Origin: Hydrogenobacter sp. T-8
GTDB lineage: Bacteria > Aquificota > Aquificia > Aquificales > Aquificaceae
DNA: 64,000 nt
Direction: 5' to 3'
Assembly: GCF_011006175.1 (NCBI RefSeq)
Contig: NZ_CP048795.1
Coordinates: forward strand, 434,001 to 498,000
In this document: piece after piece, positions 1-64,000 of the stretch
How the letters are laid out: each line of letters opens with the position of its first letter
Numbering within the stretch: the stretch's first letter is position 1
Notes under the pieces: generated by a model
Told to the model about the DNA's origin: nothing
Seen by the model: only the letters and a program-made list of their open reading frames with translations
Databases searched by the model: none
Program-made: the position numbers and the translations under genes

Positions 1-269
1 ACGCCTAATTTCTGCAAGGTCATGGCAAAGAGGGCTATAGCCTGCTGTTCGCCTGTGGATATTAACATATCAAGTTCACGCTCAGAAGGTAGGGGTTCTA
101 TCTGTTTGGCAAGGTTTATGAGCCTGTCTGTCTCTCCTGCCATAGCAGAGGAGACCACCACCACCTTGTAGCCTTCCTTTAACTTTTCAACCACCCTTTT
201 TGCTGAGTTGTATATCCTTTCAAGACTTCCCACAGAAGTCCCGCCGAATTTGACTACCAAAAGTCTCAT
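1..269 (-). CDS. lysC: Aspartate kinase, partial (3' end beyond the window)
   Basis: The reverse strand from the ATG at 269 opens with [14 protein letters not shown], the lysine/ATP-binding signature of aspartokinases, and stays open to the left edge (about 89 codons). Aspartate kinase phosphorylates aspartate as the first step to lysine, threonine and methionine in the cytosol. Only the start of the catalytic domain is visible; the C-terminal ACT domains lie outside. It diverges from kup with only 15 bp between the two start codons, so both mRNAs must be nearly leaderless or begin inside the other gene. The family call rests on the N-terminal motif and the following [11 protein letters not shown]-like stretch, and is secure. 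Confidence 0.9.
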
Positions 270-276
270 CTATACT
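250..276 (+). promoter_or_regulatory. Putative kup promoter in the 15-bp lysC/kup gap
   Basis: TTGACT (250-255) and TATACT (271-276) with a 15-bp spacer precede the kup ATG at 285 by 8 nt. The -35 box lies inside the lysC coding start. If used, transcription would begin within a few bases of the ATG. The spacer is shorter than ideal, so confidence is moderate. Confidence 0.4.
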
Positions 277-284
277 ATTTTACT

Positions 285-2105
285 ATGAAGGCAATAACAG
301 AACTTTCTCACATGGTAAGAGCTATAGGGGTTGTGTTTGGGGACATAGGCACAAGCCCTCTCTATACATTGTCTGCAATAATTCTTATAGCAAAGCCAAG
401 CAAAGAGGATATTATAGGGATAGTTTCATTGATAATATGGTCTCTGATACTTATACCAACCATTCAATATGCATGGTTTGCTATGAAGGTTTCTACCAAA
501 GGAGAAGGCGGAATAATTGTTCTGGGTGAGTATGCATCAAGCATCTCAAAATCACTTAAATTGAGAAGGGTTATAAGAATCCTCACCATATTAGGTATTG
601 GTTTCCTATTAGGAGATGGCATAATTACACCAGCTATAACAATACTCAGTTCTGTAGAAGGTCTAAGGCTTATAAAGGGTTTGGAAAGTCTATCTCAGGA
701 TATGGTAATAGTCATCGCCTTTATTATTGCCTTGTTTCTGTTCGCAGTCCAGCGATATGGAACAGGTAATATAGGAATTGCCTTTGGACCGATAATGGTT
801 ATTTACTTTTCTACCATAGCTGTTATAGGTTTATACTACATATATGAGAATCCTAATGCGCTTAGGGTTATAAACCTAGCGGAAGCTATAAGTTTCATTC
901 TGAAACACCCCTTCATTGCAATACTTTCCCTTTCGGAAATCATACTTGCAGTAACAGGTAGCGAGGCAATGTATGCGGACATGGGTCATGTTGGTAAAAA
1001 CGCTATAAGAATTGCCTGGGGCTTTGTTTTTATATCTGTATCACTAAGCTACATCGGGCAATGCGGGTTTATTTTAGAAAAAAGCTTAGAAGGCCACATA
1101 AATCCCTTTTTCTATAGTGCAAATGAATTGCTTGGAAACAACATATACATACTATTTCTAATCTTGGTTACAGTTGCTGGTATAATAGCCTCTCAAGCCT
1201 TAATAAGTGGGGTATTCTCTCTTGTATTTCAGTCAATAAATTCGGGGCTGATGCCATTGTTATATGTGAAGCATACATCAACCCACTTCAGCACTCAAAT
1301 ATACATACCTGTGGTAAATTTTCTACTTTTTGTTGGTGTATCTACTATGTTTCTTGTGTTTAAACAATCAGAAAGGATGGCTTCCGCATACGGCTTTGCG
1401 GTAAATATGAACATGGTTATAACTGCAATGTTGCTTATGTATATCTTTCTAATACTTAGAAAAATCCCCTTTTTTCTTGGGTCTATAGGTCTTTTTATTG
1501 TGGACACACTATTTCTATTCTCTGGCATCTTTAAAATTCCCCATGGGGCTTATTGGGCAATAATTTTTGCGATACCCCCTATACTTTTGATATTCTTATA
1601 TACCTCTGGTCAAAGAAGAATCTATGAGAAATCTAAATTTATGGATTTGGAAAAATTTCTGGAGGTTTTCAACAAGGTTTACTCAAAAGGAAGAGTGTTG
1701 AAAGGCACAGCAGTTTTTCTTATAAAGGACGTAAGAAAAATACCACCTTATGTGGTCACTTCCGTGATAAATCATGGCATAGTATACGAACAAAATGTTT
1801 TTCTGTCCCTTAAAAAATTAGAAAAGCCCTTTGGAATAAATGTCACTTTCTACGAAGACTTAGATCCGCATATAAAGTACGTGGTTATAGAATATGGCTA
1901 TCAGGAGATAGTAAATTTAGATGAGGAGCTAAAAAAGTTAAACATAAATGAAAGAGTAATCTTTTATGGTGTAGACAACATTTACTCACACAGCCTTGTA
2001 TGGAAACTGTTTGGGCTTATAAAAAAGGTGTCTCCAAACTTTGCAGATTTCTATAGGCTACTGCCCCAGAAGGTTCATGGAGTTGTAGTAAGGATAGAGA
2101 TTTAG
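285..2105 (+). CDS. kup: KUP-family potassium uptake transporter
   Basis: This 606-residue inner-membrane protein has the KUP/HAK/KT family hallmarks GVVFGDIGTSPLYT at residues 15-28 and the GEGGIIVL segment near residue 73. About twelve hydrophobic segments fill residues 10-445 and are followed by a hydrophilic C-terminal domain of about 160 residues, the usual Kup arrangement at slightly under the usual 620-630 residue length. The family imports K+ in symport with protons. It stands alone, divergent from lysC and followed by a separate promoter at 2122, so it is probably monocistronic. No sensor or regulatory gene is adjacent. The ATG at 285 was chosen because the family motif begins within 15 residues of it. 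Confidence 0.93.
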   Translation: MKAITELSHMVRAIGVVFGDIGTSPLYTLSAIILIAKPSKEDIIGIVSLIIWSLILIPTIQYAWFAMKVSTKGEGGIIVLGEYASSISKSLKLRRVIRILTILGIGFLLGDGIITPAITILSSVEGLRLIKGLESLSQDMVIVIAFIIALFLFAVQRYGTGNIGIAFGPIMVIYFSTIAVIGLYYIYENPNALRVINLAEAISFILKHPFIAILSLSEIILAVTGSEAMYADMGHVGKNAIRIAWGFVFISVSLSYIGQCGFILEKSLEGHINPFFYSANELLGNNIYILFLILVTVAGIIASQALISGVFSLVFQSINSGLMPLLYVKHTSTHFSTQIYIPVVNFLLFVGVSTMFLVFKQSERMASAYGFAVNMNMVITAMLLMYIFLILRKIPFFLGSIGLFIVDTLFLFSGIFKIPHGAYWAIIFAIPPILLIFLYTSGQRRIYEKSKFMDLEKFLEVFNKVYSKGRVLKGTAVFLIKDVRKIPPYVVTSVINHGIVYEQNVFLSLKKLEKPFGINVTFYEDLDPHIKYVVIEYGYQEIVNLDEELKKLNINERVIFYGVDNIYSHSLVWKLFGLIKKVSPNFADFYRLLPQKVHGVVVRIEI

Positions 2106-2121
2106 GTTTTTAATTACCCCC

Positions 2122-2150
2122 TTGACAAAGGAAAAATTTTTATATATACT
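2122..2150 (+). promoter_or_regulatory. Strong consensus promoter upstream of sfsA
   Basis: TTGACA (2122-2127), a 17-bp spacer and TATACT (2145-2150) form an almost perfect housekeeping promoter. The expected start is near 2157, about 95 nt before the sfsA ATG. The region between contains a hairpin-rich segment described separately. Confidence 0.75.
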
Positions 2151-2156
2151 ATAAAG

Positions 2157-2246
2157 TGTAAATGGATAAAAAAGTTAGGGGAAGTTAGAAACTCCCTCCC
2201 CCTCCCTCCCCTAATTGTTTTGCCCCACCGCCCGGTGGGGCCTTTC
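2157..2246 (+). ncRNA. Candidate small RNA or structured 5' leader
   Basis: Between the promoter at 2122-2150 and sfsA the sequence has no open frame but two stacked inverted repeats: TTAGGGGA (2175-2182) with TCCCCTAA (2207-2214), then a strong GC hairpin at 2222-2241 followed by CTTTCT. A transcript from the promoter would be about 90 nt and end with a terminator-like stem. It could be a free small RNA, or an attenuator in front of sfsA-pncA. It does not match the core motifs of SRP RNA, 6S RNA or tmRNA that I know. The pyrimidine-rich CCCTCCC tract at 2193-2211 could pair with Shine-Dalgarno-like sequences; that is inference. Confidence 0.4.
2222..2246 (+). terminator. Hairpin with intrinsic-terminator character
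   Basis: GCCCCACC (2222-2229), loop GCCC, GGTGGGGC (2234-2241) form a perfect 8-bp GC-rich stem followed by CTTTCT. The U-tract is short, so termination may be partial, letting some transcripts reach sfsA 11 nt downstream. Confidence 0.55.
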
Positions 2247-2251
2247 TAAAA

Positions 2252-2896
2252 ATGAGGTTTCCAGAGCTTAAGAAGGCAAAGTTTATAAAAAGGCTTAACA
2301 GGTTTGTGGGTCTTGTGTTCCTTGAAGATAAGGTCCACAGTGCCTATATAAGAAACACGGGAAGACTAAGGGAGCTTCTGTCAGAAGGCAGGGAGGTTTA
2401 TGTGGCAAAACGAGAGGGTGGGAAACATCCCTTTGAAATAGTGCTTGCAAGGATGGGTCAAAACCTCGTATGCATAGATTCTCATATAACTCCCAAGCTG
2501 TATGCGGAGTATTTAAACCTGCCCTTGTCCTTTGAGCCTCGCTTTGACAATAAGAGGTTTGACCTTTTGGTGGAGGGAAGACCCGTTGAGGTAAAGTCGG
2601 TAAACCTTGTAGAGGGAGAAACCGCACTTTTCCCTGACGCTCCTACAAAAAGAGGAAAAGAGCACATAGAAAAGCTCATAGAGCTATCAAGAGAAGGCTA
2701 CAAGCCCCTTGTGGTCTTTGTAGTCCAAAGAGAAGACGCAGAAGTCTTCTCCCCAAACTGGAGGGTGGACCCAGAGTTTTCTAAGGCACTACTGGACTAC
2801 TTTCAACTTGGACTTGAAATAAGAGCCTACAAATGCACAGTAAGCCTTGAAGAGATTAAATTAAAAGAGGAGATACCTGTGGAGGTTTTGCCATGA
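2252..2896 (+). CDS. sfsA: SfsA-like protein (sugar fermentation stimulation homologue)
   Basis: The 214-residue product matches SfsA in length and layout: an N-terminal OB-like part with RNTGRLRELL near residue 35, and a C-terminal part with the nuclease-like core (RFDLLVEGRPVEVKSV, residues about 103-118; EVK is the typical acidic/lysine motif of the restriction-endonuclease-like fold). The biochemical role of SfsA is not well settled; it was first linked to sugar fermentation genes and has been described as DNA binding. The ATG at 2252 follows directly on the hairpin region. It overlaps pncA by 4 bp (ATGA), so the two are translationally coupled. Confidence 0.82.
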   Translation: MRFPELKKAKFIKRLNRFVGLVFLEDKVHSAYIRNTGRLRELLSEGREVYVAKREGGKHPFEIVLARMGQNLVCIDSHITPKLYAEYLNLPLSFEPRFDNKRFDLLVEGRPVEVKSVNLVEGETALFPDAPTKRGKEHIEKLIELSREGYKPLVVFVVQREDAEVFSPNWRVDPEFSKALLDYFQLGLEIRAYKCTVSLEEIKLKEEIPVEVLP

Positions 2897-3477
2897 GGAT
2901 AAAGCTGACTGATAAGGATGCCCTCATTGTGGTAGATATGCAAAGAGACTTTATGCCAGGGGGTGCCCTGCCAGTGCCAGAAGGAGACAAGATAGTCCCA
3001 AGACTTAACCAATACATAAGGCTGTTTTTTGAAAGAGGTCTGCCCGTGTTTTTTACAAGGGATTGGCATCCTCCAGACCATATATCCTTTAAAGACCAAG
3101 GAGGAGTTTGGCCCCCACATTGCGTCCAAGACACAGAAGGTGCAAAGTTTCACCCAGACCTATACATACCTCCAGACAATCGCTTTATAATCTCAAAGGG
3201 AACGAGTAGAGACTTTGATGCTTATTCTGGCTTTCAGGGAACAATGCTGGACCAACTTTTAAAGGAAAGAGGTATAAAGAGGGTCTTTGTAGGTGGTGTT
3301 GCCACAGACTATTGTGTGAAAAACACGGTGCTTGGTGCCATAAACCTGGGATATGAGGCATTTTTGCTACTTGACGGTATAAAGGGTGTGGATGTAAAAC
3401 AGGGAGACTCCGAAAGGGCTATAGAAGATATGCTTGGTGCGGGTGCGGTAGGTGTGGAGTATGAGGAAGTCAAATAA
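2893..3477 (+). CDS. pncA: Nicotinamidase
   Basis: Nicotinamidase hydrolyses nicotinamide to nicotinate in the NAD salvage pathway. The 194-residue product shows the isochorismatase-fold catalytic set: Asp15 in VVDMQRDF, Lys102 in ISKGTSRDFDAYSGF and Cys141 in GVATDYCVKNT. The metal ligands Asp57, His59 and His63 sit in the RDWHPPDH motif. All are present, so the enzyme should be active. It shares ATGA with the preceding sfsA and is convergent with hpt, 6 bp away. The arrangement and residues leave little room for another isochorismatase-like hydrolase. Confidence 0.92.
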   Translation: MRIKLTDKDALIVVDMQRDFMPGGALPVPEGDKIVPRLNQYIRLFFERGLPVFFTRDWHPPDHISFKDQGGVWPPHCVQDTEGAKFHPDLYIPPDNRFIISKGTSRDFDAYSGFQGTMLDQLLKERGIKRVFVGGVATDYCVKNTVLGAINLGYEAFLLLDGIKGVDVKQGDSERAIEDMLGAGAVGVEYEEVK

Positions 3478-3483
3478 GTAAAA

Positions 3484-4008
3484 CTACTCTACCGCATATA
3501 TGCCTCTTAGGTTTCTTCCCTCTTCGTCCCAATCAAGTCCATAACCTACAAGGAAGAGGTTTGGCACCTCAAAGCCCACAAAGTCTGCGTTGAAGTTTAC
3601 TTTTCTTCTTTCCTTCTTATCAAGCAAAACACAGGTTTTTATCTCCCTTGCTCCTTTTAGTTCCAAAAGCCTGTAGACCTCTGCAAGAGTGTAGCCCGTG
3701 TCTAATATATCATCCACGAGTAAAACCCTTAGACCCTCTATATCTCTATCTAAGTCTTTGACCACCTTTACATGACCTTGACTTTCCTGCATAGAGCCAT
3801 AGCTGGAGACCCACATAAAGTCCACCTGCACAGAAATATCAAAAGCCCTAATGATGTCTGCGGTAAAGACAAAAGCACCCTTTAAAAGACCCACCACCAA
3901 AAAGGGTTCACCGAAGTAGTCTTGAATTTCCTTAGCAAGCTCCTTTACCCTGTTTGCTATCTCTTCTTCACTTACCAACAGCTTCAGAGCTCTTCCTTTT
4001 ATTTTCAT
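3484..4008 (-). CDS. hpt: Hypoxanthine/guanine phosphoribosyltransferase
   Basis: Purine salvage enzyme transferring the phosphoribosyl group of PRPP to hypoxanthine or guanine. The 174-residue length is typical, and the PRPP loop LLVDDILDTGYTL is at residues 96-108, preceded by the LLKGAFVF loop (41-48) that binds pyrophosphate. The C-terminal DADFVGFEVPNLFLVGYGLD-type region (near 140-160) carries the base-binding aspartate. It is the last gene of a leftward group and overlaps rimI by 41 bp. Confidence 0.93.
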   Translation of the reverse strand: MKIKGRALKLLVSEEEIANRVKELAKEIQDYFGEPFLVVGLLKGAFVFTADIIRAFDISVQVDFMWVSSYGSMQESQGHVKVVKDLDRDIEGLRVLLVDDILDTGYTLAEVYRLLELKGAREIKTCVLLDKKERRKVNFNADFVGFEVPNLFLVGYGLDWDEEGRNLRGIYAVE

Positions 4009-4444
4009 CTTCTACCTCCAACTCAAGCACCATCTGAAGGGCGTTTTCACCGTCAGAGTAATACTTTTTCCTTTCTGAAACTATTTTAAAGCCCAAAGAC
4101 TGGTAAAGTCTGATAGCCCTTATGTTAGACCGTCTCACATCCAGCAAAAAACGCTCCACTTTGCCCCTAAGGTAGTCTATAAGAAAAGTCATAAGCCTTT
4201 TGCCATAGCCTTTGCCCCATCGGTCTTTCCTTATAGCTAGGGACATTAGAGTGGCATCCTCAAAGATTTTCCACACAACCGCATAGCCTATTATTTCTCC
4301 ACTCTCCTCAAGCACAAACTTATAGGAATGTTCAAGCTCAAACTCCCTCTCAAAGGCTTTTCTGCTCCATGCGTCAGAATTAAAACATTCTTCACTTATC
4401 TTAAGCACTTCCTCTATATCTTCTGGCTTCATCTCCCTTATCAT
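3968..4444 (-). CDS. rimI: GNAT acetyltransferase, RimI-like
   Basis: This 158-residue GNAT protein begins MIREMKPEDIEEVLKI and has the acetyl-CoA motif RKDRWGKGYGKRL (the Q/RxxGxG/A signature) and the closing NIRAIRLYQSLGF motif typical of RimI, which acetylates the N-terminal alanine of ribosomal protein S18. The start at 4444 is preferred over the longer 4483 because it forms an ATGA overlap with the stop of the upstream gene. The specific substrate is inferred from similarity; other GNATs share these motifs. Confidence 0.75.
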   Translation of the reverse strand: MIREMKPEDIEEVLKISEECFNSDAWSRKAFEREFELEHSYKFVLEESGEIIGYAVVWKIFEDATLMSLAIRKDRWGKGYGKRLMTFLIDYLRGKVERFLLDVRRSNIRAIRLYQSLGFKIVSERKKYYSDGENALQMVLELEVEDENKRKSSEAVGK

Positions 4445-4809
4445 CTTGGATATTCTTTTGCACCCTCCGTTATAAGACTCCATATAAGGTAAGCAACGGG
4501 TTCTGGAACTATAACTGTCTTTTTGTTTCCGGTTTTTACCAGTATTTCATGAAGGTCGCTTTTTACTACCGCATCGCCTGTAAGCTCAAAAAGTACATCA
4601 ATGCTATCTTCAAGGGACTCCAACATACTCCTTGCATCTCTGAAGTAGGCTATGCCCTTCTCCTTGGCAAGTTTTACGCTCTGTAGGTCTTCTTTTGGCT
4701 CTGCCACCGCTATAACCCTTACATTGTCTGACCGCACACTCAAAAGGGCATCAAGAAACTGGCTTCCTACCCTTCCCAGACCTGCTATGGCTACATTTAT
4801 CCTCCGCAT
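4441..4809 (-). CDS. Short Rossmann-fold NAD(P)-binding protein
   Basis: A 122-residue protein starting MRRINVAIAGLGRVGSQFL, a clear dinucleotide-binding GxGxxG motif, followed by FELTGDAVVKSDL and a strand pattern like the N-terminal domain of homoserine or aspartate dehydrogenases. The catalytic and dimerisation domain of those enzymes is absent, so it is either a stand-alone sensor-like domain or the remnant of a dehydrogenase. It ends cleanly and is coupled by ATGA to rimI, which argues against simple decay. No substrate can be assigned. Confidence 0.65.
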   Translation of the reverse strand: MRRINVAIAGLGRVGSQFLDALLSVRSDNVRVIAVAEPKEDLQSVKLAKEKGIAYFRDARSMLESLEDSIDVLFELTGDAVVKSDLHEILVKTGNKKTVIVPEPVAYLIWSLITEGAKEYPR

Positions 4810-4854
4810 TTTTTTACCTCCACAAAGGCTTTATTGAGATTATATTAAATTCTC

Positions 4855-5970
4855 ATGATAGCAGAAACAAGAGAAAAGTTAGAAGAGCTCAGGGCGAAGT
4901 TTGAGGACATAAAGTCTACCTTGAACCCTCAAGCCTTGAAAGAGGAGTTGGAAGAAATAGATAAAAAAATGGCTAACGCAGATTTCTGGGAAGACACGGA
5001 AAGGGCAAAAAGCCTTACTCAAAGAAGAAGGTGGCTTGAGGAGAACATAAGGGAGATTGAAGAAATACAAAAAGTCCTCCAAGACGTGGAGGAAATACTC
5101 CAGATTACACCAGAAGAAGACTTAGAAACTCTCCAGATGCTAAGGGAGGAGTTAGAGAGGGTGGAAAAGCCTATAAGGGACTTGGAGATAAAGGCTTTTC
5201 TCTCCGATGAGATGGATTCAAAGAACGCTTACTTGACAATTCAAGCGGGTGCTGGTGGCACGGAAGCCTGCGATTGGGCGAACATGCTACTCCGAATGTA
5301 TAAACGATGGGCGGAAAGGCATGGCTACGAGGTTGAGGTGATAGATATAAACCCAGACGATGTGGCAGGAATAAAAAGTGCAACCCTTCTAATAAAAGGT
5401 CCATACGCCTACGGATATCTCAAAGGTGAGCACGGAGTCCACAGGCTTGTGAGGATATCTCCCTTTGATGCTAACGCAAGAAGACACACCTCTTTCGCTT
5501 CAGTGAGCGTTGCTCCACAGATAGACGAGACCATAAACATAGAGATAAGGGAAGAAGATATTGAAATGGAAACCTTTAGGGCAAGCGGTGCGGGAGGTCA
5601 GTATGTGAACAAAACAGACACTGCGGTAAGGCTCAGGCACAAGCCAACGGGTATAGTGGTATCCTGCCAGCAGGAAAGGTCTCAGCTCCAGAACAGGCTG
5701 AAAGCCCTTGAGCTTCTCAAGGCAAAACTTTATCAGCTTGAACTTCAAAAGCTTGAAGAAAAGAAGAAGGCTCTTGAAGGTGAAAAAACAGACATAGGTT
5801 GGGGCTATCAGATAAGGTCCTATATATTCCAACCCTACCAGCTTGTTAAGGACCTCAGAACTGGTCTTGAGATAGGCAATGTCTCGGAGGTAATGGAGGG
5901 CGACATAGACCCCTTTATAGAGGAGTATCTCAGGTGGAAAGCAAAGGAAAAGGCGGGGGTTACCTCTTAA
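4855..5970 (+). CDS. prfB: Peptide chain release factor 2
   Basis: RF2 reads UAA and UGA stop codons and triggers peptide release. The 371-residue protein has the RF2-type anticodon-like tripeptide SPF (202-204), the GGQ peptidyl-hydrolysis motif (247-249) in [13 protein letters not shown], and the coiled N-terminal domain. The frame is continuous through residues 11-19 (ELRAKFEDI), the place where many bacteria have an in-frame UGA and a programmed +1 shift; here no shift is needed. TATATT at 4841-4846 lies 8 nt before the ATG. It overlaps the first hydrogenase gene by 37 bp. Confidence 0.95.
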
Positions 5971-7037
5971 GCCTTGAGGGGATTAGGGAGCTTTTTGACA
6001 GGCTAAGAGAAAAATACAGGGTTATAGCACCAAAGCTAAAAGATGGGTTGATAGCTTTCTCTGATGTGGACAACTTTGAAAGCCTTCCCTTTGGCTACAA
6101 GAATGTGGAGGCCCCTGGATTTTACAGTCTTGAGAGGTCTGGGGGCTACTTCACCTACACCCATCCTTACAACTCCTTTAAAAATTTTTTGCATCCCCCA
6201 GAGCTTACGCTCATTAAGGTAAAGAAAGAGAATGGAAAGTTAAGTTTTCAAGTTCATATACAAGAAGAAGCTCTGTGCCTCTTTGACATAAGAGCTTGCG
6301 ACCTTTCAGCCCTAAGGGTGTTGGACTTGGTCTTTCTCCATAAAAATCCTCACCCCGACCCATACTACGCAGGTCTTAGGAAGGGACTTTTTGTGGTGGC
6401 GGTAAACTGCACCTATGCCACTTCCACCTGCTTTTGCTCCACCATGGGAACTGGTCCTGAGGTAAAGGAAGGGTATGACCTGCTCATAACAGAGCTTTCA
6501 GAAGGATTTCTTGTAGAAGTAGGCTCAGAAAGGGGAGGAGAGATTCTTGAAAAGGTTGAAAACAAAAGCGATGCTGAAAGAAGACACTTTAAAGAAAAGG
6601 CACAGAGGCTTGGGGAAACTGAGGCTACGATGCGGGTTCACTTTGAAAAGGAGGGTCTCCAAGAGAGGCTTTACGGTAGAATGGACTCAACCTACTGGGA
6701 GCATATAGAAAAACGCTGTGTTGCCTGCACTTCTTGCACCCAAGCCTGTCCCACCTGTTTTTGCTTTGATATACTTGAGAAAAACCAGCTGGACTTAAAA
6801 GAGAGCCAAAGGGTAAGGGTCTGGGACTCTTGCTTTTCACCCTCTTTTGCCACCGTCCATCGCTTTAATCTAAGACAGAGCGTCCACTCAAGATACAGAC
6901 AGTGGCTCATGCATAAGTTTGCCTACTGGGTAGACCAGTTTGACTGCTTTGGCTGTGTAGGTTGTGGAAGGTGCATAACATGGTGTCCAGTAGGTATAGA
7001 CATAAGGGAGGAGGTAAGAAGAATTGCCTACGCTTGA
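5934..7037 (+). CDS. hydB: NiFe hydrogenase beta subunit (iron-sulfur electron transfer)
   Basis: The 367-residue protein resembles HydB of archaeal sulfhydrogenases and the AsrA-type sulfite reductase subunit. Two cysteine clusters near the C-terminus, [14 protein letters not shown] (about 261-274) and [15 protein letters not shown], should hold two [4Fe-4S] clusters; [11 protein letters not shown] near residue 160 adds more cysteines. It passes electrons between the small subunit and the flavin subunit. I chose the GTG at 5934 because AGGAG lies 8 nt upstream; this makes a 37-bp overlap with prfB. It is the first gene of a compact beta-gamma-delta-alpha operon, the order known from Pyrococcus group 3b enzymes. 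Confidence 0.86.
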
Positions 7038-7824
7038 GAACCCCTACCTTTTGAAGGCGGGAAGGGTGGAAAAAGTTATAAAGGAATGCGAGGGAGTTTA
7101 TACCTTTCATGTAAGGACTCAAGAGCCTGCCTATCCAGGGCAGTATAACATGCTATATGCCTTCGGTGTGGGAGAAGCACCTATCACAATAGCCAGCATG
7201 GGGGAAGAATGCATAGTCCACACAGTGAGAGCGGTGGGTGATGTAACAAGACATATAGACCAACTAAGGGAAGGAGACTACCTCTATTGGAGAGGTCCCT
7301 ATGGCAATCGCTGGGCGATAGAAAGGGCTTATAACAAGACCCTCCTTATAATCTCGGGAGGTCTTGGTCTTGCGGCAACAAGATGGGTCTTTGAAGAGGC
7401 TCTCAACAAACCCATTAAGAGACTTGTTCATCTTTACGGTTCAAAGGACTACGATAGCCTTCTTTACAGATACCTTTATGAAAACTGGAGCTCAAAGGTG
7501 GAGTTTTACATAACCCTTGACAGACCAGACCCTCGTTGGAAAGGAAAGGTAGGGCTTATAACAGAACTCCTAAAAGAGTTAGAGCTTGATGAGGATACCA
7601 TAGTCTTTACCTGCGGACCAGACCCCATGGTAAAAGCCTGTGTGAGGATTTTGCAGGAGAAGGGTATACCCCAGAACAACATATACGCATCCCTTGAGAG
7701 GCATATGAAATGTTCCGTTGGAACCTGTGGACACTGCATGATAGGTCCATACTTTGTTTGCAAGGATGGTCCCATATTCCGGTATGACCTTATAAGGGAA
7801 TACTTTGAGAGGAAGGAGGTATGA
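7024..7824 (+). CDS. hydG: NiFe hydrogenase gamma subunit (FAD/NAD(P)-binding)
   Basis: A 266-residue ferredoxin-reductase-fold protein. The N-terminal half is the FAD barrel, the middle (LIISGGLGLAATRWVF) binds NAD(P), and CSVGTCGHC with a later Cys (near 231-244) should bind a [2Fe-2S] cluster, as in PyrK and HydG of sulfhydrogenase. It couples H2 oxidation to NAD(P)+ reduction. The TTG start at 7024 has GGAGG about 9 nt upstream and overlaps hydB by 14 bp; it ends in an ATGA overlap with hydD. The symbol follows the archaeal sulfhydrogenase naming and is not the HydG maturase of FeFe hydrogenases. Confidence 0.86.
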   Translation: MPTLENPYLLKAGRVEKVIKECEGVYTFHVRTQEPAYPGQYNMLYAFGVGEAPITIASMGEECIVHTVRAVGDVTRHIDQLREGDYLYWRGPYGNRWAIERAYNKTLLIISGGLGLAATRWVFEEALNKPIKRLVHLYGSKDYDSLLYRYLYENWSSKVEFYITLDRPDPRWKGKVGLITELLKELELDEDTIVFTCGPDPMVKACVRILQEKGIPQNNIYASLERHMKCSVGTCGHCMIGPYFVCKDGPIFRYDLIREYFERKEV

Positions 7825-8564
7825 AGGTAGGTGTTTTCAAGTTTTCTTCCTGCGATGGCTGTCAGCTCGCCTTCTTTGAGCTTGAAGAGGAACTCTTAAG
7901 GCTTTCCGAAAAGGTTCAGATACAATACTTCCTTGAAGCATCCTCTAAGAACACGTGGGACTACTTTGACCTTGCCTTTGTGGAAGGGTCCATATCCACT
8001 CCAGAGGAGGAGGAAAGAATAAAAAAGATAAGAGAGAGCTCAAGGTTTCTTGTAGCCATCGGTGCCTGTGCGGTTTCTGGAGGCATTCAATCCGCAAGGA
8101 ACTTTGAAGACTTTTCAGAGATATACTTTTCAGTGTATTCTGGAAGATACGAAGTGAACCCCCTTTCAAAACCTCTCTCTGACTTTGTAAAGGTAGACTT
8201 GGAAATAAGAGGTTGTCCCATAAACAAGGAAGCCTTAAGGGAAGTGCTTATAGCACTTCTGCAAGGCAAAAGCCCACAACTCCCATCTTATCCTGTTTGT
8301 TTGGAGTGCAAAAGGAAGGGTAATCCCTGCGTAGTGGTAGCCAAAGGGCTCATCTGTCTTGGACCAATAACCGTGGCGGGTTGTGGAGCTCTCTGTCCCA
8401 CTTTTGAAAGAGGTTGTTATGGCTGTTATGGTCCTGTGGAGAAACCAAACCTGCAAGCACTCCTTGAAGGCTACAGTAGGCTAAGGGTCTCTCAAGACCT
8501 TATAAAGGAGCTTTTGAGGATTTCCTTCAATGGTTACAATAAAAGCATAAGGGAATGGCTATGA
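7821..8564 (+). CDS. hydD: NiFe hydrogenase delta (small) subunit
   Basis: The 247-residue protein starts MKVGVFKFSSCDGCQ; Cys11 and Cys14 with the later IGACAVSGG and IRGCPINK cysteines are the proximal [4Fe-4S] ligands of NiFe hydrogenase small subunits. A second cysteine-rich part (CLECKRKGNPC and RGCYGCYGP) fits the short group 3 small subunits. There is no Tat signal, so the enzyme is cytoplasmic. The gene overlaps both neighbours by 4 bp. Confidence 0.88.
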   Translation: MKVGVFKFSSCDGCQLAFFELEEELLRLSEKVQIQYFLEASSKNTWDYFDLAFVEGSISTPEEEERIKKIRESSRFLVAIGACAVSGGIQSARNFEDFSEIYFSVYSGRYEVNPLSKPLSDFVKVDLEIRGCPINKEALREVLIALLQGKSPQLPSYPVCLECKRKGNPCVVVAKGLICLGPITVAGCGALCPTFERGCYGCYGPVEKPNLQALLEGYSRLRVSQDLIKELLRISFNGYNKSIREWL

Positions 8565-9850
8565 AGGTTCAGATAGAAGCCCTCACAAGGGTAGAGGGAG
8601 GAGGTAGCCTTGAGGTGTTTTTAAGGGATGGAAAACCAGAAAGTCTAAGGCTTTCAATATACGAGCCACCAAGGTTCATAGAAGGTATACTCAAAGGAAA
8701 GCCTTACCAAGTTATACCAGACATTACCGCACGCATATGTGGAATATGCCCCGTCGCTTATCAGATGAGCGGTGTTCAGGCTATAGAGGACGCCTTCTGC
8801 GTCAAAATACCAGAAGATATAGAAGAAATTAGAAGGCTAATGTATTTTGGAGAGTGGGTTCAAAGCCACGCATTGCACGTATTTTTCCTACATCTTCCCG
8901 ATTTTTTCAATGTCCCATCAATCATTGAGCTTTCCAAAATAGACAAAGGTCTTGTGCTTGCAGGGATGGAGATAAAAAGGGCTGGAAGCTTTATAATCCA
9001 AGCTCTCGGAGGAAGAACTTCCCATCCAGTCTCTGTTGTCCCAGGTGGCTTTAATGCTCTTCCTGAGAGCCTTTCGGAGTTAAAGGAGACCCTTGAAAAG
9101 GCTCTTGAAAAAGCCCTATGGACTGTGGAAAAACTAAAGGCTCTTAATTTTCCAGACTTTGAACTCAAGGAGGTTTTATTTGTCTCTCTCATAGAGGAGG
9201 ATTATCCAATACTTAAGGGAGATATCTATCTTGAAGGCGTAAGGGTTAGTCCAAAAGAGTTCAAGAGTTTCTTTGTAGAGTTTGAAGTCCCCTATTCCAC
9301 CGCTAAGCATGCCATGACAAAGTATGGAAGAGTTTACTTGGTAGGTCCTATCGCCCGTTTTAACAACGCCTTTGAAAAGCTCTCACCACTTGCCATGGAA
9401 ACCGCTCAGAAACTAAGCCTCGAACCCATGGTAAAAAACCCCCACAAGGGCATTCTCGTAAGAATTGTGGAGATAGTCCATGCCCTTGAAAGGTCTATTC
9501 GGATAGTGAAGGACTACAAAAAGCCACAAAGAGGTAAAGTTGAAGTAGTCCCGAGGAGCTCCACTGGTTATGGAGTATCAGAGGCACCAAGAGGCATACT
9601 TTGGCATTCCTATTCCTTTGACAGCGAAGGCAGGATACTAAGTGCGAACATAGTCCCGCCCACCTCTCAAAACCAAAGAGCCATAGAGCTTTCCCTCTGG
9701 GAGCTCATAAAGGACAAGGAAAATATCAAAGAGGATTGGCTTAGAGACCATGCGGAGCCTGTGATAAGGAGCTTTGACCCCTGCATCTCTTGTGCCACGC
9801 ACTTTCTTAAGGTGAGCCTCAAAGATGCTAAGAAGTTTAATTTGGCTTGA
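8561..9850 (+). CDS. hydA: NiFe hydrogenase alpha (large, catalytic) subunit
   Basis: The large subunit carries the NiFe site that splits or forms H2. The L1 motif RICGIC is near residue 60 and the L2 motif DPCISCATH close to the end, giving the four metal cysteines. Fifteen residues follow the histidine (FLKVSLKDAKKFNLA), the usual peptide that a maturation protease removes. No maturation genes (hyp, protease) are in the window. The ATG at 8561 has AAGGGA 6 nt upstream and an ATGA overlap with hydD; an ATG at 8555 is the alternative. The operon order supports a group 3b bidirectional NAD(P)-linked enzyme; it may also reduce polysulfide. Confidence 0.92.
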   Translation: MKVQIEALTRVEGGGSLEVFLRDGKPESLRLSIYEPPRFIEGILKGKPYQVIPDITARICGICPVAYQMSGVQAIEDAFCVKIPEDIEEIRRLMYFGEWVQSHALHVFFLHLPDFFNVPSIIELSKIDKGLVLAGMEIKRAGSFIIQALGGRTSHPVSVVPGGFNALPESLSELKETLEKALEKALWTVEKLKALNFPDFELKEVLFVSLIEEDYPILKGDIYLEGVRVSPKEFKSFFVEFEVPYSTAKHAMTKYGRVYLVGPIARFNNAFEKLSPLAMETAQKLSLEPMVKNPHKGILVRIVEIVHALERSIRIVKDYKKPQRGKVEVVPRSSTGYGVSEAPRGILWHSYSFDSEGRILSANIVPPTSQNQRAIELSLWELIKDKENIKEDWLRDHAEPVIRSFDPCISCATHFLKVSLKDAKKFNLA

Positions 9851-10508
9851 GGAGGTCTCTTCTACGCAAGAGGTGGCAAAGAGGTTTCTTGTGGGCACTG
9901 TGGTGGTTGCAAACAGGCAAACCTCTGGTCGTGGAAGGCTTGGAAGACATTGGCACTCTCCAGAGGGTGGACTATACCTTAGCTTTTCTATTCCAGTGGG
10001 CATAAAAGACGAGTCTACTTTACCCCTCGTGGTCGCTCACTCGGTGGCTTCTTACCTCAAAGCTCTTGGCTTTATGCCTGCTATAAAGTGGGTCAATGAC
10101 CTTTATGTGGGTGGAAAAAAGGTCTGTGGCGTTCTCACAGAAAGGCTAAGGGACAGGATAGTTATAGGTGTGGGAATTAATCTCAACCAAGAGAGCTTTC
10201 CAAAGGACCTTGAAGCCATATCTCTTAGAATGCTTAGTGGTAAGACCTTTGATAAGGTTAGTTTCCTTCTGGAGCTTTTAGAGTTTATTGAAAGGGACAT
10301 AGAAAAGCTCAATGCCTTTGGCTTTGTTGCCTTCAAGCAAGCCATAGAAGACAGGCTACTTTTCAAGGATAGTGAGGTCATACTTTACACTCCAGAGCCA
10401 GTGGTAGGCATTTTAAAGGGCATCTCTGAGGAGGGAAGCCTGCTTTTGCTAACTCAAGAAGGTCTCAAGTCTTTTAGTGTAGGAGACCTTACCCTTAGGG
10501 CTTTGTGA
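9825..10508 (+). CDS. birA: Biotin-protein ligase (catalytic domain only)
   Basis: The 227-residue protein has the biotinyl-AMP loop QTSGRGRLGRHW (residues 32-43), the KWVNDLYVGGKKVCG motif and the small C-terminal SH3-like domain. It lacks the N-terminal helix-turn-helix, so it is a monofunctional ligase that attaches biotin to carboxylase carrier proteins rather than a repressor. It overlaps hydA by 26 bp. bioA for biotin synthesis is also in this window at 17749. Confidence 0.9.
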   Translation: MLRSLIWLEEVSSTQEVAKRFLVGTVVVANRQTSGRGRLGRHWHSPEGGLYLSFSIPVGIKDESTLPLVVAHSVASYLKALGFMPAIKWVNDLYVGGKKVCGVLTERLRDRIVIGVGINLNQESFPKDLEAISLRMLSGKTFDKVSFLLELLEFIERDIEKLNAFGFVAFKQAIEDRLLFKDSEVILYTPEPVVGILKGISEEGSLLLLTQEGLKSFSVGDLTLRAL

Positions 10509-10511
10509 TGT

Positions 10512-10517
10512 TATACT
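10512..10517 (+). promoter_or_regulatory. -10 element 7 nt before hisG
   Basis: TATACT at 10512-10517 ends 7 nt before the hisG ATG (10525), so the predicted start of transcription falls on or near the start codon. TTACCC at 10489-10494, 17 bp upstream, is only a weak -35 match. Confidence 0.4.
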
Positions 10518-10524
10518 TTAAGCC

Positions 10525-11148
10525 ATGCTAAAGATTGCTCTACCAAAGGGCAGGCTCTTTGAAGAAAGCCTTGAGCTTTTTCTCAAAAAGGGAATAATAC
10601 AAGAGGGCTTTGAAGAGGGAAGAAGGCTAAGCGTAAGGGTTGGAGACTATGAGTTTCTCCTTGTGAAACCCTCAGATGTGCCTGTTTATGTGGAAAACGG
10701 CGTAGCGGACCTTGGAGTGGTTGGCAGAGATGTCCTACTTGAGAAAAAACCAGACCTGTATGTGCTTTTTGACCTTGGAATAGGCTTTTGCAGGATAGTG
10801 GTGGCAGGCAAGGAAGAAAACAGAGAAAAATACCTCAAAAGCTCATACTTAAAGGTTGCCACTAAATACCCTCGCATAACTCAAGAATTTTTTTCAGAAA
10901 AGGGCGTGAAGTGTAAGGTCATACCCCTGAGCGGTTCAGTAGAGCTTGCACCCCTTATTGGACTTTCTGACTTTATTGTGGACTTGGTGCAAACAGGAAG
11001 GACTTTGAGGGAAAATAATCTTGCGGTAATAGAGGAGATAACCACCTCTACCGCCATGCTGGTCTGCAACAGAGCGAGCTACAGAAATAAAAAGGCAGAA
11101 GTTTTGCAGGTTCTTGAGAGGTTCGTATGTTTGAGTTCTACACGGTAA
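10525..11148 (+). CDS. hisG: ATP phosphoribosyltransferase, short form
   Basis: First step of histidine synthesis: ATP and PRPP give phosphoribosyl-ATP. At 207 residues it is the short HisG that needs the HisZ regulatory subunit, which is not in the window. It opens LKIALPKGRLFEES; GVADLGVVGRDVLLE and the PRPP site DFIVDLVQTGRTLRENNL are family signatures. The last eight residues (FVCLSSTR) are encoded inside a degenerate CRISPR repeat at 11129-11157, and the stop at 11146-11148 lies within it, so the C-terminus has probably been replaced or set by the array. Confidence 0.93.
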   Translation: MLKIALPKGRLFEESLELFLKKGIIQEGFEEGRRLSVRVGDYEFLLVKPSDVPVYVENGVADLGVVGRDVLLEKKPDLYVLFDLGIGFCRIVVAGKEENREKYLKSSYLKVATKYPRITQEFFSEKGVKCKVIPLSGSVELAPLIGLSDFIVDLVQTGRTLRENNLAVIEEITTSTAMLVCNRASYRNKKAEVLQVLERFVCLSSTR

Positions 11149-11468
11149 ATAGGCAACTTAGAAAGGAAGTTTCAACTCCACACGGTAGATTAGCAACTGT
11201 AAAGGAAAAGGCGAGCAATAGTGTTGAGAAAGGTAGTTTCAACTCCACACGGTAGATTAGCAACAGCTATTAGAAAATGCTTGATAGATAAGCATTTGCT
11301 AAGTTTCAACTCCACACGGTAGATTAGCAACTTCTAAATTTACCCATGCAAGACCGCCACCCCTCGCAGTTTCAACTCCACACGGTAGATTAGCAACTGT
11401 AATAATGGAACAGGTTAAACAAACCCCACCTCAAAACTGGTTTCAACTCCACACGGTAGATTAGCAAC
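11129..11468 (-). CRISPR. CRISPR array: five intact repeats and one degenerate terminal repeat
   Basis: Five identical 29-nt repeats lie at 11169-11197, 11236-11264, 11303-11331, 11369-11397 and 11440-11468. On the plus strand each begins GTTTCAACTCC and ends GATTAGCAAC. The four spacers are 38, 38, 37 and 42 nt. A sixth copy at 11129-11157 matches at 22 of 29 positions and is only 11 nt from the next repeat. Read on the minus strand the repeat ends in GTTGAAAC, the 8-nt handle type of type I-B/III crRNAs. A strong minus-strand promoter at 11489-11517 and the decayed repeat at the opposite end agree on leftward transcription. No cas genes are in the window. Confidence 0.96.
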
Positions 11469-11488
11469 CTCAACTTGCCACATAAAGA

Positions 11489-11517
11489 ATAATAAGACAT
11501 ATCAAGCCTTTTGTCAA
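11489..11517 (-). promoter_or_regulatory. CRISPR leader promoter
   Basis: On the minus strand TTGACA (plus coordinates 11517-11512), 17 bp, and TATTAT (11494-11489) form a near-consensus promoter whose start would be about 15 nt before the first repeat (11468). The flanking segment to about 11600 is the likely leader; it has no open frame of note. Confidence 0.72.
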
Positions 11518-11623
11518 GGGGATACCCCTCTCAAGTGAAGGTGGTTTGCCAGAAGTGGCAGGTCATGCAGGGTTGAGTGTGGTATTGTCAAATTTAAACC
11601 ATTGAGAGACAAGGCTTTGAGCT

Positions 11624-11694
11624 ATACGCCGTATCGCCGTAAAACCGTATTTATGTTTTTACGGCGTTATGGTCATACGGTCGTATGGCATAAT
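11624..11694 (+). promoter_or_regulatory. Operator cluster of ATACG/CGTAT half-sites upstream of the RHH gene
   Basis: Three nested inverted repeats lie here: ATACG-C-CGTAT (11624-11634), CGCCGTAAAA (11635-11644) with TTTTACGGCG (11657-11666), and CATACG-GT-CGTATG (11674-11687). CATAAT (11689-11694) may be the -10 of the next gene, ending 7 nt before its ATG. Dense palindromic half-sites in front of a ribbon-helix-helix gene suggest autoregulation. The long arm pair could also form an RNA hairpin. Confidence 0.6.
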
Positions 11695-11701
11695 ATAAGC
11701 T

Positions 11702-11911
11702 ATGAAAAACAAGGCTCAGAGAAGGCAAAAGCACAAGAAAACCACTGTTATCCTACCCTACGACCTCTGGGAAAGCCTACGGATAGAGAGCATAAAGAAA
11801 AACATCTCAATGGGAGAGTTGATAGCAAATAAGCTAAGAGAGTTAGAAAAGCTCAGAGAAAAGACTACCATAATGGAAGTTGACGAGGACGGACTTCTCA
11901 AGTCTCTTTAG
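11702..11911 (+). CDS. Ribbon-helix-helix DNA-binding protein
   Basis: A 69-residue basic protein. KKTTVILPYDLWESLRIESIKKNISMGELIANKL (residues about 12-45) has the beta-strand, helix, helix pattern of the CopG/Arc/MetJ fold: TTVILPYDLW is the DNA-contacting strand and the second helix follows. Such proteins bind short palindromes as dimers, and the palindrome cluster immediately upstream is the natural target. No toxin partner is adjacent, so it is not obviously an antitoxin. No Shine-Dalgarno is present; the mRNA is probably leaderless. Its closeness to the CRISPR leader may be chance. Confidence 0.75.
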   Translation: MKNKAQRRQKHKKTTVILPYDLWESLRIESIKKNISMGELIANKLRELEKLREKTTIMEVDEDGLLKSL

Positions 11912-12015
11912 TGAATACTAGCCCTTTAGCCTCAAGAATCAAAAGCCCTATTCAGTTGCCAAGATGTCATGGAAGCACAGGCTTCCAAAAACCTATGAAA
12001 GGGATTATACACCAT

Positions 12016-12660
12016 TTATTCACATTCCGCAAGTGGGTAGCTAAAGGGTGGTAAATTTACCTCTCCGTAGGGTGTCCTAAGGGGGTTTTCAAGGAGCTTT
12101 TCTATGAGGCTTAGCCTTTCCTCAAGGCTCTCAATAGGCATGCCATATATCTTTGCCAACTCCTCAAGCTCTGGAGCTTTGCCAAGTTTTTTGGCTATCT
12201 CCCTTGCGATAACATAGGCTTTTTGGTCTATCTCTGGATAGATGTCCTTTATGTAGGTTAAGAGGTCAGAGGAGTAGACCACCACTCTGTGAACCCTTGC
12301 CATTGTTTGAACCATCTGCTCCACCGTGGTCTGCTCGTAAGTGCTCCTTTGCCCCTCTATGCTTAGACCTGCTATGAGTTTACCATTAATCTCTTGGGCG
12401 TGGTATATGCAATAGGTTTGTGGGACTTCTTCCCAGCCATGCTCCATGGCTACACTAAGGAAAGCTCCCATAGCCTCTTCTCTGCTTTGGAATATATGCA
12501 GGAGTTTGTCAAAGTCCTCGTCCTGTATGCTTGCCACAAGGAGAGTGCAATCACCTATGGGTAGCTTTTCAAAGGTTGGAGATAGCTCCTGCCAGTCTGG
12601 AAAAGGCTCAAGGCTTGCTGGGTCTTGTGGTAGGTTTCTAAAGAGTTTTTGCACTTTCAT
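12016..12660 (-). CDS. Conserved-looking protein of unknown function
   Basis: A 214-residue soluble protein with no signal peptide or membrane segment. The N-terminal half is rich in aromatic and acidic residues; the C-terminal half (from about 135) is helical and includes AREIAKKLGKAPELEELAKIYGM, a segment that could be a helix-turn-helix. I do not recognise the family. GGAGG lies 8 nt before the ATG and TATAAT at 12689-12684 (minus strand) about 22 nt beyond, so it looks like a real, separately transcribed gene. It diverges from bpsA. Confidence 0.7.
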   Translation of the reverse strand: MKVQKLFRNLPQDPASLEPFPDWQELSPTFEKLPIGDCTLLVASIQDEDFDKLLHIFQSREEAMGAFLSVAMEHGWEEVPQTYCIYHAQEINGKLIAGLSIEGQRSTYEQTTVEQMVQTMARVHRVVVYSSDLLTYIKDIYPEIDQKAYVIAREIAKKLGKAPELEELAKIYGMPIESLEERLSLIEKLLENPLRTPYGEVNLPPFSYPLAECE

Positions 12661-12679
12661 AATAGCCTCCGTGTTGTGC

Positions 12680-12689
12680 TATAATTATA
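12680..12689. promoter_or_regulatory. Bidirectional -10 element between the unknown gene and bpsA
   Basis: TATAATTATA at 12680-12689 reads TATAAT on both strands, so one 10-bp palindrome can serve the leftward gene at 12660 and the rightward bpsA. No strong -35 box is visible on either side. Confidence 0.5.
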
Positions 12690-12720
12690 CAGCTTAAACT
12701 CTTGGAATGGAGGTGGTATA

Positions 12721-13788
12721 TTGAGCATTCTTGTGGAGCTTGCCAGTAGGGCAAGGGAATTGGGTGGTGTTAGGGTTTACAAAAAGAACATAGAGCGTGT
12801 GCTTTCCGCACTTCTCAAAAGTGGAGACTTTTGGGAAATTGTGGATATGTCCGACCTGCCTGTGCCTGCTGCCTCTGGCATAGTAAAGACCTTGGTGGAG
12901 AAGGGCATAGCCTTTATAGATGACGAGGAAAACATAAGGCTCACTCAAAAGGGTTTTGACTTGGTCAGAGACCTTGGCATAGAGCCATACGTGGAATATG
13001 TGTGCCAAGCCTGTGGGGGCAGAGGCATTCCCTTTTATGTGGACATAGAGTTTTATAGAGAGTTTCTTCAAATTACAAAGGACAGACCCAAAGCCATAAG
13101 GGACTACGACCAAGGCTCTGTCACGCCAGAGACCACGGTGGCAAGGGTGCTCTTTATGGATTCCAGAGGAGACCTAAGAAACAAGGATATTCTTGTCTTG
13201 GGTGCAGAGGATGACCTTACTGGTCTGGCGGTAGCCCTCTCAAGGAAGGCTCGCAGTGTTCTGGTTATAGACATAGACAAGAGATTAATAGACTTTGACA
13301 ACAGGATTTTCAAAGAGCTTGGCATAGATAACGCAGAGGCAAGGGTTTGGGATTTGAGAAACCCATTCCCTCAAGAAATATTGGGACACTATGATGTCTT
13401 TGTCTCAGACCCACCAGAGACACTGCCTGCCTTTAGGGCTTTTATAGGTAGAGGCATAGCAACCCTTAGAGAAGATGGTGGTGTAGGCTATTTTGGTCTA
13501 ACTCTCAGAGACTCCTCTGTCTTTCGCTGGAGAGACTTTCAAACCGCTCTGACCACAGAGTTTGGTGTTGCCATAACAGATATAGTCCAAGACTTTAACA
13601 CCTACATAACTTGGGATTACCATGCAGAGACAAAAGCGGCAGAGGTTGCTCCAGTAAAAAGACAGCCTAAGGGAGTATGGTATAGGTCTGCGTGGTATAG
13701 AGTGGAGGCACTTCCTGGCTTCAAAAGGTGGAACGAGCCCATATCTGACGATGTCTTTTACCTTGATGAAGAGGGTTCAACCACTTGA
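12721..13788 (+). CDS. bpsA: Branched-chain polyamine synthase
   Basis: BpsA adds aminopropyl groups from decarboxylated SAM to spermidine to make quaternary branched polyamines, which stabilise nucleic acids in hyperthermophiles. The 355-residue protein has an N-terminal winged-helix-like part, a CQACGGRG zinc-type motif near 99, and a methyltransferase-like core with ILVLGAEDDLTGLAVAL and the catalytic VSDPPETLPAF motif, as in the Thermococcus enzyme. The TTG at 12721 has GGAGGT 6 nt upstream. Its TGA stop is inside the -35 box of the tRNA-Glu promoter. The gene is a strong marker for a thermophilic host. Confidence 0.88.
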   Translation: MSILVELASRARELGGVRVYKKNIERVLSALLKSGDFWEIVDMSDLPVPAASGIVKTLVEKGIAFIDDEENIRLTQKGFDLVRDLGIEPYVEYVCQACGGRGIPFYVDIEFYREFLQITKDRPKAIRDYDQGSVTPETTVARVLFMDSRGDLRNKDILVLGAEDDLTGLAVALSRKARSVLVIDIDKRLIDFDNRIFKELGIDNAEARVWDLRNPFPQEILGHYDVFVSDPPETLPAFRAFIGRGIATLREDGGVGYFGLTLRDSSVFRWRDFQTALTTEFGVAITDIVQDFNTYITWDYHAETKAAEVAPVKRQPKGVWYRSAWYRVEALPGFKRWNEPISDDVFYLDEEGSTT

Positions 13789-13813
13789 CATGAAAGGTAT
13801 GCTTTGCTATAAT
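13785..13813 (+). promoter_or_regulatory. Consensus promoter for tRNA-Glu (and probably gyrB)
   Basis: TTGACA (13785-13790), a 17-bp spacer and TATAAT (13808-13813): a perfect promoter. The -35 overlaps the bpsA stop codon, and the tRNA starts 13 nt after the -10. Confidence 0.85.
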
Positions 13814-13826
13814 TTATAAAGGTTTA

Positions 13827-13902
<76 letters not shown>

Positions 13903-13913
13903 CTTTTAAAAGC

Positions 13914-16295
13914 ATGGGAAAGAAAAGAGAAGAAAACCTTCAAACGGACTATCAAGCAACAGACATAAAGGCAGTTACTGGTCTTGAGCATGTCCGCTTA
14001 AGACCCTCTATGTATATAGGAGACATAGGTGAAAGGGGGCTTCATCATCTCATATGGGAAATACTTGACAATGCGGTTGACGAACATATGGCTGGTTATG
14101 CCAGCCACATAACCCTTATAATCCATGCGGACGGTTCTATAACAGTAGAGGATGACGGAAGGGGTATACCCGTAGACATACATCCAGAGACTGGTCTTCC
14201 TGCGGTTCAGATGGTCTTTACCATGCTCGGTGCAGGAGGAAAGTTTGACAAAAAGGTCTACAGATACTCTGGGGGTTTGCATGGTGTGGGTGCTTCTGTG
14301 GTAAACGCCCTATCTGAATGGCTTATGGTGGAGGTCTACAGGGACGGGAAGATAAACAAGCAGGAATACAGAAGAGGAGAGCCGTTATACGAAGTAAAGG
14401 TAGTAGGCAATACCACAAAGCGTGGAACAAAGGTGGTCTTTAAGCCAGACCCAGAGATATTTGAAACTACAAAGATAAAATTTGACATCGTAGAAAGACG
14501 CATAAGGGAGTTGGCATATTTAAACCCTGAGTGCACCTTTAGGCTTGTTGACGAAAGAAGTGGAAAAGACTTAACCTACAAGTTTGACAAAGGCATAGAG
14601 GATTTGGTGAAGTTCCTCTGCGGTGGCAAGGAGCAATTGTTTGACCAAGTGATAAGGATAAGGGGTGAGAAGGATGGCGTGGATGTGGATATAGCCTTTA
14701 CCTATACAAAGGACTACAGAGAGTCTGTGGAAACCTTTGTGAATAACATAAAGACCCTTGAGGGTGGAACGCATCTGACAGGCTTTAGGTCTGGTCTTAC
14801 AAAGGCGGTTATGAAGGTTTTGCCTAATATTAAGCTCCAGAAGGAGCTAAAGGAAACCATAACGGGTGAAGACCTAAGGGAGGGGCTTGTGGCGGTCATA
14901 TCTTGCAAAGTGCCAGAGCCTCAGTTTGAGGGACAGACAAAGACAAAACTTGGAAACCAAAATGTAAAGAATATAGTGGAGTCCATAACCTACGAATACC
15001 TCTCAGAATACTTTGACAAAAACAGAGACATATTTAGGCTTATAGTAGAAAAGGCAGTAGAGGCTGCACTGGCAAGAGAGGCAGCTAAAAAGGCAAAGGA
15101 GTTAGTGCGTAGAAAGTCTCCTCTTGAGGATTCTTCTCTCCCGGGTAAGTTGGCGGACTGCTCAGAAAAAGACCCAAGCAAGTGCGAGATATTCATAGTA
15201 GAGGGTGAGTCCGCAGGAGGCTCTGCCAAGCAGGGAAGAGACAGAAGAACTCAGGCAATCCTGCCACTAAGAGGAAAAATACTCAACGTGGAAAAGGCAA
15301 GGCTTGACAAGGTCTTTGCTAACGAAGAGGTAAAGACCATAGTTAGCTCTCTCGGTTGTGGTATAGGTGAGGACTTAGACCTTTCAAAGCTCAGGTATCA
15401 CAAAATAATCCTAATGACGGATGCGGACGTGGACGGCTCACATATAAGGACTCTACTTCTTACCTTTTTCTACAGGTATATGCCAAAGTTAATAGACGCA
15501 GGGCATCTCTACATAGCACAGCCACCACTCTATAGAATAAAGAAGGGCAAAAGGTCTCAATATGTGAAGGATGACAGGGAGCTTGAAAGTATTCTCCTCA
15601 AAACCCTTGAAGAGGAGGCGGTCCTAATAGACCAAAGTGGGGCAGAATACAGAGGAGAAAACCTCTCGCAGGTCCTAAAGCAGGTAAAGGAAATTGAAGA
15701 AGGCTACAAGGCTATGGCAAGGCTCAAGGGAGAAGAAGTCCTCAAGGCTCTTCTCATTGCAGGTATTACAGAAGAAGCCCTAAGGGACTCCTCTCTTCTT
15801 GGTGAAAAGATAAAGGAGCTTGAGAAACTACTTCCCGACATGGCTATAGATACCCACTACGATAGGCTTGAGGATGCATATGAGATAGTTTTCAAAGACA
15901 AGATTACTAATAGAAAGGTTATCGTGGATGTGGACTTTCTCTCTTCTCTGTCCTACAAGTCTCTTCTTGAGGGTTCAAGGGTGAGGTTTCCAGTGAGAAT
16001 AGTTTACGAAAAGAAGTCTATAGAGGTGGAAAGCCCGCAGGACCTTTATTCTAAAGCTATGGAGTTGGTAAAGGAGTCCTTTGAAATACAAAGATATAAG
16101 GGTCTTGGGGAGATGAACCCAGAACAGCTTTGGGAAACCACCATGAACCCTGCCACAAGAAGACTTCTCAGAGTTAGCATAGAGGATGCAGCAGAGGCAG
16201 ACAGGATACTCTCCATACTCTTGGGAGAAGAGGTAGAGCCAAGAAGAGAGTTTATAGAGGCCTACGCAAGAGAGGTGAGAAACCTTGATATTTAA
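13914..16295 (+). CDS. gyrB: DNA gyrase subunit B
   Basis: The ATPase subunit of type IIA topoisomerase. The 793-residue protein has the GHKL ATP site (EILDNAVDEHMAG, DDGRGIP, GGLHGVGASVVNALS), the transducer domain, and the TOPRIM/C-terminal motifs VEGESAGGSAKQGRDRRTQ, PLRGK and DADVDGSHIRTLLL, ending with the RYKGLGEMNP motif. It lies only 11 nt after the tRNA-Glu gene with no separate promoter or Shine-Dalgarno, so it is likely co-transcribed and freed by tRNA 3' processing. ParE is an alternative for such sequences; gyrB is more likely from length, but not proven. Confidence 0.93.
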   Translation: MGKKREENLQTDYQATDIKAVTGLEHVRLRPSMYIGDIGERGLHHLIWEILDNAVDEHMAGYASHITLIIHADGSITVEDDGRGIPVDIHPETGLPAVQMVFTMLGAGGKFDKKVYRYSGGLHGVGASVVNALSEWLMVEVYRDGKINKQEYRRGEPLYEVKVVGNTTKRGTKVVFKPDPEIFETTKIKFDIVERRIRELAYLNPECTFRLVDERSGKDLTYKFDKGIEDLVKFLCGGKEQLFDQVIRIRGEKDGVDVDIAFTYTKDYRESVETFVNNIKTLEGGTHLTGFRSGLTKAVMKVLPNIKLQKELKETITGEDLREGLVAVISCKVPEPQFEGQTKTKLGNQNVKNIVESITYEYLSEYFDKNRDIFRLIVEKAVEAALAREAAKKAKELVRRKSPLEDSSLPGKLADCSEKDPSKCEIFIVEGESAGGSAKQGRDRRTQAILPLRGKILNVEKARLDKVFANEEVKTIVSSLGCGIGEDLDLSKLRYHKIILMTDADVDGSHIRTLLLTFFYRYMPKLIDAGHLYIAQPPLYRIKKGKRSQYVKDDRELESILLKTLEEEAVLIDQSGAEYRGENLSQVLKQVKEIEEGYKAMARLKGEEVLKALLIAGITEEALRDSSLLGEKIKELEKLLPDMAIDTHYDRLEDAYEIVFKDKITNRKVIVDVDFLSSLSYKSLLEGSRVRFPVRIVYEKKSIEVESPQDLYSKAMELVKESFEIQRYKGLGEMNPEQLWETTMNPATRRLLRVSIEDAAEADRILSILLGEEVEPRREFIEAYAREVRNLDI

Positions 16296-17079
16296 GAGGA
16301 TAGTGGTAGGGGTTGACGGCTCAAAGCCCGGCTGGACCGCAAAGGACTACGCCTTTGAGCTTGGAGAAAGGCTTCAAGTTCCTGTGGTGGGAGTTCACAT
16401 AATAGATAACAGACTGCTTGAGGAGAGCTTTTTAGAGGACTTGGCGGGAGTGCTTGGCTTTACCTACTATCTTGGCATATCTCAGAAGGTAAGAGATTTT
16501 TTTGAGGAGCAGGCTAACACCCTTATAGAGGAGTTTCTCGCAGAGGGTAGACAAAGGGGTGTAAGGGTTTCCTCTTTTCAAACCATAGGCATACCCTACG
16601 AAGAGCTTGTCAAACAAGCAGACCCAGAGGATTTACTAATCATTGGAAGAAGAGGAAGGCGTCCCATAAAGGGCTTTTTCCTTAGCTCTACCGCAGAGGT
16701 AGTCTCAAGAAGGAGCAAGTCTCCAGTTATGCTTGTTCCTGAAGAGAAAAGGCACATAAGAAACATATGCCTTGCCTACGACGGTGGAGACATCTCAAAA
16801 AAAGCCCTTGAGCTTGCAAAGGAGCTCTCTAAGCTCTACAATGCCAGATTTTACGCTCTTTATGTGGGAGAGACACCTCCAGAAAGACCCGAAGGTGTTG
16901 AGTTAGAGGTCTTGCAAGGCATACCAGAGGAAAAGATAGTAAGCCATTGCAACGAGGGAGATGTGGACCTACTGCTTATGGGAGCCTATTCAAAGGGGAA
17001 AGTGAGAGAGCTATTTCTTGGAAGTATAACAAGCTTTGTCCTGCACCATATAAACATACCTCTTCTTTTGGTGAAGTAA
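16285..17079 (+). CDS. Tandem universal stress protein
   Basis: Two UspA domains in 264 residues: the first begins FKRIVVGVDGSKPGWTA, the second near residue 155 with IRNICLAYDGGDISKKAL. ATP-loop motifs are GRRGRRPIKGFFLSSTAEVV in domain 1 and GAYSKGKVRELFLGSITSFVL in domain 2 (GxxGxxxxxxxGS/T), so both can bind ATP. The TTG at 16285 overlaps gyrB by 11 bp and places the first strand at the usual distance. A cytosolic stress role is inferred from the family. Confidence 0.85.
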   Translation: MIFKRIVVGVDGSKPGWTAKDYAFELGERLQVPVVGVHIIDNRLLEESFLEDLAGVLGFTYYLGISQKVRDFFEEQANTLIEEFLAEGRQRGVRVSSFQTIGIPYEELVKQADPEDLLIIGRRGRRPIKGFFLSSTAEVVSRRSKSPVMLVPEEKRHIRNICLAYDGGDISKKALELAKELSKLYNARFYALYVGETPPERPEGVELEVLQGIPEEKIVSHCNEGDVDLLLMGAYSKGKVRELFLGSITSFVLHHINIPLLLVK

Positions 17080-17080
17080 G

Positions 17081-17752
17081 ATGGGAAAGCTCTATGTGGT
17101 TGCCACTCCCATAGGAAACTTGAAGGACATTACCCTAAGAGCCCTTGAGGTGCTCCAAAGCGTTAACTTCATAGCCTGCGAAGACACGCGCAGGACTTTG
17201 ATACTTCTTAACCACTACAACATAAAGGACAAAAAACTCATATCCTACTACGAGCCAAAGGAAAGCGTGCAAGTGCCAAAGGTTCTAAAGCTCCTTGAAA
17301 AGGAAGACGTTGCCCTTGTGTCAGACTCTGGCATGCCCTCCATCTCAGACCCAGGATACAGACTAATAAGAGCATGTGTGGAAAAGGGTATACCAGTAGA
17401 GGTAATCCCTGGACCCAGTGCGGTCCTTACTGCCCTTGTAGGCTCTGGTCTTCCAACAGACAGGTTTACCTTTGTAGGCTTTCTGCCAAGGAAAGGGCTT
17501 GAAAAGTTCTTTGAGGAGTTAAAGGCTTACAAGGATAGCACCATAATAGCCTTTGAATCACCCAACAGAGTGGTAAAAAGTCTACAGGTTATGGAGAAGG
17601 TATATGGCTCGGAAGTTCCTCTTTGTGTGGCGCGTGAGCTTACAAAGATACACGAGGAGTATATAAGGGGCAAGCTCTCTGAGGTCTTAAAGGATTTGGA
17701 AAGTAGGGGAGAGGTAAAAGGAGAAATTGTGTTGATATGGAGGTTGCCATGA
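17081..17752 (+). CDS. rsmI: 16S rRNA (cytidine-1402 2'-O) methyltransferase
   Basis: The 223-residue SAM-dependent enzyme opens LYVVATPIGNLKDITLRAL, the RsmI hallmark, with CEDTRRT, LVSDSGMPSISDPGYRL and the VIPGPSAVLTAL loop of the tetrapyrrole-methylase fold. It 2'-O-methylates C1402 in the decoding centre. It is shorter than the roughly 280-residue E. coli protein because the small C-terminal domain is missing. It starts 1 nt after usp and overlaps bioA by ATGA. Confidence 0.92.
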   Translation: MGKLYVVATPIGNLKDITLRALEVLQSVNFIACEDTRRTLILLNHYNIKDKKLISYYEPKESVQVPKVLKLLEKEDVALVSDSGMPSISDPGYRLIRACVEKGIPVEVIPGPSAVLTALVGSGLPTDRFTFVGFLPRKGLEKFFEELKAYKDSTIIAFESPNRVVKSLQVMEKVYGSEVPLCVARELTKIHEEYIRGKLSEVLKDLESRGEVKGEIVLIWRLP

Positions 17753-19089
17753 TAGACCCTCTTCTCCTTGAAAGGTGGGACAAGGAATACTTTTGGCATC
17801 CCTTTACACAGATGAAGGTCTACAGAGAGGAAGAAAACCTCATCTTTGAAAGGGGAGAGGGTGTGTATCTTTATGATATAAAGGGTAGAAGGTTCATAGA
17901 TGCCATATCCTCCCTATGGTGCAACGTGCACGGACACAACCATCCAAAGCTAAACAAGGCGTTAATTGACCAACTTCAGAAGGTGGCACACACCACAACA
18001 CTTGGAAGCTCCAACGTGCCAGCTATCCTCTTGGCTAAAAGGCTCGTGGAAATAGCACCAAAGGGGCTTACAAAGGTCTTTTATTCGGAGGATGGTGCGG
18101 AAGCGGTGGAAATTGCCATAAAACTGGCATACCAATACTGGAGGAATAAGGGAGAGAAAAGAAAAGCCTTTATTACCCTATCAGAAGCCTATCACGGAGA
18201 CACGCTGGGCGCGGTTAGTCTTGGGGGCATAGACCTCTTTCATGGAACATACAAAGACCTACTCTTTGAAAGCATTAAACTTCCATCACCCTACATCTTT
18301 TGCAAAGAAAAATACGGAAGGCTTTGCGATGAGTGTAAGCAAGAGCTTTTGAATATGCTTGAGGAAATACTCAAGAGCAGAGAAGATATAGTGGCGGTGA
18401 GCTTGGAAGCAGGCATTCAAGGTGCAGCTGGCATGCTACCCTTTCCAAGAGGCTTTCTAAGAGGTGTTAGAGAGCTCACAAGGAAATACAACACTTTGCT
18501 TATAGTGGATGAGGTGGCAACAGGCTTTGGAAGAACTGGAGCTATGTTTTACTGCGAGCAGGAGGAAGTAAGTCCAGACTTTATGTGCCTTGGCAAGGGA
18601 ATAACGGGTGGATATCTGCCTCTGGCAGCAACCTTAACCACCGAAGAGGTCTTTAATGCCTTTCTTGGAGAGTTTGGAGAGCTAAAGCACTTTTATCATG
18701 GACACACCTACACGGGCAACAACCTTGCCTGTGCGGTAGCTCTGGCAAACTTAGAGGTCTTTGAGGAGGAGAGAACCCTTGAAAAGCTCCAGCCAAAGAT
18801 AGAACATCTCAGAAAGAGGCTTGAAGAGTTTTGGGAGCTTAAGCATGTAGGAGACGTGCGTCAGCTTGGCTTTATGGCAGGTATAGAGTTGGTAAAGGAT
18901 AAAAAAACTGGTGAAAGGTTTCCTTATGGAGAAAGAACAGGCTTTAAAGTGGCTTATAAGTGCAGAGAAAGAGGGGTATTTTTGAGACCTTTGGGGGATG
19001 TTATGGTCTTGATGATGCCTTTGGTGATTAGTATTGAGGAAATGGACCATGTTTTGGATACCTTGAAGTGGGCTATTGGGAGTTTGTAG
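17749..19089 (+). CDS. bioA: Adenosylmethionine-8-amino-7-oxononanoate aminotransferase
   Basis: PLP enzyme of biotin synthesis that aminates 7-keto-8-aminopelargonate using SAM. The product (446 residues from 17749) begins MIDPLLLERWDKEYFWHPF; FWHPFTQM and SSLWCNVHGHNHP are typical of BioA, DEVATGFGRTG binds PLP and CLGKGITGGYLPLAAT carries the Schiff-base lysine. The ATG at 17749 was chosen over 17737 because GGAGGT lies 5 nt upstream and it forms ATGA with rsmI. It is convergent with the HEPN gene. Confidence 0.93.
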   Translation: MIDPLLLERWDKEYFWHPFTQMKVYREEENLIFERGEGVYLYDIKGRRFIDAISSLWCNVHGHNHPKLNKALIDQLQKVAHTTTLGSSNVPAILLAKRLVEIAPKGLTKVFYSEDGAEAVEIAIKLAYQYWRNKGEKRKAFITLSEAYHGDTLGAVSLGGIDLFHGTYKDLLFESIKLPSPYIFCKEKYGRLCDECKQELLNMLEEILKSREDIVAVSLEAGIQGAAGMLPFPRGFLRGVRELTRKYNTLLIVDEVATGFGRTGAMFYCEQEEVSPDFMCLGKGITGGYLPLAATLTTEEVFNAFLGEFGELKHFYHGHTYTGNNLACAVALANLEVFEEERTLEKLQPKIEHLRKRLEEFWELKHVGDVRQLGFMAGIELVKDKKTGERFPYGERTGFKVAYKCRERGVFLRPLGDVMVLMMPLVISIEEMDHVLDTLKWAIGSL

Positions 19090-19093
19090 TGGT

Positions 19094-19528
19094 TTAGCCT
19101 ATGGCTTTCAGTTTTACTTCTAAAGTTTCCACTTCTATGAATAGCCTCTTTGAAAAATTCACTACATTTTCAAAAATCTCTGCTAATTCCTCTGGAATAT
19201 AGGCGTGGGCTATCTTGTTCCTCAAAAGCCTTGCGGATATCCATAGCTCCACATCTTGAAGGTATCCAGCTCTTTGGAGTTTCAAAAGCCTATCTCTCAA
19301 AGTGGCAGACTTCTCGCCGTAAAGATACAGCTCAAGAGATACAAAAAAACTCAAAGCTGTCTCCACAAACTTTTCAAACCTAAAGCTCATAGCATCATAA
19401 CTTTCAAGCTCTTCTGGCTCATAGCTCTTATTTGGGTCGTAGGGTACATAGCCTTTCACAGAAAACTCCAAGAGTCTTTTGGCTTTAAGTAAGTCCTCAA
19501 AGCTCTTCAAGAGAAATTCTTTTTGCAT
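19094..19528 (-). CDS. HEPN-domain protein of a HEPN/MNT pair
   Basis: The 144-residue helical protein carries RLLRNKIAHAY near residue 103, the R-x(4)-H motif of HEPN ribonucleases. In the two-gene HEPN/MNT toxin-antitoxin type the HEPN protein is an RNase toxin that the nucleotidyltransferase AMPylates to neutralise it. It follows the MNT gene with a 32-bp overlap, which supports a functional pair. Both are intact. The toxin role is inferred from the family and was not seen here directly. Confidence 0.8.
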   Translation of the reverse strand: MQKEFLLKSFEDLLKAKRLLEFSVKGYVPYDPNKSYEPEELESYDAMSFRFEKFVETALSFFVSLELYLYGEKSATLRDRLLKLQRAGYLQDVELWISARLLRNKIAHAYIPEELAEIFENVVNFSKRLFIEVETLEVKLKAIG

Positions 19529-19784
19529 TCTTCAAAACCTCTCTATAAAACTCCGTGTCTCTGTATACCAACACATCAATACTCTGGTCGCATTCCAAAA
19601 GAAACTTGGTTTGAACCCTTAGTGCAAGCTCCACTGGGTTTTCAGGGTTTTTGGGAACTAGCAAAATATCTATATCTCCACCCTTCAGGTCTTCTCTCAG
19701 CCTTGAACCAAATATATAAACCTCCCCTTCAAAGCCTTCCAAAGCCTTCTTAAGGGCTCTTTTTTCTTCCTCCGTCAAACGCAT
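19497..19784 (-). CDS. Minimal nucleotidyltransferase (MNT) of a HEPN/MNT pair
   Basis: A 95-residue protein with the polymerase-beta-type motif FGSRLREDLKGGDIDILL (about 26-43): GSR, GGDID and the later IDVLVY acidic residue make the metal site. MNT antitoxins transfer AMP to the HEPN toxin encoded next. It is the first gene of the pair and starts 13 nt from ygfZ, so it may be co-transcribed with it. Confidence 0.84.
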   Translation of the reverse strand: MRLTEEEKRALKKALEGFEGEVYIFGSRLREDLKGGDIDILLVPKNPENPVELALRVQTKFLLECDQSIDVLVYRDTEFYREVLKNAKRISLEEL

Positions 19785-19797
19785 AATGTTAAATATT

Positions 19798-20700
19798 CTA
19801 CTCTTTACCCTCTTCGCAAAGTTTTAAAACTCTTACCCTCTTACCTTCGCTTGTCTCAAAGTCTTTTTGCTCTTCTGCCTTTGCTCTCAAAAGGTATCCG
19901 AGAGCAAGACTACTTCTCGGACTTACAGAAGTTATAATTCCTATATCTTTGTTCTCTGTCCTTATCTTTTCTCCTTCCTTTAGACCTTCTCCTTCAAGGA
20001 GTGCCAAAGCCCTCGCAGGTCTTCCTCTATAATAGACCCTTGCTATGGCTTCTTGACCCACATAACAGCCTTTTGTGAGGCTAATGGCTTCCTTTAAAAT
20101 ACAGGCTTCCAGAGGAGAAAAACCTTCCCTTAGTTCCTTTCCAAGTTTTGGAATAAGTCTTTGGATGCGTATGTCCTCGTATTCCTCCTCAGATAGCATA
20201 TCCTTCGTATCCAATGAAAGTTCAGAAACTTGACCTATTATCTCATAACCCTCCTCCCTTAGTCTTATAGGATTGCGGGTTAAAAGCATGTTGTCAAGAG
20301 ATTTCACCTCAAAATCTCCAAGCTCCACACCAAAATGCTCTCTTATAAACTCCCTTACACCCTCTCCAAATAGGAAAATATGCTCCATATCAAGGGCTTC
20401 AAAGTAGACCCTCATAGAAAGTTTAAGACGGTTAAACTCCTCAATCACATGGCTAACGTCCAAAGGCGTATCAAGAAGGTAGTGGTCTGCGAGCTTGTAT
20501 ACATAAAACTCTCCTATGGGAAAACCGTTTTGTCTTAGCCAAAGGTTATAGGTAAGTGTGTTTTCCTTCATACCTCTTATATCGTTGCTTAAAAGATTAT
20601 GCAGAAAGGCGGTATGTTCTTCTACCATGCCCTTTGGGAGAAGTTTTCCCTGCTTGCCATAAACTTTTATCTTGCCTCTTTTTAGTCTTATCCAACGCAT
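19798..20700 (-). CDS. ygfZ: YgfZ/GcvT-like folate-binding protein
   Basis: The 300-residue protein has the YgfZ signature KGCYVGQEAIARVYYRG near residue 215, with the conserved cysteine, in a GcvT-like fold. YgfZ uses folate to help repair or assemble certain Fe-S proteins, such as radical-SAM MiaB. That role suits a cell with many Fe-S enzymes, including the hydrogenase here. It is leftward and ends 13 nt before the MNT start codon. Confidence 0.87.
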   Translation of the reverse strand: MRWIRLKRGKIKVYGKQGKLLPKGMVEEHTAFLHNLLSNDIRGMKENTLTYNLWLRQNGFPIGEFYVYKLADHYLLDTPLDVSHVIEEFNRLKLSMRVYFEALDMEHIFLFGEGVREFIREHFGVELGDFEVKSLDNMLLTRNPIRLREEGYEIIGQVSELSLDTKDMLSEEEYEDIRIQRLIPKLGKELREGFSPLEACILKEAISLTKGCYVGQEAIARVYYRGRPARALALLEGEGLKEGEKIRTENKDIGIITSVSPRSSLALGYLLRAKAEEQKDFETSEGKRVRVLKLCEEGKE

Positions 20701-20745
20701 GTTTGAATATTAAAGGAAAGTTGGTATTTTCTTCAATGACCACTG

Positions 20746-21561
20746 TCAATAGTTGGTAATAATTAGCTCATGCTCTCCCTTTCCACGCATATCTCCCTTG
20801 CAGTTTATAAACCTTGCTGTGTTTACAACTTTAATTCTGTAGCCCTTATATAGGTTTTTTATAAAGTCAGTATTGGAGTTGGTCAGCATTAGATAAACTC
20901 CTTTTTTGTCTAATTCTACAAACAAGTCTCTAAGCCTTATATGGTCTTTTTCTGTGAAATTTTCCCTTGTGTAGTTTGAAAATGTAGAGTAATAGGGAGG
21001 GTCAAAGTAGACAAAGTCTCCCGCTTTTGCTTTTTTGCATGTTTCTTCAAAATCTCCACACAACACCTCTAAATCACATGACCTTAAAAATTCAGAAACC
21101 GCCCTGAGGTTTTCCTCATCCACTATTTTAGGATTTTTGTATCTTCCAAAAGGCACGTTGAACTCTCCCTTAGAGTTTTCTCTGTATAGTCCATTGTAGC
21201 AAGTTTTGTTAAGGTAGATAAACCTACTTGCTCTTTTAATGGGGTCAAGGCTTTTGGGGTCTATGGCTCTTATCCTGTAGTAATATTCTGGAGTATTTTT
21301 GTGCATCTTTAGGTCTTCTATGATGTCTTCCACATGGTCTTTTATCACAAGATATGCTTTTATTAGCTCTTGATTTATATCTCCAATTATAGCCTTTCGT
21401 GGCTGAACTTGGAAAAACAGAGCACCACCTCCCACAAAAGGCTCTATGTAAGTTTCATAGTTTTTTGGCATATAGGCTACCAGCAAGTTTACTATTTGCC
21501 TTTTCCCACCCGCCCATTTTACAAAGGGTTTGGGTTTTGTCCTCTTTGCAAAAATTTTCAT
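20746..21561 (-). CDS. dam: DNA adenine N6-methyltransferase (Dam/D12 class)
   Basis: A 271-residue methylase with KPFVKWAGGKRQIVNLL (SAM-binding FxGG-type motif I, followed by EPFVGGGALFF) and catalytic DPPYYSTFSNYT near residue 180. These put it in the alpha-class D12 family that methylates adenine, commonly in GATC. No restriction endonuclease is beside it, so it is either an orphan methylase or half of a lost system. The sequence just upstream (21562-21790) holds no convincing partner. Confidence 0.9.
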   Translation of the reverse strand: MKIFAKRTKPKPFVKWAGGKRQIVNLLVAYMPKNYETYIEPFVGGGALFFQVQPRKAIIGDINQELIKAYLVIKDHVEDIIEDLKMHKNTPEYYYRIRAIDPKSLDPIKRASRFIYLNKTCYNGLYRENSKGEFNVPFGRYKNPKIVDEENLRAVSEFLRSCDLEVLCGDFEETCKKAKAGDFVYFDPPYYSTFSNYTRENFTEKDHIRLRDLFVELDKKGVYLMLTNSNTDFIKNLYKGYRIKVVNTARFINCKGDMRGKGEHELIITNY

Positions 21562-21765
21562 GATTAACCACCTTTGAGAGTAGCAATGCTAATAATTTTG
21601 TATATCTCCTCTCCTCTTTTAATAGCGTCAAGTTTGAGGAGTCGCATGGAAGGTTTTCTTTTTAGCCATAATATAAACCAAAAACCCAAAAAGCTCTACT
21701 GACAGCTACAAAATAGAGAATTATAGGTTGCTTCAATAATGTTCACAAAGCCTAATTAGAAACTG
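21562..21765. other. Gene-poor stretch upstream of dam
   Basis: About 200 bp without a convincing gene. A 27-codon minus-strand frame (21647 to 21564, starting MRLLKLDAIKRGEEIY) ends 3 nt before the dam ATG, but has no ribosome site and no recognised match. It may be a leader peptide or the tail of a lost gene. Confidence 0.3.
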
Positions 21766-21782
21766 GGCTCCCAGAGGGAGCC
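21766..21782 (-). terminator. Hairpin after the lipoprotein gene
   Basis: GGCTCCC (21766-21772), AGA, GGGAGCC (21776-21782): perfect 7-bp stem 11 bp beyond the stop of the leftward lipoprotein gene. The following minus-strand sequence is only moderately T-rich, so efficiency is uncertain. Confidence 0.55.
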
Positions 21783-21793
21783 GAAGGTGTGTT

Positions 21794-22340
21794 TTATTGA
21801 GGGAATGTAACTTGCAAAGTTCTAACTGTGCAGTTGGTAAAAAGATCATTGCAAGCTCTCACCACTATATAGCCGTTGCCTCTGGTTGTAATAGCCTTTG
21901 ATGTAGGAGAAGCGGTGCTACCACGAACTTTGCAGAGAGTGGAAGGCGTGCCGAGTAGGTTTCTTACCTCGCACTCAAGCACACCACTTGACCCACAACC
22001 TGTAAAAATTTGAAATCCGGGTCCGCAATTGCTCTGAGCTAGTCTGTAGAGACCGGTAAGGGGTGATGCAGGGACCTCTGGCTTATCATACTCAAAAAAA
22101 CTCAATGTGATAGTTTCCTGTAGCTGAGCCACTCAAGGATACGCTCCAGCTTATGCTATAGGTGTTCCCAACTTGAATGTTATTGCTGGGTGATATGCTG
22201 AGGGAAGTTATGCTTATTGTTCCACCACCACCGCCACCACCCCCTACAGGCAAACCTATGTCTCCACCGCCACCTCCTCCACCGCAGGAGAAGGCAAAAA
22301 GTGCAAGGGCTGAAAGTCCTGCTAAGGTAGCTTTTCTCAT
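21794..22340 (-). pseudogene. Poly-glycine lipoprotein with Ig-like domain, frameshifted in a T7 run
   Basis: The first part (22340-22092, 82 residues) starts MRKATLAGLSALALFAFSC followed by Gly repeats: a lipoprotein signal peptide with lipobox cysteine at 19 and two glycine runs, then a beta-rich ITSLSISPSNNIQVGNTYSI segment. At a run of seven T (minus strand, near 22095) the frame meets TGA, while a second frame (EYDKPEVPASPLTGLYRL and onward) continues to 21794. Removing one T joins them into a 181-residue protein that ends in a cysteine-containing beta domain. It is a mutated, phase-variable or mis-assembled cell-surface lipoprotein. It diverges from the CARF gene. Confidence 0.7.
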
Positions 22341-22390
22341 CTCAACACCTCCTTAGGTTTTTTGCTATTTACTACATACAACCCCCATCT

Positions 22391-22406
22391 TGTCAGAAAT
22401 CTGACA
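22391..22406. promoter_or_regulatory. Inverted repeat between the lipoprotein and CARF genes
   Basis: TGTCAGA-AA-TCTGACA is a perfect 7-bp inverted repeat in the 90-bp divergent region, 25 bp before the CARF GTG start. TATATT (22417-22422) could be the -10 of the CARF operon, which would put this repeat over its -35 region, as for a repressor site. Confidence 0.5.
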
Positions 22407-22430
22407 CCGAGACCTATATATTTATGAATT

Positions 22431-23177
22431 GTGAGAACCGCAGAAGTTCAAAAAAACCTAAGGCAACTTTTGGGAGACATAAAAAGTAAGGAAGGTTTGG
22501 CTATAGTCATATTGGTAGCCCTCTTCTATGGGTGGTTTCCAGATAGCATAAAAGACCTCTTAGGTGAGCTATTGCCAAACGAATGGGTGTCTCTCATTCT
22601 CTTGGTTTTGTCCATCCTCATTCTCCTAATACTCTACTGGCTTTTGAAACGTTTAATAAGCAAAATAGCAGGGGTTAAATATGAAGTGGAAACTTACGAC
22701 CAGCAAGAGCTGAAGAAGGTGAAGGTGCTAATGATGGGATTAAGTATACCTCGTCTTGACCCAAAGCAAGGTCATAATTGGAGTCAGCAGGAGTTTTTGA
22801 TAAAAAAGTGCTTGGAACAAGGTGCTAAGTTAAAGAAAGTTGTAGTAATTCCTTCTCCAGAAAGTGTAAAATACTCTAAGGAGTTTGTTGAATACATGCG
22901 GACAAATGCAGAGATAGAACACCACATTTTTGAATTTAGTGAGGCAGTGGACTATGAGGATATGTTGGGCTTACAGAGAACTTTCAACAAAGCAATAGAA
23001 AGTCTCAAGGCACAGGGCTACAAGGAAAAGGAAATCTTAATAGACATAACCGCTGGGACTAAAACTTTTAGCGTGGTAGCCTCTTCTTTGACTTTTGACA
23101 ATGATATTCGCATGTGCTATGTGAACAACAAAAAGCAGGTGGTTATCTTTGATATGGTAGTAGTCAAAGAAGACTAA
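22431..23177 (+). CDS. Membrane-anchored CARF-like protein (putative cyclic oligoadenylate sensor)
   Basis: A 248-residue protein with two predicted membrane helices (about 21-38 and 51-75), a basic linker, and a cytosolic Rossmann-like domain from about 97. That domain contains VKVLMMGLSIPRLDP (first strand and loop) and ILIDITAGTKTFSVVAS (202-218); the D-I-T-x-G-T-K-x-[FM]-S motif is characteristic of CARF/Card1-Can2-like ligand domains. CARF proteins bind cyclic oligoadenylates made by Cas10. A TM-CARF protein (Cam1) is known to act at the membrane; this one has two helices and no separate nuclease domain. It heads the CalpS/T/L gene block, 19 bp before the next gene. The GTG start is inferred. 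Confidence 0.75.
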   Translation: MRTAEVQKNLRQLLGDIKSKEGLAIVILVALFYGWFPDSIKDLLGELLPNEWVSLILLVLSILILLILYWLLKRLISKIAGVKYEVETYDQQELKKVKVLMMGLSIPRLDPKQGHNWSQQEFLIKKCLEQGAKLKKVVVIPSPESVKYSKEFVEYMRTNAEIEHHIFEFSEAVDYEDMLGLQRTFNKAIESLKAQGYKEKEILIDITAGTKTFSVVASSLTFDNDIRMCYVNNKKQVVIFDMVVVKED

Positions 23178-23196
23178 GCTATAATCTTATTAACGG

Positions 23197-23649
23197 ATGG
23201 AAAAGCTCAAAGGTTTTGAGAAACTTTTTGAGAAAAAGTTAGGGGACGAAGAGAAAATCGTAGCTTCTGGGGAGAGGTTCTTGGGGGTTTTTACCGGTGA
23301 GACCTTATCAAGGCTTGAAGACCTTCTCAGGTTAGACCTTGGAGTATACAAGACAAGAAGGAGAAGACCTTTTATAGGAAAGCTTGAAAGGGACTTTTAC
23401 CTTATTGTCTTTCTAACTACAAAAACCTACTCAAAACGCAGGGTAGACCTCAGCCTTTGCTATAGGGGTAAAAATAAAGCATGTCAAAGCCTTGATGTAG
23501 AGTGCTTTATTTTAAGAGACAGAAACAGACAAGAGGTGCTTGCCTATATGGTGCATAAGGATAGGTTTAGCCAGTTTAAATACGAATTCTGTGGCACATG
23601 TAGAGACCTTGAGTTTCTTGATAGCTTAAGAAGGGAGTATTTTAGATGA
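23197..23649 (+). CDS. Unrecognised 150-residue protein in the CARF/Calp block
   Basis: I do not recognise this protein. It has 150 residues, is basic and soluble, without signal or membrane segment. The middle is beta-rich (DFYLIVFLTTKTYSKRR) and the C-terminal half has five cysteines (LCYRGKNKAC, VECFILRD and EFCGTC), which could bind zinc. It is coupled by ATGA to the sigma-like gene and lies 19 bp after the CARF gene, so it is probably part of the same unit. TATAAT at 23180-23185 could give an internal promoter. Possible roles, all speculative: a transcription co-factor, an anti-sigma element, or an RNA-binding effector. Confidence 0.7.
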   Translation: MEKLKGFEKLFEKKLGDEEKIVASGERFLGVFTGETLSRLEDLLRLDLGVYKTRRRRPFIGKLERDFYLIVFLTTKTYSKRRVDLSLCYRGKNKACQSLDVECFILRDRNRQEVLAYMVHKDRFSQFKYEFCGTCRDLEFLDSLRREYFR

Positions 23650-24086
23650 AAGACTACAAACAACTTATCTCTGGCTTTTTGTATGGTGGTGTAAAGGAAG
23701 AGAACTATATGAAAAAGCTAATAAGGTCCTCGTTGAGCCAGTATATGGATGCCTTGCTAAGGAGAAAATTCGGAGATGACTACGAGGAAGAAGTCCTATC
23801 TGAGCTGAGGCTTAGGCTAATAAACAACAAAGACTATCTGCAGAGGTTAGAGTATATAAACCTACATTATTTGAAAACTCTCATAAGAAACTTCTTAATA
23901 GACATTATAAACGGTGAGAGGATAGAGGTTTACAGTCTTCAGGAACAGGTTTTTGAGGAAGAGAATGCCAAGCCTGTATTATACGAAGATATACTGAGGG
24001 ATGAGAGAAACTCTTTTGCGGATGCAGAGGGTGGCACGCTTTTTGAGACACTTATGAAAAACCTCAAGGATAGAGTGATACGATAG
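23646..24086 (+). CDS. calpS: CalpS-like sigma factor, region 2 part (split gene)
   Basis: The 146-residue frame carries a helical domain; YINLHYLKTLIRNFLIDIIN (about 75-94) resembles sigma region 2 of ECF-like factors. A linker with many acidic residues follows, then LKDRVIR just before the TAG at 24084-24086. The next frame (24086-24313) continues exactly with the sigma region 4 pattern, so the two together make a two-domain sigma of about 222 residues if one base is added near 24080. Known CalpS is an ECF-type sigma factor held by CalpT and released by CalpL cleavage. Whether this copy is broken, mis-sequenced or made as two chains is unresolved. Confidence 0.68.
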   Translation: MKDYKQLISGFLYGGVKEENYMKKLIRSSLSQYMDALLRRKFGDDYEEEVLSELRLRLINNKDYLQRLEYINLHYLKTLIRNFLIDIINGERIEVYSLQEQVFEEENAKPVLYEDILRDERNSFADAEGGTLFETLMKNLKDRVIR

Positions 24087-24313
24087 TGCTGTGCTATTAC
24101 TTTTATAAGTATCTGTATAACTCGGAGATGGAGCTGAGGGATATTTCTAAGGATAACCTGTACAAGAGGTGGGAAAGGTTAAGAAAGGGTAAGTTGAGGG
24201 AGATTTTAAGTGATGCTTCTGCGGAGGAGATTAGGGTTGTGGCGGAGAGGTTTCTGTCAGAGGTTTGCCAGAAAAAGGGTTATATATGTAATGAAAGAGG
24301 AGAGCTGTCATGA
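24086..24313 (+). CDS. calpS: CalpS-like sigma factor, region 4 part
   Basis: A 75-residue frame starting at GTG 24086, which overlaps the preceding TAG by one base (TAGTG), a layout that permits re-initiation. MELRDISKDNLYKRWERLRKGKLREIL has the helix-turn-helix of sigma region 4 that contacts the -35 box. A tail of about 30 residues follows. It is coupled by ATGA to the CalpT-like gene. Fusion to the preceding frame needs one extra nucleotide; the frame is open back to 24074, so the break lies between 24074 and 24086. Confidence 0.62.
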   Translation: MLCYYFYKYLYNSEMELRDISKDNLYKRWERLRKGKLREILSDASAEEIRVVAERFLSEVCQKKGYICNERGELS

Positions 24314-25083
24314 GTTTGGAATTGGAGCTTTTGGAGATATACGAGAAGAACTTGAAAGAGGGTTCTGATAAACTTGTAGAGGTCCAGCACAAGAAACCGC
24401 CTAAGTGTGGGCAGATAAGGGAACTCTGGAGCGTGCCCGTAGAGCGATTTCTAATATTGGAAGAAACAGGCGAGGGGTTGTATCTTACAGTTCCGATGAC
24501 CTCTTACCTACAGCTCTTACCAAACAATGCACCAATGTATGAGATTAAAGGGCGTGGTTTAAGACTGGGAGTTGTGCCGGTGTGGGACTATCTTAGACAA
24601 GAATTAATCACCACATATAGCCAAGTTATCGGAGTAATATCTCAGGATCAGTTGGAAAGGATAAAGAACTTCCTTAGAGAAAGCCAGAGTATTCCGTGGC
24701 ATACAAGGAGATTTATTAAACTCAATTCTAAGCGTTGGGCAAAGTGGACCATGTATTCACTGTTGGCTCAGGCGGAGCTTGCAGAAAGGGAAGAGGCGCA
24801 AGTTATAAGGCTTTCACCAGATACAGAAAAGGCTCTTGAAGAGATACGCACTTATGCTCTCGCAGCGGATAATAGATACTTCAAGGTAGGGAATTTCTTT
24901 GTGGTTTTGGAGGAGGGTTTGCTAAGGCTATACTTGCCTATAGAGTTTGTGGGTAAGGTTGTTAGGGTGCTTTTGGGTTCTGTGGTGGTCTTTGAGGGTG
25001 AGGTGGAGTCTCCAAGGTTGGAGATTCTTGGAAACTTCTTTGGAATAAACATTCCGGAGGAATTAAAGGTTGTGGAACTTTAG
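24310..25083 (+). CDS. calpT: CalpT-like MazF-fold anti-sigma protein
   Basis: The 257-residue protein has a MazF/PemK-like beta-barrel: KPPKCGQIRELWSVP begins the domain near residue 29, YLTVPMTSYLQLLP follows, and SQVIGVISQDQLERI closes it (about 100-115). In the characterised system CalpT is a MazF homologue that binds the sigma factor CalpS; activated CalpL cuts it and frees CalpS. The part from about 175 (LSPDTEKALEEIRTYALA and a beta-rich tail ending at 257) is additional. Gene order and ATGA coupling to the sigma part, plus a 14-bp overlap with the Lon-SAVED gene, support this identity. RNase activity cannot be judged from sequence. Confidence 0.75.
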   Translation: MSLELELLEIYEKNLKEGSDKLVEVQHKKPPKCGQIRELWSVPVERFLILEETGEGLYLTVPMTSYLQLLPNNAPMYEIKGRGLRLGVVPVWDYLRQELITTYSQVIGVISQDQLERIKNFLRESQSIPWHTRRFIKLNSKRWAKWTMYSLLAQAELAEREEAQVIRLSPDTEKALEEIRTYALAADNRYFKVGNFFVVLEEGLLRLYLPIEFVGKVVRVLLGSVVVFEGEVESPRLEILGNFFGINIPEELKVVEL

Positions 25084-26536
25084 CCTTTTCAAGGAAGAAG
25101 ACCTTATAGAGTTTCTCCATAGGGGAGACTTGGAAGAAGTCCTTGTAGACCTTATAAGGCAGTGGGATTATCTAAGCCCTGGGGTGCATTTTGCTCTGGT
25201 AAAGTATCTACGCCTTTCTGAAAGGTATTTTGATGAGGAAAAACTTGCCAAGGCTTTGGGTATAAAAAAGGCGGTTGCAAAGGCACTTTTGGAAAATCCC
25301 TATGTGGAGTTTGAGTTTCCTGCGGTATCTGAAAGGGATGGCAAGCTAATAAGGGGTCTGGCAATAAAGGATACACCAGAGGTCTTTTGCAACCTACCAG
25401 AAAAGAAAAGGTATATCACTCCAGTGGTGGAATATCTGCGTTCCAAAGGCTTTGTGTCTGGGTCTGTTAGTGTTATCTTTGACAGTGAGTTTGTGGGAAA
25501 CAGCTTTCAACTTTCTTTGACCTTGGCTTTGTGTATGGATGCGGAAAAGAAAAGGCTACCACCAAACCTCTGTTGGAGCGGTGGAGTTAGGAAGGATGGT
25601 AGCATAGTGAAGGTGGATTCTTTGGATAAAAAGTCTGAGGTGTGTGAAAGGTTCAACATGCACTTGGCTATGCCCTTTCATCTTCCTAAGGTGGATGACC
25701 TTTTGAATTGGCTAAGTGCAAATATTGTGGAAGTTCCTGTGGCGGTTTCCATTGACCACCTAAGGCTTGAGGAGTTCTTCCATAAGGAGGAAAACCTACT
25801 AAACTTAAAAAATATCCATCGCATAGACCCATCAAAACTTGTCATACAAACAGGTCAGCTAAGTGGTATCAGATGGCAGGAAACTGCAAAGAGGTTTTTT
25901 GGGCTCATAAGCGTTCTTGACTATACCCTCATAGGTAGGCTAAAAGCTCATATTGTGGTAAACGGACCTGCGAGCCTTTCCTTTGCCTTGGGAATTCTCT
26001 ACGGACACACAAGACCCTCTGTTTTCTATCATTACCATAGCAGTGAGAGAAAATACTTTCCCATTGACCTACAAAACACAAGGGAGATAAAGGAACACAC
26101 AAGGGACTACCAATTTGTGAAAAGTGAACTAAAAGAAGGTGGAGAAGACCTTGCGGTAGTCCTCTTTTTCTCCCACCACAATCCCACTGCGGACGTGGAG
26201 CATTTCTTAGAGAGCAAGGGCATTAAGGCAGACCTTTTGCTCCTTACCACAGAATCTTATAGGGGAAACCTTGAGCCGAGCACTTTCAAGAGGATAGCTC
26301 AAGAAATCTCCTCTGCGGTGCAAGAGGTAAAGGGTAAGAAAGCCTATAAGGCAATTCACTTTTTCTTTTCCTGCCCTGTCGCTTTGGCATATCTTTTTGG
26401 CGTAGCCTTTGGACACTACGACAAGGGATACATATACAACTACAGTAGCAAAGACATAACCTACGAGCAGGTGCTTGCCCTTGAGTTTCTGAGAAGTTTG
26501 CGAGAGGGAGGATACATTATAAATATGGGAGGGTAG
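25070..26536 (+). CDS. calpL: CalpL-like Lon protease fused to a SAVED domain
   Basis: The 488-residue protein has an N-terminal helical part (1-75), a Lon-type peptidase domain (about 80-235) and a C-terminal SAVED domain (about 265-485). The protease shows FVGNSFQLSLTLAL with putative nucleophile Ser145 and, about 43 residues on, SLDKKSEV with the general-base lysine (187 or 188), the Ser-Lys dyad spacing of Lon. The AAA+ ATPase of housekeeping Lon is absent. The SAVED part repeats a Rossmann-like pattern: HIVVNGPASLSFALGILYGH and HFFFSCPVALAYLFGVAFGH. Such a fusion is CalpL, which oligomerises on binding cA4 and cleaves CalpT. The TTG start has GGAGG 9 nt upstream. Confidence 0.87.
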   Translation: MWNFSLFKEEDLIEFLHRGDLEEVLVDLIRQWDYLSPGVHFALVKYLRLSERYFDEEKLAKALGIKKAVAKALLENPYVEFEFPAVSERDGKLIRGLAIKDTPEVFCNLPEKKRYITPVVEYLRSKGFVSGSVSVIFDSEFVGNSFQLSLTLALCMDAEKKRLPPNLCWSGGVRKDGSIVKVDSLDKKSEVCERFNMHLAMPFHLPKVDDLLNWLSANIVEVPVAVSIDHLRLEEFFHKEENLLNLKNIHRIDPSKLVIQTGQLSGIRWQETAKRFFGLISVLDYTLIGRLKAHIVVNGPASLSFALGILYGHTRPSVFYHYHSSERKYFPIDLQNTREIKEHTRDYQFVKSELKEGGEDLAVVLFFSHHNPTADVEHFLESKGIKADLLLLTTESYRGNLEPSTFKRIAQEISSAVQEVKGKKAYKAIHFFFSCPVALAYLFGVAFGHYDKGYIYNYSSKDITYEQVLALEFLRSLREGGYIINMGG

Positions 26537-26538
26537 CG

Positions 26539-26626
26539 ATGGAGTGGTTAGTTTTGGTTTTGGTGCTTGCCTTTCTTATAATGGAGGATTAAAAAATCCA
26601 ACGATGAAGCCTTTCCAAACTCTTAG
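26539..26626 (+). pseudogene. Truncated, frameshifted duplicate of the next gene's 5' end
   Basis: ATG at 26539 encodes MEWLVLVLVLAFLIMED then stop, only 17 codons. In a shifted frame the DNA continues RIKKSNDEAFPNS before TAG at 26624. The following gene starts MEWILLLLAVLFLLWKIKDANDEAF. The two DNA segments align, with a one-base phase change after the membrane helix. It is a decayed tandem copy lacking the Trp/Ser/Asp-rich tail. Confidence 0.7.
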
Positions 26627-26642
26627 AGATAGGAGGTGAGCT

Positions 26643-27065
26643 ATGGAATGGATACTTTTACTGCTGGCAGTCCTCTTTCTCCTCTGGAAGATAAAAGATG
26701 CCAACGACGAAGCCTTCTCTTCTAACGTGCACCCTGGAACTTCTAACCTCTCAGAGCAGTGGGAAGACATAAGCCCAGACCAAGCAAGCCCTTTACACTC
26801 CCACAGCCTTCTTGAAGATGAAAACAGGGGAATGTGGGACAGCCACTCATCCTTTGACTACAATACCACAAGAAGATGGGACAGCCACGATGACTGTGAT
26901 ATTTCCAGTGCCATGTGGGACCCATCATGCCCTATGTATCATGTCTTTAACGACCATTGGAACTCAAGCAACGACAGTTGGTGGAGCTCCTCCAATGACT
27001 GGGACAGCGGTAGCTCTTCCTGGAATAGCTGGGGTTCTTCCGGCTGGGAGTATCCCTCGGCATAG
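26643..27065 (+). CDS. Small membrane-anchored Trp/Ser/Asp-rich protein
   Basis: The 140-residue protein starts MEWILLLLAVLFLLWKIKDAN, a single N-terminal helix (3-15), probably an uncleaved anchor. The rest is low-complexity and rich in Trp, Ser, Asp, Asn and His, with repeats of the type WDSH and SSNDWDSGSSSWNSWG in the last third. AGGAGGT lies 5 nt before the ATG. I do not recognise the family. It lies about 100 bp after calpL in the same direction and directly before the tnpB element. It could be a membrane-acting effector, or an unrelated gene of a duplicated family; the decayed copy just upstream shows recent local turnover. Confidence 0.6.
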   Translation: MEWILLLLAVLFLLWKIKDANDEAFSSNVHPGTSNLSEQWEDISPDQASPLHSHSLLEDENRGMWDSHSSFDYNTTRRWDSHDDCDISSAMWDPSCPMYHVFNDHWNSSNDSWWSSSNDWDSGSSSWNSWGSSGWEYPSA

Positions 27066-27069
27066 ACAA

Positions 27070-28400
27070 ATATCCCTATTAGGGACACTTATCCACACCT
27101 CAGGTTTAGGGACTGACTGAAAGTATGGATTTCTTTCAATCAACAGGAGTAGCCTTACTCCAAAGACACTTATGCCGCTCATCAAACAGGTTTCGTGAGA
27201 ATAATTCTACCTGCTTGATAAGGGCTTGCTCCATACGACGTAAATGCAAGCTCCACTTAGCACGGCTAAGCAGGTTCCTGCTTGCGTTCACATCCGCATG
27301 AAGTCTTTTGCCACATAGCTTGCACTCAAACTCACTCCTTGTCCTTCTGTTGTCTTTGTCCACATATCCACAGTTGCTACATGCTTGTGAACTATAGGCA
27401 GGATTTATATACACTACCTCTATGCCATATTCCTCGCTTATGTCTCTTAACTTCCTCCTTATCTCCCCAAGCCCGAACCTTATAAGCACCCTCTTTACTG
27501 ATTTTGGAAAGTTGTTTATTACCCTTTGCAAAAATCCTCTAAGGTCTTCAAGCACAAGTCTTTGTGGCTTGTATAGGTATATCACCCTGTTTATTATCCT
27601 TCTGACTTCACTCTTCACATATCCACTTAGCTTGCTTTGAAGTCTTACATACCTCTTGCTTTCTGTTGGCTTTTTACCTGCTCTTTGCATCTCCCTCTGT
27701 ATCCTGTCTATTCTATCTGCATACTCTTTTACCCTGAGATAAAAGCCTCTACCAAAGAGGTCTCCTCTGTCTGAAACAAAAAGACACTCCATCCCAAAGT
27801 CAAGGGCTATATCTCCACTGAAAACTATGTCTTTTCTTTCTATCTCCTTCACAAGTCTTAATGTGCCATCCTCAGATATCTGAACCATGCTTGTTAGCTT
27901 TCCACCTCTTTCTTTGAAGTATTCATGAAGTCCTACAGGCAAGTATATGGGCTTTCTCCTTTCATGTGTAGATAGCCTTATCCATAGGTCAAAGGCTTTG
28001 GCTTTCTTTGGCTTTTCCAGTAAGGCACATTTACTGTCTAAAAGCATAGAAACACTTCTAAAACTTGGCTTTTTCCAGCTTTTGAGAATATGCTTGAAAA
28101 CCTTTTTGGCAAGCAGTCTTTCCTCTGTCTCTATCTCATACTCATACTTTTTTCTGTCTTTATCTATCCACAGGGCTTTTTGGAATAAGCCACTCCTTTC
28201 TGGAGTTGAGATAAAGGAGAACTCTTTTTGTCTTTTCAGGAAGTGTTGAGCTAAGGACTATCTCTTTGAACCTTTCTTGGAGATTGCCAATAAAACTTTC
28301 CAGTGTAGGGACTACCACATGGTATTGGATAGTGGACTTGAACCTTTCTGAGAGGGGGCAGTTTAAGTGTTTTTGGACTTGAATAGCCCTATACATAGGG
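27070..28400 (-). mobile_element. IS200/IS605-type element carrying only tnpB, with terminal hairpins
   Basis: A tnpB-like gene lies between two short palindromes with the same CCCTA/TAGGG stem: TCCCTA-T-TAGGGA (27073-27085) on the right-end side of tnpB and CCCTAT-AC-ATAGGG (28387-28400) at its 5' end. Subterminal hairpins are what IS200/IS605 transposases recognise. No tnpA is present, so the element is non-autonomous. Exact ends are not defined. Confidence 0.6.
27136..28396 (-). pseudogene. tnpB: TnpB-family RNA-guided nuclease, frameshifted
   Basis: The N-terminal 78 residues (from ATG 28396) end at 28160, while the following RuvC part continues in another frame to 27136. The frames join at a CCAAAAAGCC tract (about 28174-28183); removing one A gives a 419-residue TnpB. 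RuvC residues are present: ALDFGMECLF (Asp), LVLEDLRGF (Glu) and HADVNASRNL (Asp), with zinc finger CSNCGYVD and CKLCGKRL. TnpB cuts DNA with a guide RNA from the element's right end and helps keep the element in place. If the A5 run is an assembly error the gene may be intact. Confidence 0.85.
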
Positions 28401-28638
28401 AATATTATAGCTTTTGTGTCTTAAGCTTTTTGAGGATATACATTACCATTCTTGCACACAAATGTCAATATTTTCAAAAAACTAGTCGCTAAGACCAAAA
28501 AGCCCGTAGGTTGTAGAAGGAAGGGAGTATAGCTCTCTGAAGCTTACTTCTACTTTTTTTGTGGCTTTTCTTTCTACTGCAGGAAGCATTTTGTTCCCCT
28601 ATTATATAATATTCCTGCTTAAACTCAGGAGGTGCAAA

Positions 28639-29802
28639 ATGGTTGAATACGCTCAGAGAATAAAAGCTTTGCCTCCCTACCTTTTTGCTCAGATTGACCA
28701 GAAAAAGAGGGAAAAGCTCGCTCAGGGTGTAGATATTATAGACCTTGGAGTAGGAGACCCAGACATACCCACTCCTAAGCCTATAGTGGAAGCTATGCAA
28801 AGGGCTGTAGAAAAGCCAGAGCATCATAGATATCCTTCCTACGAAGGCATGCTTTCTTTCCGTCAAGCGGTAGCGGATTGGTATAAGAGACGCTTTGGGG
28901 TGGAGCTGGACCCCCAAAAGGAAGTGGTCGCCCTTATAGGTTCAAAGGAAGGCATAGCTCACTTTCCTTTAGCTTTTGTAAACCCTGGAGATGTGGTGCT
29001 GTGTCCAGACCCCGCTTATCCTGTATACAAGATAGGCACGCTTTTTGCAGGCGGTGAGCCTTATATTTTGCCACTTAAAGAAGAAAACGGCTTTCTTCCA
29101 GACTTTAAAAGTGTTCCAAAGGATGTGTTAAAGAGGGCAAAAATTATCTGGGTAAACTATCCTAACAACCCAACCTCTGCTACCGCAACTGAAAGCTTCT
29201 ACAAGGAGCTCATAGAGTGGGCAAGGGAGAATAACATAATTGTTGCTTCTGACCTTGCCTACTCGGAGATATACTTTGGCAATGAAAAACCCATGTCCAT
29301 CCTACAGATAGAGGGTGCAAAGGAGGTAGCCATAGAGTTTCATTCCTTTTCCAAGACCTTTAATATGACAGGCTGGCGTCTTGGTATGGCGGTGGGAAAC
29401 GAAAAACTTATTGCAGGTCTTGGAAAGGTAAAGACAAACGTGGACTCGGGACAGTTTCAGGCAATACAAGAGGCTGGTATCAAAGCTTTGAGCCTGCCAG
29501 AAGAAGAACTACAGAAAATAAGGAATACCTACAAGGAAAGAAGGTCTGCTATGGTAAAAGCCCTTGAGGAAGTGGGGCTAAGGGTCTATCCTTCTGATGC
29601 TACCTTTTACCTGTGGGTAAAGGTGCCTGAGGGCTATACCTCTGCGGAGTTTGTGTCAAGGCTTCTTGATGAGTGTGGAATTGTATGCACTCCTGGGAAT
29701 GGCTTTGGAGAGTATGGAGAAGGATACTTTAGGATTTCCCTCACTGTGCCTACTCAAAGACTTCTTGAGGCTGTGGAAAGGATAAAAGGGCTTAAGCTAT
29801 GA
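28639..29802 (+). CDS. dapL: LL-diaminopimelate aminotransferase
   Basis: A class I PLP aminotransferase of 387 residues. In the DapL route it converts tetrahydrodipicolinate to LL-diaminopimelate in one step for lysine and peptidoglycan. It shows DLGVGDPDIPTP, YPSYEGMLSFRQAV, WVNYPNNPTSATA and the PLP lysine in SFSKTFNMTGWRLG. The ATG at 28639 has AGGAGGT 5 nt upstream; a longer upstream frame from 28561 lacks family sequence. TATAAT at 28605-28610 may be the promoter -10. It overlaps the next gene by 4 bp. Confidence 0.87.
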   Translation: MVEYAQRIKALPPYLFAQIDQKKREKLAQGVDIIDLGVGDPDIPTPKPIVEAMQRAVEKPEHHRYPSYEGMLSFRQAVADWYKRRFGVELDPQKEVVALIGSKEGIAHFPLAFVNPGDVVLCPDPAYPVYKIGTLFAGGEPYILPLKEENGFLPDFKSVPKDVLKRAKIIWVNYPNNPTSATATESFYKELIEWARENNIIVASDLAYSEIYFGNEKPMSILQIEGAKEVAIEFHSFSKTFNMTGWRLGMAVGNEKLIAGLGKVKTNVDSGQFQAIQEAGIKALSLPEEELQKIRNTYKERRSAMVKALEEVGLRVYPSDATFYLWVKVPEGYTSAEFVSRLLDECGIVCTPGNGFGEYGEGYFRISLTVPTQRLLEAVERIKGLKL

Positions 29803-31304
29803 GGAAAAGGGAAGTATGGGCTTCTAAGATAGGTCTCATATTCGCCGCAGCGGGGAATGCTATAGGTCTTGGAAATCTCCTTAGGTTTCCATCTAAGGTA
29901 GCTCTCTACGGCGGTGGTGCCTTTATGGTTCCCTACTTTGTGGCTCTTTTCCTCCTCGGCATACCTTTGATGATACTGGAGTGGGTTATCGGTAGGTATG
30001 CGGGTTCAAAGGGGCATGGCTCTATGACTGGCATTATGGGTTCTCTTTTCCATCATGCCAACTGGGCGAGGGTGTTGGGTTCCATAGGTGTAGCAATACC
30101 CTTTCTCATAGTGTGCTACTACATATACATTGAGTCTTGGACGCTGGGTTTTGCAGTGCTTTCTCTTTTTGGACAACTGCCACATCCTGTGGATAGCACC
30201 GACCCCAAAACCGCCATGCAACCCTACGTGGACTTCTTTAAAGGCTACACAGAACCCTCATACTTGGCTATATTCTTTCTTACTATTACCCTTGCGGTTA
30301 ACTGGTATATACTCCAAAGGGGTGTGGTAAAGGGTATTGAGCTTACCGCAAAGGTAGGCATTCCCGCACTTTTACTCATGGGTATTTTCCTTGCCATAGT
30401 CTCTCTTTCCATAAGAGGTGGTAAAGGCTTAGAGGGTCTGCTTTTCATATACACTCCCGATTTTAGCAGGATATATGACCCTCAGGTTTGGCTTGAGGCA
30501 TCGGGGCAGATATTCTTTACCCTTTCTCTCGGAATGGGTGCTATTGCCACTTACGCCAGCTATGTAAAGGCAAGGGAAGATGTTCTAAAGGCTGGTCTTT
30601 GGACTGCAGGTCTTAATGAGTTTGTTGAGGTGGTCATAGGTGCCAGCATAGCAATCCCAGCGGCCTTTGCTATGTTCGGGGCTGTGGCGGTGCCAGAGCT
30701 CGCAAAGGAAGGCACCTTTAGGCTGGGCTTTATGTCTATGCCTGCGGTTCTTATGGCTCTGCCTTTGAGCTGGCTTTTGTCTGCGGTATGGTTTTTCCTG
30801 CTTTTTATCGCAGCACTAACATCAAGCCTTGCTCTCATACAACCTCTAATAGCACTCTTTGAAGATGAGATGAGATGGTCTCACAAAAAGGCGGTAAATG
30901 TCTCTATGCTTATGGTTTCCGCTGGTGCTTTTCTTTCTGCCTTTCTTCCTGGGTTTATAGATGAGGTGGACTTTTGGGCTGGAACCTTTATGCTTGTGTT
31001 CTTTGCCCTCATAGAGATAATAGTTTTTGTGTGGATATTTGGAGTTAATAGGTTTCATCACGAGCTCACAAGGGATGTTTTCATAAAAGTTCCCAAGTCC
31101 TTGGTATATTTCTTTGCCATAGTATCTTCCATATTTTTGGTAATACTCCTCTACCAGTGGGGGGTAGTGCAAGCACCCAAGGTGCTATCTCAGGGTGGTG
31201 TGGATGTAGTTATTGCACGAATGTTTATAATCTCCACCCTTGTCCTGTTCGCCTTTATTGCCATAGAAAGCAGAAGAAGATACCTTTCTGGACCGCATAT
31301 ATGA
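29799..31304 (+). CDS. Sodium-dependent transporter, NSS (neurotransmitter:sodium symporter) family
   Basis: The 501-residue inner-membrane protein has about eleven or twelve helices and the NSS opening KIGLIFAAAGNAIGLGNLLRFP, whose first helix unwinds to bind Na+ and substrate in LeuT. Bacterial members import amino acids. The Na1/Na2 site residues of TM1 (A, N and G in AAAGNAIGLGN) are kept. ATGA overlaps tie it to dapL before and the CBS protein behind, suggesting the three are co-expressed. Substrate cannot be read from the sequence. Confidence 0.9.
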   Translation: MRKREVWASKIGLIFAAAGNAIGLGNLLRFPSKVALYGGGAFMVPYFVALFLLGIPLMILEWVIGRYAGSKGHGSMTGIMGSLFHHANWARVLGSIGVAIPFLIVCYYIYIESWTLGFAVLSLFGQLPHPVDSTDPKTAMQPYVDFFKGYTEPSYLAIFFLTITLAVNWYILQRGVVKGIELTAKVGIPALLLMGIFLAIVSLSIRGGKGLEGLLFIYTPDFSRIYDPQVWLEASGQIFFTLSLGMGAIATYASYVKAREDVLKAGLWTAGLNEFVEVVIGASIAIPAAFAMFGAVAVPELAKEGTFRLGFMSMPAVLMALPLSWLLSAVWFFLLFIAALTSSLALIQPLIALFEDEMRWSHKKAVNVSMLMVSAGAFLSAFLPGFIDEVDFWAGTFMLVFFALIEIIVFVWIFGVNRFHHELTRDVFIKVPKSLVYFFAIVSSIFLVILLYQWGVVQAPKVLSQGGVDVVIARMFIISTLVLFAFIAIESRRRYLSGPHI

Positions 31305-32593
31305 AAGAGATCCAGCTTGCTCAACTTGCTACAGGTATTCCAAGGATAGAATACAATCTTGGTATAAGAGAGGCTTTAAAAGCCTTTGAAGAGTATGGTA
31401 TTTATGACTTCCTGGTTGTGGTAATGGATAACAGACCTATAGGCATAGTGAGCAAGCTCGACCTTATCAAGGCTCAACATAGAGAATACTTAACGGTGGG
31501 AGACCTTGCCCATCCTCTGATGAAGCTGAGGAATGCAACTCTAAAGCCAGAACACCTAACATCCCTTTTGGACTTTTTTAACACCTATAAATCACCTATC
31601 CTGCTTGTGGACAAGAAGGGTTCATACATGGGTATCCTTTTCTACCATGTGGTTCTATACCATGCAAGCCTTTTTAAAGAGGCTACAGTTCCCATGTTCC
31701 AGAAGATAAGGTCTCTTTTTGGTCAGGAGTATTACTTTTACTGCTTTTACATAAAGGGTCTGAGAGAGTTTGTGGAAGAATATGGGTCTTCAAAGGGTGA
31801 AAGCCTTCAAAGAGTCCTGTATGAAGATGTAAAAAACAGTATACAAGGAGATGTGAGCCTCTCTTACGAAGAGAATGAAGTCTATGCCCTTTCTAAGGTA
31901 AAGCTAAAAGAGGGAGAGATAATGGATCTATACAGAGAATTTCAGAGAGAATTTTCCTTGCTTTATGCGGATGCAAAACCTGTTTATCTCCTCGGTTATT
32001 GTATACCCATGAAGGATTTGAAAAATTTTGAGGATTTTTTCAGGCTAAGCTCAGAGTTAAAGAAGAGAATGGAAGATGTCCATGATGCATCTTGCTTTAT
32101 ATTTCACGAAGAAAAACCTTCAGTGGTTTTGTGTGAATATGAAAGGAGAGAGCTTATACATCACATAAGAAACAGAATAAAACAAGATTTTGAAAGTATA
32201 GTGGAAAGCCTAAAGAAGACAGACAGAGACCTCTGGGAGTTTGTTCTGTATGACTTCTTTAAGAAATATCCTTACTTTGAGCTTTTCTACATAATAGGAG
32301 AGAGCGGTCTTCAGGTTTCTAACAACGTGGTAAACCCAAGGCTCACCTACACGGTAAAGACCGGCAAAAAGGGGGCAGACAGGTCAGAAAAGGAATACTT
32401 TAAAAGGGCAGGTTACGAAGATGTATACATCTCCAACATATACATATCACAGGCAACCGACGACTTTTGCATAACCGTCTCAAAAAAGTTCAGCTATGGG
32501 GAAAAGAGCTATGTGCTTGCAGGGGACATAAACTACCGAGAGGTGCATAAATTGGTAAAGGGTTATGCGGAAGAGCTCAAGGCTGATAGGTAG
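31301..32593 (+). CDS. CBS-pair protein with degenerate GGDEF-like and Cache-like domains
   Basis: A 430-residue soluble protein in three parts. Residues 1-115 are two CBS motifs (YDFLVVVMDNRPIGIVSKLDL and ILLVDKKGSYMGILF), which usually bind adenine nucleotides. Residues 130-290 look like a GGDEF fold without the GGDEF motif (KGLREFVEEYGSSKGESLQRVL), so no diguanylate cyclase activity is expected. The C-terminal 130 residues (YFELFYIIGESGLQVSNNV, YISNIYISQATDDFCITVS) resemble a Cache/PAS-like sensor, unusual in a protein with no membrane segment. It is ATGA-coupled to the transporter and may control it; inference only. Confidence 0.7.
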   Translation: MKEIQLAQLATGIPRIEYNLGIREALKAFEEYGIYDFLVVVMDNRPIGIVSKLDLIKAQHREYLTVGDLAHPLMKLRNATLKPEHLTSLLDFFNTYKSPILLVDKKGSYMGILFYHVVLYHASLFKEATVPMFQKIRSLFGQEYYFYCFYIKGLREFVEEYGSSKGESLQRVLYEDVKNSIQGDVSLSYEENEVYALSKVKLKEGEIMDLYREFQREFSLLYADAKPVYLLGYCIPMKDLKNFEDFFRLSSELKKRMEDVHDASCFIFHEEKPSVVLCEYERRELIHHIRNRIKQDFESIVESLKKTDRDLWEFVLYDFFKKYPYFELFYIIGESGLQVSNNVVNPRLTYTVKTGKKGADRSEKEYFKRAGYEDVYISNIYISQATDDFCITVSKKFSYGEKSYVLAGDINYREVHKLVKGYAEELKADR

Positions 32594-33698
32594 CTACGCA
32601 TACAGAAACCTAAGATACACCAAGAACCATCCTCTTAGAATACCAAGGGTTTCTCTCCTGCTTGAACTTTTAAAGGCTATGGGTCTCCTCACAGAGGCGG
32701 AGCTTGTAGAAAGCAGACCAGCCCAGTGGAAGGAGTTGAAGCTTTTCCATGAGGAAGAGTATCTCAGAGCCCTTGAAGAGTGCGACCACTGTCAGTGTGT
32801 AAAGAGAGAGCATAGAGAGAGGTTTAACATAGGCACCTATGAGAACCCAGTGTCTCCAGCCATGTGGAGGGGTTCTCTGCTTGCCACTGGTTCTTCCGTG
32901 CAGGCGGTGGAGCTGTTTCTTGAGGGTTTTACCACCTTTAATCCTGCGGGTGGTATGCACCACGCTTATCCCTCAAGAGCAAACGGCTTTTGTTTTATAA
33001 ACGACCCTGGCGTAGCCCTCCAGTATCTCCTTTCAAAGGGTTATAAGAGAATCCTATACATAGACCTTGATGCACACCACTGCGACGGAGTGCAAGACTT
33101 TTTCTACGAGGATGACCGGGTGTTTGTCTTGTCCCTGCATCAGTCTCCTGAGTATGCCTTTCCCTTCAAGAGAGGCTTTATCCATGAGCGAGGCTTTGGA
33201 AGAGGTAAAGGCTACAATCTCAACATACCACTACCAAAAGGGCTCAATGACAGGGAGTTTCTGTTTGTTCTTGAAAAGCTATTGCCAAAATTGGCAGACC
33301 TTTTTAAGCCAGAGGTATATATCCTCCAACTTGGCACCGATGTTCTAAGTGAGGATTACCTTTCTAAGTTTGAGCTTTCCAACTGGGGCTTTCTTAAGGC
33401 TTTTGACCTAATAAGAGATATCCTTGGAGAGGGTATATATCTTGGAGGTGGAGGCTATCATCCTATTGCACTCGCAAGAGCTTGGTCTCTTCTATGGTGT
33501 AGAATGTCGGGAAGGGACATACCCAAAAGCCTAAACCAAAAGGCAAGGGAACTTTTGCTTTCTGTAGACTTTGAAGAGTTTGACGATGAGGTAGATAGGA
33601 GCTATATGTATGAACTGCTTTTAGATATGCCAAGAGAAGGAAGTGTTAGAGAGGAGGTGAAAAGGGTTGTTAAAGAGGCTATAACCTATTATGAATGA
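32565..33698 (+). CDS. Histone-deacetylase-family hydrolase (AcuC/acetylpolyamine amidohydrolase-like)
   Basis: A 377-residue zinc hydrolase of the arginase/deacetylase fold. Active-site residues are present: GGMHHAYPSRANGFCF (tandem His), YIDLDAHHCDGVQ (Asp-x-His zinc ligands), LQLGTDVLSEDY (Asp) and GGGGYHP (Tyr). It should remove acetyl groups from lysine side chains or small amines. AcuC acts on acetyl-CoA synthetase; because the cell makes branched polyamines, an acetylpolyamine substrate is also possible. It overlaps the CBS gene by 29 bp and is convergent with sco by 10 bp. Confidence 0.87.
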   Translation: MRKSSRLIGSYAYRNLRYTKNHPLRIPRVSLLLELLKAMGLLTEAELVESRPAQWKELKLFHEEEYLRALEECDHCQCVKREHRERFNIGTYENPVSPAMWRGSLLATGSSVQAVELFLEGFTTFNPAGGMHHAYPSRANGFCFINDPGVALQYLLSKGYKRILYIDLDAHHCDGVQDFFYEDDRVFVLSLHQSPEYAFPFKRGFIHERGFGRGKGYNLNIPLPKGLNDREFLFVLEKLLPKLADLFKPEVYILQLGTDVLSEDYLSKFELSNWGFLKAFDLIRDILGEGIYLGGGGYHPIALARAWSLLWCRMSGRDIPKSLNQKARELLLSVDFEEFDDEVDRSYMYELLLDMPREGSVREEVKRVVKEAITYYE

Positions 33699-34414
33699 AA
33701 ATTCTTCTGTGCTTCCCTCTTGTGAAGGATCTTTGCACTGGTTATCACAAGGTAAAGACCGCTAAAAGCCAATCCCACGAGCCCAAGGAAGAAAAGAAAA
33801 CTTTTGAAATCTTCCAAGAAGTTTTTGGCACCTAAGGAATATTGTAGAGCCTTAGCCATCTCCTTTTTATCAAAGACCACACCATACACATACTTTTTAA
33901 TCTTCATATCTGGAGACACAAACACCACAAGGTTAGGATGAACAAAATCCTTCGTCTCAGGAATGGACATAAACCTAAAGTCTATAGCATCCACGAGCCT
34001 AAAAAGGTCCTCTTTTGTCTTTGCCCTAACCACCTTCCAGCCTTCACCGTCAAGACCATATTTCTCCTGAAAGGCTCTAATGTCCTCTTGTCCGTCAGAT
34101 GGGTCAAAGGTAAAGGAGAGAACCCAAAAGTCTTGCCCTGGCTTTCCAAGGAAAGGAATTACCTTTTTTAGGGAGTCCGTTATTATGGGACAGGCGGAGT
34201 TGCAGTGTGTGTAGATGGGGCTCAGGACTACGGGCTTCCCCTTTAGGCTGTGAAGGTTAAACTCTCTTCCTTTAGAGTCTACCAGAAGAACATCTGGAAG
34301 CTCTCTGCCAAGGGTTTTACCTTCGTTAGGAGGTATTCCCGTTGAACCCTCCTGGGAAAAGGCGGTAATAAAAAAAAGGAGGAGGGCTAAAAGCCCTCCA
34401 GACAAATGGCGCAC
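33689..34414 (-). CDS. SCO1/SenC family copper protein for oxidase assembly
   Basis: Sco proteins deliver copper or reduce the CuA site of cytochrome oxidase. The product has an N-terminal signal/anchor (HLSGGLLALLLFFITAF), the thioredoxin fold with CNSACP and the metal histidine in FVHPN, and a C-terminal helix near the end (FLGLVGLAFSGLYLVIT). I chose the GTG at 34414 because GAGGG lies 7 nt upstream and it follows the coxA stop; a start at 34459 would overlap coxA by 35 bp. Its signal-peptide codons form a perfect intrinsic terminator, described separately. It is the last gene of the cox operon. Confidence 0.87.
   Translation of the reverse strand: MRHLSGGLLALLLFFITAFSQEGSTGIPPNEGKTLGRELPDVLLVDSKGREFNLHSLKGKPVVLSPIYTHCNSACPIITDSLKKVIPFLGKPGQDFWVLSFTFDPSDGQEDIRAFQEKYGLDGEGWKVVRAKTKEDLFRLVDAIDFRFMSIPETKDFVHPNLVVFVSPDMKIKKYVYGVVFDKKEMAKALQYSLGAKNFLEDFKSFLFFLGLVGLAFSGLYLVITSAKILHKREAQKNFHS
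34370..34399 (-). terminator. Intrinsic terminator inside the sco coding start
   Basis: On the minus strand GGAGGGCT (34399-34392), TTT, AGCCCTCC (34388-34381) form an 8-bp stem; TCC then eight T (34377-34370) follow. It lies after coxA, within codons 6-18 of sco, so it should end part of the cox transcripts and lower sco expression. Confidence 0.75.
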
Positions 34415-34424
34415 GACGGAACCC

Positions 34425-36170
34425 TCATTTAATAACCTCTGCCATTTCCTTCTTTTCATCCTTTGCGGACTGAGGTTTTGTTATAGGTGCTGGGCTTTTA
34501 TCGTTATAGCCAGGGGAATCAAAGAATACACCCCTCTTTGTAACGTCGTATAGTGCTGGTATGTAAGACACGAGAAAGAGCAAGGAGCTGAAAACAACCC
34601 AAGGGGTAAGTTTCTGAAGTGCTGGCATCTTCTCATCATGATACGGCTCCGCAGTGGGAACTTCAAGCTCCGCCTCCTTAGTAGCTGGAGATAGCAATGT
34701 TCCAAAAAAGGAAACCGCCCAGAAGATAAAGCCAACCACTATAAGCACCCCTGCAAACACGGAAAGTTCCGCATAACCTACCCATTCTGGTCGGTAAATG
34801 GGTGATTCTGGGTTTAAATAAGATATGCCTGTGTTTGTTCTTCTTGGAAACCCATGAAAGCCTGCAATAGACATGGCATATTCAAATATAAGCATACCCT
34901 GCCACCAGAGCCATGGAGCTAACACCGCAAGGCCTTTGAACCTTATCTCTTTTCCAGTAAGCTGAGAAAGGAAGAAAAGGGACATACCGAGGAAAACGAG
35001 CGTCACAAGACCGCCAACGGTAGTATGAAAGTGGCCCGGCACAAAAGAAGTGTTGTGGACAACTTGGTTCATGTTGTAAGAAGCGTTTACTATGCCCGTT
35101 ATACCTCCAACAAAGAAAAGGAAAAGACCCGCCATGAAGTAAGAAACAAGCCACTTATTACCCTCAAGGCTTATGTAGGGTATTTTTGTCCACCAATAGA
35201 AAAGGGAGTTTCTAACTTCTGGGTATTTAGATTTTATGGAGTATTCAAGAGATGCAGCAACAGTAAAGGCGGTTATCATGCTTGGAACAGCCACACCGAA
35301 GGTGAAAAGGGCATGTATAAGTTTGTAATTGTTGGTTATTCCGGGTTCTGTAAACTGGTGGTGAAGACCTACAGGGAAGGAAAAGATAAGGAAGAGTATA
35401 AACACAAACCTCGCAGCACCATCAGAATAGAGTTTGCCATCACCTGTGACTATCTTTGGAAGGACTGTGTAAAGCATTACATAAGCTGGCAGAAGCCAGA
35501 AGTAAACTACTGGGTGTCCAAACGCCCAGAAGAGGGTTCTGGCAAGAGATGGATTTATTTCCTGAACAAGACCAAGGGAAAGAGGAAGGAGTTGGAAGAG
35601 AACTTCAATAACCACTGGCACCACCATTATTACCCACATGATGTGGTTTATTAGCATGCCGTAAACTGCAAAAGGGACCTTTTGACCAGGGTTCTCTCTT
35701 TTCCATAAGATGTAATTGGGTAGCCAGTCAAAGAAAAGAGGAACTATAGAACCTATTATCAGTAGTGCAGCACCAAGATAAAAGCTCCAATGGGCTATAA
35801 GGGGAGGATAGAAGGTATAAAGCACATTTGCTTTACCAGTGAACATAGCCCAAGCTGCCATAAGCGTGCCACCAAACATGAGAATAAGGCTTAGCCATTG
35901 CACAGCAGGTCTAAGAGGCTTCTTCAGATAATAGAGAAATACGATATTTCCAAGGGCAACTATGATTATGGTGGTAAAGACTATAGCGTTTATGACACCG
36001 TGTAGAGTAAGCCCCTGATAGTATTCTATGCCACCCACTGACATGTCTTTTATAACCCCAGCCCTGTAAAGCACCTGCATAAGACCGTGGTATATACCAA
36101 AAACAAGGAACAAGATGGGAAAAACTATTTCCGCCACTATGATGTTTCTTATTGTTTTATCCACCTTCAT
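34425..36170 (-). CDS. coxA: Cytochrome c oxidase subunit I, ba3 type
   Basis: The 581-residue heme-copper oxidase core subunit has about thirteen helices. LTLHGVINAIVF holds the low-spin heme His, WAFGHPVVYFWLLPAYV the CuB His-Tyr region, LHHQFTEPG the CuB histidines and FVPGHFHTTVGG the heme a3 and low-spin heme His. The sequence fits B-family (ba3) enzymes, which have high oxygen affinity and occur in Thermus and Aquificota. It reduces O2 to water while pumping protons. It lies in the order IIa-II-I-sco. Confidence 0.93.
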   Translation of the reverse strand: MKVDKTIRNIIVAEIVFPILFLVFGIYHGLMQVLYRAGVIKDMSVGGIEYYQGLTLHGVINAIVFTTIIIVALGNIVFLYYLKKPLRPAVQWLSLILMFGGTLMAAWAMFTGKANVLYTFYPPLIAHWSFYLGAALLIIGSIVPLFFDWLPNYILWKRENPGQKVPFAVYGMLINHIMWVIMVVPVVIEVLFQLLPLSLGLVQEINPSLARTLFWAFGHPVVYFWLLPAYVMLYTVLPKIVTGDGKLYSDGAARFVFILFLIFSFPVGLHHQFTEPGITNNYKLIHALFTFGVAVPSMITAFTVAASLEYSIKSKYPEVRNSLFYWWTKIPYISLEGNKWLVSYFMAGLFLFFVGGITGIVNASYNMNQVVHNTSFVPGHFHTTVGGLVTLVFLGMSLFFLSQLTGKEIRFKGLAVLAPWLWWQGMLIFEYAMSIAGFHGFPRRTNTGISYLNPESPIYRPEWVGYAELSVFAGVLIVVGFIFWAVSFFGTLLSPATKEAELEVPTAEPYHDEKMPALQKLTPWVVFSSLLFLVSYIPALYDVTKRGVFFDSPGYNDKSPAPITKPQSAKDEKKEMAEVIK

Positions 36171-36182
36171 GGCAAACCTCCT

Positions 36183-36620
36183 TTACTTAACAACTATTTT
36201 TGTAGCCATGTCTTGATGTCCTATACCACAGTATTCATGGCAGACTATGTGATAAACGCCCGGCTTGTCGAACTTATACCTCGCATAGGCAACAGTTCCT
36301 GGAATCGCCATTAGGTTAACGTTTGTCCCGTCAATCTGAAAGCCATGTATAACATCACCGCTGGTTAGGTAAATATCCACTACAGAACCTGCTGGTATTT
36401 CCACATCCGCTGGCTCAAAATACCACATTTTAGCAAGATAGTGAATCTCGTATCTGTTGGGAGCGTGCTGGATTACCTTCCCTTCTGTAAAGGGTTTTAC
36501 ATCGGTTATGCATGTGGGAACATCGATGTTGAGAACCTTTGCTGCGTAGACCAGCAAACTTGCAAAGAAACCAAGAAAACCCACCGCAAGCACAAGGGCT
36601 GTCTTTTCCGCCTTATCCAT
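36183..36620 (-). CDS. coxB: Cytochrome c oxidase subunit II (CuA), ba3 type
   Basis: A 145-residue protein with a single N-terminal helix (about 8-27) and a cupredoxin domain. CuA ligands are in VCHEYCGIGHQDM (two Cys, His, Met) with the upstream His in DVIHGF. The short length and single anchor match ba3 subunit II. It accepts electrons from a cytochrome c and passes them to subunit I. It lies 12 bp before coxA. Confidence 0.92.
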   Translation of the reverse strand: MDKAEKTALVLAVGFLGFFASLLVYAAKVLNIDVPTCITDVKPFTEGKVIQHAPNRYEIHYLAKMWYFEPADVEIPAGSVVDIYLTSGDVIHGFQIDGTNVNLMAIPGTVAYARYKFDKPGVYHIVCHEYCGIGHQDMATKIVVK

Positions 36621-36632
36621 GGCTACACCTCC

Positions 36633-36758
36633 TTATGGTTGTGTCTGACCCCTTACCAGCATGGTAAAGTATGTGGACAGCCATACAAGGGCGTAAAAGC
36701 CCAACATGAAGAGAAAGAAGGCTACTGCCCCTTTGGGAAAGAAGTGCTCGTCCTTCAT
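36633..36758 (-). CDS. Cytochrome c oxidase subunit IIa (single-helix)
   Basis: The 41-residue frame starts MKDEHFFPKGAVAFF and has one hydrophobic helix (about 11-32). It matches in position and size the IIa subunit of Thermus ba3 oxidase, which supplies the helix missing from the short subunit II. The start at 36758 was chosen over a longer frame because AGGAGGT lies 5 nt upstream and the preceding codons are promoter and leader sequence. It is the first gene of the cox operon. Confidence 0.8.
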   Translation of the reverse strand: MKDEHFFPKGAVAFFLFMLGFYALVWLSTYFTMLVRGQTQP

Positions 36759-36807
36759 GGCATACCTCCTATAAGTATTTTTTATAATGCAATAAAGCTC
36801 ACTTATA

Positions 36808-36836
36808 AGTATATGCGAAGTCTTCTGTTTTGTCAA
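36808..36836 (-). promoter_or_regulatory. Consensus promoter of the cox operon
   Basis: On the minus strand TTGACA (36836-36831), 17 bp, TATACT (36813-36808): nearly perfect housekeeping promoter, about 43 nt before the IIa ATG. The 140-bp gap to thiS beyond it is AT-rich with no other clear signal. Confidence 0.8.
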
Positions 36837-36974
36837 GTTTTATTAAAAGAAAGATTTATTCAATTTCTTCTTTTCACCTTTTATGGTTTATTAATCTGAA
36901 ATAAGTAATTAAGAATATGCCGATATACTTATACATCTTGCAAAACAGAGACAAGGTCTATATTTAATAATTCC

Positions 36975-37181
36975 ATGAGGATCATAGTTAACGGTAAGCT
37001 ATTGGAGGTGGAAGAGGATATAAGTCTACTTGCTCTTTTAGAGAAAAACCGCATAGAGATAAGACCAGTAGGTCTTGCAGTGGCGGTAAACGAAGAGATA
37101 GTGCCAAAGAGCAAATACGAAGAATATAAGCTCAAGGAGGGAGACAGGGTTGAAATAGTAAACATCGTAGGAGGTGGATAG
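36975..37181 (+). CDS. thiS: Thiamine sulfur carrier ThiS
   Basis: A 68-residue ubiquitin-like protein that begins MRIIVNGKLLEVEED and ends NIVGGG, so it has the C-terminal diglycine that is adenylated and thiocarboxylated to donate sulfur for the thiamine thiazole. The stop TAG is directly followed by the thiG ATG. No TPP riboswitch core is visible upstream. Confidence 0.93.
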   Translation: MRIIVNGKLLEVEEDISLLALLEKNRIEIRPVGLAVAVNEEIVPKSKYEEYKLKEGDRVEIVNIVGGG

Positions 37182-37985
37182 ATGTTGGACTATGAGAGGC
37201 TTTTGGAGGAGGACTACCTTGAAATTGCAGGCAGGCGTTTTCGCTCAAGGCTTATCATAGGCTCTGGAAAGTTTAAGAGCTTTCAAGAAAACAAGGAAGT
37301 TCTTGAAGCGTCTGGTGCGGAGATTATCACCGTGGCGGTCCGTAGGGTCAACATCACTGACCGTAGTAAGGAAAACCTCCTTGATTACATAGACCCACAG
37401 AAATACCAGATACTGCCAAACACCGCTGGATGCTACACTGCGGAAGAAGCCATAAAGACCGCCATGCTGGCAAGGGAAGCAACTGGCATAAACTGGATAA
37501 AGCTGGAGGTAATAGGCGACCAAAAGACCCTCCTACCAGATATGGAAGAGACCCTAAAGGCGGCGAAGTTCCTTGTAAAGGAAGGCTTTGTAGTTCTGCC
37601 CTATATCTTTGACGACCCTGTGTATGCCAAGAAGTTTGAGGATGTAGGCTGTGCAGCGGTAATGCCCCTTGCAGCACCCATAGGCTCGGGTCTTGGCATG
37701 CAAAATCCTTATAACCTTATCTTCATAAAGGAAGCTGTTTCCGTGCCTGTTATAGTGGATGCGGGTATCGGCAGTGCTGCGGACATTCCACCGGTGATGG
37801 AGCTTGGTGTGGACGCAATTCTTACCAATACAGCCCTCGCAGAAGCAAAAGACCCCATAAAGATGGCGGTAGCTATGAAGTATGCGGTTATTGCAGGAAG
37901 GCTCTCATACCTTGCGGGTAGAATGCCAAAGAGAACCTATGCAGTGCCTTCCTCCCCCCTTAAGGGAGTGCCCTACAAAACATGA
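37182..37985 (+). CDS. thiG: Thiazole synthase ThiG
   Basis: ThiG condenses deoxyxylulose 5-phosphate, dehydroglycine and ThiS thiocarboxylate into the thiazole of thiamine. The 267-residue TIM-barrel protein shows [24 protein letters not shown], the Schiff-base lysine region WIKLEVIGD, and the phosphate loop [17 protein letters not shown]. It is complete, sits directly after thiS and overlaps hemY by 4 bp. Confidence 0.95.
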
Positions 37986-39304
37986 TAGATGTTGCGGTAG
38001 TTGGTGCAGGCATATCGGGTCTTTCTGTAGCCTTTCATCTTAAAAGCAAAGGCTTTAGTGTTCATGTCTTTGAAAAGGAAGAGCTACCCGGTGGCAACAT
38101 ACAGACTGTAAGAAAAAATGGATACATACTTGAGCTTGGTCCTCAAACAGTATTGGCGGATGCAAAAGTAGAGGAGTTTTTAAGGAAAGTAGGCATAAGC
38201 CCCCAATATGCGGAGGAGAGCTCCAAAATAAGGTATGTTTACAAAAAAGGTAAACTAATACCCCTTCCCATGTCTCCCGTTAGTTTTTTCAAGTCTCCCC
38301 TTTTGTCCTTAAGTGCCAAGCTAAGGGTTTTGAGAGAGCCCTTTGTCCCACCTTCAGTAAAGACAGAGGAAAGCATAGGAGAATTTGTCCGTAGAAGGCT
38401 TGGCAAAGAGTTCCTTGACTACATAGTTGCCCCCTTTGTGTCTGGTGTTTACGCAGGAGACCCAGAAAGGCTCTCTGTAAAATACGCAGTCAGAAGGGTC
38501 TACGAGCTTGAGCAAAAATTTGGAAGCCTTATAAAAGGAGCTATAAAGCTGAAGTCTTTGGGTCCTGGTGGTAGGCTTATATCCTTTGAGGGTGGAAACC
38601 ACACATTAATAGACAGGCTTTCCTCTGAGCTAAAGGTGGATACGGAAAACGTGGTTCTCAAAATAAGAAGAAAGGAAAACTACTTTGTGCTTGATGCTAA
38701 AAAGGGTAAGTATGAAGCAAAGGCTGTCGTGGTCTCCGCTCCTGCTACCTCCGCAGGCTATCTTATAAGAGATATATCATGGAGTGCGTCAGAGGAGTTT
38801 GACAATATATATTACGCACCGATTATAGTCCTACACGTGAGCGTAAGGTCTGGTTCAATCCCTCCTGGCTTTGGCTTTCTTGTGCCAAGGGTAGAAGGTA
38901 AGAGAATTCTCGGAGTTTTGTTCTCCTCTCAAATATTCAAAGGCAGGTCTCCAGAAGGCAAGGAGCTTTTGACCATCTACATGGGTGGAGCTACAGACCC
39001 AGAGCTTGTGGACTACGAAGATGAAGCCATTGTAAGCATAGCGGAGAGAGAGCTAAAGGAGACCCTCAATATGGACAAGGTGGATGTTCTCCACCTTACC
39101 CGCTGGAAGAAGGCTATTCCCCAGTATACGCTGGGGTATGGAAGATACATGGAGCTGGCAAAGACCTTGGAAGGAGAAAATCCCGGGCTTTTCCTGACGG
39201 GCAACTATCTCACAGGAGTCTCAGTAGCGGACTGCATAAGGTCAAGCTACCAAGTAGCCCAAAGAGTAGAAGATTACCTAACAGGAGGCAAGTACCCTTC
39301 TTAG
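37982..39304 (+). CDS. hemY: Protoporphyrinogen/coproporphyrinogen oxidase (HemY type)
   Basis: A 440-residue FAD enzyme with the dinucleotide motif [17 protein letters not shown] at residues 4-20, the [13 protein letters not shown] motif and a C-terminal FAD contact ([18 protein letters not shown]). It oxidises protoporphyrinogen IX, or coproporphyrinogen III, in heme synthesis, which feeds the ba3 oxidase. The two substrates cannot be told apart here. It is coupled to thiG by ATGA; its end overlaps the convergent Mut7-C gene by 27 bp. Confidence 0.88.
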
Positions 39305-39736
39305 AGTTCTTCTTAGCTTTGGGTGGTGCGAACCCTTCCAATAAACCTTACCGCACTGAGGGCATAGGGTAAAGTCCTCTCCATAAAGGTAAACCATGGG
39401 CGGTATTCTGTCTTTTACCTCCTCCCTGCTTACTCCCACCAACTGGGTGTTGCAGTAATAGCATCTGTTTAGCTTCAAAGAAGGCTCTATGTTAAAGTAT
39501 CTAATCAGAAGGCAGAGTTGAACCTTCCAATCTTCTTTGGGAATTATAAGGTATTCTATGCCCCAAGCTCTGAAGTGTGGCTCCAACTTCCTTGATGTGG
39601 TTATAAAAACCCTATCAGGATGCTTGATTATATCCGCTTTGCCTATGGGTCCTTTGAGAAGTAAGGCATCCTGGCCCAGAAGCCTGAGCCAGTGAGCAAT
39701 TTTATGAAGGTCTGCCTCAAGCAAAAACCTCTTCAA
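39278..39736 (-). CDS. Mut7-C (PIN-fold RNase-like) protein with zinc ribbon
   Basis: The 152-residue protein has the Mut7-C layout (formerly DUF82): an N-terminal PIN-like half with KRFLLEADLHKIAHWLRLLG and a conserved Asp, then FITTSRKLEP, and a C-terminal zinc ribbon with CYYCNTQL and CPQCGKVYW. The family is predicted to have RNase activity, but a physiological role in bacteria is not established. It is the last gene of a leftward operon and overlaps leuC by 20 bp. Confidence 0.82.
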   Translation of the reverse strand: MKRFLLEADLHKIAHWLRLLGQDALLLKGPIGKADIIKHPDRVFITTSRKLEPHFRAWGIEYLIIPKEDWKVQLCLLIRYFNIEPSLKLNRCYYCNTQLVGVSREEVKDRIPPMVYLYGEDFTLCPQCGKVYWKGSHHPKLRRTLRRVLASC

Positions 39737-41006
39737 GTTCTTCTTTTTTGACCACCTCCTCTGGGTGAGCTATTCTGCCGAGCACCGCACTCGCAGCCAC
39801 CACTGCAGGGTTTGCCAGATAGGCCTCGCTCTTTGGATGCCCCATCCTACCGGGGAAGTTTCTGTTAGATGTGGATATGCATCGCTCACCCTCCGCAAGT
39901 ATACCCATATGACCACCAAGACAGGGACCGCATGTGGAAACAGAGACAGAACATCCCGCAGATAGGAATATGTCTATAAGCCCTTCCTTTAGAGCCTGCA
40001 TGTAGACCTGCTTTGACGCAGGAATGACGATGCATCTTACATAAGGATGGACTTTTTTACCTTTTAGTATCTTTGCTGCAATCCTTAGGTCTTCTATTCT
40101 TCCGTTGGTGCAAGAGCCTATGAAGGCTTGGTCTATGCTTATATGCGTGGACTCAGACACAGGATGCACGTTAGAGGGCAGGTATGGCCAAGCCACAAGA
40201 GGTTCTATTCTGCTCGCATCCCACTCGTAAACCACTTCATACTGTGCATCTGGGTCGCTCTGGTATACCTTCCATGGCTTTTTAGCTCTTTGAGAGACAT
40301 ACTCTATAGTCTTTTCATCGGGTGCTATAATTCCGCTCTTGCCACCCGCCTCTATAGCCATATTTGCTATGGTTAGCCTCTGCTCCACAGAAAGGTTTCT
40401 TATAGCTTCGCCGTCAAATTCCATAGCCTTGTATAAAGCACCATCCACGCCTATATGACCGATAGTATGCAGGATAAGGTCTTTGCCAGAAACCCAAGGC
40501 TGGAGCTTTCCGTAGAAGATAAACTTCATGGTGGGTGGAACTTTTAGCCAGGTCTCTCCCGTTGCCATAGCGTAGGCTATGTCCGTAGAACCCATGCCTG
40601 TAGCAAAGGCACCTATACCTCCATAGGTGCATGTATGAGAGTCCGCACCCACCACCAAGTCTCCGGGAACCACAATGCCCTGCTCTGGCAGGATGGTATG
40701 CTCTATGCCCTCGCCCTCTTGGAAGAACCATTTAATGTTGTGTTTTCTTGCAAAGTCTCGCACCAGTTTTGCTTGCTCTGCGGACTTTATGTCCTTTGCA
40801 GGAACAAAATGAGAAAGCACAAGGGCTATCTTTTCTGGGTCAAAGACCTTCTCTATGCCATACTTTTCCAGTATCTTTATGGCAAGGGGTGCGGTCACAT
40901 CGTTTGCCATGGCGAGGTCTATCTTTACCGTTATAAGCTCACCGGGATAGACCTCCTTCCTGCCGGCGTGGTCTGCCAGTATCTTCTCCGTTATGGTCAT
41001 ACCCAT
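39717..41006 (-). CDS. leuC: 3-isopropylmalate dehydratase large subunit
   Basis: An aconitase-family [4Fe-4S] enzyme of 429 residues, the shorter archaeal-like type. It isomerises isopropylmalate in leucine synthesis with LeuD, which is not in the window. Signatures are VGADSHTCTYGGIGAFATGMG and FIGSCTNGRIEDLR, and the cluster cysteines in STCGPCLGGHMG. Homoaconitase belongs to the same subfamily and cannot be excluded. Its ATG overlaps the ftsH stop (TAATG). Confidence 0.88.
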   Translation of the reverse strand: MGMTITEKILADHAGRKEVYPGELITVKIDLAMANDVTAPLAIKILEKYGIEKVFDPEKIALVLSHFVPAKDIKSAEQAKLVRDFARKHNIKWFFQEGEGIEHTILPEQGIVVPGDLVVGADSHTCTYGGIGAFATGMGSTDIAYAMATGETWLKVPPTMKFIFYGKLQPWVSGKDLILHTIGHIGVDGALYKAMEFDGEAIRNLSVEQRLTIANMAIEAGGKSGIIAPDEKTIEYVSQRAKKPWKVYQSDPDAQYEVVYEWDASRIEPLVAWPYLPSNVHPVSESTHISIDQAFIGSCTNGRIEDLRIAAKILKGKKVHPYVRCIVIPASKQVYMQALKEGLIDIFLSAGCSVSVSTCGPCLGGHMGILAEGERCISTSNRNFPGRMGHPKSEAYLANPAVVAASAVLGRIAHPEEVVKKEELEEVFA

Positions 41007-42883
41007 TACGCTACCTCCTGCTCAAGTTTTTTCTTTTCTCCTTCCATCTTAAATTCTTCCTTTTTGCACTCGTTCTTTACCTCAACCCCATGTAGTTTTA
41101 GTATCTCCACCACCTCCTCACAGGACATGGTCTCCTTCTCCAAGAGCCTTTTCACCACCGCCTGTATGGCTTCCCTGTGTTCCATAACCACCTTCCTGGT
41201 GTCTTCATAAGCCCTTATAAGTATCTCCTTCACCTCTTCGTCTATCTCTCTCCTGAGGTCTTCGCTTATGTCTACAGAGGTGGTCATACCACCAAGGAAG
41301 GGGTTGACAGTCCTCCTGACCGCAAGCGGTCCCACACGCTCGCTCATGCCCCACATGGAAACCATCCTGTAGGCAAGCTCTGTTGCCCTCTGGAGGTCGT
41401 TCTCTGCACCGGTGGTTATGCCCTCTTTGCCATAAAAGACTTCCTCCGCAGCACGACCACCCATGAGAGTAAGTATTCTGCCATACAAGTCTTGCCTATC
41501 GTACATGTGCTTGTCGTCTATGGGTAGCTGTTGGGTGACCCCCAGAGCCATACCCCTTGGGATGATGGATACCTTGTGAAGAGCGTCAGAGCCGGGCACC
41601 ATAAGGCTCATTATGGCGTGTCCCATCTCATGGTAGGCTATCTTCTCCTTTTCCTTGGGAGATATAACCATGCCCTTCCTCTCTAAGCCCATGGTTATCC
41701 TATCTATGGCTTCTTCTATGTCCTGCATCTCTATGGCTTCCTTGCCCTTTCTTGCTGCAAGGAGGGCTGCTTCGTTGAGGATGTTCTCAAGGTCCGCACC
41801 AGTAAAGCCAGGCGTTGCCCTTGCCACTATCTCAAGGTCCACGTTGGGAGCCAGCTTTTTGTCCTTTGCGTGCACCTTTAGTATTTCATACCTTCCTCTC
41901 ACATCTGGTCTTGGAATGTATATCTGACGATCAAACCTGCCTGGTCTCAGAAGGGCAGGGTCAAGGATGTCCGGTCTGTTGGTAGCAGCTATAACAATAA
42001 TACCCTCTGAGGTATCAAAGCCGTCCATTTCCACCAAAAGCTGGTTGAGGGTCTGCTCCCTCTCATCGTGTCCGCCACCAAGGTTTATAGCACCCCTTGA
42101 GCGACCTACCGCATCTATCTCGTCAATGAATATGATGCAGGGTGCGTGCTTTTTGGCGGTATCAAAGAGGTCCCTCACCCGGGCCGCTCCCACGCCCACG
42201 AACATCTCCACAAAGTCAGAGCCAGAAACTGATATGAAAGGTACATGGGCTTCGCCCGCTATTGCCTTTGCCAGAAGGGTCTTACCTACACCCGGCTCAC
42301 CGTAAAAGAGCACACCCTTTGGCGGTCTTCCACCCAGCTTTTGGAACTTCACAGGGTCTTTGAGATATTCTATTATCTCCTTTACCTCCTCCTTTACCTC
42401 TTCCATGCCTGCCACGTTTTCAAGGGTTACCTTGGGCTTTTCGTCTATGTAGACCTTTGCCCTGCTTTTTCCAAAGCTGAAAGCCCTTGAGGTGGGGTTT
42501 CCTCCACCGCTTACCTGCCTCATCATGTATATCCATATGCCTATAAAGAGCAGTATGGGAAGCCATGAGATAAGGAAGGGTACAAGCCAGTTGCTTTCTT
42601 GGACAGCCACCTCTACCCTTACGCCCTTCTCTATGAGCTTGTTAACCAAGTCTGAGCCCGGTGGTATGCCCGTCTCTATCTTTTGACCCTCTGTAGTTAT
42701 TCCAGTAAGCACATTATCCTTTACCTTTACCTCTTTTAGCTTGCCTTCTTCTGCAAGCTCAAGCACCGTGTTTATTGGTGTTCTAACCGCTGTCTGGCTT
42801 CTATTACTTTCAAAGAGGTTAAAGGCGAGAACCATAAAGCCCAAAAGAACAACCCATATAAAGATGCTCTTCATCCACTGCAT
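41006..42883 (-). CDS. ftsH: ATP-dependent zinc metalloprotease FtsH
   Basis: Membrane-bound AAA+ protease for membrane and regulatory protein turnover. In 625 residues it has two N-terminal helices (about 5-22 and 100-120) around a small periplasmic domain, Walker A GEPGVGKT (195-202), Walker B IFIDEID (251-257), the pore FVG (228-230), the second region of homology [20 protein letters not shown], and the zinc motif HEMGH (418-422). Everything needed is present. It overlaps tilS by 13 bp, as in many bacteria where tilS and ftsH are neighbours. Confidence 0.97.
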
Positions 42884-43812
42884 TCTTTTACCTCCGCACT
42901 TAAGGATTTAATATTAATCATGTGCTCTGGCTTTTCAAGAGCATATCCCTTTTTTATACTGTTTATTATGCTGTCTATCTCTTTCATACTCCTTATACCG
43001 TAAAAGCGATAAACTATGCGTCTCTTTATGGCTTGTGGCAATTTCAAAAAGGCTCTTCTGTCAAGCTCACCTTCTTTGAAAACTTCCATAATAGCCTTTT
43101 GCGTAAGGTCTTCAAGGAGTTTCTCTTCTTCTTTTAGAATCTCTTGAAGCCTTAGAAAACTCTCCTCAAGCCTTGGGTTTATCTTCTTTAGCTCTGGAAT
43201 GACCTTGTGCCTTATAAGGTTTCTCGCATATCTAAGGTCGTAATTGGTAGAATCTTCTACCCAAGATTCTCCCTTCGACCTTACAAAGTCTTCTATCTCT
43301 TCTCTTGTGGCTAAATACAACGGTCTGACTATATTGTCACTCTTCTCTTCAAACCCTAAAAGCCCCTCTCTTCCCGCACCACGCACAAGCCAAAGAAGAA
43401 CGGTCTCCACAAGGTCATTAAGATGGTGAGCGGTTGCTATTAGGTCAAAGCCTTCTCTTTGCCTTATCTCCTCAAGAGCTTTGTATCTTAGCTCCCGTGC
43501 CTTAGACTCAAGGTTTTCTCTATTTACTTTAACTTCTATCCTTTCCACGAACACTTCAAGACCCTTCTCCTTAGCAAACTCCACACAAAAGGCTTCATCT
43601 CTATAAGACTCATCTCCTCTGAGCTGATGGTTTATGTGAGCCAGGGCAAGCCTTTTGAGCTTTAGAAAATCCTTTAGCTCAAGCATAGAAAGGACAAGGG
43701 CTACAGAATCTACGCCACCAGAAAAGGCAAGAAGAAGGGAGGTATCCTCTGGTATGAGCTTCTTCTTCCTTTGGAGCTTAACAACCTTTCTCAAAAGCTT
43801 GTGATATTTCAT
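42871..43812 (-). CDS. tilS: tRNA(Ile)-lysidine synthase
   Basis: TilS converts C34 of the CAU-anticodon tRNA-Ile to lysidine so it reads AUA. The 313-residue enzyme has the PP-loop SGGVDS (31-36) and [20 protein letters not shown], typical of TilS N-type ATPases. The short C-terminal region matches the compact enzyme of Aquifex-like bacteria. ATA is used heavily in this genome, so the enzyme is essential here by inference. It overlaps the TPR-like gene by 4 bp. Confidence 0.93.
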
Positions 43813-44411
43813 GCTGTGAGCCTTTGCTTTACCTCTTGGTAGAAGGGATGGGGGACGCCTTCCTTGTGAAACCTTTCCAGAAGCTCAAGTGCCAAAGCCT
43901 TGTCTCCTTTTCTCTCAAAGAGATAGACCATGAGTTCGTAGGCGTTTATCTGAGGCAGGCTTCCGCCATTTCTCTCCTTTAGCTCCTCCTTGTAGTCTTC
44001 AAAAAGCTCCAAATCCATGCGGGCATACTTTTCCATCCTATCAAAGTCCTTCAGCTTTTGCGAGAGCATGAGAAGGTCGTTGAGTATAAGGTGCTTCTCA
44101 TAGGGGCTTTCGCTGAGCTCTAAGGCTCTCAGGTATAGCCACTCCGCATCCTCGTATTTACCGTCCAGCAGTGCGGTCTGTGCGAGAGTGCCAAGAAGGG
44201 TTGCCCTTGTGTAGCCTGGGTTTATCACTTCCCCCGTGTCAAAATGCTTTGCCCTAAAGGGGAAACGCATATCCTTTATGCTCTTTAGGGAAAAGTAATA
44301 CTTCACTCTTTTTTGGTCCTTTGGTTCAAGGGATTCGTACCATTGCCAAAGGTCAAGGGCTTTTAGCACACCGCCCTTCTCTCTAAATATTCTGAAAACC
44401 TTACCAATCAT
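43809..44411 (-). CDS. TPR-like helical protein of unknown function
   Basis: A soluble 200-residue protein made of helix pairs; [22 protein letters not shown] and [17 protein letters not shown] look like tetratricopeptide repeats. No catalytic motif or signal is visible. The ATG at 44411 was chosen over GTG 44426; either way it overlaps panD. As part of the panD-tilS-ftsH operon it may be a house-keeping scaffold, but no function can be assigned. Confidence 0.7.
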
Positions 44412-44799
44412 AGGTGCTTCCCACACCCTCTATCACCATCTCCCTTCTTACTTCCCTTATCTGATTGTTCTCATCCACATAGACAAGGTAAGGTCTAAAG
44501 CCTTCAAGCTCCCCCCTATCAAAGATACCGTAAGAGGCTATTATGACGATATCGCCCACTGCACCCAACCTCGCAGCGGCACCGTTTAACCTTACTTCAC
44601 CAGAGTATCTTGGTGCTGGTATCACATAGGTGGAAAAGCGCGCACCGTTGCTCACATTGTAGATTTCTATCTTTTCAAAGGGCAAAAGGTCCGCAGACTC
44701 CATGAGGGCAAGGTCAAGGGAAAGACTACCCTCATAGTGTAGCTCCGCACCCGTTATCCTTGCTCTATGAATCTTTGACTTTAACATAAACCTTTTCAT
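44401..44799 (-). CDS. panD: Aspartate 1-decarboxylase
   Basis: PanD makes beta-alanine for pantothenate. The 132-residue proenzyme has Gly24-Ser25 (in YEGSLSLD), where it self-cleaves to form the pyruvoyl cofactor, plus [21 protein letters not shown] and Lys9 (KSKIHRA). It is complete and heads the leftward operon. Confidence 0.95.
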
Positions 44800-44909
44800 G
44801 CTTTCCTCCAGTAAGCAGAAGGTAAAAATATAGTTTAAAACTTATAAACTTCAAGCCCTGTTGTCATTTTAGACAGCAATATTAAATTTAAACCCACGGA
44901 GGGGTAAAA

Positions 44910-45894
44910 TTGAGAGGGCTTTTAATGTTAATCGTTATATTCTTGCTTACTTCTTTATCCTTTTCTCAATATGAAAAGGTAGAGGACCACCCTGCGGTAA
45001 AAAGATATCAAGGTTCTAACCTTGTTGGTTACACAGAAATAGAGTTTGTAGAGTTTTATCTTCCCATGGGTGATGTTTCTGGCTTTGACTGGTATGATGC
45101 ACCTCAGGAAAAGATAGATAAGGAGCTTGAAAGACTTTTAGCTAAAAACCTCGTGAAAAAGCTTGAAGGCAAGCTTTACTACTATGTTTATGTCGGACCA
45201 AGGGGTAGGAGCACCCTTGAGGTTTACAAAAACTACGAAAAAGCACTTTCAGATGCAGGTTATATTGTTGTCTATAGGGAAGTAAAAAACCAAAGGGGTT
45301 TAAGAAGGCTTTCATCCTTTTTCGAAAAAGTTAATAGGCTCGGTTGGGGTGGCTGGGCTGATCCTGAACTACACCCATGGTATTACATTTCTGTAAAATC
45401 ACCTAAAGGAGACATTTACATAGCTCTTGCTGTGGCGGGTGCAAAAAGATGAGCCGAGGGCTGTGCTTTACATATTAGAATCCAAGGAAATGGAGCTTGG
45501 ACTTGCGGGTGCAAAATTAACAAGCTCGGAAATTTACACACAGCTTAAGGCATCTGGACATGTATCCATATATGGGATATACTTTGACTTTGATAAGGCA
45601 GATATTAAACCAGAATCTGAACCGACACTTAGAGAAATAGCTAAGTTTCTTAAGGAAAATCCTCACATAAAGCTTTATGTTGTTGGACATACTGACAATG
45701 TAGGTAAGCTTGAATACAACATGGAACTATCAAGAAGAAGGGCGGAAGCTGTTGTGAGAGAGTTGACAGAAAAATATGGAATATCAAAGGATAGATTAAG
45801 AGCTTTTGGGGTAGGACCCTTAGCACCAGTCTCGTCCAACAGCACAGAAGAGGGAAGAGCTAAAAACAGAAGGGTGGAGCTGGTGGAGCAATGA
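44910..45894 (+). pseudogene. OmpA-family outer-membrane protein, frameshifted in an A5 run
   Basis: The first frame (44910-45452, 180 residues) has a signal peptide (MRGLLMLIVIFLLTSLSFSQ) and a domain with YYYVYVGPRGRSTLEVYKNYEKAL. It stops at TGA right after GCAAAAAGA. The second frame continues DEPRAVLYILESKEMELG and the OmpA C-terminal peptidoglycan-binding domain (IYFDFDKADIKPES, VVGHTDNVGKLEYNMELSRRRAEAV, GRAKNRRVELV) to 45894. Deleting one A of the run (45447-45451) joins them into 327 residues, a known domain pairing. It is followed by a coupled secreted propeller gene. TTG at 44910 has GGAGGGG 5 nt upstream. Confidence 0.8.
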
Positions 45895-47378
45895 GAAATT
45901 GTCTAATGATAGTAGTATCAATGCTATTACCTCTAATCACTCACGGAATTGAGTTTTACCCAGTGTTTTCCTTTACGGGGAAAAGACCGGTCTTGCTGGG
46001 TAGAGGAGTAGGTTATTATTACGAAAAGACAAGACCACCTACGGAGGAAGAGGTTAGGAAAAGGATGGAATGGTTTGATGCAGAATGGAAAAAGCTAAGA
46101 GAAAAAGAGCCAGAGTTTGAAAAAGCCATCTCCGAGGGAGAAAAAAAGTTTAAAGAAGAGCTTTCTAAGAAACCACCACCGCCAGCTCTAAGAAGCTTTT
46201 TTGAAAATGCGTTCAAACTGATAAGGTTAATAGCCAAGGAGGGTATAAAGATAGCAGAGCCCTTAGCAAAGGACTATTTTACAAAAGCACCAGTGGTCAC
46301 AGAGGCTGGCTTCCATATAAGGAACTATGATGGAACAGCACATTCTATAAAAATAGACTACAGGGAAGAGGAATGGAAAAGGATGCCCTCTGACGGTGTT
46401 TATCCCGTATCTGACCCAAAAGGAAACTATTTAGCCCTTTTAACAGAAGATATGTCTGGATATATTAAGGTGTTTCGTGTAGGAGAAGAAAAGCTTGAGC
46501 ATCTTTTTAGTGTAGAAGGCACTACGCCTTTTTCCTTTTCACCCTCAGGCTTGTATTTTGCCTACGCAACCATGGACCAATCTTACATAGTTATAACAGA
46601 CATGGATGGCAGGGTTATTAGGAAGGTGAAGGTGCAGGAAGGTGGAGGACCTATTTCCATATCACTTACGGAAAAAAGCCTTGCCATAGTAAACTGGGGA
46701 GGCGTAAAGGTTGTTAACTTAGACAATGGTGTAGAGAGGGAAATCCGTCTAAAAGGTGGAAAGTCAGTGTTATTCAGCAGGAAAGGCGATAAGCTATTTG
46801 TGAGCGTAACACCGGGGGAACTATATGTATACAATGCGGAAACTCTTACGTTGATAAGTAAACCCGACTACTTTAGTTTGACGGGCAAACATAAAGTCCT
46901 CTTTACTTACTTTGTTTCCTTATCTCCAGATGAAAGGTTTCTTGCTGGGGTATATGACAAAGGTCTTATAACATCTGGGATGACAGTTGGCGAAAGCGTG
47001 CTCTTTATCTATGACCTTAGAGATGAGAAGGTAGTCTACAGGATAGAGGGTTTGGAGAACATCACTGGGGGTTTTGGTGGTGTTTTCCTACCTGCTTCCT
47101 TTTCTCCCAATTGGGACTACCTGCTTATATACAAAAAGGGCGATAGAGTTGAGCTTTTGAGAGCTAAGCATCAATTAGCGGAAGATAAGCATAAGATGGC
47201 TTGTGAAGTAGACCAAGACTGTGCCTGTGGAGTGGACAGACAAACGGGGAAGTGCATGTATGGGAACAAGGAGTTTATTGATACATCAAAACAGTGTCCA
47301 GACTTTTGCACTGGAATACACGGTCGCTTTAGGATAAAGTGTATCAACGGCAGATGCACCCGTGTATTTCTCCAGTAG
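45891..47378 (+). CDS. Secreted WD40-like beta-propeller protein with cysteine-rich tail
   Basis: A 495-residue protein with a signal peptide (about 1-19), a charged helical segment (50-100, many Glu/Lys), and a repeat-rich middle: SDPKGNYLALLTED, SFSPSGLYFAYATMDQSYIVITDMDGR, SLSPDERFLAGVY and FSPNWDYLLIY are WD40/TolB-like blades. The last 60 residues contain eight cysteines (CEVDQDCACG, CPDFCTG and later CINGRC), probably disulfide-bonded or metal binding. It is ATGA-coupled to the OmpA gene, so both likely act in the cell envelope. The precise role is unknown. Confidence 0.75.
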   Translation: MRNCLMIVVSMLLPLITHGIEFYPVFSFTGKRPVLLGRGVGYYYEKTRPPTEEEVRKRMEWFDAEWKKLREKEPEFEKAISEGEKKFKEELSKKPPPPALRSFFENAFKLIRLIAKEGIKIAEPLAKDYFTKAPVVTEAGFHIRNYDGTAHSIKIDYREEEWKRMPSDGVYPVSDPKGNYLALLTEDMSGYIKVFRVGEEKLEHLFSVEGTTPFSFSPSGLYFAYATMDQSYIVITDMDGRVIRKVKVQEGGGPISISLTEKSLAIVNWGGVKVVNLDNGVEREIRLKGGKSVLFSRKGDKLFVSVTPGELYVYNAETLTLISKPDYFSLTGKHKVLFTYFVSLSPDERFLAGVYDKGLITSGMTVGESVLFIYDLRDEKVVYRIEGLENITGGFGGVFLPASFSPNWDYLLIYKKGDRVELLRAKHQLAEDKHKMACEVDQDCACGVDRQTGKCMYGNKEFIDTSKQCPDFCTGIHGRFRIKCINGRCTRVFLQ

Positions 47379-47410
47379 CAACTTTTCGGGCTTTCAAGCC
47401 ATTGTTCTGC

Positions 47411-47416
47411 TATAAT
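47411..47416 (+). promoter_or_regulatory. -10 element 10 nt before ilvE
   Basis: TATAAT at 47411-47416 ends 10 nt before the ilvE ATG, leaving room for a leader of only 3-4 nt. No good -35 is visible. Confidence 0.45.
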
Positions 47417-47426
47417 CTATATTGCC

Positions 47427-48344
47427 ATGGAATACGCCTTTTTTGAAGGAAAGTTCGTTCCAGTAGAGGAAGCCAATATAAACATAAAGACCAATTCCTT
47501 TCATTACGGCACTGCAATTTTTGAGGGCATAAGGGCTTATTGGAATGAGGAGCATCAGCAGTTATATATCCTCTTTGCGAGAGAGCATTACCAAAGACTG
47601 CTAAGAAACTGTAAAGCCATGTTTATGGAACTACCCTACAGCGTGGAAGACCTTGTAAACATAACCGTAGAGCTACTTAGAAAAAATCAGATAAAAGAAG
47701 ACGTTTACATAAGACCTATAGTCTACTTTAAGGACCTCAAGCTCACGCCCAAGCTCATAGACTATACGCCTGAGATTGCCATATACACTTACAACTTTGG
47801 AAGGTATCTCAACACCTCAAAAGGCATAAGGGTAAAGGTCTCCTCTTGGAGGAGGAATGACGACAACTCTATACCTTCAAGATGGAAAGTGGCTGGTGCT
47901 TATGTAAACAGTGCTTTGGCAAAAACAGAGGCTCTTCTGGCGGGATATGACGAAGCTATCATGTTAAACCAACATGGCTTTATTGCGGAAGGTTCTGGAG
48001 AAAACATCTTTCTGATAAGGGAAGGCAAGGCTATAACTCCCTCTTACTCTGAGCATATACTTGAGGGGATAACGCGCTCTGCGGTAAAGAAACTTCTTAA
48101 AAACGAGCTTGTAGTAGAGATAGAAGAGCGTCCCGTGGCAAGGAGTGAGCTATATGTGGCGGATGAGATATTTTTAACTGGCACTGCAGCGGAGATAACG
48201 CCCGTGGTGGAGGTGGACAACAGGAAGATAGGTGGTGGTGATGTGGGAGTTATAACAAAGGAACTTCAAGACATATACTTCCGTGCAGTAAGAGGAATGA
48301 TAGAGCGGTATTTTGGCTGGCTAACGCCCGTTTATGAAAAGTGA
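47427..48344 (+). CDS. ilvE: Branched-chain amino acid aminotransferase
   Basis: Fold-type IV PLP enzyme that makes leucine, isoleucine and valine from their keto acids. The 305-residue protein has FHYGTAIFEGIRAYW, the PLP lysine in NSALAKTEALLAGYDEAIMLN, and EGSGENIFLIREG. Length and motifs match IlvE. It overlaps the peptidase gene by 11 bp. Confidence 0.95.
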   Translation: MEYAFFEGKFVPVEEANINIKTNSFHYGTAIFEGIRAYWNEEHQQLYILFAREHYQRLLRNCKAMFMELPYSVEDLVNITVELLRKNQIKEDVYIRPIVYFKDLKLTPKLIDYTPEIAIYTYNFGRYLNTSKGIRVKVSSWRRNDDNSIPSRWKVAGAYVNSALAKTEALLAGYDEAIMLNQHGFIAEGSGENIFLIREGKAITPSYSEHILEGITRSAVKKLLKNELVVEIEERPVARSELYVADEIFLTGTAAEITPVVEVDNRKIGGGDVGVITKELQDIYFRAVRGMIERYFGWLTPVYEK

Positions 48345-49419
48345 AAGGTTAGAGTTTTTCAAGGACTTTGCCTACAAGGTGCTAAGCCACAACCGTCTGC
48401 TGGGAACGGAAGGAAGTAGAAGAGTCCGCAAGCTTATAGAGTCTTTCCTTGACTATGGGTCTTGCAACTACAAAAAAGAGACCTTTTTCATAAAAAAGTT
48501 GATACCTGAAGAGGCATGGCTGACTGTAGGACAGGAGAAAATAAAGGGGGTTGCTTACATAGGAAGCATGTCCATTGAGAAAAAAGCCTACGCAAAAAGG
48601 CAATACATAGAGGGTGATATAGCACTTGTGCCAGACCTAACTAAGGAAAAGGCTATTCAGGCTCAGCAAAAGGGTGCTATAGCGGTAATAACTTACAGGT
48701 CAGAGGACAAAGCGGATGCGTATGTCCACGGTCATGATATGGGTGTAAATATACCTATAGTTAGCATAAAGAGGGAGGATGTTCCTAAGGTGGAAGACTC
48801 TGAGGTGCTACTTAAGGTAAAGTCAAGCGAAAGGAACATAGAGGGTGTGAATTTTTTCATGGAAATAGGAAGGGGTCCAATAATATACTTGGTCTCCCAT
48901 ATGGATACTGTAACTGACATATACGGGGCGGTGGGTAATGGTATTGGCTTTCTCCTTTTACTTTTTCTCTACGAAGAGCTAAGAGAAAATTACAACGCTC
49001 CTTACAGACTTAGATTTCTAATCACCGATGCCAGAGAGCTTGGTATGGAAGGCATAAGGTTTCACCTTACGAAGGGTCTAAAACACGTTTTTTATTGTAT
49101 AAACCTTGAAGGTATAGGGTGGCATAATCCGGCGGTTATTTACAGAGATATGGGAGGATACAACGGAGAAAGGATAAACGAGATGTTCTGTAAGCATTTA
49201 CAGGACATAAAGGTGAACATAGATTTCTGCGAGGCAAGGGAAAGGGATGGTGATCATCTACCCTTTAAGGAAGCAGGTATTCAAACCCTTTATCTTAGTT
49301 CCCATCCCTTTACCATAAGGCATACCATCTATGACAACTACGACGCCATAAGCTGGGACCACGTGGTCATGTGGTATGAGGTTATATTATCCTTCTTGAG
49401 GAGGTTTCACAAGTTATGA
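48334..49419 (+). CDS. M28-like aminopeptidase-fold protein, probably altered metal site
   Basis: A 361-residue protein like family M28 with a PA-type insert (IPIVSIKREDVPKVE). Metal-site remnants are VSHMDTVTD (His), GDHLPFKEAGI (Asp) and IRHTIYDNYD (His). The bridging Asp of the usual DNASG motif is replaced (GAVGNGIGF), and the EE pair reads RE in TDARELGMEG, which removes the catalytic glutamate. It may be inactive or work differently. No signal peptide is present, so it is cytosolic. It lies between ilvE and lolA with overlaps on both sides. Confidence 0.7.
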   Translation: MKSERLEFFKDFAYKVLSHNRLLGTEGSRRVRKLIESFLDYGSCNYKKETFFIKKLIPEEAWLTVGQEKIKGVAYIGSMSIEKKAYAKRQYIEGDIALVPDLTKEKAIQAQQKGAIAVITYRSEDKADAYVHGHDMGVNIPIVSIKREDVPKVEDSEVLLKVKSSERNIEGVNFFMEIGRGPIIYLVSHMDTVTDIYGAVGNGIGFLLLLFLYEELRENYNAPYRLRFLITDARELGMEGIRFHLTKGLKHVFYCINLEGIGWHNPAVIYRDMGGYNGERINEMFCKHLQDIKVNIDFCEARERDGDHLPFKEAGIQTLYLSSHPFTIRHTIYDNYDAISWDHVVMWYEVILSFLRRFHKL

Positions 49420-50021
49420 GAGGGCTTTTGCTGTTCTTATTAACGGTGTCCGTTATACTGGCACAATCCTTTGAAGACTTTCAAAGAAGGCTTGAAGATG
49501 TTAAGAGCCTTAAGGTGGTCTTTGTCCAAAAAGTTCAGTATCCATGGCAGTCAAAACCCGATGTATCAAAAGGGACTTTTTACGCCCAGAGGGGAGGAAG
49601 GTTTAGAATAGAATACGAACAGCCAGAAAATACCCTTATAGTGTCCGATGGCATGCAGGTTATGGTTTATGTTCCTAAGGACAGGACAGCTTTTCTTGAC
49701 AGAATTGAAAGGAACAGCTCACCTGTGGTGGAGGCTCTCTTTCTTGTATCGAGACCACTTTCTGAAGTCTTTGAACTCGTGGGTGAGATAGATGGTTCAA
49801 AGGGCAGAACCTTTATCCTCAAGCCAAAGGTCAGAGATGACTATTTTTCGAAAGTTCTGGTGGAAGTTTCTCCAAGGGGAGATATAAGAAGTATAAGAGT
49901 TGAAGAAAAGAGTGGCACAAACACCACCATAGAATTTCTAAATGTTTCCACAAACTTTACACCCTCTGAAACCCTCTTTAGAGTAAAAGTCCCCGAGGGG
50001 GCGAGAGTTATAAGACCATGA
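49416..50021 (+). CDS. lolA: Outer-membrane lipoprotein carrier protein
   Basis: LolA carries lipoproteins across the periplasm from LolCDE to the outer membrane. The 201-residue protein has a signal peptide (MRGLLLFLLTVSVILAQ) and the LolA fold: SKGTFYAQRGGRFRIEYEQPE, LIVSDGMQVMVYVP and the C-terminal FRVKVPEGARVI. Its presence shows a two-membrane (diderm) cell. It overlaps both neighbours by 4 bp. Confidence 0.88.
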   Translation: MRGLLLFLLTVSVILAQSFEDFQRRLEDVKSLKVVFVQKVQYPWQSKPDVSKGTFYAQRGGRFRIEYEQPENTLIVSDGMQVMVYVPKDRTAFLDRIERNSSPVVEALFLVSRPLSEVFELVGEIDGSKGRTFILKPKVRDDYFSKVLVEVSPRGDIRSIRVEEKSGTNTTIEFLNVSTNFTPSETLFRVKVPEGARVIRP

Positions 50022-50479
50022 CCATAAGAAGGGCAGAAGAGAAGGACATAAAAAATTTGGTTGACCTTTATTTGCAAGGCTACAGAGGTCTTGAAGAATA
50101 CTCTTATACCCATCCTGACGATGTGCAGGCATACCTTAACTGGCTCTTTAGAAGAGATGTGGCGGGCATATGGCTTGCGGAGGAAGATGGTAAGGTAGTG
50201 GGTTTTGTTGCCAGCGATGGAAACTGGTTTAGCAAAAGGGAAGGTAAGGTGGTGGGTGCCCTCCATGAGCTTGTAGTCCTCCCTGAATACAGAAACAAGG
50301 GCATAGGAAAGGCTCTCGTGGAGAAAGCTCTTGAATACTTCAAAAGCAGAGGGCTTGACACGGCAGAACTTTGGGTGGGTGATGAAAACAAACAGGCCAT
50401 GGATTTTTACAGAAATCTTGGCTTTGAGGAAAGGGACAGGTTTAACTACTGGGTGAGGATGACAAAAGCCTTGAGCTGA
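50018..50479 (+). CDS. GNAT family N-acetyltransferase
   Basis: A 153-residue GNAT protein. ALHELVVLPEYRNKGIGKALVEKAL is the acetyl-CoA pyrophosphate loop (R-N-K-G-I-G) and MDFYRNLGFEERDRF the C-terminal motif. Substrate unknown. Its stop overlaps the convergent ttuA by 38 bp. Confidence 0.88.
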   Translation: MTIRRAEEKDIKNLVDLYLQGYRGLEEYSYTHPDDVQAYLNWLFRRDVAGIWLAEEDGKVVGFVASDGNWFSKREGKVVGALHELVVLPEYRNKGIGKALVEKALEYFKSRGLDTAELWVGDENKQAMDFYRNLGFEERDRFNYWVRMTKALS

Positions 50480-51359
50480 GCCTTTCTCTGAGTCTGCAAA
50501 CAGAACAGACCTCTGCACTGGTAGGCTCTCCGCATACTCTGCAAGGTCTCAGGTTCACCTCTTCAGACCGGAGTAGGGAATGGAGCCTTCTCAAAAAGTC
50601 CATGTAAAAGCGGAGCTTTGTGCCTGGGCTTTTTTCTTCTATCTGTGAAAGTATCCTCTTATACTCTATGGAGCTTGCACCCTCCGAGAAAGGACATTCC
50701 TCTTCCACATATTCAATGTCAGAAAGAAAGGCATATAGGGCGTTTTCCTTTTCTGTAAACTTCACAAGAGGCTTTACCTTCCTCACAAAACCATCTCCTT
50801 CTAACAAGACTGGAAACTGTCTTGAGAGATAACCCATGTTCCAGCTTAGCACGTTGGAGAGAAGGGTTGCACTTTCATCATCAAGGTTGTGTCCCGTAGC
50901 TATCACATGGTAACCCTTCTCCCTTGCAAAGCGGTTCATGTAGTATCTCTTGAGCTGTCCGCAGAAGGAACAGGCAGGTCTGCTTTCCACCTCTTTTATC
51001 TCTGGTATGGTAGCAATCTCTTTTCTTAGCTCCAACACATAAAGCTCAAGCCCTCTCTCCCTTGCAAACCTTTCACAGGCAAGTCTTGACCTCTGAGAAT
51101 ACTCACCTATACCAAGGTCTATATAAAGACCCTCCACCCTGTATCCCAGCCTTTGCAAGGCATCCCACAGAGAAAGGCTATCTTTCCCGCCAGAGACTGC
51201 AACAAGGACCCTATCACCCTTACCGAACATTTTGAACTCTCTTATGGTGGACTCTACCCTTTTGAGATACCACTCTATGTAGTGCTCCTTGCAAAGAGAA
51301 AGCCTATGCTGAGGGAGATACACTACCGCCTTTTGTCCGCACCTTTGACACCTACGCAT
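50442..51359 (-). CDS. ttuA: tRNA 2-thiolation enzyme TtuA-like
   Basis: TtuA puts sulfur on m5U54 of tRNA, a modification that stabilises tRNA at high temperature. The 305-residue protein has an N-terminal zinc finger (Cys4, Cys7, Cys23, His26), the PP-loop SGGKDS (56-61), Fe-S cysteines (PACSFCGQ near 129-132 and EECPF), and a second zinc finger CRVCG with CSVC near the end. The sulfur-carrier-like gene directly upstream matches the TtuA-TtuB pairing and argues against TtcA, which lacks a carrier protein. Confidence 0.87.
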   Translation of the reverse strand: MRRCQRCGQKAVVYLPQHRLSLCKEHYIEWYLKRVESTIREFKMFGKGDRVLVAVSGGKDSLSLWDALQRLGYRVEGLYIDLGIGEYSQRSRLACERFARERGLELYVLELRKEIATIPEIKEVESRPACSFCGQLKRYYMNRFAREKGYHVIATGHNLDDESATLLSNVLSWNMGYLSRQFPVLLEGDGFVRKVKPLVKFTEKENALYAFLSDIEYVEEECPFSEGASSIEYKRILSQIEEKSPGTKLRFYMDFLRRLHSLLRSEEVNLRPCRVCGEPTSAEVCSVCRLRERLSSRLLSSSPSS

Positions 51360-51364
51360 TCTTT

Positions 51365-51574
51365 TTAAATATATCCACCCGATATGGCGTTAATGACCCT
51401 TACACTTTCTCCGTCTACTATGGTGTCTTTCTCCTCCAGCACATCCTCGCCCTTGACCACAAAGGCATATTCCCTTGAAAGCCCTAAGGCTTTGAGAAGT
51501 TCACCCACCCTTACCCTTTCGCCCTCAAACTCCAGTTCAAGGGTCTGTCCCCTATAGCTTACCTTAACCTTCAT
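51365..51574 (-). CDS. ttuB: Ubiquitin-like sulfur carrier, TtuB-like, with residues after the diglycine
   Basis: The 69-residue protein has the beta-grasp pattern [19 protein letters not shown], an acidic end and the motif NAISGGYI. It follows metF (ATGA) and lies 5 bp before ttuA, so it is the likely carrier that donates sulfur to TtuA. Carriers of this family normally end in Gly-Gly; here Tyr-Ile follows, so C-terminal trimming by a protease would be needed, or the stop has drifted. ThiS at 36975 is a separate carrier ending in GG. Confidence 0.78.
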
Positions 51575-52452
51575 GTTTTTAAAGCACCTTTTATGCCTTC
51601 GTATACAAGAAGTGTAGCCTTTGACTTGTTTAGGGTATAAAAGTGCAGACCTTGCACGCCGTTGTCCAAAAGGTCAAGGCACTGTTCTATGGCAAAGTCC
51701 ACGCCTATTCTAAGGGTCTCCTCTGGGTCTTCTGCGTATGGTTCAAGCCTTTCCACAAGGTTCTGAGGTATCTCCGCACCGCACATGCTGGCAAACTTTT
51801 GTATCTGCCTAAAGTTGGTGATGGGCATAACGCCTGGTATTATAGGTATGTCTATGCCAGCCCTTTGGCAGAGCTCTAAAAACCTATAGAAATAGGAGTT
51901 GTCAAAGAACATCTGGGTTATGGAAAAGTCCGCACCTGCCTCTACCTTCTGCTTGAAGTATCTTATCTCCCACTCCATGTTGGGAGATTCTGGATGTCCC
52001 TCTGGGTAAGAGGCAACGCCTATGGAGAAGGTCTTTCCAAAGTTTTCCCTTATAAACCTTACAAGCTCAGAGCCGTGTTTGCAGGCACCCTCTGGAGGCT
52101 TAAAATCTGGCATGTTTGCAGGAATGTCTCCTCTAAGGGCTAATATGTTTTCTATCCCTATTTGAGCGTAGCCTTTGAGTATCTCATATAGGTCTTCCTT
52201 TGTATGGGCTATGCAGGTAAGGTGTGCCATCACGGTGAGGTTTGTTTCTTTGTGGATCCTTTCTACTACTCTTCTTGTTCTGTCCCTTGTGCTTCCACCT
52301 GCTCCATAGGTGACGGATACAAAGGTAGGGTTTAACTGCTGAAGGCTCTTTATGGTCTGGAAAAGCTCCTCTTCTCCTTCTGAGGTCTTTGGAGGGAAAA
52401 ACTCAAAGGATACGCTAAACTTACCCTGCCTTAGATAATCTCCTATCTTCAA
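51571..52452 (-). CDS. metF: Methylenetetrahydrofolate reductase
   Basis: FAD TIM-barrel enzyme of 293 residues that makes 5-methyl-THF for methionine. It starts [23 protein letters not shown] and has [29 protein letters not shown] and [14 protein letters not shown], all MetF signatures. It overlaps the upstream unknown gene by 32 bp and ttuB-like by 4 bp. No SAM or B12 riboswitch is visible upstream. Confidence 0.95.
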
Positions 52453-52762
52453 GCAAAGCCTCCGAAAAGTTTATAAGTCTTATTTTACAGGGTGCTGGCG
52501 ACTTTATAAACATACTAAGCAGTTCTATAAGCCTTTCCACTTCCTCTGGATGCTCTTTTACAAAAGAGTAGAGAAAAGGAAGGGAGTCTTCTATTTCAAA
52601 GCTCAGTTCCCTTGTGCCTTTTATCTCTTCAAGGTCTTTGCCTTCTTTGAAGGCTCTCAAAGCCTTTATAGACCTGCTTATAAGGTCATCCCTGGTCTTT
52701 GCCCACTTTAGGTCTGTGTATCTCAGTGTTATCTCAAAGAATGCCCTAAGGGTATGCTCCAT
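52421..52762 (-). CDS. Small helical protein of unknown function
   Basis: A 113-residue soluble, helical, charged protein ([20 protein letters not shown]). I do not recognise it. It overlaps metF by 32 bp and follows the GYD gene by 7 bp, so it is in the operon. No motif, signal or membrane segment is seen. Confidence 0.6.
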
Positions 52763-52769
52763 AAAAACC

Positions 52770-53066
52770 TTAACCCAGCTCCTTTAGGTCCTTTATAAAC
52801 TGGTCTACATCAATGGCAGGCATGGTGAGGGTCCTTATAGTTCCCCTTGAGCCAAGCTCCACTGCCATCTTCACTATGGTGTCGTTGTCGGGGGCTTCAA
52901 GAATGTTCACAAAGTCGTAGGGTCCCATCACCACATATTGGGCAAGCACTTTGACGCCAAAGCGCTCCATCACTTCCTTGTCTACTTCTTTTATCCTCTC
53001 GGGCTTGTGCTTGAGGGTTTTCATACCCTCGTCGGTTAGAGTGGTTAACATTACATAAATTGGCAT
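52770..53066 (-). CDS. GYD-domain protein
   Basis: A 98-residue protein of the GYD family: it starts MPIYVMLTTLTDEGMKTLK and has the GPYDFVNILEAPD motif (GxYD), a ferredoxin-like alpha/beta fold with unclear function, often near metabolic genes. AGGAGGT precedes the ATG. It lies 18 bp from the acrB stop and leads a small leftward group. Confidence 0.78.
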   Translation of the reverse strand: MPIYVMLTTLTDEGMKTLKHKPERIKEVDKEVMERFGVKVLAQYVVMGPYDFVNILEAPDNDTIVKMAVELGSRGTIRTLTMPAIDVDQFIKDLKELG

Positions 53067-53084
53067 GGCGACACCTCCTTTGAG

Positions 53085-56000
53085 TTATTTCCTAATATGA
53101 TATCTCCTAAGTCCAAGTCTGTCAAACAGCTCATATAACACTGGCAAAAGGAAAAGGCTAAGTGGAAGTCCAGTGAATATACCACCTATGACCGCAAGGG
53201 CAAGGGGTTTTCTTAGCTCCGCACCTGCGGTAAGACCAAGGGCTACGGGCGTTAAGGCGGACACTATGGTAAAGGTAGTCATAAGAATGGGTCTTAGCCT
53301 TTCTCTTCTTGCCTGAAGGATAGCCTCACGGGTTTGTATACCTTCCTTTCTAAGCTGTATTATCCTTTCTATGAATAGCACCGCATCACGGACGATTATA
53401 CCCACAAGGAGGATTATGCCAAAGTAGGAGGGGACGCTGAGTGAGGTATTTGTAAGGAGCAAAAGCCCAAAGGCTCCAGCCACGGCGAGGGGAACCATAA
53501 GAAGAACTGTAAAGGGATGCCTGTAGCTCTCAAAGAGGGAGGCAAGCACCATGTAGACGCCCACAAGGGCAAAGAGAAGGGCAAAGCCCAGACCTTGAAA
53601 GGCTCTCTGAAACTCCCTCGCCTGACCTACGGGTTCAAAGGTATAGCCAGGGGGTAGGTTGTTTCGAAGCCACGTTTCTACCTCTGCCACCGCACTGGCA
53701 AGGGGTTTGTCGGGTGAGAGGTTTGAGAAGAAGGTAAAGGAATACTGTCTGTTGTATCGGTTTATGGCTTTATAGCCCGTGGCAATCTCTATATCTACCA
53801 ACTCTGTAAGTGGTATAAGCTCACCCCTTGCGTTTCTTACAAAGACCTTTTTAAGGTTTTCCGCGTTCTGCACAAACTGGGGCATTGCCTTCACATAAAG
53901 GTCATAGCTTTCCGCACCAAGCTCATAGGTGCCAAGCTGAAACTTACCAAAAAGCACGTTAAGGGTTATTGCCACATCCTCCACGCTAACCCCAAGGTCT
54001 CCCAGCTTTTCCCTGTTTACCCTTATCTGCACCTGCGGTTCGTTAAGCCTGAGGTCCGTGTCCACATCCTTGTAACCAGCTCTGTTTCTAAACTCAGAGG
54101 TAAGCCTGTTGGCTATGGTCTGGAGCTCCTCGAGAGAGGGACCTCTTATGGCATATTGTAGGTCTACCTGCCTTCCTCCGCCAGGTCCCACAATACCCGG
54201 AGGCTCTATACTGACTCTAACATCTTTTACCTTTCTTAGTTCTTCTCTTACCATCTCCATAACCTTTGCTTGATGGGGTCTTTTACCCTCCTTTAGGTAA
54301 ACAAAGCCAAGACCACCGTTTACATCCGGTCTTCCTGCCACACCTTGACCCATAGCAAGACCAAAGCGGTCTACATAGGGGTTTTTGAGGAGAATTGATT
54401 CTATTTCCCTTGTTTTCTGCTCTGTGTATTCAAAGGAAGAGCCCACGGGCGTTTCAAACCTCACAAGAAACCTACCCTCATCTACTATAGGGAAAAACTC
54501 CTTTTTGACTGCCTTAAATAGTTGAAAGCCTATGAAAACGCTAAGCAAGGAGAAAGCTATAACCACTAACTTGTGGTCAAGAGACCACCTAAGAAGCCTA
54601 TCAAAGAAGTTTTCAAACCTCTCATAAGCTCTTACAAAGGGGTTAGTGGAGGGAGGACCTGCCACAAGTCTTGAAACTGCCATGGGAGTAAAGCTAATGG
54701 CAACAAGGTAAGAGAGTGCTATGGCTATAGCGAGGGTTAGGGCAAAACTTCCAAAGAGCTTACCCACAACACCTTTCAGGAATATGATGGGTAAGAAGAC
54801 TATAACCAAAGAGGCGGTAGAAGCCAGAAGGGCAAAGATGACCACCCGAGTGCCCTTCTCTCCTGCCTCAAGGGGCGATAGCCCCTCTTCATGCCTTCTT
54901 CTGTATATGCTTTCAAGCACCACTATAGCATCGTCTATGACAATACCTACCGCTACCGCAAGGGCAAGGAGGGTGAAGGTGTTAAGAGAGTTGCCAAGCT
55001 GATATATAAAAAAAACAGTGCCCATAAGGGTTATGGGTATAGCGAAGACAGGCACGAGGGTAAGCCTCAGGCTTCCAAGGAAAAAGTAGACCACAAGGGC
55101 GGTAAGAAGACTACCGATTATTATCTCCTCTATGGCAGCTTTTACACTGTCCTTCACAAATATGGAAGAGTCAAAGGTGTAGTCCATTCTTATGCCTTGA
55201 GGTAGTTGTTTGTTTAGCTCTTCCATCTTTGCCTTCACCGCATCCACCACTTCAACAGTGTTGGTCTTAGATTGCTTGTAGACCACCAGGGCTATAGCCT
55301 GCTCGCCCATAAACCTTGCCATACCCCTCCTTTCGTCCTCGGTAAACTCCACAAAACCCACGTCCTGAAGTCTTACTCCATTTCTTATGTAAACCCCCTC
55401 AAGCTCCTTGGCATCTTGTGCCTTGCCGTAAAGCCTTATGATGTATTCTCTGTTTTTGCCGTATATGGCTCCCGCCGGTGCTTCCACGTGGTTCTTGCTG
55501 ACCGCGTCAAGCACGTCCTGAACCGCAAGCCCCCTTGAGTAGAGCTTCTCTGGGTCAATACGCACCCAAAGCACATTGTCCCTGAAGCCTCCCAAGTCCA
55601 CCTGCCCTACGCCGTTTATCCTTTCAAACTCCCTCTTTATAACCTTGTCCGCCCAGTAGGCAAGGGTCTGATAGTCCGCGGTCTTGGAGTGAAGTAGTGC
55701 TACAAAAATGGGTGCGAGGGAGGTATCTACCTTTCTCACCACCGGTGGGTCTACACCTTCTGGAAGCCTTCTGAGAACCCTTTGCACCGCATCCCGAACC
55801 TCCTGTGCCGCCACATCTATGTCCTTCTCAAGGGAGAAGGTTATGGTTATCCTTGAAGTGCCAGCAAAGCTTGCAGAGGATATGGTCTCTATACCGCTTA
55901 TGGTGGCTATCTGGTCTTCTATCTCTCTGGTGACGTTCACATCTACCACGTAAGCGTTGGCGCCGGGGTAGGTTGTGACGATGCTTACCGTGGGAAAGTC

Positions 56001-56114
56001 CACGTCAGGAAGCCTATCAAGAGGTATTGTCCTCAGAGAATAAAGCCCAAGGATTATAAAGGCTATCATGAACATCCACGAGGTGACCGGTCTGTGTATA
56101 AAAAAGCGATACAT
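53085..56114 (-). CDS. RND-family multidrug efflux transporter (AcrB/HAE1 type)
   Basis: The 1009-residue inner-membrane pump has the two-fold RND layout: a helix at 10-28, a large periplasmic loop, six helices around 320-540, the second helix and loop, and six helices at the end. IDDAIVVLESIYRR and the TM4 acidic pair (AVAVGIVIDDAIV) form the proton relay; FPTVSIVTTYPGA and SVPSYFGIILLVGIIVRDAVLF are typical. It works with the adaptor gene at 56633 and TolC at 57688. Transcription starts from the promoter with operator at 56129-56153; no Shine-Dalgarno is present, so the mRNA is probably nearly leaderless. Confidence 0.93.
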   Translation of the reverse strand: MYRFFIHRPVTSWMFMIAFIILGLYSLRTIPLDRLPDVDFPTVSIVTTYPGANAYVVDVNVTREIEDQIATISGIETISSASFAGTSRITITFSLEKDIDVAAQEVRDAVQRVLRRLPEGVDPPVVRKVDTSLAPIFVALLHSKTADYQTLAYWADKVIKREFERINGVGQVDLGGFRDNVLWVRIDPEKLYSRGLAVQDVLDAVSKNHVEAPAGAIYGKNREYIIRLYGKAQDAKELEGVYIRNGVRLQDVGFVEFTEDERRGMARFMGEQAIALVVYKQSKTNTVEVVDAVKAKMEELNKQLPQGIRMDYTFDSSIFVKDSVKAAIEEIIIGSLLTALVVYFFLGSLRLTLVPVFAIPITLMGTVFFIYQLGNSLNTFTLLALAVAVGIVIDDAIVVLESIYRRRHEEGLSPLEAGEKGTRVVIFALLASTASLVIVFLPIIFLKGVVGKLFGSFALTLAIAIALSYLVAISFTPMAVSRLVAGPPSTNPFVRAYERFENFFDRLLRWSLDHKLVVIAFSLLSVFIGFQLFKAVKKEFFPIVDEGRFLVRFETPVGSSFEYTEQKTREIESILLKNPYVDRFGLAMGQGVAGRPDVNGGLGFVYLKEGKRPHQAKVMEMVREELRKVKDVRVSIEPPGIVGPGGGRQVDLQYAIRGPSLEELQTIANRLTSEFRNRAGYKDVDTDLRLNEPQVQIRVNREKLGDLGVSVEDVAITLNVLFGKFQLGTYELGAESYDLYVKAMPQFVQNAENLKKVFVRNARGELIPLTELVDIEIATGYKAINRYNRQYSFTFFSNLSPDKPLASAVAEVETWLRNNLPPGYTFEPVGQAREFQRAFQGLGFALLFALVGVYMVLASLFESYRHPFTVLLMVPLAVAGAFGLLLLTNTSLSVPSYFGIILLVGIIVRDAVLFIERIIQLRKEGIQTREAILQARRERLRPILMTTFTIVSALTPVALGLTAGAELRKPLALAVIGGIFTGLPLSLFLLPVLYELFDRLGLRRYHIRK

Positions 56115-56128
56115 GGCAGGTATATTAT

Positions 56129-56153
56129 AACCGACCGACTGGTCAGTATGTTA
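56129..56153. promoter_or_regulatory. TetR-type operator copy 1 (acrB side)
   Basis: A 25-bp sequence, AACCGACCGACTGGTC plus AGTATGTTA, identical to 56595-56619. Its core ACCGACC-GACTGGTCAGT is an imperfect 18-bp palindrome as TetR regulators bind. The minus-strand TATAAT (56129-56124) abuts it and lies 9 nt before the acrB ATG. The last three bases serve as the hicA stop codon. Confidence 0.75.
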
Positions 56154-56350
56154 GCCAGACTCTTCTATAGCCTTGAATATCTGTTTGACTATCTTGGGAT
56201 GCAGTGTTTTTCCAGCATGAAAAGGAATAACAATCCTCAGTTTTCCCTTGCCGTAAATTCTATGGCTTCCTTTTGTCCTTAACAGTTTAAAGCCATTGGA
56301 TAATAGCAATCCCTTGCTTCCTGCGGTGTAAGTCTTGGTAGTTTTGACAT
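56151..56350 (-). pseudogene. hicA: HicA mRNA interferase toxin, frameshifted
   Basis: Starting at ATG 56350 (overlapping the hicB stop as TAATG) the frame reads MSKLPRLTPQEARDCYY and stops early. With one added base near CAAGGG (about 56310) it continues KGLLLSNGFKLLRTKGSHRIYGK and GKTLHPKIVKQIFKAIEESG to TAA at 56151-56153, a complete 66-residue HicA double-stranded-RNA-binding fold with catalytic His in GSHRIY. So the toxin is broken by a one-base deletion, or the base is missing from the assembly. Confidence 0.82.
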
Positions 56351-56559
56351 TAAACTTCCACGAGGGCGGTTATGATTTCTTTAGCTTTAAGCTCCGTCAG
56401 CTCCTCTTCTGTAAGTGTCTCAAGGTATAGCTCTATGGCTTCTCTGATGTTTTTCATAACTTCTTCAAAAGTTTCTCCCTGTGTCTGACAGCCAGGAAGT
56501 TCAGGACAGTAAGCGTAAAAACCATGCTGGTCCCTTTCAACAATCACAAGGTATGCCAT
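56350..56559 (-). CDS. hicB: HicB-like antitoxin
   Basis: A 69-residue protein with the partial RNase-H-like HicB fold: YLVIVERDQHGFYAYCPELPGC, then a helix (TFEEVMKNIREAIELYLETL). It lacks the usual C-terminal DNA-binding helix-turn-helix or ribbon, so it is a short antitoxin. It precedes hicA with TAATG overlap. The minus-strand TATAAT (56570-56565) is 5 nt before its ATG, and TTGACA (56596-56591) overlaps operator copy 2. Confidence 0.85.
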   Translation of the reverse strand: MAYLVIVERDQHGFYAYCPELPGCQTQGETFEEVMKNIREAIELYLETLTEEELTELKAKEIITALVEV

Positions 56560-56594
56560 AGGCTATTATACATATACCCTAAAATGGCTTTGTC

Positions 56595-56619
56595 AACCGA
56601 CCGACTGGTCAGTATGTTA
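56595..56619. promoter_or_regulatory. TetR-type operator copy 2 (adaptor-gene side)
   Basis: Identical 25-bp repeat of 56129-56153 in the same orientation. The plus-strand TATAAT (56618-56623) overlaps its right edge and ends 9 nt before the adaptor ATG at 56633. Binding of a repressor here would block the adaptor promoter. The two copies bound the hicBA pair. Confidence 0.75.
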
Positions 56620-56632
56620 TAATGTAATCACT

Positions 56633-57691
56633 ATGAGGAGGTTTCTTTACACTCTGATAGCTCTTATTTTTGCCTTTGCCCTCTCTTGCCAGAGGCAGGA
56701 CCAAAAACCTCAACAATCTCAGGAAAGGAAGGTAGTGGTCAGTCTATACACGGTAAAGGCTGAGGATGTGCCAGTATACTACTCCACCAAGGGATACTTT
56801 GAGGGGGAAAAGGATGTTTTGCTTAGACCTCTTGTAAGCGGGAGGGTTCTAAGCCTTTATGTGGATGAGGGTTCTTATGTAAAGAGCGGGCAGGCTCTTT
56901 TGAAAATAGACCCTGCGGACTACGAAAACGCCCTAAGACAACTCTCCGCACAACTGGCTCAGGCGAAGGCAAACTACGAAAACACCAAAGCTGTGGCGGA
57001 AAGGAGAAGGTTTCTTTTTGAAAGGGAGCTTATTGCAAAAGAGGAGTTTGAAAACGTGCAAACGCAGGTAAGGGCTCAGGAGGAGGTCATAAAGAGCTTT
57101 GAGGCTCAGATAGCCAACGCAAGGCTTAGCCTTCAGAGGACAACCCTTACGGCACCCTTCTCTGGCTACATAGCCCAAAGGTTTGTAAACGTAGGAGACT
57201 ATATAACACCACAGAGCCAAACCTTCAGGCTGGTCACCCTTGACCCTATAAGGTTTGTCTTTCAGGTGCCTCAAGAGTATCTCCCATACACTAAGGAAGG
57301 TTCAAGGGTTCAGATAAGGGTAGAACCCTTTGGAGATTTTGAGGGGGTGGTCTTTTTTGTATCGCCTACCGCAGACTCAAACAGGCTTATAACGGTAAAG
57401 GCAAGGCTAAAAAACCCAAAGGGTGAGCTAAAGCCGAGCATGTATGGAGAGATAAGGCTTCTGCTCGGTGTAGAGAAGGGCTTTGCGGTGCCAGAGCAGG
57501 CGGTGGTGGTTCAGGGCAACAAAAAGGTTGTATGGAAGGTTCAAAACGGCACTGCCCAACCCGTGCAGGTAGAGGTCATAAAGCAAGGACAGGGGATAGT
57601 CTATGTAAAGGGTGAGCTAAAGGATGGTGAAGGAATAGCTTTAGAGAATGCCTATGTGCTTCAGCAAGGCGTAAAGGTGGAAGTGCGATGA
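56633..57691 (+). CDS. RND efflux periplasmic adaptor (membrane-fusion lipoprotein)
   Basis: A 352-residue MFP protein. MRRFLYTLIALIFAFALSC is a lipoprotein signal with lipobox Cys19. The lipoyl half (GRVLSLYVDEGSYVKSGQALLKID), coiled-coil hairpin (RQLSAQLAQAKANYENTKAVAERR) and barrel (APFSGYIAQRFVNVGDYI) follow in order. It links the RND pump at 53085 to TolC at 57688, with which it overlaps by 4 bp. Regulated by the tetR of the same operon, by inference from the operator. Confidence 0.9.
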   Translation: MRRFLYTLIALIFAFALSCQRQDQKPQQSQERKVVVSLYTVKAEDVPVYYSTKGYFEGEKDVLLRPLVSGRVLSLYVDEGSYVKSGQALLKIDPADYENALRQLSAQLAQAKANYENTKAVAERRRFLFERELIAKEEFENVQTQVRAQEEVIKSFEAQIANARLSLQRTTLTAPFSGYIAQRFVNVGDYITPQSQTFRLVTLDPIRFVFQVPQEYLPYTKEGSRVQIRVEPFGDFEGVVFFVSPTADSNRLITVKARLKNPKGELKPSMYGEIRLLLGVEKGFAVPEQAVVVQGNKKVVWKVQNGTAQPVQVEVIKQGQGIVYVKGELKDGEGIALENAYVLQQGVKVEVR

Positions 57692-58905
57692 AATTTCTTG
57701 TATTTCTTTTCTTTACTTTCAATATGGTCTTTGCCCTCAGCCTTGAGCAAGCTGTGGAACTTGCGGTAAAAAACAACACATCTGCGAGACTCTCCTTGCT
57801 TGATCTTCAAAAGGCTGAGGAAAACATAAGAAAAGCTCGAGCGGGCATACTACCCAAAGTGAGCTTTTCCTACAGCTACACAAGGCTTGGAGGAGACCTT
57901 GCCTTTGGCTTCACGCCAAAAAACAGGCACAGCTATGTGCTTGAAATGGACCAGACCCTTTTTAACCGTGGGGTCTTTGAAGGGCTGAGCCTTGCAAGAG
58001 AACAGAAAGAGCTTCAGGAGCTTGTATACGAAGACATAAAGAGGGAGGTGGAGTTTCAAACCAAACAACTCTTTTATGCACTTCTTTATAAGAGGGAAGT
58101 GGTGAAGCTCCTTGAGGAAAACTTAAAATACTGGGAAGAAAACTACAAGCAGACGGAGGGCAAATTTCAGGCGGGCGTAATTCCAAAGGTAGAGCTTATG
58201 AGGGCAAAAGCCCAGCTTGAAAATGCAAAGGCTCAGTTGGAAAACACATTGGCGGACTACAGAAAGAGTCTTGAAGACTTTAAAGCATTCCTCAGATACG
58301 ATGGGGAGATTGAAGTGGAGGGAAAACTTGAAATGCAAGAACTAAAACAAGGAGACTTCAAGGCACTTCTTGAAAATAATAGCACCCTAAAAGTTGCCAG
58401 AAGAAGCCTTGAAGTTTCCAAGAGAGTGGTTGAGCTTCAAAAATCCCAGTACTACCCCACCCTTGACCTCTTTGCTACTTATCAGGGCAATACCGCAAGG
58501 ATCGGGGGCAAGGATAGCATGTTGAATGGATATACAATTGGTGCAAGGTTAAACTACAATATCTTTGATGGCTTTGCCCGTGAGGCAAGTATAGCACAGG
58601 CAAGGATAGACCTTCTAAAACAGATGGAAAACCTAAAGGATACGGAACAAAAGCTAAGGGCAGAACTCAATAAAACCCTTTTAGACATAGATTCTCTAAG
58701 AGCTCAGATAGGTGCGGTGAAGCTCTCCCTTGAGTCCGCAGAGGAAAGTCTGAGGCTCTCAAAGGAGAGATACCGTTTTGGTGTTGCCACCCAGCTTGAA
58801 GTTCTTGACGCGGTAAGCAATTACAACAACACTTTGCAAAACTATTACTTTTTGCTATACCTATACAACACTGCGTTAGCAAGGCTGGAAAGGCTTACAA
58901 AATGA
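57688..58905 (+). CDS. TolC-family outer-membrane efflux protein
   Basis: A 405-residue protein with signal peptide (MKFLVFLFFTFNMVFA) and the TolC repeat: SLEQAVELAVKNNTSARLSLLDLQKAEENIRKARAGILPKVSFSY, then a second half with VVELQKSQYYPTLDLFATYQG and GTARLEVLDA-like ending. Trimeric beta-barrel plus alpha tunnel. ATGA-coupled on both sides. It pairs with the RND pump; a second TolC follows at 59468. Confidence 0.9.
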   Translation: MKFLVFLFFTFNMVFALSLEQAVELAVKNNTSARLSLLDLQKAEENIRKARAGILPKVSFSYSYTRLGGDLAFGFTPKNRHSYVLEMDQTLFNRGVFEGLSLAREQKELQELVYEDIKREVEFQTKQLFYALLYKREVVKLLEENLKYWEENYKQTEGKFQAGVIPKVELMRAKAQLENAKAQLENTLADYRKSLEDFKAFLRYDGEIEVEGKLEMQELKQGDFKALLENNSTLKVARRSLEVSKRVVELQKSQYYPTLDLFATYQGNTARIGGKDSMLNGYTIGARLNYNIFDGFAREASIAQARIDLLKQMENLKDTEQKLRAELNKTLLDIDSLRAQIGAVKLSLESAEESLRLSKERYRFGVATQLEVLDAVSNYNNTLQNYYFLLYLYNTALARLERLTK

Positions 58906-59477
58906 GTGCGCGAGAAAGGATACTCAAATCCGCCAAAGAGCTTTTTTCTCAAAAGGGCTATAACCACACCACTGTGGATGACATAGTAAAGCATGCAGGT
59001 CTCTCAAAGGGGGCTTTTTACTTCTACTTTAAGAGCAAAGACCAGCTTATGGAAGAGCTTGTAAACACGATGGCGGAAAAGACAAAGAGTATTATGAAAG
59101 GATGGTTAGAAAAGGGTGTTTCCGCAGAGGAATCTATTAGGGGACATATAAGAGACTTTCTTGTGGAATGCTACGAAGATAGGCATATAGCTTATGTGTT
59201 CTTTTTTGAGCTCATATGCAACAGAGAAGACTTCAGAAGACTTTACCTTGCGCACCTGCAGGAGATAAGAGAACTGCTTACAGAGTTAGTAGAAAGAGGC
59301 TATAGAAGGGGTGAATTCCTATGTGGAAGCACAAAGACCCTTGTTAACCTGATAGCTGGCTATGTAAGGCTTATATACATGGAGGAGCTTCTCCTAAACA
59401 GCGCATCTTTAGAAGATATTTTGAAAGAAGTAAACGAGGGTCTTGACCTCATATTTAGGGGGCTAAAATGTGGTTGA
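58902..59477 (+). CDS. TetR-family transcriptional regulator
   Basis: A 191-residue repressor. The helix-turn-helix is at about 1-50: ERILKSAKELFSQKGYNHTTVDDIVKHAGLSKGAFYFYFKSKDQL is the classic TetR pattern. The C-terminal helices form the drug-binding and dimer domain. Located inside the operon between two efflux systems, it most likely binds the 25-bp repeats at 56129 and 56595. It is ATGA-coupled to tolC and overlaps the second tolC by 10 bp. Confidence 0.92.
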   Translation: MSARERILKSAKELFSQKGYNHTTVDDIVKHAGLSKGAFYFYFKSKDQLMEELVNTMAEKTKSIMKGWLEKGVSAEESIRGHIRDFLVECYEDRHIAYVFFFELICNREDFRRLYLAHLQEIRELLTELVERGYRRGEFLCGSTKTLVNLIAGYVRLIYMEELLLNSASLEDILKEVNEGLDLIFRGLKCG

Positions 59478-60736
59478 CCGCTCTTCTTTTGACCTTTATC
59501 AGCCTTTCCTTTTCCTTAGGACTTGAGGATCTTATAAGTTCCGCTCTTGAGAAAAACCCAAAAGTGTCTTCAAAAGGTTATGCTATAGAATCCGCCAAGC
59601 TAAAACTAAAAGGAACTGAACAGCTCTACTATCCTGAATTTTTTGCGGGATATCGCTACTCGGTGCAGTCAGAGAGCCAATCTATTAGCATACCAGCCCC
59701 TGGAGGCTTCCCATCCTTTGATTTTAGAAGTTCAAAGAGAAATTACCAAAGTCTTCAGCTGGGCTTAAGGCAGGTGCTATATGACGGAGGTTTCAGGTCT
59801 TCAAGGGTTGATATATCAAGGGTTCAACTGAGGATATCCGAAGAAGATTATGAGGAGACACTGCTTGAGGTAAAGCTGGAAGTCATAAAAGCATACTTTT
59901 CTGTCCTCTCCGCCCTAGAACTTCTTGAAGTGGTCAAGAAGCAAAAGGAGGCGGTTGAGGCTGACCTTGTACAAAGAGAAGCCTTCTTCAGAGAAGGGCT
60001 TGTGGCAATAACGGATGTGCTACAAGCAAAGGTCAGGCTTGCGGAAGTCCAAAGAGACCTAAGAGAAGCGGAAGGGAACTACCGAATAGCCATTGCCAAT
60101 CTCTCAAGGCTTACAGGTATTGAAGAAGAAAAGCTAAAAACCCTAAAGCCTGCGGACATAAAACCAGACCTTCCAGACCTTGGGGAACTTATAAACACAA
60201 CCATGGAAAAAAGACCAGCCATCAAAACACTGAGGGAGAAGATCCTTCTCCTGCAAGCTCAAAGGAAAATGGAGGTTTCACAGGTCTATCCAAAGGTCTT
60301 TGTAGAAGCACTATACAACTATACAGACCAAAACCCCACCCTTTCCCCGAAGGGATTCTTTGTCTTTAATGTTGGGCTAAGCCTAAATATTCAGTCTCTT
60401 AGCAACTACTACAACGCCTTAGCCCTTGTGCAAGAAGAAAAGTCTGCAAAAGAGGACCTGAGAGACATACAGCAAGTCATTACCCTAAGGGTGAAGTCCG
60501 CCTATGAAAACTTCCTGACCGCACAGGATAACCTTAGGGTTGCAGAGGAATCTGTGAAGTTTGCGGAAGAGTTTTATAGGCTTTCTCTTGAGCAGTATAG
60601 GAATCAGATAATAAGTGGCACAGACCTTCTGCAGGCAGAAGCAAGCAGAACCCAAGCCCTAAGGTCCAAGGTTATAGCCTACTACAAACTACTTGAAGCT
60701 TACTTTGAACTTCTGAGAGAAGTGGGCAAACTATGA
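59468..60736 (+). CDS. Second TolC-family outer-membrane protein
   Basis: A 422-residue TolC-like protein with signal peptide (MWLTALLLTFISLSFSL), two similar halves (LEDLISSALEKNPKVSSKG, EFYRLSLEQYRNQIISGTDLLQAEA) and long coiled helices. It goes with the emrA/emrB genes that follow. It differs clearly from the TolC at 57688, so each pump has its own exit channel. Confidence 0.9.
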   Translation: MWLTALLLTFISLSFSLGLEDLISSALEKNPKVSSKGYAIESAKLKLKGTEQLYYPEFFAGYRYSVQSESQSISIPAPGGFPSFDFRSSKRNYQSLQLGLRQVLYDGGFRSSRVDISRVQLRISEEDYEETLLEVKLEVIKAYFSVLSALELLEVVKKQKEAVEADLVQREAFFREGLVAITDVLQAKVRLAEVQRDLREAEGNYRIAIANLSRLTGIEEEKLKTLKPADIKPDLPDLGELINTTMEKRPAIKTLREKILLLQAQRKMEVSQVYPKVFVEALYNYTDQNPTLSPKGFFVFNVGLSLNIQSLSNYYNALALVQEEKSAKEDLRDIQQVITLRVKSAYENFLTAQDNLRVAEESVKFAEEFYRLSLEQYRNQIISGTDLLQAEASRTQALRSKVIAYYKLLEAYFELLREVGKL

Positions 60737-61851
60737 AGAAGGTTGGAGTAGTAGTAATCGTTTTCCTTTTGACCCTTTTTGGTTTTTTGTCCTACAAGTG
60801 GGTCAAACACAGAATAGAATACGCCGTAACGGACGCAGTCTTCGTAAAAGCGGACATTATGAGCAATGTAGCCTTTGAGATAAGCGGTAGAGTGGTAGAG
60901 GTCTACAAAGACATGGGAGACAAGGTAAAAAAGGGAGAGGTTTTGGCAAGGGTTGAACCCGAAGACTACCGGCTAAATTTAGAAAACTTACAGATAAGGC
61001 TCTCTTCTCTCTTAGCCCAAAAGGAATCCCTTGAGCTTCAACTCAAAAGATTTAAGGGTCAGATTGAATTAGGGGTTAGCATTTCAGGAGACACACTCAA
61101 AGAGCTAAAAGCTAAGGAGGATGCCCTAACAAAACAGATACAGGAGCTTGAGGTTCAACTGCAACAAACAGAAAGAGACAGACAAAGGATGGAAAACCTC
61201 TTTAAGGAAGGACTTATTCCCAAACAAAGGTTTGAGCAGATAGACACTGCTTATAAGAGCCTTCACTTAAGGAAAAAGGCACTGGAAGACAGTCTAAGAG
61301 AAATAAGAACGGTTTACTCAAAAGCTCAAAGGGAATATGAAAGGTCTGAACTTGAGAGGATAAGAACTCAGGAGCTAAGCAAGCAGGTTAAAGCATTGGA
61401 AGAGGATATAAAGGCACTAAAGACCCAGATACAACAAGCCCAACTCAATCTTGAAAGAACTGAGCTTCGCTCACCGGTGGATGGAGTGGTGGCTAAAAGG
61501 TTCATAAGCGTAGGGGATATGGTAAGGGCGGGGCAACCCGCCTTCAGTATAATAGACCAAAACTCTCTCTACGTGGAGGCTCTCCTTGAGGAGACAAAGC
61601 TAAGGGGTGTAAAGCCTGGCTCAAAAGCCTATGTGATGCTTGATGCCTACAAGGGTGTGGTTTTTGAGGGTGTGGTGGAAGAGATAAGCCCAGCTTCTGC
61701 TGCCACCTTTGCCCTTGTACCAAGGGATGTGTCCGCAGGAGAGTTTACCAAGGTAGTCCAGCGAATACCAGTGAAGATAAGGATAACAAAGGGAGACAAA
61801 AGCCTTCTTAGAGTTGGCATGGGTGGAAAGGTGGAGATAAAAAGAGAATGA
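60733..61851 (+). CDS. emrA: EmrA-like membrane-fusion protein
   Basis: A 372-residue HlyD-type adaptor with one N-terminal helix (VVVIVFLLTLFGFLSYKWV), a first lipoyl half (VYKDMGDKVKKGEVLARVEPEDY), a long coiled-coil (75-230) and second half (LRSPVDGVVAKRFISVGDMVRAGQPAFSI). It links the EmrB transporter to the second TolC. It overlaps the neighbouring genes by 4 bp. Confidence 0.9.
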   Translation: MKKVGVVVIVFLLTLFGFLSYKWVKHRIEYAVTDAVFVKADIMSNVAFEISGRVVEVYKDMGDKVKKGEVLARVEPEDYRLNLENLQIRLSSLLAQKESLELQLKRFKGQIELGVSISGDTLKELKAKEDALTKQIQELEVQLQQTERDRQRMENLFKEGLIPKQRFEQIDTAYKSLHLRKKALEDSLREIRTVYSKAQREYERSELERIRTQELSKQVKALEEDIKALKTQIQQAQLNLERTELRSPVDGVVAKRFISVGDMVRAGQPAFSIIDQNSLYVEALLEETKLRGVKPGSKAYVMLDAYKGVVFEGVVEEISPASAATFALVPRDVSAGEFTKVVQRIPVKIRITKGDKSLLRVGMGGKVEIKRE

Positions 61852-63410
61852 AAGAGGAAAGACCCTTTCACGAAACCCTTACACCCGTAGAGAGGGGCAT
61901 CCTAACCTTTTCTCTGATGATAGGCGTCTTTATGGCGATTCTGGATACCACCATCGTGGACATAGTGGTGCCTAAGATGATGGCACCTCTTAGCACAGAC
62001 CTATATGGTGTCCAGTGGGTAATAACCGCCTACATGACCGCTTCCGCAAGTGCCATACTATTGGTGGAGTGGCTTGAGGGTCTTGTGGGTCTAAAGAGGG
62101 TCTTTATGCTTGGGCTTTTTCTTTTTACCACCGCCTCCTTTTTCTGTGGTCAAGCTCAATCCCTTGAATGGATGATAGCGTCAAGGGCAGTTCAAGGCTT
62201 TGGGGAAGCCCTCATTGTGGTGAGTGCGGAAGCCCTTCTTTTCTCTGCTTATGCCCCAGAAAAGCGTGGTCTTGCCATGGGTATATACGGGCTTGGTGTG
62301 AGCTTTGCTCCCGCCCTTGGTCCCACACTGGGTGGCTGGATAACAGAGCACATAGACTGGAGATGGGTCTTTTATATAAACCTACCCATAGGCATCTTTA
62401 ACTTCACCCTTACTTTCTTTTTCCTAAAAGACCACAAGCCTGCTCATAAGCTAAAGCTCAACTTCCTCTCTTACCTTCTTATCTCCCTTGCCACCGTGAG
62501 CTTTCTCATAGTCCTCTCAAGGGGTCAAAAGGAGGGTTGGTTTGCCAGCGACTTTATACTTTACCTTTCTTTGATTTCCCTTTTCTCCTTTCTCCTTTTC
62601 CTGCTTTCTGAAATGCTCTCTAAAAACAAGCTCATAGACCCGCCTATCTTCAAGATTAAGGAGTTTGTGGTAGCCTTTTGGGTTTATTGCTTTGTGCTTG
62701 GCTTTTCCATGTATCAGGTCTTTTACCTTATACCTCTCTACTTTGAAAAGCTAAAGGGCTATACCACTTTTCAGACAGGTCTTGTCATACTGCCTATGGC
62801 TCTCACCATAGGCTTTCTCTCTCCAGTTGCTGGCATACTTTCTGACAAGAAATCTCCAAGGCTTGCCCTATATATCGCAACCGCCATGTATCTTTCTGTT
62901 GCCTTTTTGCTACTACCAAGGCTCAATTACTTCACCTCAAAGGAAACTGCCATTCTCTACCTTATAGCCATGGGCGCGGGTATGGGTTTTTTCTTTGCAC
63001 CAGTTACCCAGATGGCTCTAAAGAAGTTAGGGGACAAGACCACTCTTGGGGTAAGCCTTATGCACTATGTGAGGTTTGTGGGAGGCTCTTTTGGAACAGC
63101 CCTTGCCACCAATGACCTTCAAAGGTTTGCGACAGAAAACTTCCAAAGAAGCACAGAGATACAAAATACTTATTGGTTAAGCCTAAAAATACAGGAGGTT
63201 ACTGAATGGCTCTCTCAATTTGCTTACCAGTCAGAGGAAAGGGCAAAGGCTATGATATACCAACTTCAAAACCTTTATGCCCTTTCTGATGCCTTTGGCT
63301 CTACACTTTTCTTTGCAGCCCTTTGGGCTCTTTTTGGCAGTCTGCCAGTCTTTTACCTTCTTTGGAAGGATGCCAAGGTTCCCTTAAACACCTTTTATAG
63401 CATCCACTAA
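61848..63410 (+). CDS. emrB: EmrB/DHA2-family MFS drug transporter
   Basis: A 520-residue inner-membrane protein with about fourteen helices. It has motif A-like and C-like segments: LDTTIVDIVVPKMM (TM1, motif D1), ASRAVQGFGEALIVVSAEALL, and GLGVSFAPALGPTLGGWI (motif C of drug/H+ antiporters). It exports toxic compounds with the preceding EmrA and TolC. It ends the operon and overlaps the convergent gcvPA by 27 bp. Confidence 0.93.
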   Translation: MKEERPFHETLTPVERGILTFSLMIGVFMAILDTTIVDIVVPKMMAPLSTDLYGVQWVITAYMTASASAILLVEWLEGLVGLKRVFMLGLFLFTTASFFCGQAQSLEWMIASRAVQGFGEALIVVSAEALLFSAYAPEKRGLAMGIYGLGVSFAPALGPTLGGWITEHIDWRWVFYINLPIGIFNFTLTFFFLKDHKPAHKLKLNFLSYLLISLATVSFLIVLSRGQKEGWFASDFILYLSLISLFSFLLFLLSEMLSKNKLIDPPIFKIKEFVVAFWVYCFVLGFSMYQVFYLIPLYFEKLKGYTTFQTGLVILPMALTIGFLSPVAGILSDKKSPRLALYIATAMYLSVAFLLLPRLNYFTSKETAILYLIAMGAGMGFFFAPVTQMALKKLGDKTTLGVSLMHYVRFVGGSFGTALATNDLQRFATENFQRSTEIQNTYWLSLKIQEVTEWLSQFAYQSEERAKAMIYQLQNLYALSDAFGSTLFFAALWALFGSLPVFYLLWKDAKVPLNTFYSIH

Positions 63411-64000
63411 GCTATCCATCTCCTCTTTTGTCCTCTTTTCAGTAATAGCAAAGAGTATGGTCTTGTGATATCCAAAGCCTTCTAAGGGCACGCCTGCAAG
63501 GAAACCTGCTTTCAAAGCCTTCTGATAGAGCTCCTTTGCCCTTTCATGTCTTAGTGGAAATTCCCACAGGTGCTTTCCGCTGTAGACTTCCTCAAAGCCT
63601 ATTTCAAGAAGCCTTCTTTTGAGATATAAAGCCTTTGATAGGCTCTGCTTGGCTACCTCCCTCATACCCTCCTTTCCAAGCAAGACCATATAGAGCAGGT
63701 TTGCTAAGGCTATGAGGTTTTGGTTGGTGCATATGTTGGAGGTTGCCCTCTCTCTTCTTATGTGCTGTTCCCTTGTCTGTAGCACGAGGGTAAAGGCTCT
63801 TTTGCCCTCTATGTCTTCTGCCATGCCCACAAGCCTTCCGGGCATTCTCCTGAGATGCTCCGTCCTTACCGCAAAAAAGCCTGCATAGGGTCCTCCAAAG
63901 TTCATAGGCACGCCCATCTGCTGACCCTCTCCCACCACAATGTCCACACCAAACTCACCAGGAGGCTTAAGAATTGCCAAAGCTATAGGGTCTGCAACTA
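63384..64000 (-). CDS. gcvPA: Glycine dehydrogenase (decarboxylating) subunit 1, partial
   Basis: The leftward frame is open to the right edge and ends at 63384. GVDIVVGEGQQMGVPMNFGGPYAGFFAV and FTLVLQTREQHIRRERATSNICTNQ are characteristic of subunit 1 of the two-part P-protein of the glycine cleavage system, which has lost the PLP lysine and supports the catalytic subunit 2. About 205 C-terminal residues are in the window; the N-terminus lies beyond it. Confidence 0.93.
   Translation of the reverse strand, partial: VADPIALAILKPPGEFGVDIVVGEGQQMGVPMNFGGPYAGFFAVRTEHLRRMPGRLVGMAEDIEGKRAFTLVLQTREQHIRRERATSNICTNQNLIALANLLYMVLLGKEGMREVAKQSLSKALYLKRRLLEIGFEEVYSGKHLWEFPLRHERAKELYQKALKAGFLAGVPLEGFGYHKTILFAITEKRTKEEMDSLVDAIKGV

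What the first reader, a model, noticed from the sequence alone, without database searches (positions are those of the whole stretch)
2122..2251. Promoter-to-terminator unit without an ORF upstream of sfsA
TTGACA-N17-TATACT is followed by two inverted repeats, a CCCTCCC-rich loop and a terminator-like hairpin within 95 nt. It has the structure of a small RNA or an attenuator. The C-rich segment could bind G-rich Shine-Dalgarno sites.
Basis: partly seen in the sequence, partly recalled or inferred. Interest (0 to 1): 0.55.

Follow-up and report, generated by a model that had tools for sequence, protein, structure and literature searches.

The report
Conserved C-rich small RNA of Aquificaceae
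The spacer holds the gene for a roughly 90-base small RNA with a nearly unchanging C-rich stretch, kept across a whole family of heat-loving bacteria; two relatives were already seen as transcripts in Aquifex aeolicus, but their job is unknown.

Summary
The promoter-to-terminator unit at 2122-2248 is the local copy of a small RNA found at E<=1e-7 in 54 of 64 genomes of its family and 10 of its 11 genera. The core is an almost invariant, mostly unpaired CUCCCUCCCCCUCCCUCCCC followed by a terminator hairpin. That hairpin is fully paired in all 46 distinct sequences, and 5 of its 8 pairs covary. A TTGACA/TATAAT-type promoter lies upstream in 44 of 50 copies, against 5 of 9802 random stretches. 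No Rfam family matches. Two homologues fall exactly on Aquifex aeolicus transcripts n68/Aae-65 and n75 (PMC4227106), so expression of the family is already in print, without a function. sfsA follows in only 24 of 52 family copies and sits elsewhere in other genomes, so a cis attenuator is not the general role. Most likely it is a trans-acting small RNA whose C-rich seed pairs with G-rich ribosome-binding sites, probably with Hfq (genes in 10 of 10 genomes). Target searches found no excess of long complementary sites: the mechanism is inferred.

The parts
2122..2150 (+). Promoter: TTGACA (2122-2127), 17-nt spacer, TATACT (2145-2150)
   Evidence: 11 of 12 matches. The same kind of promoter lies upstream in 44 of 50 homologues, 5 of 9802 random stretches.
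2157..2248 (+). Predicted small RNA of about 92 nt; the start is inferred as about 7 nt after the -10 box
   Evidence: Inference. The same rule applied to the A. aeolicus homologue gives 989703, and the published 5' boundary of n68 is 989704.
2175..2181 (+). 5' G-rich arm UUAGGGG, able to pair with 2208-2214; a local feature, not conserved family-wide
2192..2211 (+). Invariant C-rich segment CUCCCUCCCCCUCCCUCCCC, the proposed seed
   Evidence: Alignment A1, 47 sequences; unpaired in the consensus structure
2215..2221 (+). U-rich linker before the hairpin, a possible Hfq contact (inferred)
   Evidence: TTTG at the start of the stem is invariant in A1
2222..2248 (+). Intrinsic terminator: 8-bp stem, GCCC loop, tail CUUUCUA
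   Evidence: 100% of cells paired in 46 distinct rows, 5 of 8 pairs with double changes, 59 such cells
2252..2896 (+). sfsA, next gene, start codon 4 nt after the terminator tail
   Evidence: Pfam SfsA 2.2e-36 and SfsA_N 6.3e-17; spacing

Best explanation
Positions 2122-2248 are a stand-alone gene for a small regulatory RNA of about 90 nt. Transcription starts near 2157 from a strong sigma-70-type promoter and ends at the hairpin 2222-2241. The RNA carries a C-rich segment (2192-2211) that is conserved in sequence and has no conserved partner. I propose that it acts in trans: the CUCCC/CCCUCCC repeats pair with G-rich Shine-Dalgarno regions (GGGAGG-type) of target mRNAs and block ribosome binding, with Hfq holding the U-rich/terminator end. 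Shown here: the gene architecture, its conservation, the terminator covariation, its independence from sfsA, and that two homologues coincide with published A. aeolicus transcripts. Inferred: action in trans, Shine-Dalgarno pairing, and the role of Hfq. Targets are unknown.
For: Family-wide conservation: 54 of 64 genomes at E<=1e-7, 10 of 11 genera (my count of its listing). The C-rich block is invariant apart from length variants and one C-to-A change at its last base but none else, while the leader varies. The terminator helix covaries, with no broken pair. Promoter in 44 of 50 copies. Many different neighbours: sfsA, thymidylate kinase, a membrane transporter, a metallophosphoesterase, an ABC ATPase, a purD-type gene. 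The gene is therefore kept for itself. A. aeolicus homologues lie at 989741-989815 (+) and 1168992-1169067 (-), inside n68/Aae-65 (989704-989840 +) and n75 (1168974-1169071 -), which have dRNA-seq reads; n75 also has a Northern blot. Hfq genes are present in 10 of 10 genomes tested. The C-rich segment pairs better than the 16S anti-SD tail with GGGAGG-type sites (for example GGGGAGGG, -18.2 against -10.9 kcal/mol), though worse with the plain AAGGAGGUG (-9.0 against -14.0). In the window, 12 of 63 start regions hold a 6-nt perfect complement against 19 of 1260 random 17-mers (the starts were chosen for good SDs, so this is biased upward).
Against: 9-nt complements near start codons are not in excess over the reversed pattern in 8 genomes (122 against 139), nor is GGGGAGG plus ATG (138 against 167). 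Of 34 fetched sites of the first kind only 2 look like clear gene starts, and of 20 of the second kind 3 do; no coherent set of targets emerged. In the window sequence the C-rich run can be partly closed by the local UUAGGGG arm. The U-tail is short (CUUUCUA), and the simple scan did not list this terminator. No expression data exist for this organism here. The n75 Northern blot showed both strands at similar intensity.
Confidence: 0.55

Rival explanations
1. Protein-binding decoy: the C-rich single strand is a fixed binding site for an RNA-binding protein (Hfq, Rho, a cold-shock or S1-type protein), and the RNA sequesters or guides that protein rather than pairing with mRNAs.
For: The C-rich block is far more rigidly conserved than a many-target seed needs, and no target enrichment was found. 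Two Hfq-type genes per genome in 10 of 10 genomes.
Against: No known protein with this exact specificity was identified here. The C-rich block varies in length and order in outer groups, which suits repeated pairing modules.
Confidence: 0.2
2. Cis leader and attenuator of sfsA: the terminator limits read-through into sfsA, and a signal opens it.
For: In all 24 sfsA-linked copies the start codon lies 3-8 nt after the terminator tail, so any transcript from this promoter that reaches sfsA must read through.
Against: Only 24 of 52 family copies are followed by sfsA. sfsA exists elsewhere in 7 of 7 genomes tested whose RNA copy is not sfsA-linked. No conserved alternative helix.
Confidence: 0.12
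3. DNA-level element: the template strand holds four G-tracts that could form a G-quadruplex.
For: Four or more C-tracts of at least 3 on the coding strand in most family copies.
Against: 26 of 85 rows tabulated have only three such tracts and 3 have two, two of those being truncated or containing an N. Promoter and terminator are kept around the tract.
Confidence: 0.05
4. Short coding gene with proline codons (a leader peptide).
For: C-rich codons would read as proline.
Against: No ORF of 40 aa or more. Length variants of +4 and -1 nt in the C-rich block shift the frame. All positions are conserved alike, without a wobble pattern.
Confidence: 0.02

Closest known systems
Aquifex aeolicus ncRNA candidates n68 (Aae-65) and n75 (Lechner et al. 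2014, PMC4227106)
   Same: Same strand and overlapping coordinates as the homologues found here. The n68 5' boundary is 1 nt from the start predicted from the promoter. Published reads; Northern blot for n75.
   Different: Listed as two separate candidates of unknown function; the passages I read do not link them as paralogues or to named other genera. A. aeolicus has two copies, the window genome one strong copy.
NfeR1 / alpha-r14 (cuckoo) small RNAs of alphaproteobacteria (PMC10746234, passages seen)
   Same: An ultraconserved CCUCCUCCC anti-SD motif in unpaired regions, with stems that vary in sequence; pairs with translation starts.
   Different: Three hairpins each carrying the motif in NfeR1; here one uninterrupted C-rich run next to the terminator. 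No sequence relation was tested.
IsrR of Staphylococcus and FsrA of Bacillus (PMC9410917, passages seen)
   Same: Single-stranded C-rich regions that recognise Shine-Dalgarno sequences; a stand-alone gene with a terminator (IsrR).
   Different: Both are Fur-controlled iron-sparing RNAs; no Fur site was recognised by eye in the window copy. Different structure and bacterial phylum.

Membership tests
A. aeolicus n68/Aae-65 and n75 family | Sequence and structure homology to the two transcribed loci | tested here: met
   One covariance model finds the window copy (96.3 bits) and both A. aeolicus copies (76.8 and 66.7 bits). n68 was among the sequences the model was built from; n75 was not.
A. aeolicus n68/Aae-65 and n75 family | Expressed as a small transcript | not testable with these tools
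   Published for A. aeolicus; no RNA data for the window organism.
C-rich anti-SD trans-acting small RNAs (functional class: NfeR1, IsrR, FsrA) | Own promoter and intrinsic terminator, gene independent of its neighbours | tested here: met
C-rich anti-SD trans-acting small RNAs (functional class: NfeR1, IsrR, FsrA) | Conserved unpaired C-rich motif with stems variable in sequence | tested here: met
   in the window copy alone a local arm can close part of it
C-rich anti-SD trans-acting small RNAs (functional class: NfeR1, IsrR, FsrA) | Base-pairing with Shine-Dalgarno regions of defined mRNAs | tested here: inconclusive
   No excess of long complements; short 6-nt complements common at starts but biased
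C-rich anti-SD trans-acting small RNAs (functional class: NfeR1, IsrR, FsrA) | Chaperone dependence | not testable with these tools
   Hfq genes present in 10 of 10 genomes; binding not testable. Dependence differs within the class (PMC9410917).
Cis attenuator or riboswitch of sfsA | Constant association with the controlled gene | tested here: not met
   24 of 52 family copies
Cis attenuator or riboswitch of sfsA | Conserved mutually exclusive structures | tested here: not met
   Only the terminator helix is conserved
Any Rfam 15 family | Reaches a gathering score | tested here: not met
   only a tRNA in the window; best E 0.082, all under gathering

The most novel reading that the evidence does not exclude
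An old, phylum-wide family of 16S-tail-mimicking small RNAs in Aquificota. One C-rich seed is kept in Aquificaceae, and duplicated siblings exist in Aquifex and in the Persephonella group. Siblings there sit behind different promoters, one with an FNR/CRP-like TGAT-N4-ATCA box. Together with two Hfq paralogues they would form a deeply conserved network that tunes translation of genes with GGGAGG-type ribosome-binding sites.
Probability: 0.25. Interest if true: 0.75.

Novelty: new member of a known kind. Interest (0 to 1): 0.5.

Why it matters
Trans-acting small RNAs usually diverge fast. A 20-nt motif kept across a family, with likely relatives across the phylum, in hyperthermophiles near the base of many bacterial trees would give a tractable case of an old conserved RNA regulator. 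The work also joins two orphan A. aeolicus transcripts into one family and gives them a strand: the conserved promoter and terminator lie on the C-rich strand. The 2014 paper left the polarity of n75 open.

Tried and rejected
Rfam at gathering and at relaxed thresholds: nothing. A conserved 5' hairpin (GGGAG/CUCCC): no double changes, no better than shuffles. Perfect 9-nt complements near starts: 122 against 139 for the reversed pattern in 8 genomes; GGGGAGG near ATG: 138 against 167. Of these I fetched 34 of 122 and 20 of 138 and found 2 and 3 clear gene starts, with no shared theme. An idea that sfsA uniquely lacks an SD because the terminator hides it was dropped, since sfsA has a weak SD in most unlinked genomes too. 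Matches of the 21-mer outside Aquificota score only 10.8-15 bits with the model (L183, L186, L193, L194), so I treat them as chance. L197 is titled Acidobacteria, but its contig has the length of a contig of genome G004 of the window's genus, so I did not count it as outside. G-quadruplex and leader-peptide readings were judged. Alignment A1 holds 47 of 52 located family copies (5 second copies left out), and 4 contig-edge fragments fetched were not aligned; the model used 34 of those 47. Willkomm et al. 2005, the source of Aae-65, is not held; I know it only from the citation in PMC4227106.

Full report
Observation. The spacer between ORF 285-2105 and sfsA (2252-2896; Pfam) has no ORF of 40 aa or more. 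Folding of 2157-2248 beats shuffles at z -2.78.

Conservation. DNA searches found the element in 12 of 14 genomes of the genus (two further genomes gave only chance-level matches), and with the core query in 51 of 112 genomes of the order, all in the same family. Public titles of identical 21-mers are mostly Aquificaceae, Aquificota, Thermocrinis, Hydrogenobacter and Aquifex. In 47 aligned family copies the C-rich block, its AAA lead and the TTTG at the foot of the terminator are essentially fixed, while the leader is free. The terminator stem changes sequence but always pairs: 368 of 368 cells, 59 double-change cells, shuffled mean 12.7. sfsA proteins in linked genomes range from 52.5 to 100% identical to the window's, so the RNA core is much more constrained than its neighbour.

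A gene of its own. TTGACA-N16-18-TAWNNT lies within 90 nt upstream in 44 of 50 copies, against 5 of 9802 random stretches. The six without it are five second copies of genus g2 and G048. Neighbours differ by genus: sfsA in g1, g4, g8 and g9 (24 of 52 copies), otherwise thymidylate kinase, a membrane transporter, a metallophosphoesterase, an ABC ATPase, a purD-type gene and others. sfsA is elsewhere in the genomes tested that lack the link.

Already seen as RNA. Lechner et al. 2014 (PMC4227106; abstract, found passages and section 30 read) list n68 at 989704-989840 (+), noted as Aae-65 of an earlier study, and n75 at 1168974-1169071 (-). The homologues lie at 989741-989815 (+) and 1168992-1169067 (-). 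The -10 box of the first ends at 989696, predicting a start at 989703, 1 nt from the published boundary; the second published boundary falls directly after a TTTAAT sequence. The published 3' boundaries lie 25 and 18 nt past the hairpin tails. n75 gave signals on both strands and its polarity was left open. The promoter and terminator of the family argue for the C-rich strand, though the n75-type copy itself lacks the clear promoter.

Wider relatives. The model finds likely relatives in a second family of the order: 14 of 41 genomes (handles G064-G104) at E<=1e-7, by my count. A model built only from those relatives finds the window element back at 38.7 bits, against 14.8 for the next best place in the window. 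They come in two classes: one with the promoter directly before the C-rich run; the other almost invariant, with TATGATRAAAATCATT upstream in 7 of 7 aligned copies. That resembles an FNR/CRP-type box (consensus recalled). Proteins with the Crp-type HTH exist in all 6 genomes tested, but that HTH is found in all 14 control genomes too. Hits in a third family are weak (E from 8e-6) and some lie just after a tRNA-like sequence; common descent there is open. Low-complexity C-runs may inflate all distant scores; E-values from the model are rough by the tool's own note.

Mechanism. The best reading is a trans-acting RNA with a C-rich seed for G-rich Shine-Dalgarno sites. Support: conserved C-rich run without a conserved partner, stronger pairing than the 16S tail with GGGAGG-type sites but weaker with plain AAGGAGGUG, Hfq genes in 10 of 10 genomes (A. 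aeolicus Hfq binds U-rich RNA, search listing and passages of PMC5379935), and working analogues with the same logic, NfeR1 and IsrR/FsrA. Against: no excess of long complements at starts and no coherent targets. A protein decoy remains the main rival.

Novelty. I found no family description in Rfam, and in paper searches the only listed paper I recognised as bearing on these loci was Lechner et al.; most subscription journals are not held. It is a new, well-conserved family of a known kind, with two members already detected.

Noticed in passing
L149, L155, L158, L163, L164, L165, L167 (upstream of the second-class C-rich RNA): TATGATRAAAATCATT (TGAT-N4-ATCA, FNR/CRP-like) is invariant in 7 of 7 copies, suggesting that a sibling RNA is redox- or CRP-family-controlled.
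   Followed up: partly
Genomes G000, G003, G014, G022, G042, G046, G050, G057, G079, G099: Each of the 10 genomes has two Hfq-type matches over the Pfam cut-off, about 95-101 and 70-84 bits; one of the weaker ones (G050) holds a stop inside the match.
   Followed up: no
L082, L090, L094, L098 (upstream of the second copies in genus g2): A near-palindrome of the type TTGCAAAAAATTTGCA overlaps the likely promoter, as if these paralogues were under a repressor.
   Followed up: no
L159 and L166: A weak C-rich RNA candidate lies directly downstream of a sequence that reads like a tRNA (ARAGORN not run).
   Followed up: no
L197 (RFFP01000015.1): A record titled Acidobacteria carries the 21-mer on a contig of the same length (98,060) as one of G004, a genome of the window's own genus; the title looks wrong.
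   Followed up: partly

Follow-up and report, generated by a model that had tools for sequence, protein, structure and literature searches.

A CARF protein with a two-helix membrane hairpin, encoded beside Calp genes in Hydrogenobacter sp. T-8, is a probable type III CRISPR effector

Organization of the locus

The window analyzed here is a 64,000-nucleotide stretch of the Hydrogenobacter sp. T-8 genome (contig NZ_CP048795.1, positions 434,001 to 498,000, forward strand). Within it, a gene for a predicted membrane protein with a C-terminal CARF domain, which we refer to as TM-CARF, is followed on the same strand by P150 and by calpS-like, calpT-like and calpL genes (Table 1). TM-CARF and P150 are separated by 19 bp, the five-gene order from TM-CARF to calpL is the same in three congeneric relatives, and CalpS–CalpL–TM-CARF neighborhoods are also found in several other genera.

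Table 1. Features of the locus, numbered from the first nucleotide of the window.
Feature	Position	Strand	Description or basis
CRISPR array	11160..11468	+	repeat matches other arrays of the genome, one of which adjoins the type III-B cas genes
Poly-Gly lipoprotein gene	21794..22340	-	divergent; a T run has one T more than in relatives, which breaks the gene here
16-bp perfect palindrome TGTCAGAAATCTGACA	22391..22406	.	between the lipoprotein and TM-CARF genes, in the promoter region
TM-CARF protein	22431..23177	+	248 aa, GTG start
TM helix 1, residues 20-44	22488..22562	+	AF2 helix, hydropathy; kept in relatives
W35-F-P-D38 motif within TM1	22533..22544	+	residue 38 acidic in all 34 homologs (31 D, 3 E)
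TM helix 2, residues 51-80	22581..22670	+	hydropathy, AF2; runs into the CARF domain
CARF domain, residues 97-245	22719..23165	+	AF2, Foldseek, VIA-align 2
DITAGTKTFS motif, residues 205-214	23043..23072	+	CARF D-x-T-G-G-x-K signature; sequence, alignment
P150	23197..23649	+	150 aa, Cys motif; conserved gene just upstream of calpS
calpS-like sigma factor gene	23646..24313	+	PDLC01153; net 2-nt insertion gives halves 23646-24086 and 24086-24313
calpT-like gene	24310..25083	+	CRISPR-T PDLC01048, Unk_02 PDLC01140
calpL, Lon-SAVED protease	25070..26536	+	PADLOC E 7e-113; matches solved CalpL 7qda, E 2.8e-32

P150 is present in 28 of 136 Aquificota genomes, and when its position was compared by hand with that of CalpL it proved to lie just upstream and in the same direction in 24 of the 28, which makes it the fourth gene in many Aquificota Calp operons. 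It carries a conserved RRPF motif and the Cys pattern C..C...CxxC, which together suggest a metal site. Profile and sequence searches, including Pfam and PADLOC, assigned it to no known family, and its single-sequence AlphaFold2 (AF2) model, which is of low confidence (pLDDT 64), gave no structural match above Z 4.5. Tandem duplicates of P150 occur in some genomes (genus g8).

The calpS-like gene is intact in three relatives (L047, L048 and L049). In the window, the stop codon of its 5′ half shares nucleotides with a GTG start (TAGTG). Either reinitiation could allow both halves to be translated, or the gene could be broken. The frameshifts in calpS and in the lipoprotein gene may each be a real mutation or an assembly error. 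Beyond calpL we noted a small ORF (26643-27065) whose product is acidic, rich in Trp and Ser, and has a membrane helix at its N-terminus, and homologs of which adjoin CalpL or TM-CARF in several genomes, and a TnpB-like gene with a Cas12f1-like TNB domain (27136-28047, minus strand).

On the other side of TM-CARF, the poly-Gly lipoprotein gene has intact copies in relatives. It is divergent from and within about 100 bp of TM-CARF in G000, G046 and G068, is present as a remnant in G036, and lies nearby in G062; in G045 it stands between cas6 and cas1, and in G025, G027 and G063 it has no TM-CARF neighbor. The gene was also seen to recur near TM-CARF or CRISPR genes across several genera (L049, L055, L054, L132), and another poly-Gly lipoprotein, whose homology to this one is not established, lies 1.3 kb from TM-CARF in G026. 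The palindrome between the two genes is the sole exact copy in the genome, and two congeners (L048 and L049) have it at the corresponding position; it is a possible operator. The TM-CARF mRNA may be leaderless, given the TATATT-like box just before its GTG codon.

The TM-CARF protein

The TM-CARF reading frame is preceded by an in-frame stop, and the position of its start codon (ATG or GTG) is the same in the three congeneric relatives, against which dN/dS is 0.12-0.30, so the gene is under purifying selection. The first-pass annotation had placed two hydrophobic segments near the N-terminus, and two lines of prediction now agree with it: Kyte-Doolittle hydropathy peaks at residues 22-40 (1.77) and 53-71 (2.99), and AF2 models a helix at each location, with an extra N-terminal helix at residues 3-14. 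At least two hydrophobic peaks are present in all 34 aligned Aquificota homologs, the set to which the conservation counts below also refer, and a few longer ones have more. Pfam gave weak hits to DUF3021 and cytochrome b561, each below its cut-off and located on hydrophobic stretches.

The AF2 model, built from a 19-sequence alignment with a mean pLDDT of 86.6, consists of the N-terminal helix, a two-helix hairpin and then a canonical alpha/beta CARF fold. All 50 of the best structural matches that VIA-align 2 listed were CARF-fold entries, with Z-scores of 9.8-15.5 over 116-142 residues. They include Cdn1 (Z 15.5), Can2 (14.7), Cam1 (14.1), Card1 (13.7) and Csm6 (13.6), as well as the ring nucleases Sso2081 and Sis0455 (Z 12-13); Z differences of less than 1 were treated as ties. 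For Cam1 (8t66), 142 of its 156 residues were aligned, the top coverage among the highest-ranked matches. At the sequence level, searching with TM-CARF alone against solved structures gave nothing useful, and a family profile gave only weak matches (E 0.007-0.08). The Rossmann-like CARF fold that the first-pass annotation had proposed for residues 97-245 is thus supported by the model, since the search for a different fold there returned CARF entries throughout the matches listed; a phosphohydrolase or other non-CARF fold was rejected on that evidence. In the model, the helices and the CARF domain fill the chain and there is no enzymatic domain, which makes an enzymatic output unlikely.

The D-I-T-x-G-T-K-T-F-S motif picked out earlier is present as D205-I-T-A-G-T-K-T-F-S214. 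The first Gly of the CARF signature is thus replaced by Ala (TAGTK), as it is in 6 of the 34 relatives; K211 is kept in 28, and S105, S142 and G209 are identical in every one. In a profile alignment with Cam1, the cA4-contacting residues Y180 and T183 (PMC10808066) align with Y230 and N233 of TM-CARF, the latter position being T in 21 of 34 relatives, and Cam1 K160 falls one column away from K211. Some longer relatives of 307-339 aa (L073, L076, L078 and L080) have additional N-terminal hydrophobic segments and SGGTS in place of TGGxK, and mostly adjoin cmr6 or calpL.

Distribution and linkage to type III CRISPR

Two PADLOC models, PDLC01053 ("TM+CARF", E 7e-24) and PDLC01168 ("CARF, 2 TMs", E 1.5e-23), cover nearly the whole of TM-CARF, so the class has already been catalogued; in the literature searched, we found no experiment on a member of either. 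Homologs occur in 36 of the 136 Aquificota genomes and also in Chlorobi, Nitrospirae, Nitrospinota, Proteobacteria, Acidobacteria, Planctomycetes and other phyla; a search of viral contigs, made with one pattern, matched no relative.

The family is linked genomically both to type III CRISPR systems and to Calp genes. The neighborhood counts rest on labels from profiles of this genome's own proteins, which divergent csm genes may escape, and are limited by contigs that stop close to the TM-CARF gene. Of 34 Aquificota TM-CARF loci, 14 have CalpL in their flanks and 20 do not; cas10, cmr, cas1 or cas6 is found in the flanks of 16, some of which have CalpL too. At least one link (cas genes, CalpL or a CRISPR array) is present at 26 loci, and a contig scan reaching other phyla found cas or CalpL neighbors at 17 of 22, although most relatives in other phyla lack CalpL in the flanks examined. 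At several of the other eight Aquificota loci, the neighbors appear, from reading alone, to be related to type III: L051 and L053 have a Csx-like gene and L065 a Cas6-like one. We also noted an unassigned protein of 216-224 aa that adjoins cas1 in two genomes and calpL in a third (L005 17206-17856, L049 12680-13354, L132 1969-2628); the L005 copy matched nothing in NCBIfam or PADLOC.

The Hydrogenobacter genome itself has a type III-B locus (C1:313-324 kb), about 130 kb from the TM-CARF operon, that encodes Cas10 with an intact GGDD cyclase motif, Cmr1, Cmr3-6, Cas6, Cas1 and the CARF-HEPN protein Csx1. The repeats of the arrays near the two loci are the same or nearly the same.

Proposed function

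Taking fold, helices and genomic context together, we consider it likely that TM-CARF is a type III CRISPR effector, probably a cA4-gated pore of the Cam1/Cap1 kind. We infer cA4 as the ligand because of the correspondence with Cam1 and because the operon includes CalpL, whose homologs bind cA4 (PMC11417357). In thermophiles, CalpL has been noted to occur together with another cA4 effector, for example Csx1, Can2 or Cam1 (PMC12751052), a pattern that the pairing of TM-CARF and CalpL in one operon fits. As for output, Cam1 with its one helix and Cap1 with its two are both cA4-activated and depolarizing (PMC10808066, PMC12642688), and by analogy the same output would be the simplest account of TM-CARF.

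On this reading, the Cmr complex with Cas10 would detect foreign RNA and make a cyclic oligoadenylate, most likely cA4, which would bind at the interface of CARF domains lying on the cytoplasmic face of the inner membrane. Once occupied, these domains would exert a pull on the paired helices of each hairpin in an assembled, probably tetrameric, oligomer, opening a pore whose wall may include the conserved Asp38 of TM1; the membrane would depolarize and growth would stop, leaving the phage cycle incomplete. The same cA4 would presumably activate the co-operonic CalpL, so that one signal would act at the membrane and also, in genomes with an intact calpS, on transcription. Several observations count against parts of this scheme. 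The operon lies outside the type III locus; one Gly of the CARF signature is Ala; and the Cam1 pore is built from one helix per subunit, so in TM-CARF the conserved Asp may not line the pore. The analogy to Cap1 is likewise weakened by its CARF-like domain, whose fold and assembly are not those of a canonical CARF domain. A wider proposal, in which a two-output cA4 module combines the CARF pore and the divergent lipoprotein with a Calp system that has P150 as its fourth subunit, all under one palindromic operator, is speculative and on balance doubtful.

The first-pass annotation had left open whether the protein is a membrane effector or a tether for the sensing cascade. The effector is the alternative that we favor. 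The other, in which TM-CARF would be a membrane anchor or regulator that recruits P150, CalpT or CalpL or tunes their activation, accords with the compact same-strand operon, its conserved order among the congeners and the similar neighborhoods in other genera. Tethering is nevertheless made less likely by the relatives that have no Calp neighbors, namely those at the 20 Aquificota loci and most of those in other phyla. The two proteins also appear separable in their distribution, with the CalpL model matched in 77 of 136 genomes, the weakest matches probably being ordinary Lon, versus 36 for TM-CARF. We therefore regard an anchor as unlikely.

A membrane-anchored ring nuclease that switches off cA4 signaling would account for the conserved Ser105 and Lys211 and for the resemblance to Sso2081 and Sis0455, but it is improbable: degradation of cA4 is already an activity of CalpL homologs (PMC11417357), a membrane hairpin bearing a conserved acidic residue would be superfluous in a ring nuclease, and the six relatives without the Lys keep the acidic residue in TM1. 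That TM-CARF is a degenerate, non-functional remnant in this strain, as the frameshifts in two neighboring genes might suggest, is very improbable given its intact frame and its 88-89% identity to two congeners, with dN/dS of 0.16-0.30 against those two.

Comparison with known systems

To our knowledge, few membrane effectors of type III CRISPR systems have been studied by experiment: Cam1, Cap1, Csx23 and CorA. TM-CARF belongs to a class that is catalogued in PADLOC but unstudied, and its kind is already known. Its place in an operon with CalpL would permit a test of one cA4 signal with membrane and transcription outputs together.

The genes downstream of TM-CARF are homologs of the CalpL–CalpT–CalpS system of Sulfurihydrogenibium. 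The described Calp complex is tripartite (PMC11417357), whereas here TM-CARF and P150 precede the Calp genes and calpS is frameshifted; if P150 is a real Calp subunit, the published three-part model would be revised.

TM-CARF resembles Cam1 of Nitrosococcus halophilus (8t64-8t66) in having an N-terminal membrane part, a C-terminal CARF domain, no enzyme domain and an association with type III CRISPR, although the two are only about 13% identical in the structural alignment. Both also have an acidic residue in the membrane part; it is essential in Cam1 (Asp17; PMC10808066), and residue 38 of TM-CARF appears comparable to this pore Asp, in its presence rather than by an alignment of positions. 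Cam1 has one 24-residue TM helix in 206 aa, in contrast to the two-helix hairpin in the 248 aa of TM-CARF. This difference, which the first-pass annotation had pointed out, is borne out by AF2, by hydropathy and by the peaks in all relatives, but it does not make TM-CARF new in kind, given the PADLOC "CARF, 2 TMs" model and the two-TM Cap1 (PMC12642688).

Cap1 is a CARF-like protein that forms a cA4-gated, depolarizing tetrameric pore (PMC12642688), and like TM-CARF it has a short N-terminal segment and two TM helices before its sensor domain, which in Cap1 senses cyclic oligoadenylates. The CARF-like domain of Cap1, however, has a different topology, binds cA4 in a four-fold arrangement and is joined by a DUF4579 domain, whereas the TM-CARF chain ends with a canonical CARF domain and has no DUF4579 among its Pfam matches. 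A canonical CARF domain on a two-helix hairpin is thus intermediate between the Cam1 and Cap1 designs, and could reveal how a pore is gated by a two-fold, dimeric sensor.
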